From NCBI GenBank assembly GCA_028696185.1, contig JAQVHL010000022.1:1-38913 (forward strand): 38,913 bases of DNA. Reading direction: 5' to 3'. How positions within the stretch are numbered: position 1 is the first letter of the stretch; each line of letters begins with the position of its first letter. The notes under the pieces were generated by a model, which saw only the letters and a list, made by a program, of their open reading frames with translations, did not search any database and was not told the DNA's origin. The position numbers and the translations under genes were made by a program. The stretch comes from Halothiobacillaceae bacterium. Its GTDB lineage: Bacteria; Pseudomonadota; Gammaproteobacteria; Halothiobacillales; Halothiobacillaceae. Positions 1 through 38,913 of the stretch are shown one piece after another.

Positions 1-81
1 GGTCAGCGTGGTGCGCCAGTTATTGAGGGCGCGGATGGTTTGCAAACGACCGAACCAACCGAAGGGCGGCCACGCTTCCAT
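1..81 (-). CDS. Possible start of an ORF running off the left edge
   Basis: An ATG at 81 opens a frame that stays open for 27 codons to the window edge. It begins MEAWPPFGWFGRL. I do not recognise the product. The frame starts just downstream, in the minus direction, of the perfect palindrome at 84-101, and no convincing ribosome-binding site precedes it. It may be the start of a real gene, part of another RHS-like reading frame, or chance. Only sequence to the left of the window would decide. Confidence 0.2.
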   Translation of the reverse strand, partial: MEAWPPFGWFGRLQTIRALNNWRTTLT

Positions 82-83
82 TC

Positions 84-101
84 GGCGGGTTGCAACCCGC
101 C
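84..101. repeat. Perfect 18-bp palindrome, REP-like intergenic repeat
   Basis: GGCGGGTTGCAACCCGCC is identical to its own reverse complement. It begins just past the stop codon of the putative immunity gene. The flanking sequence on the minus strand (GTAGCCCGCAATCC then TGTAGGGCGGG) resembles the dispersed GC-rich intergenic repeats of many proteobacteria. It could act as an mRNA 3'-end stem for the RHS-immunity transcript. No T-run follows, so it is not a canonical intrinsic terminator. Confidence 0.6.
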
Positions 102-581
102 CTACATCAGGGATTGCGGGCTACACGGGCCGGAATATTTATTCACGAATTTTCGCAGTATCTTTCTTTCTTCGGCGCTATAACCTGACTTGTGCGATTT
201 TTCCATGAGCGATGATTTCATTGCCTCTATGGTTTTATTCAATACTGTGGACTTTCTTATTTCACCCTTTCTTATTCTTGTGCAATACAAAGACAAATCT
301 CTCATTATCCTTGAAATGCAATTCAATACAAAACTTTCTACTAGATTTACGGCTTTGTTTTTGTAAATATCTTGACGTATACTTTCCACCGCGGGTGATG
401 AGTAGCCATATTTTTCTGCCAAACGGCCTGATTTATCTGAAACAGGGGGTAGATTACTCGGCCTTCTGCTATTGATCTCAGGATCGTAGGATATTATTTC
501 ACTCACATCCACCTCATCTGGAATTAGTGAAATTATGTGATCATAAACGTTGTCAAAGTCGATGGTTTCGTGGGCATTCAT
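102..581 (-). CDS. Small hypothetical protein, putative immunity protein of the RHS toxin
   Basis: This 159-residue protein is probably cytosolic, since no signal peptide or membrane segment is visible. It is rich in charged and polar residues, with a basic second half. I recognise no family. Its ATG shares bases with the TGA of the upstream RHS gene (ATGA, 578-581), and a GGGAGG ribosome-binding site lies inside the last codons of that gene, so translation is probably coupled. A small unrelated gene directly after the variable end of an RHS protein is the usual place for a cognate immunity gene, and that position is the only basis for the role. The gene is visibly more AT-rich than the surrounding chromosome, a sign of horizontal acquisition. 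The last few codons run into the repeat flanking the palindrome at 84-101, so the natural C-terminus may have been altered. Confidence 0.6.
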   Translation of the reverse strand: MNAHETIDFDNVYDHIISLIPDEVDVSEIISYDPEINSRRPSNLPPVSDKSGRLAEKYGYSSPAVESIRQDIYKNKAVNLVESFVLNCISRIMRDLSLYCTRIRKGEIRKSTVLNKTIEAMKSSLMEKSHKSGYSAEERKILRKFVNKYSGPCSPQSLM

Positions 582-2785
582 TTTCTAACCCTCCCGTCAG
601 GCCAAACACTCTCAGGCTTTTTACCTTGCTCCTTGGCCTTTGGATTTTTCCATCTTTTAAATTGCTTTCCGCCATGCCCGGATGTGTCGTCTTCCCAGTA
701 AGACCCATCCTTCTTGTTTTTCCATCCATGCCAATAATCTTCAAAATCTCCTGGTGCCGTGTCCGGGGTTGATGGGTACCTCTTTATGCCATCACACTTG
801 TCAATTCCCCCCTCACAACTTGCATCCTTCGCCGCATCTGCAACGATGATCCCAAGTCCAGCGCCGCTCATGCCTGCGCACCAGGCAACGAACTTACCCA
901 CCGCCGCCTCGCTGAAGGCGGGTAACCATAGCGCTGCTGGCAGGAACATTGGCTTCACCAACCCCAACGCCCTAACCGTCGACACGGACGAATTCACAGC
1001 AGGACTCGCACCCTGCGTGATGCTCGTCACCTGACTGGCGCCATTCCCCACCGGGTTGAGTGTCGCCACCGTCCCCGTAGTGACATGGGTAATGCCGGTC
1101 AGATCACCTGTGGCATTGTAGACCATCTCCCAACGCCCAGTTTCCGTACCTCCTTCCAGCTCCACTATGCCTGTGGGCAGGTTGCGGGCGTCATACGTCC
1201 AGCGGGTGGTTTGGGCTTCGCCGCTGGGTGCGGCGTTGAAGCCTTGTGCGCCCGTGGCATCCGGGGTCGGGGTTTCGATCCGCTCCAGCAGGTTGCCTTT
1301 GCTGTCGTAGCTGTAGCTCGTGATGAGGTAGGCTTCCGCTGTTTTGAGCGGCAGGTTCCAGGTGGGGTGCCATTGGGTTTGGGTCACGCCGCTGGCCGCG
1401 TCCAGCGGCGGGGCGGTCGTGGCGCTTTGGTAGCTTGCGGGATACGTTGCCTTTTCCGTGACGCGCCCTTGGGCATTACGGGTGTAAAAGGTGACGCGGC
1501 CATCCTTGTTCACTTCGCGGATCTTGCGGCCATGCTCGTCATACACCGTTTGTTGAGTGCTACCGTTTTGCCCGGAAGATGAGCTGATACTTGCGGGGCG
1601 GAGGACGTGCCCTTTGATGACAAAGTTATATGTCTGCTGTTCGGCAATACCTTGGGCATTGAACTGTTTTATCTGAGTTTGTGGTGCGCTCTGAACATCA
1701 TCAGCATAAACAAATTGTGTACGGTCCACTCCACTGGCTCGCTGGGTTTCGTACACACGACCATCAGCATGATAGCTATACGTTCCGATGCGCTGACCAC
1801 TCTCATCGGTTACACCTGTCAGCGCACTTTTATAGAGTTTGTTTTCGTAGTGAAACAAACGGCTGCGTCCATCGGGATATGTGATGGAGCTCAGATTACC
1901 GCTGACATCATACGCAAACAGAAAGCGCTGAACATCGGAAGTATCAATACGGGTCAGCAGCCCCGCAGCATCGTAGCCAAACTTCAGGGTGCGACCAAAG
2001 GGGTGAGCGACCTGAACAAGCTGGTTCTGCTCATTATAATTCAGCGTGGTTTTCAGACCGTTGCGCTGCAGGATGCTGACCAAGCTGCCACTGGCATTGT
2101 AGGTTTCGATGGCATCGCTATCAGCGAGCTTAAGCTGCCAGCCGCTGGTGGTTTGGGTCAATTCATCATCGGTTTCGATGGATGTCCAGGGGCTTGAAGC
2201 GTTGTATCGCTCAAAGTGGTAAACAGCTCCATTGGGACGCACGATATAGGCATTTGTGCCAATCTGGTGCTGTATTGACGCCTGATAATTGTGTATCCAG
2301 CCACCGTTGGCAAGCGAGGTAATGCCTGAATAGCGCGAGCGGTAACTCAGGCTGATCGGCAAGCTGCTTATGCCGCTTGCGGCGATCAAATCTTCCCTGT
2401 GAATCTTAACCCCCGAACCTGGCAAGGTTGGGTTGTTTACTGGACAAGATTCGTCTTCAAAGTTCGGGAGCGATTCCTCGCAATACAAGCTATTTGATTG
2501 AACAACATAGTAGCCAAATACTGTATCTGCAGGGCAGCCCATATAGGAGAATTCCATGCAGCGTTCACCACCGGAAACAGCCCCCATGCCAGGACCAACC
2601 TGATCGATCTTGACGGGATACCGCGAAAAAAGATCACCATAATAATAGGATATGAAATCGCCGTAATCCACCTGGCCTTTACAGCTTTGAAAGTACTGAA
2701 TACTAACTCCGGGCTTGTAGGCAACACCCGCCATAATAGACGAAGAAAAAAATACGGACAAAATCAAAAGCGATATAACGCGCAT
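578..2785 (-). CDS. Sec-exported RHS/YD-repeat protein with toxin-like C-terminus
   Basis: The protein has 735 residues from the ATG at 2785, which follows GAGG at good spacing; a TTG two codons upstream is less likely. It opens with a hydrophobic signal peptide (about residues 1-20), then a short cysteine-containing N-terminal region. YD/RHS repeats follow from about residue 125 to 565, with repeated motifs such as YDAAGLLTRI, YDEHGRKIREV and YDSKGNLLERI. The usual conserved RHS core that precedes the toxin is not seen. After about residue 570 the text changes to a hydrophobic stretch (LPAALWLPAF, GAGLGIIVADA) and then a basic tail of about 60 residues with HGGKQFKRW and SVWPDGRVRK. That tail looks like a small polymorphic-toxin tip, possibly a nuclease, but I cannot assign the fold. 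At 735 residues it is short for an RHS protein, so it could be an internal-deletion derivative or a displaced tip. Base composition falls towards the 3' end. Confidence 0.8.
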   Translation of the reverse strand: MRVISLLILSVFFSSSIMAGVAYKPGVSIQYFQSCKGQVDYGDFISYYYGDLFSRYPVKIDQVGPGMGAVSGGERCMEFSYMGCPADTVFGYYVVQSNSLYCEESLPNFEDESCPVNNPTLPGSGVKIHREDLIAASGISSLPISLSYRSRYSGITSLANGGWIHNYQASIQHQIGTNAYIVRPNGAVYHFERYNASSPWTSIETDDELTQTTSGWQLKLADSDAIETYNASGSLVSILQRNGLKTTLNYNEQNQLVQVAHPFGRTLKFGYDAAGLLTRIDTSDVQRFLFAYDVSGNLSSITYPDGRSRLFHYENKLYKSALTGVTDESGQRIGTYSYHADGRVYETQRASGVDRTQFVYADDVQSAPQTQIKQFNAQGIAEQQTYNFVIKGHVLRPASISSSSGQNGSTQQTVYDEHGRKIREVNKDGRVTFYTRNAQGRVTEKATYPASYQSATTAPPLDAASGVTQTQWHPTWNLPLKTAEAYLITSYSYDSKGNLLERIETPTPDATGAQGFNAAPSGEAQTTRWTYDARNLPTGIVELEGGTETGRWEMVYNATGDLTGITHVTTGTVATLNPVGNGASQVTSITQGASPAVNSSVSTVRALGLVKPMFLPAALWLPAFSEAAVGKFVAWCAGMSGAGLGIIVADAAKDASCEGGIDKCDGIKRYPSTPDTAPGDFEDYWHGWKNKKDGSYWEDDTSGHGGKQFKRWKNPKAKEQGKKPESVWPDGRVRK

Positions 2786-2960
2786 ATACAAACCTCGTTG
2801 TCGTCACTATTTCACCTTACAACAAGCACTTCAATCTAACAAAAAACTCTATGGATTCACAAGGACGTGTTGAAGAAAAAAACACACGGCAAATCCAAGC
2901 GGACGCTTTGGATTGGACGCTTCATCGTCCAGCGTGAAAACCGGCATCCATGGGCGGGGG
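2786..2960. other. Intergenic region upstream of the RHS gene
   Basis: This AT-rich stretch between the Spy-like gene and the RHS gene must hold the RHS promoter. I see no confident -35/-10 pair. A GAGG ribosome-binding site lies next to the RHS start. The drop in GC content begins here, matching the idea that the RHS-immunity unit was acquired. Confidence 0.4.
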
Positions 2961-2981
2961 CTTTCCTCTGTGAGTGCTTGC

Positions 2982-3003
2982 AAAGGCGGGGCGCCAGCCC
3001 CGC
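2982..3003 (-). terminator. Weak hairpin terminator after the Spy-like gene
   Basis: On the minus strand GCGGGGC, a 4-base loop and GCCCCGC form a 7-bp perfect stem (2986-3003), followed within two bases by only three T residues. It sits 16 bp past the stop of the gene ending at 3019. The short T-run makes it a weak intrinsic terminator or simply a 3'-end stabilising stem. Confidence 0.45.
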
Positions 3004-3018
3004 GCGCGCGGGTGTGGC

Positions 3019-3444
3019 TCAGATACCTTCGCGATAGCGCTGTACCACGCGCTCGTACTGCTCGTCGGTGAGCTGATTACGCAGCATCAGCGCGCCCTGG
3101 TTGCGCAGTTCCAGCAGGGATTTGTCCAGGGCGGCCAGTTCATCGGTCAGCTTGTGGATGACCGGCTGGGCCTCGCCCCTGAGAATCGCGTCACGCAGGC
3201 GCTTGCGCCCGTCAAGCACGGCCTGTTCGGCGGACTGACGCTTCGGACGGTTGGCGGCCACCCAGTTGTCGATGGCGGTACGCTGCTCGGCGGACAGCCC
3301 GAGCTTGTCCTTCATGCCCTCCAGGGCCGGCATCAGTTCGGTAATCGGCGCTGACAGCTCGCATTTTTCCTCGGCCTGCGCGGGCAGGGAAAGGCTCAGG
3401 GGCAGCAGCAGGGCGGCGGTGGCAAATACAGCAGGCAAACGCAT
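3019..3444 (-). CDS. Periplasmic Spy/CpxP-like small helical protein
   Basis: The 141-residue protein has a Sec signal peptide (residues 1-24, cleavage near AQA|EEK) followed by an all-helical, charged domain. LSAEQR (about residue 51) and LTDEQY (about 126) resemble the LTxxQ motifs of the Spy/CpxP/CnrX-like periplasmic chaperone and metal-sensor families, and the length fits. The likely place of action is the periplasm, with a possible role in envelope or metal stress; the exact role is inferred only from family resemblance. It lies 74 bp beyond modD on the same strand. That gap, and the end of modD, contain an AT-rich segment (3494-3520) that could supply its own promoter. AAGGA precedes the ATG at 3444. 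Confidence 0.65.
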   Translation of the reverse strand: MRLPAVFATAALLLPLSLSLPAQAEEKCELSAPITELMPALEGMKDKLGLSAEQRTAIDNWVAANRPKRQSAEQAVLDGRKRLRDAILRGEAQPVIHKLTDELAALDKSLLELRNQGALMLRNQLTDEQYERVVQRYREGI

Positions 3445-3518
3445 GAGGGGTCATCCTTGCAAAATGAAAGAATCCTCATCTTATCCATGGACTTCAGTAA
3501 TATCAATATATGCTTATA

Positions 3519-4373
3519 TTAGGATTTCCTTGACTCCATTCTCACCCCCATGTCCGCCGGCGCGGCATGATAGGGGCGTGAGGTGACCAGGAGGTCCACT
3601 CCGCTGCGTGCGTAGTCCGCCGCGCTTTCCAGGGTGACACCGCCGGCGGCGCTGATGACGATGCGCGGGCGCACTTCGCGCACGGCGGTGACTAGCTCCG
3701 CCAGCGGGCGCGGGCGCATCTTGTCCACCTGCAGCACATCCGCACCGGCGAGCGCGGCTTCGATGGCTTCCTCGCGGCCGGTGACCTCCACCATCAGGCG
3801 CTTTTCCGGGCATTCGCCGCGCAGGCGGTCGATCAGGGCGCGCATATCCGCCGGATCGTCGAGGAACTGCCGGTGCTGGGCGAACACCAGCACGGTTTCC
3901 GACAGCCCCATGCGGTGGATGAGTCCGCCTCCGGCAAGCACCGATTTGAACATGAGCTTGCGTGTGCCGGGCACGGCCTTGCGTGTGGTGGCGACCTGAA
4001 TGCCTGGCATCGCCTCCCGCGCGGCCTCCACCATGCGCCGGGTGTAGGTGGCCACGCCAGAGGCATATTCGAGCAGGTTCAGGCACAGCCGCCAGGCGCA
4101 GTGCAGGTGGTAGGCATCCCCGCGCAGCGACAGCGCGTTCTCGCCCGGCGCGAGCCACTGTCCACTGCGGGCCATGTGCGTCACTTCCAGATCGAGCGCG
4201 CGTGCGATGCGTGCCGCTTCCTCGGTACAACTGGCCACTGCGGCCGACTCGCGCGAGTAGATGCTCATCGTGCCGCGCTTGCCGGCCAGGCCCAGCGCGC
4301 GGCTGGTTTCGTCGTGCAGGGGCAGGTCTTCGTCGATCAGGTGGTCGATTTCGGCCTGGGTGAAATGGATCAT
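3519..4373 (-). CDS. modD: ModD, quinolinate phosphoribosyltransferase-like molybdenum-locus protein
   Basis: This 284-residue protein is a homologue of nicotinate-nucleotide pyrophosphorylase (NadC). The ModD subfamily is found next to molybdate transport genes, and its reaction is not established. Family marks are TTRKAVPGTRKL followed by the glycine-rich AGGGLIHRMGLSETVL, then EVTGREEA, DVLQVDKMRP and the phosphate-site-like ISAAGGVTLES. The start at 4373 (MIHFTQAEIDHL) matches the family N-terminus; the frame extends 22 codons upstream, but those codons overlap modB and look non-coding. The start lies 4 bp after the modB stop, so it is the last gene of the receptor-modA-modB-modD unit. 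A true NadC is less likely because of the neighbours and the KAVPGTRKL variant in place of the NadC-like TTPGLR sequence. Confidence 0.85.
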   Translation of the reverse strand: MIHFTQAEIDHLIDEDLPLHDETSRALGLAGKRGTMSIYSRESAAVASCTEEAARIARALDLEVTHMARSGQWLAPGENALSLRGDAYHLHCAWRLCLNLLEYASGVATYTRRMVEAAREAMPGIQVATTRKAVPGTRKLMFKSVLAGGGLIHRMGLSETVLVFAQHRQFLDDPADMRALIDRLRGECPEKRLMVEVTGREEAIEAALAGADVLQVDKMRPRPLAELVTAVREVRPRIVISAAGGVTLESAADYARSGVDLLVTSRPYHAAPADMGVRMESRKS

Positions 4374-4377
4374 CGGT

Positions 4378-5043
4378 TTATGTCTCCCGGGGGTGGGCGG
4401 CACGACGCAGGAGGAGGAACAGCACGGTGGATACCGCACCCAGGCCGATGGCCAGTGCGGCGGCCTCGTCGTTCTCCCCGCTCATGACGCGGTTGTAGAT
4501 GGCGAGCGAGACGGTTTCGGTTTCGCCCAGGATATTGCCGCCGAGCATCAGTGACAGCCCCACCTCACCGATGGAACGGCCGAAGGCGAGCAGGGTGCCG
4601 GTGAGCACGGCCAGGCGGATGTTCGGTACCAGCACACGCCAGAAGGTGCACCATTGCCCGTAACGCAGGGTCAGGGAAGCCTCGCGCAAGGAGGGCGGCA
4701 GGGCCTCCAGCGCCGCCTGCATGGTCTTCACCGCCAGAGGCAGGCCCGCAAGCCAGGCCGCGAGCAGCACGCCCCAGAACGAGAACACCACCTCCACGCC
4801 CAGGCTCGTCAGCCAGCCGCCCAGGAGCGACTGGCGTCCCAGCACGTACAGCAGGGCGAACCCCAGCACCACGGGCGGAAAAATCAGCGGCAAGGTGACG
4901 AATACATCCAGCAGCGCCGTCCAGGGGCCGCGAAAGCTCAGCGCCCAGCCCAATAGCAGGCCACTGACCAGATGCAGCGGGACGCTGAGCGCCGCAAGCT
5001 TCAGGCTGAGGATGAGGGCGGCAAGGCTGGCCGGGTCGTTCAT
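4378..5043 (-). CDS. modB: Second ModB-type molybdate/tungstate ABC permease
   Basis: An inner-membrane permease of 221 residues with about five membrane segments, the size typical of ModB. The cytoplasmic EAA loop that contacts the ATPase is present (EALPPSLREASLTLRYG, about residues 113-129), followed by GRSIGEVGLSLMLGGN, a ModB-type segment. The start MNDPASLAALIL at 5043 was chosen because upstream codons overlap the binding-protein gene and lack membrane character. It lies between the second ModA-like protein and modD. No ATPase gene is in this unit, so it may borrow the ModC encoded at 8962-10026. The substrate is molybdate or tungstate by family; which one cannot be read from the sequence. 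Confidence 0.87.
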   Translation of the reverse strand: MNDPASLAALILSLKLAALSVPLHLVSGLLLGWALSFRGPWTALLDVFVTLPLIFPPVVLGFALLYVLGRQSLLGGWLTSLGVEVVFSFWGVLLAAWLAGLPLAVKTMQAALEALPPSLREASLTLRYGQWCTFWRVLVPNIRLAVLTGTLLAFGRSIGEVGLSLMLGGNILGETETVSLAIYNRVMSGENDEAAALAIGLGAVSTVLFLLLRRAAHPRET

Positions 5044-5059
5044 CGGAGCGCCCGGTACG

Positions 5060-5803
5060 TCACAGCCCGAAGCCGTGCAGAACGGATCGCGTGCCCGATG
5101 CGGCCAGATGCCTGGCAAAGCGCTCCACCCACGCCGCGTTCCGGGCGTCCGGCGCGTCCTCGCGTACCGGGAACGCGGCCTCGATGAGGATCGGGGTGTG
5201 GCTTTCCCCTGGCAGCTCCAGATAACCGCCGATGGCGTCCCCCAGGGCCAGCGCCTCGGTCAGGTTGATGAAACCGGCATCGACCTCGCCGCTGACCAGG
5301 TAGGCCACCACCTGCGACATGCTGCCGACCACCTTGGGCGGCGCGGCGGGCGCAAGCGCGGCGTGAGCGAGGAACTCCTCCGCCGCGCGACCGTAGATCG
5401 CCTGCTTCGGGTCGGGCATCGCCACCTTCCTGAGTGTGGCGAGCTGATCGAGCTTTTGCAGGTGCAGGCCACGCCGCCAGGCCAGCACCGCGCGCCCCTG
5501 CCCGAGCGTGATGCGACGCGAGAAGGCGATGCCGGACTTGTCCAGAAAGGCGCGGTCGCCCACCAGTACATCCACCCGCCCGTCGCGGGCGCTCTGTGCC
5601 ACAATCTGGCTGATATTGCCGTAGAAACGCCGCAGCTTCAGGCCGCTTTCCCGCTCGAATTCCGTGCAAACCGCCTCCATAGGCTTCTTGTAGCCTGCCG
5701 CCGCGCCCAGCAAAAGCCCGTCCGCGCGCGCGACGGGCGTAAGCACCAGGCACAGACAGAGGGCCGGCAGAAGGTTTTGGCGCCACTGCAGCAAAAACCC
5801 CAT
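5060..5803 (-). CDS. Second ModA-like periplasmic oxyanion-binding protein
   Basis: The 247-residue protein has a signal peptide (ending near ARA|DG) and a type II binding-protein fold. Marks shared with ModA-like proteins are LLLGAAAGYKKPMEAV at the N-terminus, FYGNISQIVAQ, GRVDVLVGDRAF, and VSGEVDAGFINLTEAL near the C-terminal lobe. It is clearly different from the ModA at 11003, which has FGPTGKLYAQIK at the equivalent place, so substrate or affinity may differ. A TTG at 5809 would overlap the receptor stop. The ATG at 5803 is preferred because GGGGAG lies about 8 nt upstream. It should deliver substrate to the permease encoded next, after import across the outer membrane by the receptor upstream. 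Confidence 0.8.
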   Translation of the reverse strand: MGFLLQWRQNLLPALCLCLVLTPVARADGLLLGAAAGYKKPMEAVCTEFERESGLKLRRFYGNISQIVAQSARDGRVDVLVGDRAFLDKSGIAFSRRITLGQGRAVLAWRRGLHLQKLDQLATLRKVAMPDPKQAIYGRAAEEFLAHAALAPAAPPKVVGSMSQVVAYLVSGEVDAGFINLTEALALGDAIGGYLELPGESHTPILIEAAFPVREDAPDARNAAWVERFARHLAASGTRSVLHGFGL

Positions 5804-5805
5804 CC

Positions 5806-8061
5806 TCAAAACTCCCCCGCGATACCGACAAATACTGAACGCGGCGCACCGTACTGGTAACTCGAACCGTTACCGGTCACCCCATTGAGTGCGGCGGTGA
5901 AGTTGGCAATGGCATCGTCCGCCGCATTGATCGGCCCAATGTACTCGCGGTCGAACAGATTGCGCACATCGAGGGTTATGGCCAGCGCGCGGCTTAGGTG
6001 GTATTCGGCCCGCGCATCGACCAGCACCACCGACCCGACCCGCTCCAGGTTCAGCACGTCGCCGTAACGCGGCCCGAGGTAGCGTGCGTCGAGCCCCAGA
6101 TTCCAGCTCCCCTGCCGGTAACGGGCGCCGAGCTTGAGCATATGCTCGGGGGTGTCCACCACCTGTTTGCCGGCGCTCGGGATGCTCGCGCTGGAGGACA
6201 GCAGGAGATCCTCGCTGTAACGGAAGCGGTTCCAGCTGTAATTGCCGTACACGGAAAACGCCTCCCCCAGCGCAACCTGCCCTTCGAGCTCGATGCCGTA
6301 GCGGCGCGCATCGGCGCTGTTCCACGGATAGCGCAGGCCCACGGCCGGGTCGTAAACCGTGGACTGCTTGTTCCGGTGCAGGGCGTAGAACACCGTCGCG
6401 CCCGCACTCCAGCCGGCGCCGGCATGGCGCAGGCCAAGATCGATATTGTCCGCCGTTTCAAGCTCCAGCCGGTTCCACAGCGACTGGAAGCTCACCCCGT
6501 TTTTCACGAACTGCGCCTTCTGCGCGTAGTAGTACGGGAACAGGTTCACATCCAGGCCGTAGCTGCGCCCCATGCGGGTGTAGACGCTGGTGCGGGCATC
6601 GAGGCTGTAGGCCAGGCCCAGATACGGCAGCCATTCGTTGAGCGTGCGGGCGGGCGCCGATGCCATCGCGTCCACCCCGCCGGCGGTGCGCGCCGCGTCC
6701 GGGTCGGACACCCCTGCCGCCGCCCCGCCGTTGTTGTAGGCCGTCAGCGCCCCAAGACGCAGGTTCACATAACGCAGACCGACGTCCAGGTTCAGCGCGT
6801 CAAACTGCGCAAGATAGGTCAGGAAGGGCGAAAGGATGCGGTGCCGCTCGTGGTCCGCCAGCACCGTCCATCCATCGAAGGCCAGCCCCGAAGCACTCAC
6901 CCGGTACTTCTGCTGCGTGACCGGCGGCCCCGGCGGCTGCTGGCTGTGCACCCACAGGCCGCCCTGCAGGGCCTGACGCGTATCGAGCTGCCAGTCCAGG
7001 CGCGAGAGCAGCCCCAGGTTTTCGTGGTCGATCATCCAGTGAATCACCCGGCTCTTGGTCGGGTCCTGGGCGTTGAGCGAGCTGAAACGATAGCTGCCCG
7101 ATTCGTTGAGGTAATAGGGCTTGAGCGTCAGACTCAGGCGGTCGGTCAGGCGCCCGCGCAGGCTCGCCCAGACGAAGCGGTCGTCGAAGTCCTGCCGGTT
7201 GTAGTCGTAGTAATCGACCTTTTTCGGGTCCGTACCCCAATCGCGATTGACATTGGAAAAATCGCTCGCCTGCGCGTAATTGAAAAAGCGGTAGGTATGT
7301 CGCGCGTCCTTGTTGAACCCCGCATACAGCCTGGCCTGCCAGCGCGCGCCGCCATCGAGCGACAGCCCGGCGAGGAGGTTCTTGCGGGTGAAATCGCCCT
7401 CACCCTTCCACTTGTCGCCCAAGGTGTAGCTGCCGGAGACGAACCCGGAAAACGCGCCCAGACGCCCGGTGTCCTGACGCAGGAACACGCGGCCGAAGCC
7501 GTCGCTGCCCCCGCCCAGCGCATAGCGTGTGCGCGCCTGGAACGCCGGGGCCAGGGGCACGAGATTGATCTTGCCCGGCAGGTTGGAAAACCCCAGCGCC
7601 TTGTCGACCGGCGCCGCACCGCGATAGACACTTACCTCCGCGACGTTTTCCATGTCGAGAATGCCCTTGCTGCCGCCCGGATTGCCGGTGATCGGCAGCT
7701 CGTCGACATTGCGCGAGGACGCCGGTCCGGTCTGGCCCACCCCGCGAATTTTCAGTGTTTCGTGAAACCCCACCTCGGTCAGCCCGTACGGGTCCGCGCC
7801 CTGCAGGTTGATCGAGGGCGTGTTCTCGATGGCCTTGAACGGCGAGGCCGCGGCGGGACCGGCCGCCTCGCGCGCACTGGCGCCATCCAGATGAGTCACG
7901 CTCGCGGTCTCGCGCAGGTCCTCGCCACCGGACAGCCCGCCCGCGTCCACCCGGACCTCAGGCAGCCTTTCCTCCCCCACGACCGCCGTCGCGGCCAGCC
8001 ACAGGGGCAAAAGCAGGGCAAAACGGCCATGACGCATCAGCAGGGAAGACGGGGGGCTCAT
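5806..8061 (-). CDS. TonB-dependent outer-membrane receptor in the molybdate gene cluster
   Basis: A receptor of 751 residues with a signal peptide, a plug domain (about residues 30-170; IENTPSINLQGADP, then NVDELPITG and AEVSVYRGAAPV) and a long 22-strand-type barrel ending in an aromatic residue (VGIAGEF), as expected for outer-membrane assembly. The receptor stop overlaps or abuts the following modA-like gene, so the two are cotranscribed. This suggests energised uptake of molybdate, tungstate or a metal-chelator complex, but the substrate is inferred only from context; a siderophore or cobalamin receptor cannot be excluded. The start at 8061 (MSPPSSLLM) follows GGAG and the upstream codons are non-coding. 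A possible ModE half-site lies just upstream (8079-8089). Confidence 0.88.
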   Translation of the reverse strand: MSPPSSLLMRHGRFALLLPLWLAATAVVGEERLPEVRVDAGGLSGGEDLRETASVTHLDGASAREAAGPAAASPFKAIENTPSINLQGADPYGLTEVGFHETLKIRGVGQTGPASSRNVDELPITGNPGGSKGILDMENVAEVSVYRGAAPVDKALGFSNLPGKINLVPLAPAFQARTRYALGGGSDGFGRVFLRQDTGRLGAFSGFVSGSYTLGDKWKGEGDFTRKNLLAGLSLDGGARWQARLYAGFNKDARHTYRFFNYAQASDFSNVNRDWGTDPKKVDYYDYNRQDFDDRFVWASLRGRLTDRLSLTLKPYYLNESGSYRFSSLNAQDPTKSRVIHWMIDHENLGLLSRLDWQLDTRQALQGGLWVHSQQPPGPPVTQQKYRVSASGLAFDGWTVLADHERHRILSPFLTYLAQFDALNLDVGLRYVNLRLGALTAYNNGGAAAGVSDPDAARTAGGVDAMASAPARTLNEWLPYLGLAYSLDARTSVYTRMGRSYGLDVNLFPYYYAQKAQFVKNGVSFQSLWNRLELETADNIDLGLRHAGAGWSAGATVFYALHRNKQSTVYDPAVGLRYPWNSADARRYGIELEGQVALGEAFSVYGNYSWNRFRYSEDLLLSSSASIPSAGKQVVDTPEHMLKLGARYRQGSWNLGLDARYLGPRYGDVLNLERVGSVVLVDARAEYHLSRALAITLDVRNLFDREYIGPINAADDAIANFTAALNGVTGNGSSYQYGAPRSVFVGIAGEF

Positions 8062-8089
8062 GTCATTATCACTCCATGTATATATCGAT
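8062..8089 (-). promoter_or_regulatory. Candidate ModE (Mo-box) operator before the TonB receptor
   Basis: On the minus strand ATCGATATATA (8089-8079) matches the left half of the enterobacterial ModE consensus, recalled as ATCGCTATATA, at 10 of 11 positions. After six bases the right half (GTGATAATGAC) matches the expected TATATAACGAT at only about 6 of 11. The site covers the receptor's ribosome-binding region. The neighbouring modE operon supports the call; the poor right half weakens it. Confidence 0.35.
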
Positions 8090-8170
8090 AGTCGCAAAAC
8101 CGACAAAACAAACCGCTCGCACACCAGGCCGTATTAGCGCATCCCGTCAGGTGTCACGAGGCGTCAGTCC

Positions 8171-8965
8171 TCAGTGGCGGAACACCTTTACCGCAGACAC
8201 CAGCAGGATCAGGGCCAGAAGCAGGGTCAGAGCCCCCGAGGGCACGCTGCCCAGCAGGACCGCACCCAGTGCGGCGCCGGCAAGTGAGCCCACGGCCATG
8301 AAGAGGAACAGTCCCCGCTCGCGTCCGAGCACGGCAAACGCAGCCGCCTCGCGGTAGCGGAAGAAGCCGGCGAGCATGGTCGGCAGGCTGATGGCGAGCG
8401 ACAGACTGCCGGCGAGCTTGATGTCCACGCCGTAGAGCAGGACCAGGGTCGGAATGAGCAATTCGCCACCGGCCACCCCCAATAGAGCCGCGACCGCGCC
8501 GATGCCCAGCCCCGCGATAAATCCGGCGAGCCAGCGCAGCGGGCCGTCCGCGACGAGTCCGCCCGTGTTTTCGCCGTGACCGAACAGCGCCTCGCCGAAC
8601 ATGAGCAGCGCAAGGCCGATCAGCAGGACCAGCAGCACACGGTTGAGCGCAGGCCCCGACAGGCGCATGGCCTGCCCGGCGGCGAACCAGGCGCCGATCA
8701 GGCTGCCGGCAAGCAGGTTGACGAGGATGTCCGCGCGGGCGATCAGCTCGGAGAACGCCACCTCACCGCTGCGGAACAGCAGGGCGGCAGCGACCACCAC
8801 AAGGCTCATCGCCTTGTTGAAGATGACCGCTTCGAGTGTCGGCAGCCGGAACAGGGCAACCAGCACCGGCAGGCGGAATTCCGCGCCGCCCAGGCCGATC
8901 AACCCGCCCAGCGTGCCGATGATCCCTCCGGCGAATGCCCCGCCCGCCTTGCGCCTGAAGCTCAT
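8171..8965 (-). CDS. TSUP-family (TauE/SafE-like) anion exporter/permease
   Basis: An inner-membrane protein of 264 residues with about eight hydrophobic segments and an internal two-fold repeat. The N-terminal half has GTLGGLIGLGGAEFRLPVL, the second half has ALLGVAGGELLIPTLVLLYG. This paired glycine-rich motif is typical of the TauE/SafE (TSUP) family, whose characterised members move sulfite and organosulfonates. The start at 8965 shares ATGA with the modC stop, so it is the last gene of modE-modA-modB-modC and probably translationally coupled. Its substrate here is unknown. Sulfur oxyanions, which compete with molybdate for transport, are a reasonable guess. The open frame extends far upstream, but that part is antisense-like sequence within modC. 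Confidence 0.85.
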   Translation of the reverse strand: MSFRRKAGGAFAGGIIGTLGGLIGLGGAEFRLPVLVALFRLPTLEAVIFNKAMSLVVVAAALLFRSGEVAFSELIARADILVNLLAGSLIGAWFAAGQAMRLSGPALNRVLLVLLIGLALLMFGEALFGHGENTGGLVADGPLRWLAGFIAGLGIGAVAALLGVAGGELLIPTLVLLYGVDIKLAGSLSLAISLPTMLAGFFRYREAAAFAVLGRERGLFLFMAVGSLAGAALGAVLLGSVPSGALTLLLALILLVSAVKVFRH

Positions 8966-10026
8966 TCCATCAGCGCCACGGACTTGATGAGCGCATAGAC
9001 GAGGCGTCCGGGGACGAGGTCGAGCCGCGCCAGTGACCAGGGGGTGATCTCGGCGAGCAGCAACTGGCCGCCGGCGGTGCGGGTGGCGACGGTAACGCGG
9101 CCTTCCTTGACCGGCTCGATGCGCTCGATGCTGACCGGCAGGTGGTTGAGGATGCTGATGCGGCTCGGATCGTCCAGGGCGAGGCTCACATCGCGGGCGA
9201 GGATGCGCAGACGCTGCGGACGCCCGTCGGTCGAATGCGTGGGGGGGGCAAGCCAGAGCCGCTCGCCTTCTTCGCCGAAAGCGCACAGCCCGTGCTCGTT
9301 CGGCACGCCCAGGCGCCCTTCGAGCACCGATACCGGGCCTTCCTCGTCGAACAGCGGTGAATCCGGGCGCTCCAGGGCCTCGCGCAGGGTCTCGATACGC
9401 TCGATGCGCCCGGCCGCCATGAACACCACGCGCGCGGCGAGGCGTTCCACCTCGATGGGCGCATGGGTGATGTAGAGAATCGGCACGCCGGTCTCGCGCG
9501 CCAGCTCCTCGATCAAGGGCAGCAACTCGCCCTTGGCGCGCCAGTCGAGCGCGGACAGCGGTTCGTCCATGCACAACAGGCGCGGGCGCGAAAGCAGAGC
9601 GCGGGCAATGGCCACACGCTGTTTCTCACCGCCGGAGAGCGTGGTCACCGACTGATCGAGCTTGTGGGCGATGCCGACCCGCTCGGCCAGCTCGTTCAGC
9701 GACGCTCCGCCGGACGGTGCGCGCCGGACGGCGTATTCGAGGTTACCGCGCACGGACAGATGCGGGAACAGCGCCGCGTCCTGGAACACGAAGCCGATGT
9801 CGCGCCTGGGTGTCGGCAGGCGCCATTTGCCGTCCTGCCAGCGTTCGCCGTTGAAATAGAGCGTGCCGTGCGTGTGCTTGTCCAGCCCGGTAATGGCGCG
9901 CAAAAGCGTGCTCTTGCCGGAGCCGGAACGACCGAACAGGACCGTAATGCCGGTGGTTTCGAGTTCAAACGTCCCCGATTCGAGCTGGAAATCGCCCTGT
10001 CTGAGGGAAAGATCGCCCTTGAGCAT
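8962..10026 (-). CDS. modC: ModC, molybdate ABC transporter ATPase
   Basis: The 354-residue ATPase energises ModB from the cytosolic face. Walker A is GRSGSGKST (about residues 32-40), the Q-loop is GFVFQDAALFPH, the signature is LSGGEKQRVAIARAL (from 130) and Walker B is LLCMDEP (about 150). A C-terminal extension of about 130 residues ends in a molybdate-binding TOBE/MOP-like domain (HLPVSIERIEPVKEGRVTVA), as in classic ModC. The start MLKGDLSL at 10026 lies 4 bp after the modB stop; an ATG eight codons upstream is possible but overlaps modB. It is the only mod-type ATPase in the window, so it is the natural partner of both ModB permeases. Confidence 0.95.
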   Translation of the reverse strand: MLKGDLSLRQGDFQLESGTFELETTGITVLFGRSGSGKSTLLRAITGLDKHTHGTLYFNGERWQDGKWRLPTPRRDIGFVFQDAALFPHLSVRGNLEYAVRRAPSGGASLNELAERVGIAHKLDQSVTTLSGGEKQRVAIARALLSRPRLLCMDEPLSALDWRAKGELLPLIEELARETGVPILYITHAPIEVERLAARVVFMAAGRIERIETLREALERPDSPLFDEEGPVSVLEGRLGVPNEHGLCAFGEEGERLWLAPPTHSTDGRPQRLRILARDVSLALDDPSRISILNHLPVSIERIEPVKEGRVTVATRTAGGQLLLAEITPWSLARLDLVPGRLVYALIKSVALME

Positions 10027-10030
10027 CGCC

Positions 10031-10726
10031 TTACCCCACCTTGACCGCAAAGCGGCGGTTGATGCCGTAGACCAGCATCAGCACCGCCACCGAGAACAGC
10101 AGCATCATGCCCGAGAGCAGATGCGCCTCGGCATATTCCAGCGATTCGACATGATCGAAGATCGCGATGGACACCATGCGCGTGACCTCCGGCACATTGC
10201 CGCCCACCATCAGCACCACGCCGAATTCGCCCACCGTATGGGCGAAGGTCAGCGTCATGGCCACCAGGATGCCGCGCCGCGCCAGCGGCACGACCACGGT
10301 GAAGAAGCGGTCCAGCACCCCGGCGCGCAGGGTGGCGGCGGCATCGAGCAGGCGCATGGGCAGTGCCTCGAAAGCATGCATCAAGGGCTGCACCGCAAAC
10401 GGCAGCGAGTAGAACACCGACCCGATCACCAGCCCTGTGAAGCTGAAGGTCAGTTGCCCCTCGAAACCGAACAGACGCAGGAACTGGGTCAGCGCACCGT
10501 TGGGGTTCATGGCGATCAACAGGTAAAAGCCCAGCACCGTGGGCGGCAATACCAGCGGCAGGGCCACCAGCGCTTCCAGCACGATCTTGAACGAGGAGCG
10601 CATATGCGCCAGCCACCAGGCCAGCGGGGTACCGACCAGCAACAGGATGACGGTGGTGGTCACCGCCACCTTGAAGGTGAGCCAGATGGGTTGTGTGCTT
10701 ACGCTGATACCGAACAGCTCGATCAT
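10031..10726 (-). CDS. modB: ModB, molybdate ABC transporter permease
   Basis: An inner-membrane permease of 231 residues with about five membrane segments. Typical ModB marks are TPLAWWLAHMRS near the N-terminus, LPLVLPPTVLGFYLL, an EAA loop (EALPMRLLDAAATLRAG) and AHTVGEFGVVLMVGGN. The start at 10726 (MIELFGISVSTQ) precedes the first membrane segment; the frame extends 65 codons further upstream, but those residues have no membrane or family character. A 276-bp gap with hairpins separates it from modA, whereas modC follows within 4 bp. Confidence 0.93.
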   Translation of the reverse strand: MIELFGISVSTQPIWLTFKVAVTTTVILLLVGTPLAWWLAHMRSSFKIVLEALVALPLVLPPTVLGFYLLIAMNPNGALTQFLRLFGFEGQLTFSFTGLVIGSVFYSLPFAVQPLMHAFEALPMRLLDAAATLRAGVLDRFFTVVVPLARRGILVAMTLTFAHTVGEFGVVLMVGGNVPEVTRMVSIAIFDHVESLEYAEAHLLSGMMLLFSVAVLMLVYGINRRFAVKVG

Positions 10727-10854
10727 GCCGGGTTTGCCACAAGAAATCTTCGATGGACGCGGCGCTGCGCGCGCCGTGTGTGTTTTTGAAAAAGAATAAG
10801 CATCGTGCGTGCCGGTGACCGGCTTTTCACATGGAAAGCGGCCGTGGCAACAAC

Positions 10855-10885
10855 AGCCATTCGCGGCTGGAGCCGCTCCTGCGGG
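10855..10885. repeat. REP-like palindromic element between modA and modB
   Basis: The segment around TTCGCGGCTGGAGCCGCTCC contains the inverted repeat GCGGCT/AGCCGC (10863-10876). It resembles the REP sequences (TTCGCGG...CCGCTCCTGC type) scattered through Pseudomonas and related genomes. In an intercistronic place it may protect the 3' end of upstream modA mRNA from exonucleases. Confidence 0.5.
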
Positions 10886-10928
10886 GGCGTGACTGTTCGG
10901 ACGGATGAGGACATCTTTCATCTTCAGC

Positions 10929-10966
10929 GTCCCCTGTGGCTGAATGGTTCAGTAGCCACAGAGGAC
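10929..10966 (-). promoter_or_regulatory. Long intercistronic hairpin between modA and modB
   Basis: GTCCCCTGTGGCT (10929-10941) pairs with AGCCACAGAGGAC (10954-10966): 13 positions with one mismatch, and a 12-base loop that contains a further TGAA/TTCA pairing. No T-run follows on the minus strand, so it is not an intrinsic terminator. It could act as a processing or stability stem that leaves more modA than modBC message. Confidence 0.6.
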
Positions 10967-11002
10967 GCCGGGCCCGAAAGCTCGCCTCGCCGGAGGATAG
11001 GC

Positions 11003-11767
11003 TTACGGAATGGAATACCCGTAGCGCTCGATGACCTTGCGACCCTCGTCGGAGCGCAGGTAGTCGATGAACTGCTGGGCAACCGGATTGTTTTCCGCGC
11101 GCTTCAGGATGACCGCGCCCTGGTTGATCGGCGCGTACATGTCCTGCCCCGGCAGCCAGTATTCACCCTTGCCATAGGCCGGGCTCTGCGGGTCGACGAT
11201 CTGCGAAAGCGCCACGAAGCCCAGCGGGGCGTTGCCGGTCTGCACGTACTGGAAGGCATGGGCAATGCTCTCGCCGTTGACGATCTTCGGCTTGACGGTG
11301 TCATACACCCCGAGCTTTTTCAGTACCTCCTCGGCGGCCGCACCATACGGGGCGGTCTTGGGATTGGCGATGGACAGATGGGCGAACTCCGCCTTACCCA
11401 GAACGTCCTTGTAGCCTTCCTTCACCGGCAGGCTCGGGCTGTAGAGCGCGAGCACGCCCTGGGCGTAGACGAAGTAGCTGCCCTCCTTGACCAGCCCTTC
11501 CTTGACCAGCATTTCCGGCTTATCGGTGTCGGCGGCGAAGAACAGGTCAAACGGCGCACCGTTCTTGATCTGCGCGTAGAGCTTGCCCGTCGGACCGAAG
11601 GAGAACTTCACCTCATGGCCGGTCTTCTCCTTGAAAGCCGCACCGATCTCCTCGATGGTCTTGGTGAAATTGGCCGCGACGGCGGCATTCAGGGTATCGG
11701 CCAGCACGATGGCCGGCGAGGCCAGCGCGACAACGGCGGCCAGGACGGGAGCGAGCAGCTTTTTCAT
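11003..11767 (-). CDS. modA: ModA, periplasmic molybdate-binding protein
   Basis: The 254-residue protein has a signal peptide (MKKLLAPVLAAVVALASP, cleavage near LA|DT). The mature part starts LNAAVAANFTKTIEEIGAAF and carries FGPTGKLYAQIKNGAPFDL, FFAADTDKP, IANPKTAPYG and VNGESIAHAFQYVQTG, all ModA-type anion-binding segments. It binds molybdate or tungstate in the periplasm and hands it to ModB. The start at 11767 is set by the signal peptide and a GGAATCC-type purine stretch upstream. It lies 20 bp after modE, with which it is probably cotranscribed. The 276-bp gap after it carries two stem structures. Confidence 0.93.
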   Translation of the reverse strand: MKKLLAPVLAAVVALASPAIVLADTLNAAVAANFTKTIEEIGAAFKEKTGHEVKFSFGPTGKLYAQIKNGAPFDLFFAADTDKPEMLVKEGLVKEGSYFVYAQGVLALYSPSLPVKEGYKDVLGKAEFAHLSIANPKTAPYGAAAEEVLKKLGVYDTVKPKIVNGESIAHAFQYVQTGNAPLGFVALSQIVDPQSPAYGKGEYWLPGQDMYAPINQGAVILKRAENNPVAQQFIDYLRSDEGRKVIERYGYSIP

Positions 11768-11787
11768 GAGGGGAATCCTTTTGTTGT

Positions 11788-12597
11788 TCAGTCCACGCCC
11801 AGAATGACGTGCGAAGACTTGATCAGGGCGCATACTGTGTCGCCCACCTTGTAGCCCAGGCTCTCCAGGCTGACTTCGGTGATGATCGCCGCCAGCGTGG
11901 TGCCGCCGGCCAGTTCCACCACCACCTCGGCGTTCACCGCGCCTTCCTGGATGCGCTTGATGGTGCCGCACAGGCGGTTGCGCGCCGACACCTTCACGCA
12001 CTCTTCCGGCGCGGCCAGGATGACCCAGGACGCCTTGATGAGCGCCCAGGCAGGCATGCCTGCGGCAAGGCCCATTTCATGGGCGCTTTCCCGGGTGACA
12101 ATGGCGTGCAGGCAGTCGTCGCCGGCAAGGCGCAGGGTCACCTCGCTGTTGACCGCGCCTTCACGCACGTCTTCGATGGTGCCGTGCAGGGCATTTCGCG
12201 CACTGGTCTTCATTTCAAGTCTCCGCAGCAAATCGAGGGCCGTATGGATGTCGTCATCGCCCTGCAACTGCGCCATGAAGGCTTCCTGCAAGCGCTTCAA
12301 ACGCTCGTGGGCCTCGACGATCCATGTCCCGGCGGCGGTCAGCTCCGCACCGCCACCGCCCCGCCCTCCGTGGCGCGCGACCACGAGCGGTTGCCCGGCC
12401 AGGTTGTTCATCGCCTCCACCGCATCCCAGGCGGCCTTGTAGGTCATCCCGACCTGCTTGGCGGCGGCGTTGATCGAACCGCATTGCCGCACGGCCGCCA
12501 GCAGGTCCAGCCGTCGGGGGGAAACCTCCCCCTCGCCAAGCTTCAGGTGCAAAGGAGCGACGAAGCTTCCGATATGTCCTTCGGGTGATAACGACAT
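11788..12597 (-). CDS. modE: ModE, molybdate-responsive transcription regulator
   Basis: The 269-residue protein is the usual size for full-length ModE. The N-terminal winged helix-turn-helix holds GSINAAAKQVGMTYKAAW (about residues 40-57), and the glycine-rich wing contains HGGRGGGGAELT. Two tandem molybdate-binding MOP domains follow: TSARNALHGTIEDVREGAVN (from about 130) and VSARNRLCGTIKRIQEGAVN (from about 202), each ending in an ALIKxSxVIL segment. With molybdate bound, ModE proteins repress uptake genes. The start at 12597 gives the family N-terminus; the long upstream extension is antisense to ung. A TATAT-N7-TATAT operator candidate lies directly upstream, so autorepression of the modE-modABC unit is likely. 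Confidence 0.94.
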   Translation of the reverse strand: MSLSPEGHIGSFVAPLHLKLGEGEVSPRRLDLLAAVRQCGSINAAAKQVGMTYKAAWDAVEAMNNLAGQPLVVARHGGRGGGGAELTAAGTWIVEAHERLKRLQEAFMAQLQGDDDIHTALDLLRRLEMKTSARNALHGTIEDVREGAVNSEVTLRLAGDDCLHAIVTRESAHEMGLAAGMPAWALIKASWVILAAPEECVKVSARNRLCGTIKRIQEGAVNAEVVVELAGGTTLAAIITEVSLESLGYKVGDTVCALIKSSHVILGVD

Positions 12598-12600
12598 GCG

Positions 12601-12622
12601 AAATATACCTTGCAATATAAAA
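12601..12622 (-). promoter_or_regulatory. Candidate ModE operator overlapping the modE promoter
   Basis: On the minus strand TTATATTGCAAGGTATATTT places two TATAT blocks (12619-12615 and 12607-12603) seven bases apart, like the TATAT-spacer-TATAT core of Mo-boxes. TATATT (12619-12614) could serve as the -10, and AAGG inside the spacer is the likely ribosome-binding site of modE. Repressor binding here would block both. The call rests on motif and position only. Confidence 0.5.
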
Positions 12623-12646
12623 TGGTGAAAGAAGAAATTGACGGTA

Positions 12647-13327
12647 TCAGGTACGCCAGTCGATGGGCGGCTGGCCGTTTTTTTCCAGAATCGCGTTGAT
12701 GCGCGAGAACGGCCGGCTGCCGAAAAAGCCCCGGTGCGCCGACAACGGCGAGGGGTGCGGCGCTTCGAGCACCGCATGACGGGCGCGGTCGATGTGCGCG
12801 CCCTTCTTCTGCGCATGGCTGCCCCAGAGCACGAACACCAGCGGCGCGTCCCGGGCGTTCAGCACCTGCACCGCACGGTCGGTAAGCGCCTCCCAGCCCT
12901 TGCCCTGATGGCTCGCGGAGCGGCCGGACTCCACCGTCAGCACGGCATTGAGCAGGAGCACCCCCTGATCCGCCCAGGACATCAGGCTGCCGCAGGTATT
13001 GCGGATGCCCAGATCGTCGTACAGCTCACGGAAAATGTTCTGCAGACTCTTGGGCAGGGGCTGTACGTCCGGGCGCACCGAAAAACACAGCCCGTGCGCA
13101 TGCCCCGGCGTGGGGTACGGATCCTGCCCGAGAATCACCACCCGCACCCGGTCCAGGGGCGTGTGATTGAAGGCATTGAACCACTCGTCGGGATTGGGGT
13201 GAATGTGCTTGCCTGCCGCCAGCTCCGCCGCGAGAAACGCGCGCAGCGCCTGCAGGCCGGGCGTGGCGAATACCTCCGCCAGCGCGGCCTTCCAGCCGGG
13301 TTCGAGACGGATTCTATCCGGGTTCAT
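12647..13327 (-). CDS. ung: Uracil-DNA glycosylase, family 1
   Basis: The 226-residue enzyme removes uracil from DNA. The water-activating loop is GQDPYPTPGHAHGLCFSV (from about residue 67), with catalytic Asp at about 69. The family form I know best is GQDPYHGPGQAHG, so His, Gly and Gln are replaced by Pro, Thr and His here. The uracil pocket and LLLNAVLTVE segment follow, and the DNA-intercalation loop is HPSPLSAHRGFFGSRPFS near the end. Its start overlaps the end of the DUF2127 gene by 14 bp, so it is the last gene of the hemC-to-ung run. It ends 50 bp before modE. Confidence 0.95.
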   Translation of the reverse strand: MNPDRIRLEPGWKAALAEVFATPGLQALRAFLAAELAAGKHIHPNPDEWFNAFNHTPLDRVRVVILGQDPYPTPGHAHGLCFSVRPDVQPLPKSLQNIFRELYDDLGIRNTCGSLMSWADQGVLLLNAVLTVESGRSASHQGKGWEALTDRAVQVLNARDAPLVFVLWGSHAQKKGAHIDRARHAVLEAPHPSPLSAHRGFFGSRPFSRINAILEKNGQPPIDWRT

Positions 13328-13808
13328 CCCCCCACTCCTTTCGCTTCAACCAGAGCCGGCGCCCCAGATAGCTCACCACGATGAGATTCACCGCGAGGAT
13401 GGACAGCTTCAGGGCGCTCACGCCCTGGAACAGCTCATACAGTTCGATGGGCAGGTAAATACCACCGGACAGCGCGCCCAGCCACTCGGCCCAGCGCCGG
13501 TCAAACCACAGGCCGAAACCTTCGGCCAGACGCAGCAGGGCATACGCCAGTGCGGCGAAGGCGAGCCAGGCATGCCGGGGGTCGGTCGCGCCTTCCATCA
13601 GATGCAGGAAGATGCGCGGCGTTTCGTGGGCCGGGTTCAAGTGGAAATGCCGCACCAGCGTCTCGGCGTGCAGCTGCGCATGACTATGGATCAGGGCGAG
13701 CAGGCCGAAGCCGGCCAGCAGCACCACCACACCCTTGGCCATTTCCGTAAGGGCGATGGCGCGCAGGGCCACATCGCCGCGCTCGCCCCCTTTTCCCGAG
13801 CGAATCAA
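13314..13808 (-). CDS. DUF2127-type small membrane protein
   Basis: A 164-residue protein with about four hydrophobic segments (TEMAKGVVVLLAGFGLLAL, AWLAFAALAYALLRLAEGFG, GALSGGIYLPIELYELFQG, LSILAVNLIVVSYLG). The early ALRAIALTEMAKG and the ALLRLAEGFGLWF segment match my memory of DUF2127 proteins, whose function is unknown. The frame opens with TTG at 13808, which overlaps the pdxH stop (TTGA). A GTG 12 codons later is an alternative; neither has a strong ribosome-binding site. It sits between pdxH and ung in the packed operon, which gives no clear functional hint. Confidence 0.7.
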   Translation of the reverse strand: MIRSGKGGERGDVALRAIALTEMAKGVVVLLAGFGLLALIHSHAQLHAETLVRHFHLNPAHETPRIFLHLMEGATDPRHAWLAFAALAYALLRLAEGFGLWFDRRWAEWLGALSGGIYLPIELYELFQGVSALKLSILAVNLIVVSYLGRRLWLKRKEWGDEPG

Positions 13809-14449
13809 GGCATCAACCGCTCGATGCGCCAGCCTTCGCCCACCCGCGTATAGACGAAACGGTCGTGCATGCGGCTTTCGCGGCCCTGCCAGAACTCGAA
13901 GTGCTCGGGGATCAGCCGGTAGCCGCCCCAGTCGGGATTGCGCGGCACGCCGCCGTCCGGGTACTGCGCCTTGAGCACCGCCACGCGCTGTTCAAGCGCC
14001 TCGCGCGAGCCGATGGGCTGGCTCTGATGCGAGGCGGCAGCGGCAAGGCGGCTGCCGGGGGGGCGCTGCCTGAAGTAGTTTTCTGCGTCGTGCTCGGAGA
14101 GTCGCTCCACCGCACCTTCGATGCGCACCTGTCTATCCATTTCCGGCCAGTAGAAGGCCAGTGCGGCGCGCGGGTTCTGGGCAAGCTCCTGCCCCTTGCG
14201 ACTGCGGGTGTCGGTGTACCAGCACAGGCCCCGCTCGTCGAAATGCTTGAGCAGCACATAGCGCGCCGACGGGCGTCCCCCGGCATCGGCCGTGGCCAGC
14301 ACCATCGAGGTGGGGTCGAAATTGCCCTCGGCCTCGGCCTCGCGCAGCCAGAGCGCCAGTTGCGAGAAGGGCTCGGCCGCAAGATCGGCCCGGCGCAGGC
14401 TGCCGAACAAAAAGTCGCGCCGCGTGCTGCGATGATCGATTTCGGCCAT
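13805..14449 (-). CDS. pdxH: Pyridoxamine/pyridoxine 5'-phosphate oxidase
   Basis: The 214-residue, FMN-dependent enzyme oxidises pyridoxamine or pyridoxine phosphate to pyridoxal phosphate in the cytosol. Family segments are DPTSMVLATADAGGRPSARYVLLK, which binds FMN and substrate (quoted here as DPTSMVLATAD and SARYVLLKHFD), YTDTRSRKGQEL, RIEGAVERL, ASHQSQPIGSREAL and the C-terminal FWQGRESRMHDRF with the WRIERLMP ending. Length is typical. The start at 14449 is 37 bp after ubiD on the same strand. Its product is the cofactor of 5-aminolevulinate-pathway and amino-acid enzymes, a loose link to the heme genes upstream. Confidence 0.95.
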   Translation of the reverse strand: MAEIDHRSTRRDFLFGSLRRADLAAEPFSQLALWLREAEAEGNFDPTSMVLATADAGGRPSARYVLLKHFDERGLCWYTDTRSRKGQELAQNPRAALAFYWPEMDRQVRIEGAVERLSEHDAENYFRQRPPGSRLAAAASHQSQPIGSREALEQRVAVLKAQYPDGGVPRNPDWGGYRLIPEHFEFWQGRESRMHDRFVYTRVGEGWRIERLMP

Positions 14450-14486
14450 GCGTGTCTCTCCCTACATTCGTTAACAACAGCAAGGG

Positions 14487-15950
14487 TTACAGCCCGAGCG
14501 AATCCCACAGCGCATCGACCCGCGCCTTGACCTCGGGGCTCATGACGATGGGGCGGCCCCATTCGCGCGTGGTCTCGCCCGGCCATTTGTTGGTCGCGTC
14601 CATCCCCATCTTGCCGCCCAGGCCCGAGACCGGCGAGGCAAAGTCCAGATAGTCGATAGGCGTGTGCTCGATGAGCGTGGTGTCGCGCACCGGGTCCATG
14701 CGCGTGGTCATGGCCCAGATCACGTCCTGCCAGTTGCGTGCGTCCACGTCCTCGTCCACCACGATGACGAACTTGGTGTACATGAACTGGCGCAGGAAAC
14801 TCCACACGCCCATCATCACCCGCTTGGCGTGGCCGGGATACTGCTTCCGGATGCGGACCACGGCCAGGCGGTACGAACAGCCCTCCGGCGGCAGGTAGAA
14901 GTCCACGATTTCCGGGAATTGCTTCTGGATCAGCGGCACGAACACCTCGTTGAGCGCCACGCCCAGAATCGCCGGTTCGTCGGGCGGACGGCCGGTATAG
15001 GTGCTGTGATAGATGGGATCCTTGCGGTGGGTGATGCGCAGAACGGTGAATACCGGAAAACTGTCCACCTCGTTGTAATAGCCGGTGTGATCGCCGAACG
15101 GGCCTTCCGGGGCCATATCGCCAGGATGAATCACGCCTTCGAGCACGAACTCCGCCGACGCGGGTACGGTGAGCGCGTTACCGATGCATTTGACAAGCTC
15201 GGTGCGCGAACCGCGCAACAGCCCGGCGAAGGCGTGCTCGGAAAGGGTGTCCGGCACCGGCGTGACCGCGCCCAGGATCGTCGCCGGATCGGCGCCCAGC
15301 GCCACCGCGACCGGGAAGGGCTCGCCGGGATGGGCGAGCTGCCAGTCGCGGAAATCCAGCGCCCCGCCCCGGTGCGAAAGCCAGCGCATGATAAGCCGGT
15401 TGCGACCGATGACCTGCATCCGGTAGATGCCCATGTTTTGCCGGGGTTTGGCCGGCCCCTGCGTGTGAACGAGCCCCCAGGTGACCAGCGGGCCGGCATC
15501 CTCCGGCCAGCAGGTCTGCACCGGCAGGCGGGAGAGGTCCACCGCCTCGCCTTCCTGCACCACGTCCTGCGCCGGCGCTGAACGCACCACCTTCGGCGCC
15601 ATGTCCAGCACCTTCTTGAAGATCGGCAGCGACTGCCAGGCTTCGCGCAGGCCCTTCGGCGGATCGGGTTCCTTGAGAAAGGCGAGCAGCCGCCCGACCT
15701 CGCGCAGATCCTCCAGCGTCTCGCCGCCCATGCCCAGCGCCACGCGCTGCGGCGTGCCGAACAGGTTGGCGAGCACCGGCACGCTGTGCCCGGCGGGGCG
15801 CTCGAACAACAGGGCCGGCCCGCCGGCGCGCAACACGCGGTCGGCGATTTCGGTCATTTCCAGACGTGGATCGACCTCGACGCCGATACGGCGCAGCTCC
15901 CCCCGCGATTCGAGCAGCGCGATGAACTCGCGCAGGTCACGGTAACTCAT
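14487..15950 (-). CDS. ubiD: UbiD, 3-octaprenyl-4-hydroxybenzoate decarboxylase
   Basis: The 487-residue enzyme removes the carboxyl group from the prenylated 4-hydroxybenzoate intermediate of ubiquinone synthesis, using the prenylated FMN cofactor made by UbiX. Family marks include [64 protein letters not shown] with the catalytic Glu-Arg-Glu region nearby, and the C-terminal [20 protein letters not shown]. Length is normal. The start ATG at 15950 shares ATGA with the hemY stop, so translation is coupled. No ubiX gene is in the window. Confidence 0.96.
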
Positions 15951-17155
15951 GCGGGGCGCGACTCCGGGCTGACGGGCACCGGAAGGCGCGCGCTCATGTA
16001 CTCATGACACAGACGCAGCGCCCCGGCCAGATCGCCCTGTTTTTCGTGCAGCGCCAGCAGTTCGGCCAGCGTTTCCGGCGAAGGCTCAAGCGCCAGCGCG
16101 GCGAGCAGGTAATCCCGCGCCTTGCCCCACAGCTGCTGACGTGCGCTCAGGCGGCCCGCCGCGCGATTGAGCGCCACGCTGTCCGGGTGATGCTTGAGCC
16201 AGCCTTCGGCCTGCAACAGGCCCTGCGCCGGGTTGGCGCTCTCCAGCTGCGCCCAGGCGCGGGCCACCGCCTCACTGAAGCGCCAGCCCAGCTGCCGTGC
16301 GAGCAGGGCCTCGGCCTGTGCGGGCTGCCCGTGAGCGGCAAGTTGCGCGGCTTCTTCCAGCACCACCTCATCGCAGCTCGCCAAGGGCTTGCGCAGGCCC
16401 TTGCAGTAGCGCGCCACTGCGTCCGGCCCCTCCGGGCCCAGCACGCGCAGGCGCGCAACGGTGATCTGGCGTTCGAAGGACTCCAGCTCCGCCTCGGGCA
16501 GCGCGCGCGCCTTGCGCAGCGCGGGCATCAAGGCGTCCAGCGCATCGAAACGCCCCTGCCGCGCATACAGCGGGGCAATCAGGCGCAGCGCCTCGTCCTG
16601 ACGCGGCGTCTGGGCCAGCAGCTGCTCCAGCGTCTCCAGCGCCCGCCCTTCCTCCCCGGACTGCAGATAAAGCCGCGCGGCGGTCAGAGCAATGGCCAAG
16701 GCCGCCTCCGGGCAGGTTTCACTTGCCCGGCGCAGGTAATCGTCGCGCCGTTCCAGGGCCTGCTGTGCCTGCGCCGCCAGTGCGCCGGCAAGGTAATGCA
16801 GCTGCGGCGCTTCGGCCTGCGGGGCATGTCGCAAGAGGATTTTTTCCGCCTCGCCCGGATGCCCTTCGGCCAGCGCCATCAGGCCGCGCGTGAGCTCGGA
16901 ACGGGTGCGACGCTGACCGCTCCCAAGGCGTCTGTCGCGCAACCAGCGCGGCAGACGGATCACGCCGAAGATCAGGCGCAGCGCCACAGCCAATAGCAGA
17001 TAGGACAGCAGCAGCCCCCCGGCGAGCACGAGCAGATTGGTTTCGACCCGCCACCCGCCATAGGTGAACACCGCGCGACCGTAATCGGTAATGTTGTACT
17101 GCGCCCAGAGGACGGCCGCGAGGACCAGAACAACCAGCAGAAGCAGACGGCGCAT
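15947..17155 (-). CDS. hemY: HemY, TPR membrane protein of the heme operon
   Basis: The 402-residue protein has two N-terminal membrane segments (about residues 3-19 and 41-64) followed by a large cytoplasmic or periplasmic TPR region; [20 protein letters not shown] and [20 protein letters not shown] are clear repeat units. This matches the proteobacterial HemY placed after hemX. It is not the oxygen-dependent protoporphyrinogen oxidase of Bacillus, which shares the symbol. Its proposed role is coordination of late heme synthesis; the biochemical function is not settled. It starts 3 bp after hemX and overlaps ubiD. Confidence 0.92.
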
Positions 17156-17158
17156 GGC

Positions 17159-18364
17159 TCACTCCCCTCCGGCGGCGGCGCCGCTGGCGCTCAATTGACG
17201 CAGCTGGGCGCTCAGCGCGCCCAGATCGGGCCATTGCGGCCCCTGCAGGGCCAAGGCGCTTTCATCGAGCAGGCGCAGCAAGGCAGCCGGCCCGCTCGCC
17301 TCGCTGTCGTAATGCGCCACCAGCCAGCCGCGCGCCTCGTTCACCGACAGGGCGAGCGCCTCGGCCTGCCCCGCGACCAGCGCTTCACGCACGCTCATCA
17401 GCCACAGACGCATCTCGCGGTCGGTATCACTGCGCGAAAGCACGGCCTCGTCCCGCGCCCCGTCATGCCGGACCACGATCAAGGCCCGCGTCTGTTCGAC
17501 GACCCAGTCCCAGGCCCGCCCCCACCAGGGGCGCTCCGCAACGGGGACGCTGTCCATGGAAGGCGTGACGGCGCTTGCATCCGTCACGTCACCGCCGGTA
17601 TGACGCAGGGGGAAGCCGGACACCCGCTCGGCCTGCGCACGCAGCTTGAGCACCAGACCCGGAAGGTCCGGGGCCGACAAGGCACCCAACCCGGCCTGTT
17701 CCCGTGCCAGCGCCTCGCGCAGGGGCAAGGCGGCGGCGTCCCCCAGCGCGGCAAGCCGCTGATCGGCCAGCGTCAGCGCCTCGCGGGCGCCCGCCGCATC
17801 GCGCCCGACACGCAGACGCTCCTGCGCGCGACCGATGAGGTACTCGACCTCGGCCAGACGCCAGGCGCGCTCGTCGCGGCCCACGCTGTCCTGCAAGGCG
17901 CGCAGGGCCTGTTCGGCCTGCGCCAGGCGCTGCTTCGCGTCCGCCTCCTCGCCGGAGAGCGCCTCCACACGCGCCTTGAGTGCGGCAAGCCCTGCGCCGT
18001 TCTCCCGCGCTTCGGCGCGCAGGGCCGTCATGTCCTCGCGCAAAGCCGCATCCAGCTGGCTCGTCCGGCCCGCCAAAGCTTCCCAGTCGCGCGTCTTGCT
18101 TTCGAGCAGGGCGTCGTGCTCGTGCACATGCACATCCAGCCGCCGCTCCAGCAGCCACCACATGTAAAAACCTTCGGCCACCATCAGCGCCAGCAGCACG
18201 GCGGCAAGGATCAGGCGAGCGCGGCCCTCACCGGGCGACGGCTCGACGGATACGCCCCGCTCATCCACGGACGGGGACGGGGCCGATCCCGTCTCGCGTC
18301 CGGGACTCCCGGCCGGGGATTCGCCGGATGAGGCGTTCCGCTCTTCGGGATGTTCAGCGCTCAT
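17159..18364 (-). CDS. hemX: HemX, putative uroporphyrinogen-III C-methyltransferase-like membrane protein
   Basis: The 401-residue protein has a long acidic, Pro/Ser-rich cytoplasmic leader (residues 1-50), one membrane segment (LILAAVLLALMVAEGFYMWWL) and a coiled-coil rich domain (about 75-190). Conserved HemX segments are AWRLAEVEYLIGRAQERL and WWGRAWDWVVEQ. Despite the common name, the methyltransferase active site of CysG/CobA is not seen; the protein is best regarded as a structural partner in the heme operon. The start at 18364 (MSAEHPEER) overlaps the hemD end by 11 bp. The 13 codons upstream lie inside hemD and were not used. Confidence 0.9.
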   Translation of the reverse strand: MSAEHPEERNASSGESPAGSPGRETGSAPSPSVDERGVSVEPSPGEGRARLILAAVLLALMVAEGFYMWWLLERRLDVHVHEHDALLESKTRDWEALAGRTSQLDAALREDMTALRAEARENGAGLAALKARVEALSGEEADAKQRLAQAEQALRALQDSVGRDERAWRLAEVEYLIGRAQERLRVGRDAAGAREALTLADQRLAALGDAAALPLREALAREQAGLGALSAPDLPGLVLKLRAQAERVSGFPLRHTGGDVTDASAVTPSMDSVPVAERPWWGRAWDWVVEQTRALIVVRHDGARDEAVLSRSDTDREMRLWLMSVREALVAGQAEALALSVNEARGWLVAHYDSEASGPAALLRLLDESALALQGPQWPDLGALSAQLRQLSASGAAAGGE

Positions 18365-19133
18365 GAGGTTCTCCTTGCAGCAGGGCATCGAGGAAGGACG
18401 CATCGTCCGGCCCGCCAGCGAGCCGCGGAGGGCGGGTAAAGCCCAGGCGCCGGGCGCGCTGCGCCGTGCGTTCGTTGATGACGATGAGTTCCGAGTTTAA
18501 CAGCCCCTCGCGCTGCGCGTCAGAGCGGCAAAGGGCGAGCAGGTTGTCCAGCGCCTCGGGCGAACTGATGAGGATAAGGGGCGGCGGATCGGAAAATACC
18601 GTATCCGGCAGGCACTGCTCCGGGCAGGCACGGCGGTAAACCTCGATGAATTCCACGCGCGCGCCGCGCTCGGCCAGTGTCTGCCCCAGCAAGGCACGCC
18701 CGCCCACACCGCGCACGATCCAGACCCGCTGCCCCACCGGGTGCGCAAACGCGGGCAGGGCCAGCAAGGCTTCGCTGTCAAAACCGGCATCCGGCACCCA
18801 GGACACGCCCAGGCCGCAGGCAGCGAGCGCTGCGGCGGTCCCCTTGCCGACGGCGGCCGTCCGCAGCCCCGCCGGCCAGCGCGGCAGCGGCCACAGGGCC
18901 AGCGCCTGCTCCACCGCGTTGCGGCTGACGAAGATCACCCAGTCCTCCGGCGCGATGGCGGCCAGCGCGCCCTGAGCCGCCTCCCCATTCGCCACGGGCT
19001 GGATTTCGATGGCCGGCAGGGCAAGCACCTCGGCGCCCCGCTCCGCCAGCGTCGAACACAGCGAGGCCGCCTGTCCCGCCGGACGGGTGACGATCACCCG
19101 CCGCCCGGACAGCGCGCCCACAGAAGGCGTCAT
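18354..19133 (-). CDS. hemD: Uroporphyrinogen-III synthase
   Basis: The 259-residue enzyme inverts ring D and closes hydroxymethylbilane to uroporphyrinogen III, the branch point of heme, siroheme and cobalamin. The weakly conserved family shows [15 protein letters not shown] at the start, [51 protein letters not shown] and [14 protein letters not shown], which trace the two-lobed HemD fold. Length is typical. Its ATG at 19133 shares ATGA with the hemC stop, the classic hemCD coupling. Confidence 0.95.
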
Positions 19134-20068
19134 GCGCCAGAGAGCCCCACGTCGGCGAGGATGCGCCCGGCGCCGGCCGCCAGCAGGCGTCCGGCCAGCG
19201 TCTCGCCCAGCGCCACGGCCTCGCTCGCCGGCCCCCGGATTTCGTCGCGCAGGGTTTCCGAACCGTCGGGACGACCGACCAACCCGCGCAGGAAGAGCGT
19301 CTCCCCCTCCAGTACGGCAAAGCCGGCAATGGGCACCTGACAGCCGCCGTTCAGGCGCGCGTTCATGGCGCGTTCGGCGCGCACGCAGACGGCGGTCGGC
19401 TCATGCGCCAGGGGCGCGATCAGCGCGTTGACCCGTTCATCGTGCTCCCGGCATTCAATCCCGATGGCGCCCTGACCGATGGCCGGCAGCGAGGCGGTGT
19501 CCGGCAGGCGCGTGACGATGCGCGAGGCGAAGCCCAGCCGGATCAGACCGGCGGAGGCGAGAATGATGGCCTCGTACTCGCCCCGGTCGAGCTTGGCCAG
19601 CCGGGTATTGACGTTGCCGCGCAGGGGGATGACCGTCAGATGCGGGTAGCGCTCGCGCAGCTGGGTTTCGCGGCGCAGGCTGGAAGTGCCGACGCGCGCC
19701 CCGGCCGGCAGTGCGTCGAGCGTGGTGTAGGCATTGGAGACAAAGGCATCGCGCGGGTCTTCACGTTCCAGGATGACCGGCAGGTGCAGCCCTTCGGGGA
19801 AGGCCATAGGCACATCCTTCATCGAGTGCACGGCGATGTCGGCCACCCCTTCGAGCATGCCCACTTCCAGCTCTTTTACAAACAGGCCCTTGCCGCCAAT
19901 CTTGGACAAGGGGCTGTCGAGGATCTGGTCACCGCGCGTGGTCATGCCGACCAGCGACACCTCAAGACCGGGATGGAGCGCACGCAGGCGGGCGGCGACA
20001 TGTTCGGCCTGCCACAGGGCAAGCGGGCTTTCGCGCGTGGCGATGCGCAGACGATGTTCACTGGTCAT
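19130..20068 (-). CDS. hemC: Porphobilinogen deaminase (hydroxymethylbilane synthase)
   Basis: The 312-residue cytosolic enzyme joins four porphobilinogen units. The dipyrromethane cofactor is attached to Cys243 in [14 protein letters not shown]. Other family marks are [49 protein letters not shown] with the catalytic Asp region, and [11 protein letters not shown]. It is the first gene of an eight-gene minus-strand run reaching ung. The start at 20068 is directly supported by the family N-terminus. The promoter must lie in the 128-bp divergent gap to the thioredoxin-fold gene; I see no clear -35/-10. Confidence 0.97.
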
Positions 20069-20196
20069 GGGCTACCCCGAAACGGCGGCCCCGCGATGCA
20101 AGCCAAGTCCGGCTTCGCGCATCCAACGAGGCATGGAGGAAAGCCCGCAATGCTAAGCTTCACCACGCCCTCGCACAACCGCCACGGAAGCCTGCC

Positions 20197-20682
20197 ATGC
20201 TCTACCGTCTTCGCGCGCCGCTGATCGGCCTGCTTTGCCTGTACGCGCCCATCGCCCCGACCCAGGCCGCCAACCTGCCTGCGCTGACTGACCTGCGCGC
20301 AGACCTCGCCGAGGTGCGAACACGCAAAGCGCCCCTGCTCGTTTTGTTCTACGCCAGCTACTGCCATTACTGCCGACAGGTGGAAAGCGAGTTTCTGGAG
20401 CCGATGAGCCGCAACCCGGACATTGCCCGCTCGCTCCTGATCCGCCGGGTCAGTCTGGACGGGCTGGATATCGTGATCGATACCGACGGACGGGAAATCG
20501 AGGCCAGCGCCTTCGCCCGCCGCTACCATGTGCGTTTCGCGCCAACCGTGCTGCTGCTCGGCCCGGAAGGGCAGGTGCTGGCCCCGCCCGTGATCGGCCT
20601 GACCAATCCGGATTTCTACGGCGGCGATTTGGACCGCGCCATTGCCCAGGCCCGTGCCCGTCTCCTGGGAAAAGAGCGCTGA
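20197..20682 (+). CDS. Periplasmic thioredoxin-fold protein (SoxW-like)
   Basis: The 161-residue protein has a signal peptide (cleavage near TQA|AN) and a thioredoxin-like domain with the redox motif CHYC in FYASYCHYCRQVE (about residues 51-63). The cis-proline region is RFAPTVLLLGPEG. It is probably a periplasmic disulfide reductase or isomerase. The YASYCHYCRQ form and size resemble SoxW or other thioredoxin-related proteins, but no sox genes are near, so a sulfur-oxidation role is not supported. It is divergent from hemC and convergent with algR, 14 bp away, and thus interrupts the algR-hemC adjacency known in Pseudomonas. Confidence 0.82.
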   Translation: MLYRLRAPLIGLLCLYAPIAPTQAANLPALTDLRADLAEVRTRKAPLLVLFYASYCHYCRQVESEFLEPMSRNPDIARSLLIRRVSLDGLDIVIDTDGREIEASAFARRYHVRFAPTVLLLGPEGQVLAPPVIGLTNPDFYGGDLDRAIAQARARLLGKER

Positions 20683-20696
20683 ACAATTTTCGGGAA

Positions 20697-21437
20697 TTAC
20701 CCGCCCACGATGCTCAGGCGATCGATAAGCTCACGCACGGTCTTGAGATGTCGGCGGCTGACCTCGATGCGCTCAGGCCGCCCGCGTAAGGTGAGCCAGT
20801 GGTGACCTTCACCGTCGTGCGCCAGAGCGCGAATGGCGGACACGGAAACCAGATAGCCGCGATGCACGCGCAGAAAGCGCCCGCCCAATTCGGCCTCCAG
20901 CAGCTTGAGCGGCTCGTCGATGACAGACTCGCCTTCGCCGTGATGGGCGGTGACGTATTTGTCGCCTGCCTCGAAATAGTCGACGTCCTCGATGGGAATC
21001 AGTGAACGGCGACCGCGCAGGGTGGCCACCACATGGGTGCGCGCAGGGGCGGCAGGCGCACCCTGCCCGACCTGGGCCCGGTTGAGACGGGCCACACGCT
21101 CCAGCGCAGCACGCAGCCGTTCGACGCGCACCGGCTTGAGGAGATAGTCACTGGCATGGGTTTCGAAAGCGCTCAGGGCATGTTCAGGATGCGCGGTGAC
21201 GAAGATGACGGCGGGCGGCATCGCCTCTTCCCCGAGCCGGCGGGCCACCTCCAGCCCGTCAGGACCGGGCATGTCGATATCGAGCAGCACCACATCCGGC
21301 AGAAGCTGCGGAGCGCTCGCCAGCACGGCCTCGCCATCGGCAGCCTCGCCCACCACCTCGCAACCGGCCAGATCGGCCAGCAGACGCGCGAGTCGTTCGC
21401 GCGCCAGCGGCTCATCATCGGCGATCAGGATGCGCAT
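20697..21437 (-). CDS. algR: AlgR-like LytTR response regulator
   Basis: The 246-residue regulator has a receiver domain (residues 1-120) with acidic pocket IADDEP, phospho-acceptor Asp53 in LLDIDMP and Lys102 in DYLLKPV. It is followed by a LytTR DNA-binding domain (about 143-246; YFEAGDKYVTAHHGEGE, RFLRVHRGYLVSVSAI, RPERIEVSRRH). The architecture and genomic setting beside a LytS-type kinase, argH and hemC match AlgR, which in Pseudomonas controls alginate, motility and virulence. Whether alginate genes exist here is unknown. The start at 21437 (MRILIADDE) overlaps the kinase gene end by 23 bp. Confidence 0.92.
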   Translation of the reverse strand: MRILIADDEPLARERLARLLADLAGCEVVGEAADGEAVLASAPQLLPDVVLLDIDMPGPDGLEVARRLGEEAMPPAVIFVTAHPEHALSAFETHASDYLLKPVRVERLRAALERVARLNRAQVGQGAPAAPARTHVVATLRGRRSLIPIEDVDYFEAGDKYVTAHHGEGESVIDEPLKLLEAELGGRFLRVHRGYLVSVSAIRALAHDGEGHHWLTLRGRPERIEVSRRHLKTVRELIDRLSIVGG

Positions 21438-22539
21438 CGTTTTTCTCCTCCCTGTCCTCCCCGGCATCCGTCCGGGCGATTGCATCGGCATCCAGCACGA
21501 GGTTCACGACAAAGCGTCCGTCCTCGCGCGCGGCCTCCAGCCGGGCCAGCGGCCCGAAATGCAGCGCAAGCCGGGCGCGGATATTGCCGATGGCCATATG
21601 GTTACCGCGCCGATGAGATCGGCCCGCATTTTCCGCGAGGTCATTTTCCACACGCAGCCGGAATCCGCCACCGGGCAGGGCCTCACCCGACACCCGAATC
21701 CTGCCGCCGGTCCGGGAGGGCTCCACGCCATGCAGCACCGCGTTCTCCACCAGGGGCTGCAGGGTAAGCGCCGGCAGGGTGAACGTCGGCAGTGGATCGG
21801 GCAAGGCCCATTCCACACGCAGGCGCTCACCCAGACGCCATTGCTCGATTTCCAGATAGCGCCGGACCAGGGTCAATTCCTCGTCCAGCGTAATCGCATG
21901 CGGGGCTGAAAGCGCCGCGCGGAACAGGTCGGACATGTCCTCGACCAGACGCTCGGCGGCTTCCGGGCGGGAGGGGATCAGGCTGGCCACGGTATTGAGG
22001 CTGTTGAACAGGAAGTGCGGCCGGATGCGCGCCTGCAGGGCTTCGATTTCCGCCCGCGCCTGGCGGATCAAGGCTTCGCGACCGCTCTGTCGCACCTGGA
22101 AATACTGCATGCCGATCAAGCCCACAACCAGCGCGATGGCCAGCGCATGACCCACGAAGCCCCACAGATCGACCCGCGCCTCCCATCCTGAATCAGTCAG
22201 CACCACGTAGGCCACCACACTGACCAGTGTCGTGGAGGACAGCAGCACCAGAAGCACCGTGCCCGCAAGCGTCCAGGGCGCCAGCCGGCGCAGGGGCCGG
22301 CGCAACAGGCACAGGCTGCCCATCGCCACCAGGGCGACCCACTGGATGAACAGCGAAGTCCAGCCCAAGCGCTGCATGCGATCCTCAAGCACCCCCGGCG
22401 CCAGGGAGAGCAGCATGGCCAGCGCCTCGCCCATCAGCACCACCACCAGATACACCGGCGCCTGGCAGAAGGCGTCCAGACGCGGGGCGCCCGCCTTGCC
22501 CAGACGCCCCGCCCCAGTCACTTCACGCGCATGGTTCAT
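21415..22539 (-). CDS. algZ: AlgZ/FimS-like LytS-family sensor histidine kinase
   Basis: The 374-residue inner-membrane kinase has about four membrane segments in residues 28-146. A short linker leads to the His-kinase domain with His175 in [17 protein letters not shown], the LytS-type phospho-acceptor motif, then N-box [17 protein letters not shown] and a G-box-like [13 protein letters not shown]. No periplasmic sensor domain of size is seen. It should phosphorylate the overlapping AlgR-like regulator. The start at 22539 was chosen over a possible codon 14 residues upstream because MNHAREVT is preceded by GGAGAAAT. It is divergent from argH across 68 bp, the arrangement known for Pseudomonas algZ. 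Confidence 0.9.
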
Positions 22540-22607
22540 TGCATTTCTCCCTTTGCCGGCAATGCTATACTCACCGGCCATCCATGTTATTTGCGCCGGA
22601 ATCCGTC
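22540..22607 (+). promoter_or_regulatory. Divergent algZ/argH intergenic region with a -10-like box
   Basis: TATACT (22566-22571) is a good -10 for argH, placing the start of transcription near 22578 and leaving a leader of about 30 nt. The region 17 bp upstream of it (ATTTCT) is a poor -35, so a helper protein may be needed. The opposite-strand algZ promoter must share this 68-bp gap or lie inside argH. Confidence 0.4.
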
Positions 22608-24014
22608 ATGAGTCAAGCCGCGTCCGACAACGCCCCGGAAAAACTCTGGGGTGGCCGCTTTTCCGAAGCCACCGATGCCTTCGTCGAGGCGTTCACCGCC
22701 TCCGTCGGCTTCGACGCACGCATGTACCGCCAGGACATCCAGGGCTCGATCGCCCACGCACGCATGCTGGCCAAGGTGGGCGTGCTGACCGAAGCCGAAT
22801 GCGAGAAGATCATGCGCGGCCTGAATGACATCCTCCTGGACATCGAGCGCGGCGACTTCGCCTGGCTGGTGTCCTTCGAGGATGTGCACATGAACATCGA
22901 GGCCCGCCTGATCGACCGCATCGGCGACACCGGCAAGAAACTGCATACCGGCCGTTCACGCAACGACCAGGTTGCCACCGACATGCGCCTGTACCTGCGC
23001 GATGCCATCGACCATCTGCGCGGCGAAATCCGCCGCCTGCAGGGCGCCCTGCTCGATCTGGCCGAACGCGAGGCCGACACCATCCTGCCCGGCTTTACCC
23101 ACCTGCAGGTCGCCCAGCCGATCAGCTTCGGCCATCACCTGCTCGCCTGGTTCGAAATGCTCGACCGCGACCACGACCGCCTGGGCGACTGCCGCAAGCG
23201 CGTCAACGTCATGCCCCTGGGGTCCGCCGCCCTGGCCGGCACCAGCTACCCGCTCGACCGGGCCTACACCGCCGAACTGCTCGGCTTCGAACGCCCCAGC
23301 CGCAATTCGCTGGATGCCGTCTCCGACCGCGACTTCATCATCGAATTCCTCGCCGCCGCCAGCCTCATCATGACCCACCTCTCGCGCTTCTCCGAAGAGC
23401 TCATCCTCTGGACCAGCGCCCAGTTCGGCTTTGTCGACCTTCCCGACCGCTTCTGCACCGGCAGCTCCATCATGCCGCAGAAGAAAAACCCGGACGTGCC
23501 GGAACTGGTACGTGGCAAGAGCGGGCGCGTGTTCGGGGATCTCATGGCCCTGCTCACCCTGATGAAAGGCCAGCCGCTGGCCTACAACAAGGACAACCAG
23601 GAAGACAAGGAACCGCTGTTCGACGCCATCGACACCGTGGCCGGCTCGCTGCGCGCCTTCGCCGACATGATGCCCGCCCTGCAGCCCAACCGCGAACGCA
23701 TGCGCGCTGCTGCCCTGCAGGGCTTTGCCACCGCCACGGACCTTGCCGACTACCTGGTGCGCAAGGGCGTACCGTTCCGCGACGCGCACGAAGTGGTCGG
23801 ACGCGCCGTGCGCTTCGGCGTCGAAAGCGGGCGCGATCTTTCCGCCATGACCCTCGACGAGCTGCGCCAGTTCTCCGCGCAGATCGACGGGGACGTTTTC
23901 GCCGTGCTCTCACTGGAAGGCTCGGTCGCCGCGCGCGACATCGAGGGCGGTACCGCCCCGGCCCAGGTGCGCCGGCAGATTGGCGAGGCGCGCGCGCGTC
24001 TGGCCACCGCCTGA
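22608..24014 (+). CDS. argH: Argininosuccinate lyase
   Basis: The 468-residue enzyme splits argininosuccinate into arginine and fumarate, the last step of arginine synthesis. The fumarase-superfamily signature [12 protein letters not shown] is at about residues 285-296, with the catalytic Ser within its GSS. Other marks are [12 protein letters not shown] at the N-terminus, [13 protein letters not shown] (113-125) and [17 protein letters not shown] (161-177). Length is normal. The start at 22608 (MSQAASDN) was chosen because 23 upstream codons lack family similarity and overlap the divergent promoter. The lipoprotein gene follows after 25 bp, and a terminator ends the unit. Confidence 0.97.
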
Positions 24015-24039
24015 TCCACACAAGGAACGGATACGCCCC

Positions 24040-24441
24040 ATGAACGCCACCCGTCTTTTCGCGCTTCTCCTACTGGCCGTCACCGGCACGGCCCTGGTCG
24101 GCTGCGGCCCCATCTACCGCACCGAATACCGCTACACGCCGCCCCAGGACATGGCCGGCAAGCAATGCATCAACCAGTGCGGGAGCATCCGGGAAATGTG
24201 CCGCTCCACGGCGGAAAACCGCGCCGCTCAGGAACGTGCCAGCTGCCAGCAGAACGCCAGCATCCGCTACGCCGCCTGCGTCGCCACCGCCAAGGACGAC
24301 AGCGCGCGCCGCGCCTGCAACCCCAATGCCTACTGCAATCGTGAAGCGGACACCTCGCATTGCGAACGCGAGTACCGCCAGTGCTATCAGGGCTGCGGCG
24401 GCAAGATCGACAGCTATCAGGTCTGCGAATTCGGCTGCTGA
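24040..24441 (+). CDS. Cysteine-rich lipoprotein of unknown function
   Basis: The 133-residue protein has a lipoprotein signal with lipobox ALVGC (lipid-bearing Cys22). The mature part holds twelve more Cys: 43, 47, 54, 69, 80, 93, 99, 108, 115, 119, 129 and 133. Several are CX3C pairs (43/47, 115/119, 129/133). An even number fits six disulfides in an oxidising envelope, though metal binding is not excluded. I recognise no characterised family. The start at 24040 is set by the signal peptide. It is 25 bp after argH and followed by an intrinsic terminator, so it is probably cotranscribed with argH. The nearby periplasmic CHYC protein could act on it, but that is only an inference. Confidence 0.85.
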   Translation: MNATRLFALLLLAVTGTALVGCGPIYRTEYRYTPPQDMAGKQCINQCGSIREMCRSTAENRAAQERASCQQNASIRYAACVATAKDDSARRACNPNAYCNREADTSHCEREYRQCYQGCGGKIDSYQVCEFGC

Positions 24442-24463
24442 AGCCGTCCCGCACCGGAAAGAA

Positions 24464-24484
24464 GGCCCCGCGAGGGGCCTTTTT
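24464..24484 (+). terminator. Intrinsic terminator of argH-lipoprotein unit
   Basis: GGCCCC (24464-24469), loop GCGA, GGGGCC (24474-24479) followed by five T residues. The stem is extended by AA before and TT after. It lies 22 bp past the lipoprotein stop and isolates the argH unit from the heme locus. This is the clearest intrinsic terminator in the window. Confidence 0.9.
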
Positions 24485-24506
24485 CATGCGCCGATGAAAT
24501 TCACTA

Positions 24507-24538
24507 TTGACAACACAAACGAGAAACAATATCGTTTG
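24507..24538 (+). promoter_or_regulatory. hemP promoter overlapped by a palindromic operator candidate
   Basis: TTGACA (24507-24512) is a perfect -35, and TATCGT (24530-24535) follows after 17 bp as a -10. The inverted repeat CAAACGA (24516-24522) N9 TCGTTTG (24532-24538) covers the spacer and -10. A repressor bound here would block transcription of the heme locus. It does not closely match the Fur consensus, so the regulator (Fur, Irr, or another) is open. Transcription would begin near 24542, leaving hemP almost leaderless if the start is 24546. Confidence 0.55.
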
Positions 24539-24545
24539 CATCACC

Positions 24546-24734
24546 ATGAGTAATGAACGCACCCATCAGAAACGGCCTTCCCGTCACCTCGCCGCGAGCA
24601 CGCCCCCCGTCGGGCGTCCGAGGCTGGATGTCGCGAAGCTGATGGGAGGGCGGCATGACGTGGTGCTGGTGCACGGTACGGAAGAGTACATCCTTCGTAT
24701 TACCAGCAACGGCAAGCTGATCCTGACCAAGTGA
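24546..24734 (+). CDS. hemP: HemP, small hemin-uptake protein
   Basis: The 62-residue protein ends in the HemP-family block RLDVAKLMGGRHDV and EYILRITSNGKLILTK. HemP proteins lie at the head of heme-uptake loci, and in some proteobacteria they act as activators of the receptor gene. Here it precedes the TonB heme receptor by 105 bp. The ATG at 24546 (MSNERTHQ) was chosen; the frame is open from a TTG at 24507, but that codon coincides with the -35 box. The product has a basic, disordered N-terminus. Confidence 0.85.
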   Translation: MSNERTHQKRPSRHLAASTPPVGRPRLDVAKLMGGRHDVVLVHGTEEYILRITSNGKLILTK

Positions 24735-24839
24735 ACGGATAGAGCGGCTTCTCCTCCTGAGTTTGGCTCCCAGCCAGCAGCGGTACTCCTCACCGCAGGC
24801 CAGCCCGGACCCTTTTTTGCACGGCATTACGGGTTTGGC
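24735..24839 (+). other. Short gap between hemP and the heme receptor
   Basis: No gene is seen. A second promoter for the receptor could lie here, but I see no convincing -35/-10 pair. There is no intrinsic terminator, so read-through from the hemP promoter is likely. Confidence 0.4.
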
Positions 24840-26864
24840 ATGATGGTGAATGCACCCTTTCGGGCCTCCGGGCCCGCTCTTTTTTGCCTGCTGATTCAGG
24901 CTCTTTTCCCCGGTCACGCCCAGGCAAGCGGCGAGACCCGCTCCTTGATGGAGCTCGACGAATACGTGGTCACCGGCACGCGCGACGCACGTCGACTGCT
25001 CGACAGCCCGGTACGCACCGAAATCCTCTCCCGGAAAACCCTTGACCGTTTGCAGGCTCGCTCGTTGCAGGATGCGCTGCGCTTCGTTCCCGGCCTGTTG
25101 CTGCGCGACATCCATGGCAAAAGCGGCCAGGAAGTATGGATGCAGGGACTCGACGGCAATCGCGTCCTCGTGCTCATCGACGGCGAACCGGTTCCCGCGA
25201 GCACAGGCTCGGCGGTCGACCTGAGCCAGATCGGTCTGGCGGACGTGGAACGCATTGAAATCGTCAAGGGCACGCTTTCTGCCCTGTACGGCAGCGCCGC
25301 GATGGGCGGAGTCATCAACGTGATTACCCGCCGTGGCGACAAACCGCTCGACTACCGCCTGCTGGCCGATGTCGGCTATTACGACGAAGCCTCCGACACC
25401 CCGGCACAACAGCGCCATGCGGGCGGCCACCTGAACATGAAACAGGGGGCGCTGGGCCTGGGACTGGCCTTTGACGTTCGCGACAGCGACGGCTTCGACC
25501 TCACCCCCGGCACCTGGTCCACCCAGGGCGACAAAGGCCCCAAACTCAACCTGGACGGCCGCCTGCGCTGGCAGGCCACCCCGACGCTGGATTTCAGCTT
25601 CACCCCCGGTTACTACAGCGAACAACTGGAAAAGCGTTTTTCCACCCAGGCCCCCGGCGTGGGCGAGATCCGCCAGATCAAGGGTGAAGATGCCCAGCGC
25701 ACGCAGCTTCGCCTGGACTCGAACTGGCGACCGGGCGAGGGCCGCGCCCTGCGGGCGGTACTCAGCCAGGAAACCTTCACCGACACCACCTGGCAGGATG
25801 CCCTGGGCACCGCCGAACAGGATCAGTCACGGCGTGCGGAAATCGGCCTGACGCGCGGCGAGCTGAGCTACAGTCAGCCCCTGGGAGCGCATCAGCAGCT
25901 GAGCGCCGGGCTGGTCGCGCTCAACGAAACCCTGACCCAGGTCCAGACCCGCTACGAAAGCGGGGCCTACAAGACCATCGACGAAGTCGGCGGCAAGGTG
26001 TCGCGCGACAGTGTCGAAGCCTTCGTGCTGGACAGCCTGCTCCTGTTCGACGAGAGGCTGGAAATCCTGCCCGGCCTGCGTCATCAGGAGGACAGCGGCT
26101 TCGGCGGCAAGACCACACCGAAGATCAACGTTCTGTACAGCCCACACATGCCCGAAGGCTACGACCTGCGGCTGCGCGCGGGCGTCGGTCAAGGCTATCG
26201 CGTTCCCAACCTCAAGGAACGCCACTACATCTTCGATCACAGCGCGCTGGGCTACATCGTGCGCGGCAATCCGGACCTGCGCCCGGAAAAATCCATGAGC
26301 GTCCAGTTCGGCGGCGAGATCGTCAGCCACGCCCATGGCCTGCGCCTGGACCTGAACCTCTACCACAACGACATCGACGATCTGATCGCCACGCTCGATG
26401 CCGGCGTCGAAGAAGGCGTGCGCGTATTCGAATACGCCAACATCGCGCGGGCGCGCACCCAGGGCCTTGAAACCGTGCTGGAGATCACACCCGAAGGCCG
26501 CCTGTCCTACGAGCTGGGTTACACCTTCCTGCGCGCCATCGACCGCGACACCGGGCTGGACCTCATCCAGCGCCCCCGGCATCAGCTCAAGGCCGGCCTG
26601 CACCTGGACTTGCCCGAAGTCAGATCGCGCCTGGGCCTGTACGCCCAGTGGCAAAGCCACGAGTACGCCGATGCGGCCAACACCCAGCGCTCACCCGCCT
26701 GGCTACGCACCGATCTGCGTCTGGATACCCGCCTCACCCGAGAGCTCACCGCCTATCTGGGCGTGGACAACATCGGCAACGATCACCGCGATGTCGCCGA
26801 TACAGCCGACTACCGGCCCTTAAGCCCGCGCCTGATCTACATCGGACTGCGCTGGGATCACTGA
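24840..26864 (+). CDS. hmuR: TonB-dependent heme/hemoprotein receptor
   Basis: The 674-residue outer-membrane receptor has a signal peptide (cleavage near AQA|SG), a TonB-box-like MELDEYVVTGTR, a plug with LQDALRFVPGLLLRD, VLIDGEPV, VERIEIVKGTLSALYGS and GGVINVITRR, and a barrel ending IYIGLRWDH. Between YRVP (about 454) and NPDLRPE are His462 and His467. Heme receptors carry FRAP and NPNL boxes flanking a conserved heme-ligand His, and this region is a variant of that pattern. The adjacent HmuY-, HmuS- and HmuTUV-like genes support heme as substrate. Two adjacent ATG codons (24840, 24843) are possible starts. The symbol follows the locus; hutA or phuR would be equally fair. Confidence 0.9.
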   Translation: MMVNAPFRASGPALFCLLIQALFPGHAQASGETRSLMELDEYVVTGTRDARRLLDSPVRTEILSRKTLDRLQARSLQDALRFVPGLLLRDIHGKSGQEVWMQGLDGNRVLVLIDGEPVPASTGSAVDLSQIGLADVERIEIVKGTLSALYGSAAMGGVINVITRRGDKPLDYRLLADVGYYDEASDTPAQQRHAGGHLNMKQGALGLGLAFDVRDSDGFDLTPGTWSTQGDKGPKLNLDGRLRWQATPTLDFSFTPGYYSEQLEKRFSTQAPGVGEIRQIKGEDAQRTQLRLDSNWRPGEGRALRAVLSQETFTDTTWQDALGTAEQDQSRRAEIGLTRGELSYSQPLGAHQQLSAGLVALNETLTQVQTRYESGAYKTIDEVGGKVSRDSVEAFVLDSLLLFDERLEILPGLRHQEDSGFGGKTTPKINVLYSPHMPEGYDLRLRAGVGQGYRVPNLKERHYIFDHSALGYIVRGNPDLRPEKSMSVQFGGEIVSHAHGLRLDLNLYHNDIDDLIATLDAGVEEGVRVFEYANIARARTQGLETVLEITPEGRLSYELGYTFLRAIDRDTGLDLIQRPRHQLKAGLHLDLPEVRSRLGLYAQWQSHEYADAANTQRSPAWLRTDLRLDTRLTRELTAYLGVDNIGNDHRDVADTADYRPLSPRLIYIGLRWDH

Positions 26865-26902
26865 ACCCGAAAAACAACAGCGACCAAAACAAGGAGCCCC
26901 CC

Positions 26903-28126
26903 ATGAGCGAGCACACCCCCCGGAACCACGACTTACCCTCCCCGACCAGCCTGACCCTGCCCGTCGTTGGTGCCGCTGCACTGCTGGGCGCGCTGTTGCT
27001 GCTCCTCACCGGCTGCGGCGGCGGGGGCGGCAGCGACGCAACCGCCACGCCCGCCCCAACACCGACGCCCACCCCCTCCCCGGAAACCGTCCAGCTGACC
27101 GTCGATGCCTCGGCAGGCGGTTTCCCGCCCAATGCCGCCATCGGTTTCACCTACGTCAACCTCGTCACGGGCACGACCGTCGCCTTAAGCGACAGTGAGG
27201 CTGCCCAGTCCAAGGACTGGCACATCGCCTTCCGTCGCACGGACATCCGCCTCAACGGCGGCGTTTCCGGTCCGCTGGGCGTGAAAGGGGCCATCGCCGT
27301 CACTCCGGACGGGTTCTATGACGCGCAGGGTACGCCCATCACCAGCACCTTCAAGGATCCGAACATCAATGCCGCCTCGATGCTTGCGCCGTTCACCGGC
27401 CTGAGCGATGCGCAGGTGCAGACCTTGAGCTACAAGAGCGACGCCTACCTCCCCTTCATCATCGGCGACGGCAGCGCTCTGAGCTGGTTTGCCTACGACA
27501 TGCAGACCCACACGCTCTCGGCCAACAGCGACAACTGGTGGTTGATCCGTGGCGCCGAAGGCGACAGTTACGCACGCCTGCATGTCATCGGGCTGGAACA
27601 AAACGCCAAGCAGGTCAGCATCGAGATGTACCTGCAGCCCAAGGGAAGCGCCGCATTCGAGGGCGGCGCCGAAACCTGGGTCGCCGACCTGGGGGTGAGC
27701 GGCACCACCCGCGCCTGCTACGACTTCGAAACACGAGCCCCCATCGCCTGCGAAACCGGCAGCAACTGGGATCTGATGGTGGAAATCGACGGCCGCTCCT
27801 GGAACCTGTGGACCAACAGCGGCAATGTGAAAGGTAGCGGCAAGGGCGGCGCCTTTGGCGTGCTGGATGCCAGCACGGCGGGCAGCTACGGTAGCGCCGC
27901 CGGCGTACCCAACTTCTTCGCCGACAGCCGTGGCGGGGTGTTTGCGGATGCGACCAGCACCTACAACTGGGCGCTGTACAGCGAGCAGAAAATGTGGCCC
28001 AACTACCGGGTCTACGCCATCGATACGGCAGGTAACGGTCGCTACGCGCTGCAGATTCTGAGCTACTACCACCCCGGCAACGGCGCCTCGGGCCACTACA
28101 GCATCCTCTTCCGCAAGCTGCCCTGA
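26903..28126 (+). CDS. HmuY-like heme-binding lipoprotein with two tandem domains
   Basis: The 407-residue lipoprotein has a hydrophobic signal (residues 18-37) with lipobox LLTGC (Cys38), a Gly run and a Pro/Thr linker (about 48-60). Two related HmuY-type domains follow. Domain 1 (about 79-247) has SKDWHIAFRRTDIRLNGGVS and later YARLHVIGLEQNAKQVSIEM. Domain 2 (about 258-405) has GSNWDLMVEIDGRSWNLWTN and later RYALQILSYYHP. Cys272 and Cys283 in domain 2 may form a disulfide. HmuY proteins capture heme at the cell surface for the partner receptor. Characterised HmuY of Bacteroidetes has one domain, so two heme sites or a dimer-like single chain is possible. The start at 26903 follows AAGGAG. 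It lies 38 bp after the receptor. Confidence 0.82.
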   Translation: MSEHTPRNHDLPSPTSLTLPVVGAAALLGALLLLLTGCGGGGGSDATATPAPTPTPTPSPETVQLTVDASAGGFPPNAAIGFTYVNLVTGTTVALSDSEAAQSKDWHIAFRRTDIRLNGGVSGPLGVKGAIAVTPDGFYDAQGTPITSTFKDPNINAASMLAPFTGLSDAQVQTLSYKSDAYLPFIIGDGSALSWFAYDMQTHTLSANSDNWWLIRGAEGDSYARLHVIGLEQNAKQVSIEMYLQPKGSAAFEGGAETWVADLGVSGTTRACYDFETRAPIACETGSNWDLMVEIDGRSWNLWTNSGNVKGSGKGGAFGVLDASTAGSYGSAAGVPNFFADSRGGVFADATSTYNWALYSEQKMWPNYRVYAIDTAGNGRYALQILSYYHPGNGASGHYSILFRKLP

Positions 28127-28202
28127 GTCGTTCGCGATGTCTCACGCCTACGGTAAGGAAACCGGGGCGTCAAACCCGCCAGGGACGGCACCTACACCCC
28201 CC

Positions 28203-28234
28203 TGTTGAACAAGGGTGGCTGCCCTTGTCCAACA
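28203..28234 (+). promoter_or_regulatory. Intercistronic hairpin between hmuY-like gene and hmuS
   Basis: TGTTGAACAAGGG (28203-28215) pairs with CCCTTGTCCAACA (28222-28234), 13 positions with one mismatch and a 6-base loop. It lies in the 163-bp gap between the lipoprotein and hmuS. No T-run follows, so full termination is unlikely. It may stabilise the receptor/lipoprotein part of the message, giving more surface proteins than transporter. Nothing else was seen in the gap apart from a weak ribosome-binding site for hmuS. Confidence 0.6.
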
Positions 28235-28289
28235 CACGGCGGCGCACAGGCGCCACCCCCCACCCCACGCTTTTCCGGGAGATCAGACC

Positions 28290-29366
28290 ATGCATGCTGC
28301 AAGCGCCACTCCTCTTGCCCATACCCCGCTGCGCGAACGCTGGCTTGGCCTGCGCACACAGCGCCCGCACCTTCGCGCCCGGGATGGCGCACGCGAACTG
28401 GGCGTGACTGAGCTGGAACTGCTCGCCACCCACTGCGGGGATACGGTTACCCGCCTGGCGGGCGATTTTTCCGACATCCTCAAGGAGGTCGCCACCCTGG
28501 GACGGGTCATGGCCCTGACCCGCAACGAGTACTGCGTTCACGAGCGCAAGGGCTTGTACCGCAACCTGAGCTTCCGGGGCGGCATGGGGCTGGCACTGGG
28601 CGAAGAAATCGACCTGCGCCTGTTCATGCGCCAATGGGCGCACGGCTTCGCGGTGGAGGAGCCGGGACGCGAGGGTGATGTGCGGCGCAGCCTGCAATTC
28701 TTCGATGCCCACGGCGATGCAGTGCATAAAGTACACCTGCTGCCGCAAAGCGATGCGGCAGCGTTTTCCGCACTGATCGGCCGTTTTGCCGCCGAAGACC
28801 AATCCACCTGGGTAGAGATCGAAGCGCGTCCGGCATCTCAACCGGAAACATCCGACGCGCTCATCGACGTGGCCGGTCTGATGGCCGGCTGGGATGCCCT
28901 GCGCGATGTGCATGATTTCCACGACCTGCTCAAGCGCTTCGGCGTCAGCCGCACCCAGGCTCTGCGTCTGGCCGGACCTGCGCGGGCACCGCGCACCGCC
29001 AATACGGCCCACTCCACCCTGCTCGAAGCGGCACGCGATGCGGCCCTGCCGATCATGGTTTTCGTCGGCAATGCCGGGTGCATCCAGATTCACACCGGCG
29101 AGGTTCTGAACCTCAAGCGGGTGGACGGCTGGTACAACGTACTGGACAGCGACTTCAACCTGCATCTTTTCGAAGCCGGCATTGCCCACAGCCATATTGT
29201 GCGCAAACCGACCGTGGACGGCATCATCACCTCGGTGGAGCTCTTCGACGCCCAGGGCCTGCCCATGGCGGCCTTTTTCGGCAAACGCAAGCCCGGCCAC
29301 CCGGAAAACCCCGCCTGGCGCGAAATCGTCGCCACCCTGCCCACCGGCATGGACACCGGCGCATGA
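28290..29366 (+). CDS. hmuS: HmuS/PhuS-family cytoplasmic heme-handling protein
   Basis: The 358-residue protein has the duplicated fold of the HemS/ChuS/PhuS family, which receives imported heme in the cytosol and passes it to, or itself takes part in, degradation. The half-repeat marks are ALTRNEYCVHERKGLYRN (first half) and IMVFVGNAGCIQIHTGEV (second). His208 in RDVHDFHDLLKRFG aligns with the known heme ligand (about His193-209 in ChuS, HemS and PhuS), and His211 is close by. The ending TVDGIITSVELFDAQG fits. The start MHAASATPLAHTPLRERW lies at 28290 after GGGAGAT. The stop overlaps hmuT by ATGA. Confidence 0.93.
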   Translation: MHAASATPLAHTPLRERWLGLRTQRPHLRARDGARELGVTELELLATHCGDTVTRLAGDFSDILKEVATLGRVMALTRNEYCVHERKGLYRNLSFRGGMGLALGEEIDLRLFMRQWAHGFAVEEPGREGDVRRSLQFFDAHGDAVHKVHLLPQSDAAAFSALIGRFAAEDQSTWVEIEARPASQPETSDALIDVAGLMAGWDALRDVHDFHDLLKRFGVSRTQALRLAGPARAPRTANTAHSTLLEAARDAALPIMVFVGNAGCIQIHTGEVLNLKRVDGWYNVLDSDFNLHLFEAGIAHSHIVRKPTVDGIITSVELFDAQGLPMAAFFGKRKPGHPENPAWREIVATLPTGMDTGA

Positions 29367-30256
29367 TCTGCCGCGCATTCACCCCCGCCACACGGCGGGC
29401 GGGCCTGGGGCTGGCGCTCCTTGTGTGCGCGACGCCGTCACAAGCCCAGCCCGAGCGGGTGGTCAGCATCGGCGGGCATGTCACGGAAATCGTCTACGCG
29501 CTGGGCGCGCAGCAGCAGCTGGTTGGTGCGGACTCGTCCAGCCTCTACCCGCCCGAAGCCCGTGCCCTGCCGCAGGTCGGATACATGCGGCAGATTGCGG
29601 TGGAGGGCGTGATCTCGCTGGCGCCCGACCTCATCATCGCCAGCCCCGACATCGGCCCGCCGGCCGCCGTGGAAAAACTCGAACGTCTGGGCATTCCGAT
29701 GGTGCGCACCCGCCCCGCCAACAGCATCGACAGTGCGGCGGAACGCATACGCGAGGTCGGCCGCGCACTGGACAGGAGCGAAAAGGCAGAACAGCTCGCG
29801 CGCGCGGTGAGCGAAAAGGCACGCGCAGAGAGTGAGCGCCTGAACGGCCTGCCCGGCCCGCGCCCGCGCGTGGCGCTGTTCCTTGGGCACAACGGCCGTT
29901 CGCCCATGGGTTCGGGCAGCGGCACCTCAGGGGATGCGATGATCCGCCTTGCCGGTGGCGACAACGCCCTTTCCGGCATGCAGGGCTTCAAGACCGTCCC
30001 CGCCGAAGCCCTGATCCAGGCGGCGCCGGATGTGATTGTCTTCACGGTCGAAAGTGTGGCCGCCGCCGGTTCCCCCCAGGCCCTGCTCAAACGTCTGCCC
30101 GGCATCGAGCACACACCGGCCGGGCGCGAAGGCCGGGTGGTGGTGATGGACCTGCTGGAGCTGTTTTCCTTCGGCCCCCGCCTTCCGGATTCCATCGCCA
30201 AGCTGGGCGACGGACTGCGCGCCCCGCGCCTGCCCCAGGCGGACGGCGGCTCATGA
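29363..30256 (+). CDS. hmuT: HmuT, periplasmic heme-binding protein
   Basis: The 297-residue protein has a signal peptide (cleavage near SQA|QP) and a type III (BtuF/FhuD-like) binding fold with two lobes joined by a long helix (DSAAERIREVGRAL region). Early ERVVSIGGHVTEIVYALG and VGADSSSLYPPEA fit HmuT; Tyr37 to Tyr75 region residues such as GYMRQI lie where the heme Tyr ligand is found in homologues. It carries heme from the receptor side to HmuUV. ATGA overlaps tie it to hmuS before and hmuU after. Confidence 0.93.
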   Translation: MICRAFTPATRRAGLGLALLVCATPSQAQPERVVSIGGHVTEIVYALGAQQQLVGADSSSLYPPEARALPQVGYMRQIAVEGVISLAPDLIIASPDIGPPAAVEKLERLGIPMVRTRPANSIDSAAERIREVGRALDRSEKAEQLARAVSEKARAESERLNGLPGPRPRVALFLGHNGRSPMGSGSGTSGDAMIRLAGGDNALSGMQGFKTVPAEALIQAAPDVIVFTVESVAAAGSPQALLKRLPGIEHTPAGREGRVVVMDLLELFSFGPRLPDSIAKLGDGLRAPRLPQADGGS

Positions 30257-31347
30257 GCGAGGCCATCGCGGCAGGCGCCCCCCCGCTGGCCGTACTGAGC
30301 CGGCCTCGCGCCCCCCTGGCCCTGCCGCTGCTTGCCGGCGGCTTGCTTCTGAGCCTGCTGGCCTCCGCCATGACCGGGCCGGTGGCGCTGCCCCCCGCAC
30401 AAGTGGCCGGCATACTCGCCGCGCAGTTCGGCATCGAAACCGGAATCACCTATACCCCCATGCAGGCCGGCGTACTGATGGAAGTGCGCCTGCCCCGCCT
30501 GGTTCTGGCGGTGCTGGTCGGTTTTGGCATGGCGCTGGCCGGCGCCGCCATGCAGGGGCTGTTCCGCAACCCGCTGGCCGATCCCGGCATTGTCGGGGTA
30601 TCCAGCGGTGCGGCGCTGGGCGCGGTGGGCTGGATCGTGCTTGCGGGACAGATTCCCCTGCTCGGCGCCCTGGGGGGCTGGCTGGGGGCCTACGCCCTAC
30701 CCGCCTTTGCATTTCTGGGTGGCCTTTTGACCACGCTGGTGATCTATCGACTCGCGGGCATCGGCCGCCCCGAAGCGCAGACCTTCATGCTGCTGCTGGC
30801 GGGCGTGGCCATCAGCGCCCTCACCGGCGCGGCCACCGGTCTGCTCACCTACATCGCCAATGACGAACAACTGCGCTCGATTACCTTCTGGACCATGGGC
30901 AGCCTGGGTAACGCGGGATGGGAACAGATTCCCGTACTGCTCCTGCTCATGCTGCCCACCACACTTGGGTTGTTCGCCCTTTATCGCCTGCTCGACGCCC
31001 TGCTGCTGGGCGAAACCGTGGCGGGCCACCTGGGCTTCGACATGCGCCGCGCCCGCCCCTTGCTGGTGGTGTTGACCGCGCTGATGGTCGGCACCGCCGT
31101 ATCCATGACCGGCATCATCGGCTTTATCGGCCTGATGGCACCACACATCGCGCGGCTGATCGTCGGTCCCGGCCACCGCCGCCTGCTGCCTGCCGCTGCC
31201 TTGATCGGCGCGCTGCTGCTGGTGGTGGGTGACATGGTCGCCCGCACCCTGGCAAGCCCCGCCGAAATCCCCATCGGCATTCTCACGGCCCTGGTCGGCG
31301 GGCCGTTCTTCCTGTTCCTGCTGCTGTCGAGGAGAGTCGGCCCATGA
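30253..31347 (+). CDS. hmuU: HmuU, heme ABC transporter permease
   Basis: The 364-residue inner-membrane protein has about ten membrane segments, as in the BtuC/FecCD family. Typical segments are EVRLPRLVLAVLVGFGMALA, GLFRNPLADPGIVGVSSGAA, FWTMGSLGNAGWEQI and the ATPase-contact region GFIGLMAPHIARLIVGPGHR. The N-terminal 30 residues before the first segment are somewhat long. It forms the heme channel with HmuV and receives heme from HmuT. Start and stop both use ATGA overlaps with neighbours. Confidence 0.95.
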   Translation: MSEAIAAGAPPLAVLSRPRAPLALPLLAGGLLLSLLASAMTGPVALPPAQVAGILAAQFGIETGITYTPMQAGVLMEVRLPRLVLAVLVGFGMALAGAAMQGLFRNPLADPGIVGVSSGAALGAVGWIVLAGQIPLLGALGGWLGAYALPAFAFLGGLLTTLVIYRLAGIGRPEAQTFMLLLAGVAISALTGAATGLLTYIANDEQLRSITFWTMGSLGNAGWEQIPVLLLLMLPTTLGLFALYRLLDALLLGETVAGHLGFDMRRARPLLVVLTALMVGTAVSMTGIIGFIGLMAPHIARLIVGPGHRRLLPAAALIGALLLVVGDMVARTLASPAEIPIGILTALVGGPFFLFLLLSRRVGP

Positions 31348-32144
31348 GCCTGATTGCCGAAACTTTGAGCGTACATCGCAGCGGACGCGCCCTGCTGGAT
31401 GAGGTCAGCCTGAGCGTGAACCCAGGGGAAATACTGGCCCTGCTGGGCCCGAACGGCGCGGGGAAATCCACCTTAATCAAGGCACTGAGCGGCGACATCG
31501 GCGCCGATAGCGGACGACGCCTGCTCAATGGCCGACCGCTGGAACACTGGAGCAGTCAGGCCCGCGCCCGCCAGCGCGCGGTACTGCCCCAGGAACTGGA
31601 GCTGGCCTTTCCCTTCACCGGCTTCGAGGTGGCCCTGCTCGGTCGCATCCCCCACCATGCCGGCCCGCCGCGGCCCTGCGACCGCGAAGTCGCCCACGAA
31701 ACCCTGCGCGTGGTCGATGCCCTGCATCTGGCACGCCGCACCTATACCACGCTCTCCGGCGGGGAACGCGCGCGCGTGCAACTGGCGCGCGTGCTGGCCC
31801 AGATATGGGAACCGGTCGAGGAAGGTCCGCGCCACCTGCTGCTGGACGAGCCCACCGCTCCGCTGGACATCGCCCACCAGATCGGCCTGATGGCCACCCT
31901 GCGAGAAATCGCCGCACGCGGCATCGGCATATTGCTGATCGTGCATGATCTCAACCTCGCCGCAGCCTGGGCCGATCGCATCGCCTTGCTGCACCGGGGA
32001 CAGCTCGTCGCGCTCGGCACCCCCGACGAGGTGCTCACTCCCGAGCGTATCCATCGTGTTTTCGACGTCCGCGCTACCCGCGCACCCCATCCGGTGCATG
32101 GCCGTCCGTGGATCGCGTTTCACGGGCTGGCAGCGGTCTCCTGA
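31344..32144 (+). CDS. hmuV: HmuV, heme ABC transporter ATPase
   Basis: The 266-residue ATPase has Walker A GPNGAGKSTL (about residue 36), Q-loop region AVLPQELELAFPFTGFEV, signature LSGGERARVQLARVLAQ, Walker B HLLLDEPTAPLDIAHQ and the H-loop IVHDLNLAAAWADR. The PFTGFEVALLGRIPH segment is characteristic of the HmuV/HemV subgroup. It energises HmuU. It is the last gene of the plus-strand heme locus, and its stop is 31 bp from the convergent P-type ATPase stop; no terminator is visible between them. Confidence 0.95.
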   Translation: MSLIAETLSVHRSGRALLDEVSLSVNPGEILALLGPNGAGKSTLIKALSGDIGADSGRRLLNGRPLEHWSSQARARQRAVLPQELELAFPFTGFEVALLGRIPHHAGPPRPCDREVAHETLRVVDALHLARRTYTTLSGGERARVQLARVLAQIWEPVEEGPRHLLLDEPTAPLDIAHQIGLMATLREIAARGIGILLIVHDLNLAAAWADRIALLHRGQLVALGTPDEVLTPERIHRVFDVRATRAPHPVHGRPWIAFHGLAAVS

Positions 32145-32175
32145 GCCGGCTCAGGGTGCAACAACGCGGACGCGC

Positions 32176-34884
32176 TCAGGCCGCCAGCCACCCGATGCCA
32201 CGCCTTACCAGCGCCTTGCGCGCCTCCTCGACACCAAAGACGATGAACGGGGCGCATAAAATCATGGCCCATACGGTCCATCCGAGCGGGGCGGTGGTAA
32301 AAATACCGTTCAGAGCGGGGATGTAGACGATGCTCAGGATAAAGACAATTTCCACCAGCAGGCCCGCCCCGATCCAGCGGTTGACGCGCCGCAGCCGTGG
32401 CCAGGCACTCAGGCGACTGGTGCGGCACCCCAGGACATTGCCGATCTGACCGAAAATCACCGTGGCAAGAAACGCCCCGGCGGCCTGTCCATAGAGAAGC
32501 GCGTCGCTGGACAGCGGATCACCCCAGTGCCAGCCCCCCTGATCCAGAACAGTGAAGAACACAGTGAAAGCAAGAATCGCCTCGACCAGACCGATGATGG
32601 CATAGCCACGCAGGAGGGTGCGCCCGCTGACCAGCCGCTCGTCCCGGCGGCGTGGCGGTCGGCGCATGATGTCCGCCTCGGGGGGCTCATTGCCCAGACC
32701 GATGGCCGGCAGGATGTCGGTGATGAGATCGACCGACAGTATCTGCACTACGGTCATCGGCAGGGGGATGGGCAACAGGACATAGGCGATGAAGGGCAGA
32801 ATCTCCGGCACATTGCTGGAGAGCACATAGGTGATGAACTTGCGGATATTGTCGTAGACCGCGCGCCCTTCCTCGATGGCCTTGACGATGGTGCGGAAAT
32901 TGTCGTCAAGCAGGATGATGTCGGAAGCCTCCTTGGCCACATCCGTTCCACGGCGCCCCATGGCAATGCCGATATCGGCCCGGCGCAGCGCGGGGGCGTC
33001 GTTGACCCCATCGCCGGTAACCGCCACCACCTCGCCCATCGCCTGCAGGGCCATGACGATGTCGAGCTTCTGCTCCGGCGCGATACGCGCGAAAACCACC
33101 TCGCCGCCGGATAGCGCCTCCACCAGAGCGGCGTGACTCATCGCGCGCAGTTCCTCGCCCTCGATCACGCGCGGGGCGCGCGCGATACCCAGCTTGCGGG
33201 CGATGTAACTGACCGTCTCGCCCTTGTCACCGCTCATGACGATGATGCGGATACCCGCGCTGTGGCAGGCCGCCACCGCCGCCGGCACCTCGGGGCGCGG
33301 CGGATCGACCATCGCCACCAGCCCCACGAAAACCAGACCCTCGGCCTCGGCTTCCGCCGAATCCGGCACGCGGTAAGCAAGCGCCAGAACGCGCAAACCC
33401 TGAGCGGAATACCGCTCCGCCTGCGCCAGAATCCGCTCGCGCTCCTCCGCCACCAACGGGCGCGCACGTCCGGCGGAATGCACCTGCGTGCTACGGGCGA
33501 TAATCACCTCCGGTGCGCCCTTGGCCGTCAGGTACAGACCTTCGTCGCGTGCACGGTGGACCACGGCCATGTATTTGACGTCCGAGTCGAACGGATGGGT
33601 CTTGAGCGGCTGGAAACGGGCGCGGATCGCCTCATACCCGCCATAACGATCCACGAACATGGCCAGCGCCACCTCAGTGGGGTCGCCGTGGAACTGGCTG
33701 CGGCTGCCATGATGGTTGGCGGCAATCACCTCATTGCACAGCGCCATGATCTCCAGGCAGGGACGCACCGCCGGGTTGTCCTCCAGCGGAAGACGCTGAT
33801 CCGCGTCCAGTTCGGCAAAATCCAGATACAGCGCCTCGACATGCAACTGGTTGCGGGTCAGCGTGCCTGTTTTATCGGTGCAGATCACCGTGGTGCTGCC
33901 CAGCGTTTCCACGGACAGGATATGCTTCACCACCGCGTTATGCCGGCTCATGCGTACCGACGCCTGGGTCAGGGCCAGGGTCACGGTGGGCAGCAAGCCC
34001 TCCGGCACATTGGCGACGATAATGCCGATGGCGAAGATAAGATTGGTCCAGAACGAGTTGCCGATCGCCCATCCGATCAGGAAAAACACCAGACCAATAC
34101 CCAGGGCCAGAGCGGTAATCAGCCGCACAAACCCCTTGAGCTCCTTCTGCATCGGCGTCAGGGCGCGCTCCACCTTCTGGGAAAGCTCGGAAATGACCCC
34201 CAGATGGGTTGAGCGCCCGGTACGAGTGACCAGAAGATGTGCGCTACCCTTGAGCACCGTGGCCCCGGAGCGCGCCAGACAATCCACCTCGACCACCTGC
34301 GCCAGCGAACGCCTGACGACGGGCTCTGACTCCCCAGTCAGAATCGATTCATCCAGCAAAAGCCCCGCCGCCCCGACGAACACCCCGTCGGCGGATATTT
34401 TGTCGCCCTCCTGAATGAACAGAATGTCTCCTGGCACCACCTCCCGCGCATCGAGCAGCAACTTCTCTCCATCGCGCAACACCGCCACTTCCTTGGGGAT
34501 GTAGTCCAGAAAGGACAGCATCAGCTTCTCGACGCGATAGTTCTGCACGAACGAGACCAGCGCGTTCAACCCGACCACAAACAACAGCGCCGCGCCGATC
34601 AGCGCATACCCTTCGCCAGGCGCCAGCGCATTGGCCAGAAAAGCCAGCCCGGAAGCGGCCAACAGGAGCAGGGGAAACAGCGCGGTGAATTCGGCAAGAA
34701 GCATGAAAAGCGGCGAGCGCGCACGATGAAATACGATGGCATTCGGCCCGAAGCGGGCCAGACGACGATACGCCTCCTCACCGGACAGCCCCCCTTCCGC
34801 CGCGCCCAGATGCTGGAACAGCGCCTCCCGGCGCATCCCGAGAAACCCGGCGGAATCAGGCATGCCTTCGTCTGTTTTTTTCAT
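32176..34884 (-). CDS. P2-type cation ATPase resembling Na,K-ATPase alpha subunit
   Basis: The 902-residue ion pump has an N-terminal cation-ATPase domain, actuator TGES (183-186), M4 [11 protein letters not shown] (Glu295), phosphorylation site DKTGT (Asp337), nucleotide-site KGAPE (455-459) and hinge TGDGVND (623-629). M5 SSNVPEI (Ser690, Asn691, Glu694) and M6 [17 protein letters not shown] (Asp719, Asp723) keep the cation ligands of Na,K-ATPase (Ser775, Asn776, Glu779, Asp804, Asp808). The M6-M7 stretch [10 protein letters not shown] also resembles it. SERCA-type pumps have IPEGLP in M4 instead. In M8 the expected Asp926 is Asn816. No beta subunit is encoded nearby. Na+, K+ or H+ transport is plausible; the ion cannot be decided from sequence. 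It follows the esterase gene by 41 bp. Confidence 0.93.
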
Positions 34885-34925
34885 GCCGCCGGCCTCCCCC
34901 GTTCACGAAGCGCCCCGTCTGCGAA

Positions 34926-35600
34926 CTACCCAGCCACGAGACAACGCCCCATCCAGGCGCCAAGATCGTCGATTTCCTGCGCGCTCACACTGTGCGCCAT
35001 CGGGTAGGTGCAACGCGCAAGATTCGCCATGCCGCTCGCGGCCAGCCGATTTTCCAGACGCTCCGCCGCCTTGCAGGGCACGACGTCATCCCACTCACCG
35101 TGGCCGATGAACACCGGCAGCGAGCGGTTGCCCTCGGGCAAGGCCACCAGCCGCTCAGGCAAGGGCAGCCAGGTCGATAACGCCGCCACGCCGCCCAGGC
35201 GCTCGCCGTGAAACAGCGCCGCATGCAGCGCCACCACGCCGCCCTGGGAAAACCCCGCCAGCACGATACGTCCGGCCGGCACCCCCAGGGCGTGCTCGCG
35301 CGCGATCAATGCCCCCAGACGGGACACGGCCTGATCGATACCGGCCTCGTCCACCGGCGCCTCCAGCGTCAGGCCATGGATATCGAACCAGGCCGGCATC
35401 GCATGACCGCCATTGACACTGACCGGCCTGACCGGCGCATTGGGAAACAGAAAGCGCACCCGCCCGGCCAGCGCCGGGGGCAGAGACAAAGCCTCCGCTA
35501 CCGGCACAAAATCATGACCGTCAGCCCCCAGGCCATGCAGAAAGACAATACTTGCCAGCGCGTCGCTATCCGGCCCGATCAGGATCGTGTCAGAATTCAT
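34926..35600 (-). CDS. Phospholipase/carboxylesterase-family alpha/beta hydrolase
   Basis: The 224-residue cytosolic hydrolase resembles YpfH and acyl-protein thioesterase-like carboxylesterases. The oxyanion segment is IVFLHGLGADGHDF, the nucleophile elbow is GFSQGG, the catalytic Asp lies in GEWDDVVP and the His in YPMAHSVSAQEID. FLFPNAPVRPVSVNGG and MPAWFDIHGL are typical of this family, which cleaves short-chain esters; the physiological substrate is unknown. The start at 35600 (MNSDTILIGPD) fits the family; 28 upstream codons overlap the photolyase start and were rejected. It is divergent from the photolyase with only 37 bp between starts. Confidence 0.93.
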   Translation of the reverse strand: MNSDTILIGPDSDALASIVFLHGLGADGHDFVPVAEALSLPPALAGRVRFLFPNAPVRPVSVNGGHAMPAWFDIHGLTLEAPVDEAGIDQAVSRLGALIAREHALGVPAGRIVLAGFSQGGVVALHAALFHGERLGGVAALSTWLPLPERLVALPEGNRSLPVFIGHGEWDDVVPCKAAERLENRLAASGMANLARCTYPMAHSVSAQEIDDLGAWMGRCLVAG

Positions 35601-35637
35601 GTCGGCTTCCTCATCATAAAATGGCACCTTGCTACCC

Positions 35638-37083
35638 ATGTCCGGCATTGTATGGTTCCGGCGCGACCTGCGCCTCTCGGACAACCCGGCGTTTCACGAG
35701 TCGCTGGCTCAGGGGCCGGTGGTGGCGGTATTCATCCTGCCCGAGGAAGGCGCGCAAAGCGTAGCACCGGGGGCGGCAGCGCGCTGGTGGCTGCATCACA
35801 GCCTTGCCGCGCTGGACGCGGCGCTGCGCGCTCGCGGCGGGCGCCTGATCCTGCGCCGTGGCGAGCCCCTGTCCACGCTGCGCACCCTGGTGCGCGAGAC
35901 CGGGGCGACGCGGGTCAGCTGGAACCGGCTGTACGATCCGCACAGCGTAGCCCGGGACACCGCCATCAAAACGGCGCTGCGCGAGGACGGACTGACAGTG
36001 CGCAGCCACAATGCCGCGCTGTGGTTCGAGCCCTGGCAGCTCACCAAGCACGATGGCGAGCCCTACCGGGTCTTCACCCCCTACTGGAAGGCCGCCCTGC
36101 GTGCCGGTCTGCCGCAGGACACCCTGCCCGCCCCCGAGCGGCTGCCGCCCCCGCCTATCTGGCCGGACAGCCTGCCGCTTGCACGCCTCGACCTTGAACC
36201 GCGCATTCCCTGGGACCGGGCCATGCGTACGCTCTGGCAACCGGGTGAAGCCGGGGCCTGGGCCGCGCTGCAGGCCTTTCTGCCGCGTATCGATGCCTAC
36301 CACGAACAGCGCGACCGCATGGACCGGCCCGGCACCTCCCGCCTCTCGCCGCACCTGGCCTTCGGCGAGATTGGCCCTCGCCAGATTCTCGCCACCCTGC
36401 AGGGGCAACTCCCGCATGACCCGCTGGATGGGCAGGGCAGCGCGCATTTTCTGCGCGAGCTGGGCTGGCGCGAATTTTCCTTCAGCCTGCTGCATCACTT
36501 CCCGCACCTGCCCGAAACGCCGCTGGACGAGCGCTTCGAGCGCCTGCCCTGGCGCGAGGACAGTGCGCAGCTCGCCGCCTGGCAGCGCGGACAAACCGGC
36601 ATTCCGATCATCGACGCGGCCCTGCGTGAGCTGTGGACCACCGGCTGGATGCACAACCGGGCACGCATGCTGGCAGCCTCCTTCCTGAGCAAGAACCTGC
36701 TCATCGACTGGCGCGCGGGAGAGCGCTGGTTCCGCGACACCCTGCTGGATGCCGACTGGGCCAACAACGTGCAGGGCTGGCAATGGACCGCCGGTTGCGG
36801 CGCGGACGCCGCCCCGTATTTCCGCCTCTTCAACCCGGTACTCCAGGCGCGCAAATTCGACCCGGAAGGGCACTACACCCGACGCTGGGTACCGGAACTG
36901 GCGGCCCTGCCGACCCGCGACATCCACGCCCCCTGGGAGGCCTCGCCCGCCGTACGCCAGGCGGCCGGCCTCGTCCTGGGGCGCGATTACCCGCACCCGA
37001 TCGTCGATCTGGCCATCACCCGCGAACGGGCGCTCGCCGCCTTCGCCCGCCTGCGCGAACCCGACAGGAGCCCCACGCCATGA
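35638..37083 (+). CDS. phrB: Deoxyribodipyrimidine photolyase
   Basis: The 481-residue enzyme repairs UV pyrimidine dimers using light and FAD. The N-terminal antenna-binding domain starts IVWFRRDLRLSDNPAFHES. The FAD domain contains TSRLSPHLAFGEIGPRQI, FLRELGWREFSF, TGIPIIDAALRELWTTGWMHNR (quoted as GIPIIDAALREL and GWMHNRARM), FLSKNLLIDWRAGERWF and the terminal NNVQGWQWTAGCGADA and RLFNPVLQARKFDP, all class I CPD-photolyase marks. The antenna cofactor (folate or deazaflavin) cannot be told. The ATG at 35638 was used; a TTG three codons earlier is possible. The stop overlaps the following DUF523 gene by ATGA. Confidence 0.96.
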   Translation: MSGIVWFRRDLRLSDNPAFHESLAQGPVVAVFILPEEGAQSVAPGAAARWWLHHSLAALDAALRARGGRLILRRGEPLSTLRTLVRETGATRVSWNRLYDPHSVARDTAIKTALREDGLTVRSHNAALWFEPWQLTKHDGEPYRVFTPYWKAALRAGLPQDTLPAPERLPPPPIWPDSLPLARLDLEPRIPWDRAMRTLWQPGEAGAWAALQAFLPRIDAYHEQRDRMDRPGTSRLSPHLAFGEIGPRQILATLQGQLPHDPLDGQGSAHFLRELGWREFSFSLLHHFPHLPETPLDERFERLPWREDSAQLAAWQRGQTGIPIIDAALRELWTTGWMHNRARMLAASFLSKNLLIDWRAGERWFRDTLLDADWANNVQGWQWTAGCGADAAPYFRLFNPVLQARKFDPEGHYTRRWVPELAALPTRDIHAPWEASPAVRQAAGLVLGRDYPHPIVDLAITRERALAAFARLREPDRSPTP

Positions 37084-38060
37084 GCATCCCCGACGCCGAG
37101 CCCTCCCCGACAACACCGCGCATCCGCCTGGGCATCAGCGCCTGCCTGCTGGGCGAGCCGGTGCGCTTCGACGGCGGCCACAAGCGCGACAACTACATCA
37201 TCGGCACCCTGGGCCGCTTCTTCGATTTCGAAGCCTTCTGCCCCGAAGTCGCCATCGGCCTGGGCATACCGCGCCCCACCCTCCGCATCGAACGCCGCGA
37301 CAGCCTGCCGCGCGTGGTCGGAGTGCGCCACCCGGACCAGGACTACACCGACGCCCTCGCCGGCCATGCGCACGCGCGGCAGGAGCGACTCGCCGGACTG
37401 TCCGGCTTCATCTTCAAGAAAGACTCGCCCAGCTGCGGCATGGAGCGGGTGAAAATCTACGACGCCAATGGCGCGCCGGACAAACGCGGCGTCGGCGCCT
37501 TTGCCGCCGAAGTCATGCGCCTTTTCCCGCACCTGCCCTGCGAGGAAGAAGGGCGGCTGGGCGATCCGACCCTGCGCGAGAACTTCATCGAGCGCGTGCT
37601 CATCCATCATCGCTGGACCGCTCTGCTCGCCCACGGCCTTACCCCCGGCGCGCTGGTCGAATTCCACACCCGGCACAAGCTGCAGTTCCTCGCCCACAAC
37701 CAGGCGGGCTACCGACGTCTGGGCCGGTTCGTCGCCCAGGCCGGCAGCCACGCCGACCTGCAGGCCCTGGCCGGGGAATACCAGCGAGAAATGACCGAGG
37801 TGCTGCGCCGCCGCGCCACGCCGCAAACCCACGCCAACGTACTCGAACATCTGGCCGGCTATCTCAAGAACGCCCTCGACGAAGGCGACCGCCGCGAACT
37901 GCAGCAGTGCATCGCCGACTACCGTACAGGCCAGCTCCCGCTGATCGTCCCCATCACCCTGCTGGCCCATCATTTTCGCCGCCACCCCCATCCATGGATC
38001 GCGCAACAGTACTACCTGCGCCCGCATCCACCGGAACTGGCATTGCGCAACAGGATATGA
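37080..38060 (+). CDS. DUF523 (TudS-like) + DUF1722 (YbgA-type) two-domain protein
   Basis: The 326-residue protein has an N-terminal DUF523 domain (about residues 14-160) and a C-terminal DUF1722 domain (about 170-315). DUF523 marks are ISACLLGEPVRFDGGHKRD, FCPEVAIGLGIPR and KKDSPSCGMERVKIY. Cys22, Cys54 and Cys119 are in the places of the three iron-sulfur ligands of TudS, a thiouracil desulfidase with a [4Fe-4S] cluster. DUF1722 marks are LIHHRWTALLAHG and the FHTRHKLQFLAHN segment; its function is unknown. The gene is coupled to the photolyase by ATGA. E. coli ybgA, a DUF1722 gene, is also next to phrB, so the link is conserved. A role with damaged or thio-modified bases is an inference. 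Confidence 0.9.
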   Translation: MSIPDAEPSPTTPRIRLGISACLLGEPVRFDGGHKRDNYIIGTLGRFFDFEAFCPEVAIGLGIPRPTLRIERRDSLPRVVGVRHPDQDYTDALAGHAHARQERLAGLSGFIFKKDSPSCGMERVKIYDANGAPDKRGVGAFAAEVMRLFPHLPCEEEGRLGDPTLRENFIERVLIHHRWTALLAHGLTPGALVEFHTRHKLQFLAHNQAGYRRLGRFVAQAGSHADLQALAGEYQREMTEVLRRRATPQTHANVLEHLAGYLKNALDEGDRRELQQCIADYRTGQLPLIVPITLLAHHFRRHPHPWIAQQYYLRPHPPELALRNRI

Positions 38061-38092
38061 GCGGGCTGAGGGTGTTAAAAAAGGTTTTGCGG

Positions 38093-38376
38093 ACAATTCA
38101 GTGCAGGACGAAGGATTCCCATCTCCCCCTTGGAGGCGCCATAGCCAGGGTTCGAAGACCGGGTGAAAGGGCCATGGAGGGCCCTTTCAGTCCCGCCGCG
38201 ACAGGAAGTCGCGTTGGGACGGCCCGGTCGGAGCGGCCCAGGCCATGGCTTGCCCGAAGGGCGCCTCCGTGGGGGTGCCTTTTCTTTGGTACCTTTCTTT
38301 GGGCAAGCAAAGAAAGGTACTCGCCCGCGTGCGATGCGGGCCGTTCGAAGTGCGCCGCTTGAGGCGGGCGAAACAG
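38093..38376 (+). repeat. Structured intergenic repeat, copy A (direct)
   Basis: This copy of about 284 bp begins ACAATTCAGTGC and ends near GGCGGGCGAAACAG. It holds three hairpins: GAAAGGGCC/GGCCCTTTC (38165-38188); a TCCC...GGGA stem with inner GCGAC/GTCGC (38190-38220); and GTACCTTTCTTTG/CAAAGAAAGGTAC with a 6-base loop (38289-38320). It shares most of its sequence with copies B and C. Small open frames across it are not credible genes. It begins 32 bp after the DUF523 gene stop. The third stem resembles a CTTTCTTTGGGCAAGCAAAG motif seen in many proteobacterial intergenic regions, by memory. Confidence 0.85.
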
Positions 38377-38453
38377 CGCGCAGGCCTGTCCGCTTGCTAA
38401 AGACCAAGTCGTTCAGCCGCCGGTTAAAGCCACTTTCAATAACCCTTGGAGCC
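38377..38453. other. Unique spacer between repeat copies A and B
   Basis: About 77 bp with no gene, hairpin or promoter I can support. It separates the two converging ends of copies A and B, both of which finish with a GGCGGGCGAAA motif. Confidence 0.4.
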
Positions 38454-38735
38454 CTTTTTCGCCCGCCATGAGGCTTGGCCTTTCAAACAGGCGTCAACGC
38501 ATGCGGGCGAGTCACTTTTCTTGCTTGTGCAAGAAAAGTAACCCAAAGAACACACCCCCACGGGACCGCCCTTCGGGCAAGCCATGGCCTGACCTGCTCC
38601 AGCCGGGCCGTCCCGACACAACATCCTGTTGTGGCGGGACTAAATGGGCCATCCCTGGCCCATTTACCCGGCTTCCACAGGTCAGGCCACGGCGGTCCCA
38701 AGGGGGCCTTTCCCTACGACCCACGCTCGTCCAAC
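38454..38735 (-). repeat. Structured intergenic repeat, copy B (inverted)
   Basis: Read on the minus strand this copy follows the same order as A and C: GGACGA, a CCCCCTTGG block, then three hairpins. Hairpin 1 is TAAATGGGCCA/TGGCCCATTTA (38641-38666), different in sequence from A and C but perfectly paired. Hairpin 2 (38610-38640) is identical to that of copy C. Hairpin 3 is ACTTTTCTTGC/GCAAGAAAAGT with a TTGT loop (38514-38539). It ends in the same GGCGGGCGAAA sequence as A. Its 5' end abuts that of copy C, head to head. Confidence 0.85.
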
Positions 38736-38913
38736 AATTCAGCGCCGGACGAAGGATTCCCAGATCCCCCTTGGAGGCGCCATGGACGGGGTTGTGGAGA
38801 CCGGGTGAAAGGGCCATGGAGGGCCCTTTCAGTCCCGCCACAACAGGATGTTGTGTCGGGACGGCCCGGTCGGAGCGGCCCCGGCCATGGCTTGCCCGAA
38901 GGGCGCCTCCGTG
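38734..38913 (+). repeat. Structured intergenic repeat, copy C (direct, cut by window end)
   Basis: The copy begins ACAATTCAGCGC and closely follows copy A at an offset of about 641 bp until the window ends. Hairpin 1 (38807-38830) is the same as in A. Hairpin 2 (38832-38862) has ACAAC/GTTGT where A has GCGAC/GTCGC, so two base pairs changed with pairing kept. Hairpin 3 would lie beyond the window. Confidence 0.85.

Follow-up and report, generated by a model that had tools for sequence, protein, structure and literature searches.

TwoAYGGAY RNAs as inverted arms of transposon-like foldback units in a Halothiobacillaceae genome

What is the structured repeat that occurs three times at the end of a contig from a Halothiobacillaceae bacterium, and how did it spread? 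The window, i.e. the whole stretch of DNA that was analysed, is exactly the 38,913 bases of its source contig (G000:C42) and terminates within a repeat. A sequence-only reading had described three copies, A (+), B (-) and C (+), with hairpins whose stems change on both sides from copy to copy, and had suggested either a family of structured noncoding RNAs or a mobile hairpin element, for example one served by a REP-type transposase. The copies and their orientations were found as described, and the stems quoted for hairpins 1 to 3 of A and B proved correct on re-reading. The element that contains them begins slightly to the left of the start given in that reading, with a terminal repeat from 38070.

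Copies A, B and C match the TwoAYGGAY RNA family

The three copies share one fold: a long closing stem topped by two hairpins with GGA loops, and a third hairpin downstream, which in copy C falls past the contig end. The closing stem, absent from the sequence-only reading, has its 5' side from 38125 and its 3' side to 38275, and encloses hairpins 1 and 2. The folds of copies A and B are far better than chance (z scores in Table 1).

Table 1. Features of the repeat region, in coordinates of the window
Feature	Position	Strand	Details
TGA, presumed left target duplication (TNA)	38067..38069	.	read directly and compared with other copies that have CTNA before the element
Degenerate left terminal inverted repeat	38070..38094	+	GGGTGTTAAAAAAGGTTTTGCGGAC; resembles the family terminus GGGTGTTTACAAAANGAAGGTTTNNNGGAC
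Copy A, whole repeat	38117-38325	+	
Copy A, TwoAYGGAY RNA, arm type 1	38117..38283	+	Rfam RF01731, 43.8 bits; fold z -6.3
Copy A, hairpin 1	38165..38188	+	loop ATGGAG with C-G closing pair (CANGGANG)
Copy A, hairpin 2	38190..38220	+	pentaloop AGGAA, one base less than CANGGANG
Copy A, hairpin 3, type 1	38288..38321	+	GGTACCTTTCTTTG/CAAAGAAAGGTAC
Foldback unit centre between arms A and B	38350..38482	.	recurrent 133 bp segment separating type 1 and type 2 arms
Copy B, whole repeat	38507-38714	-	
Copy B, hairpin 3, type 2	38510..38543	-	CTTTTCTTGC/GCAAGAAAAG
Copy B, TwoAYGGAY RNA, arm type 2, inverted partner of A	38561..38714	-	RF01731, 54.5 bits; z -12.9
Copy B, hairpin 2	38610-38640	-	
Copy B, hairpin 1	38642-38665	-	
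Array junction joining successive foldback units	38715..38745	.	CTCGTCCAACAATTCAG; both terminal repeats mostly lost, by comparison with intact unit ends
Copy C, whole repeat	38759-38913	+	truncated because the contig stops at 38913
Copy C, TwoAYGGAY RNA, arm type 1, first arm of next unit	38759..38911	+	RF01731, 44.9 bits

All three copies match Rfam RF01731 (TwoAYGGAY) above its gathering threshold of 43 bits, which supports the suggestion of a structured RNA family. The family dates from 2010, when it was described as a likely RNA without a known function (Weinberg 2010, PMC2864571); from the motifs in its loops, a role in binding CsrA was subsequently proposed (PMC4333381). Rfam gives its type as Cis-reg and places it in clan CL00106, a label that we confirmed for E. 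coli CsrB. The copies resemble the published family in their two GGA-loop hairpins atop a closing stem, and Gammaproteobacteria are among its listed hosts. They differ from it in that the RNAs here come in pairs, as the arms of a foldback element that is present in high copy and has terminal repeats, and in the hairpin 2 loop: the loops of hairpin 1 (ATGGAG and AGGGAT) fit the AYGGAY pattern, while those of hairpin 2 (AGGAA and AGGAT) are one base short. Matches of the window to Rfam MIR820, an unrelated hairpin model, and to other microRNA models were set aside as artefacts of the long palindrome.

The two-sided change of stems between copies holds across the genome. An alignment of 69 arms, made on sequence only, has standard pairs in 99.5% of its 4,925 pair cells, and 26 of the 74 pairs show changes on both sides; these copies are related, mostly representing two arm types and a few hairpin-2 alleles, so that copy counts are not event counts and there are tens rather than hundreds of independent events. 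The covariation score was 0.275, compared with 0.132 after shuffling, and none of 500 shuffles reached the observed score, the level of two-sided change or the percentage paired. When partners were shifted by 1-3 columns, pairing fell to 36-51% of cells. Helix 7, corresponding to hairpin 3, is 100% paired and has 5 two-sided changes.

Foldback units and their termini

The repeat has more than 150 blastn matches in its own genome, many of them at contig ends, and at least 73 RF01731 copies. Many contigs of this assembly terminate within the repeat, and therefore the copy number is a lower bound and the order within arrays may be misassembled. Two types of arm can be told apart by their closing stem and hairpin 3, and alleles of hairpin 2 are mixed across both. 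Adjacent arms pair type 1 with type 2 in inverted orientation in 57 of 58 cases (37 tail-to-tail and 20 head-to-head neighbours, and 1 tandem). The foldback consists of an arm, a centre of ~133 bp and an inverted arm. A, B and C can be read as probable arms of a MITE-like foldback element, the unit of which, typically 600-750 bp long, would run from a GAGGGTGTTTACAAAA terminal repeat through a TwoAYGGAY arm with hairpin 3, the centre and the inverted arm of the other type to a second terminal repeat.

Isolated units end in inverted repeats GGGTGTTTACAAAANGAAGGTTTGTTGGAC, with GAGGGTGTTTACAAAA as the repeat at the unit boundary. Allowing 3 mismatches, the terminus GGGTGTTTACAAAANGAAGGTTTNNNGGAC is found ~100 times in the genome, and its reversed control 0 times. 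Terminal inverted repeats could be read at both unit ends in 22 pairs. Target-site duplications, a check suggested by the sequence-only reading, were recovered in part: 3-bp TNA duplications flank 10 of the 22 pairs, against 4.9 expected from flank shuffling (P 0.002, with junction offsets picked by eye after seeing the data), but the flanks of the other 12 do not match. A unit of the relative G001 (G001:C52) lies between two genes and is missing from the orthologous gap, which is short, in four congeners, G004, G007, G010 and G013; the flanks are too diverged to establish an exact target duplication at this empty site. Inverted repeats at the ends, duplicated target sites and a site that is empty at the orthologous place in relatives give the units a transposon-like character, which supports the mobile-element half of the earlier suggestion as well.

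In the window, the element starts after CTGA. The upstream gene, which encodes 2-thiouracil desulfurase and DUF1722 domains, has its stop codon at 38058-38060, nine bases before the element and 6 bases before the presumed target duplication. The terminal repeat of this copy is too diverged for the genome-wide terminus pattern, with 3 mismatches allowed, to hit. The right end is off the contig, and only the left side of the duplication is visible here.

Units of 97 to 543 bp have identical ends and a middle that is partly or wholly absent, corresponding to nested internal deletions. Five very short ones (97-213 bp; L071, L073, L075, L076 and L087) keep the same termini around a symmetrically deleted foldback centre. 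At L079 (8076-8264), a truncated unit end adjoins what by eye appears to be a degraded transposase remnant. On the basis of a crude ORF call, convergent genes flank 10 of the 20 units with classifiable neighbours, compared with 32 convergent pairs among 134 gene pairs in background stretches.

While the RNA family is already known, neither its foldback transposon setting nor a link of CsrA-type loops to a mobile element was found in the literature searched. The publications found on TwoAYGGAY describe no mobility as a foldback element, searches for CsrA together with MITEs or transposable elements returned no relevant publication, and the hairpin 3 string gave no match.

GGA loops and the distribution of the arms

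The sequence-only reading took compensatory change to imply selection on structure. The covariation is real, but this conclusion is too strong for palindromic DNA, because such DNA can be corrected by template switching. A better argument for RNA function is the occurrence of CANGGANG loops on the sense strand only. At 19 RF01731 loci in other gammaproteobacterial families, the motif was found 30 times on the sense strand and 0 times on the antisense strand, against 1.0 expected in shuffles; the covariance model contains the motif, and these loci were thus partly selected for it. Their stems vary freely while the loops stay CANGGANG, and such variation of the closing stem next to an unchanging loop is not imposed by the motif content of the model. 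When 11 arms from different genera are aligned (mean column identity 44%), nine columns are invariant, and six of these spell CA.GGA.G.

The motif CANGGANG is the binding consensus of Rsm proteins (CsrA/RsmA; PMC6849547). In the own genome, hairpin 1 carries the consensus, and hairpin 2, with a five-base loop (CAGGANG), carries it minus one base; a CsrA gene is present on contig G000:C100. We dropped co-occurrence with CsrA as evidence, since the protein is nearly universal (35 of 40 relatives) and its presence cannot test the link. No CsrA gene was found in the draft genomes of two RNA-carrying relatives, G023 and G014. Variant arms at four loci (L058 5700-5790, L059, L072 and L077) have an extra hairpin within hairpin 2, the loop of which, CATGGATG, forms a third GGA site. 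The arms resemble CsrB/CsrC/RsmXYZ of clan CL00106 in having paired hairpins with GGA loops matching CANGGANG. However, the Csr/Rsm RNAs come from sRNA genes of their own and have many sites, whereas TwoAYGGAY is here a dispersed repeat with two (sometimes three) sites per arm. Judging from the loop motifs, the arms most likely bind CsrA, one dimer probably spanning the two GGA-loop hairpins.

Among 369 genomes sampled from the class, with 7 candidates per genome scored, RF01731 was present in 24 genomes and in 22 of 272 genera, often in many copies. Congeners range from 4 to 42 matches; several genomes hold one or two copies, and in several the RNA, with its long closing stem, stands alone without a partner arm. 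Hairpin 3 accompanies inverted TwoAYGGAY pairs in at least five separate groups (the own family, G110, G072, G323 and Pseudoalteromonas), and in Pseudoalteromonas piscicida five matches follow one another in alternating orientation. In genus g4, G110, G072 and G323, where the second arm of G323 is weak and under the Rfam listing threshold, the inverted arms with hairpin 3 face outward and have other outer ends. IS5-type ends are therefore not general to TwoAYGGAY pairs: pairing of the arms is general, whereas the IS5-like ends may be a local acquisition.

Two further loci are recorded here as observations. At L184 (G072:C107, 1409-2997), two inverted arms with hairpin 3 and 54-bp perfect inverted repeats flank a 317-aa protein with SH3 and staphylococcal-nuclease-homologue domains, possibly a cargo-carrying composite. 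Hairpin 3, the primary sequence of which is kept across distant hosts, occurs alone in Ilyobacter polytropus (Fusobacteriota; L172, NC_014633.1, 2001-2045) with 95.6% identity over 45 bases, at one of six places in this sequence with no TwoAYGGAY match alongside. The hairpin adjoins a photolyase and DUF523 gene pair, as does the repeat of the window, possibly by coincidence.

Candidate mover and alternative explanations

We consider the repeat to be a foldback transposon that is itself non-autonomous and depends on an IS5/IS1031-like transposase for its movement, with arms that act as CsrA-binding RNA once transcribed; we put the probability of this reading at about 0.55. The candidate for the mover is an IS5-family gene (DUF4096 and DDE_Tnp_1) at the start of contig G000:C17, detected as a single copy and flanked by 23-bp inverted repeats AGAGGGTGTATCCAAAATAAATA. 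Its outer nine bases, AGAGGGTGT, and a further AAA are identical to those of the unit termini, and the two diverge further in. Elements of the IS1031 group of the IS5 family prefer TNA targets and create 3-bp repeats (PMC12016507). The DUF4096 gene was found only in the own genome and in none of the relatives, including genus g2, which has similar terminal repeats; the link of the units to an IS5-family transposase is therefore plausible but unproven. Another IS candidate (L171, DDE_Tnp_1) was rejected because no matching termini were found, and no similar DNA was found among 50,697 phage records. The units resemble IS5/IS1031-group MITEs in being non-autonomous, with terminal inverted repeats, TNA duplications and an IS with matching outer termini in the same genome. 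They differ in their unusual length, in the full foldback of two structured RNAs inside and in forming alternating tandem arrays.

The REP-type transposase suggested at the outset found no support. A REP/BIME-type system, in which the single-stranded DNA hairpins are the substrate of a RAYT (Y1 HUH) transposase, would fit the high copy number, the hairpins, the extragenic position and the alternating orientation of the palindromic units, which are BIME-like (PMC2817692); hairpin 3 is also as constant in sequence as a DNA recognition hairpin might be. Yet Y1_Tnp (PF01797) has 0 matches in the own genome and does not correlate with copy number across this genome and 40 relatives, and G007, G009 and G015 have many copies without it, which makes a RAYT unlikely. 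As the units are also much larger than REP elements, and their long inverted termini with 3-bp duplications are expected of DDE rather than Y1 enzymes, we regard such a system as very improbable. An RNA conserved for cis-regulation or as a 3'-UTR structure, spread mainly by ordinary duplication and recombination without transposition, would agree with the Rfam type, with the genomes holding one or two copies and with the frequent position of units just downstream of genes. It sits poorly with terminal repeats bearing TNA duplications, with the orthologous empty site and with a patchy presence in the class at many copies where present and variable numbers among congeners, and appears quite unlikely.

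A further alternative, which we judge unlikely, is that the element functions as a DNA foldback only, its covariation generated by template switching and gene conversion between copies and its transcripts incidental. The inverted-repeat nature of the whole unit, the shuffling of hairpin-2 alleles across arm types and the symmetric internal deletions of short units are marks of palindrome processing at the DNA level, and the MIR820 model also matches the palindrome. Against this, the loops are fixed at CANGGANG on one strand across many families despite differing stems, and RNAs with long closing stems also occur singly, without a partner arm.

Under the favoured reading of a foldback transposon with CsrA-binding arms, an IS5-family DDE transposase (IS1031/IS427-like, with TNA targets) would act in trans on the terminal repeats, and recombination between units would produce the alternating arrays and nested deletions. 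Since the two arms are oriented towards one another, transcription from either flanking gene would reach a sense TwoAYGGAY arm first, which is the basis for a proposed action at the 3' end. The transcribed arm would fold as a three-way junction displaying the two GGA-loop hairpins, and a CsrA/RsmA dimer bound to it may affect the 3' end of the host mRNA, titrate CsrA, or both.

Since 2010, TwoAYGGAY has remained an orphan among RNA families, and its binding to CsrA has been no more than a proposal. Transposon-like foldback carriage explains its patchy, high-copy distribution and inverted pairing. More broadly, and tentatively, TwoAYGGAY could be more than a cis-regulatory RNA: a class of transposable foldback elements may have it as their arm and so disperse CsrA-binding hairpins downstream of genes throughout Gammaproteobacteria, with a mobile element rewiring or titrating the global post-transcriptional regulator of its host; the inverted pairs with hairpin 3 in at least five groups fit this possibility, which we hold to be somewhat doubtful. 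With the foldback element, it can be tested in a concrete case whether the binding sites of a global RNA-binding regulator can be spread by transposons.
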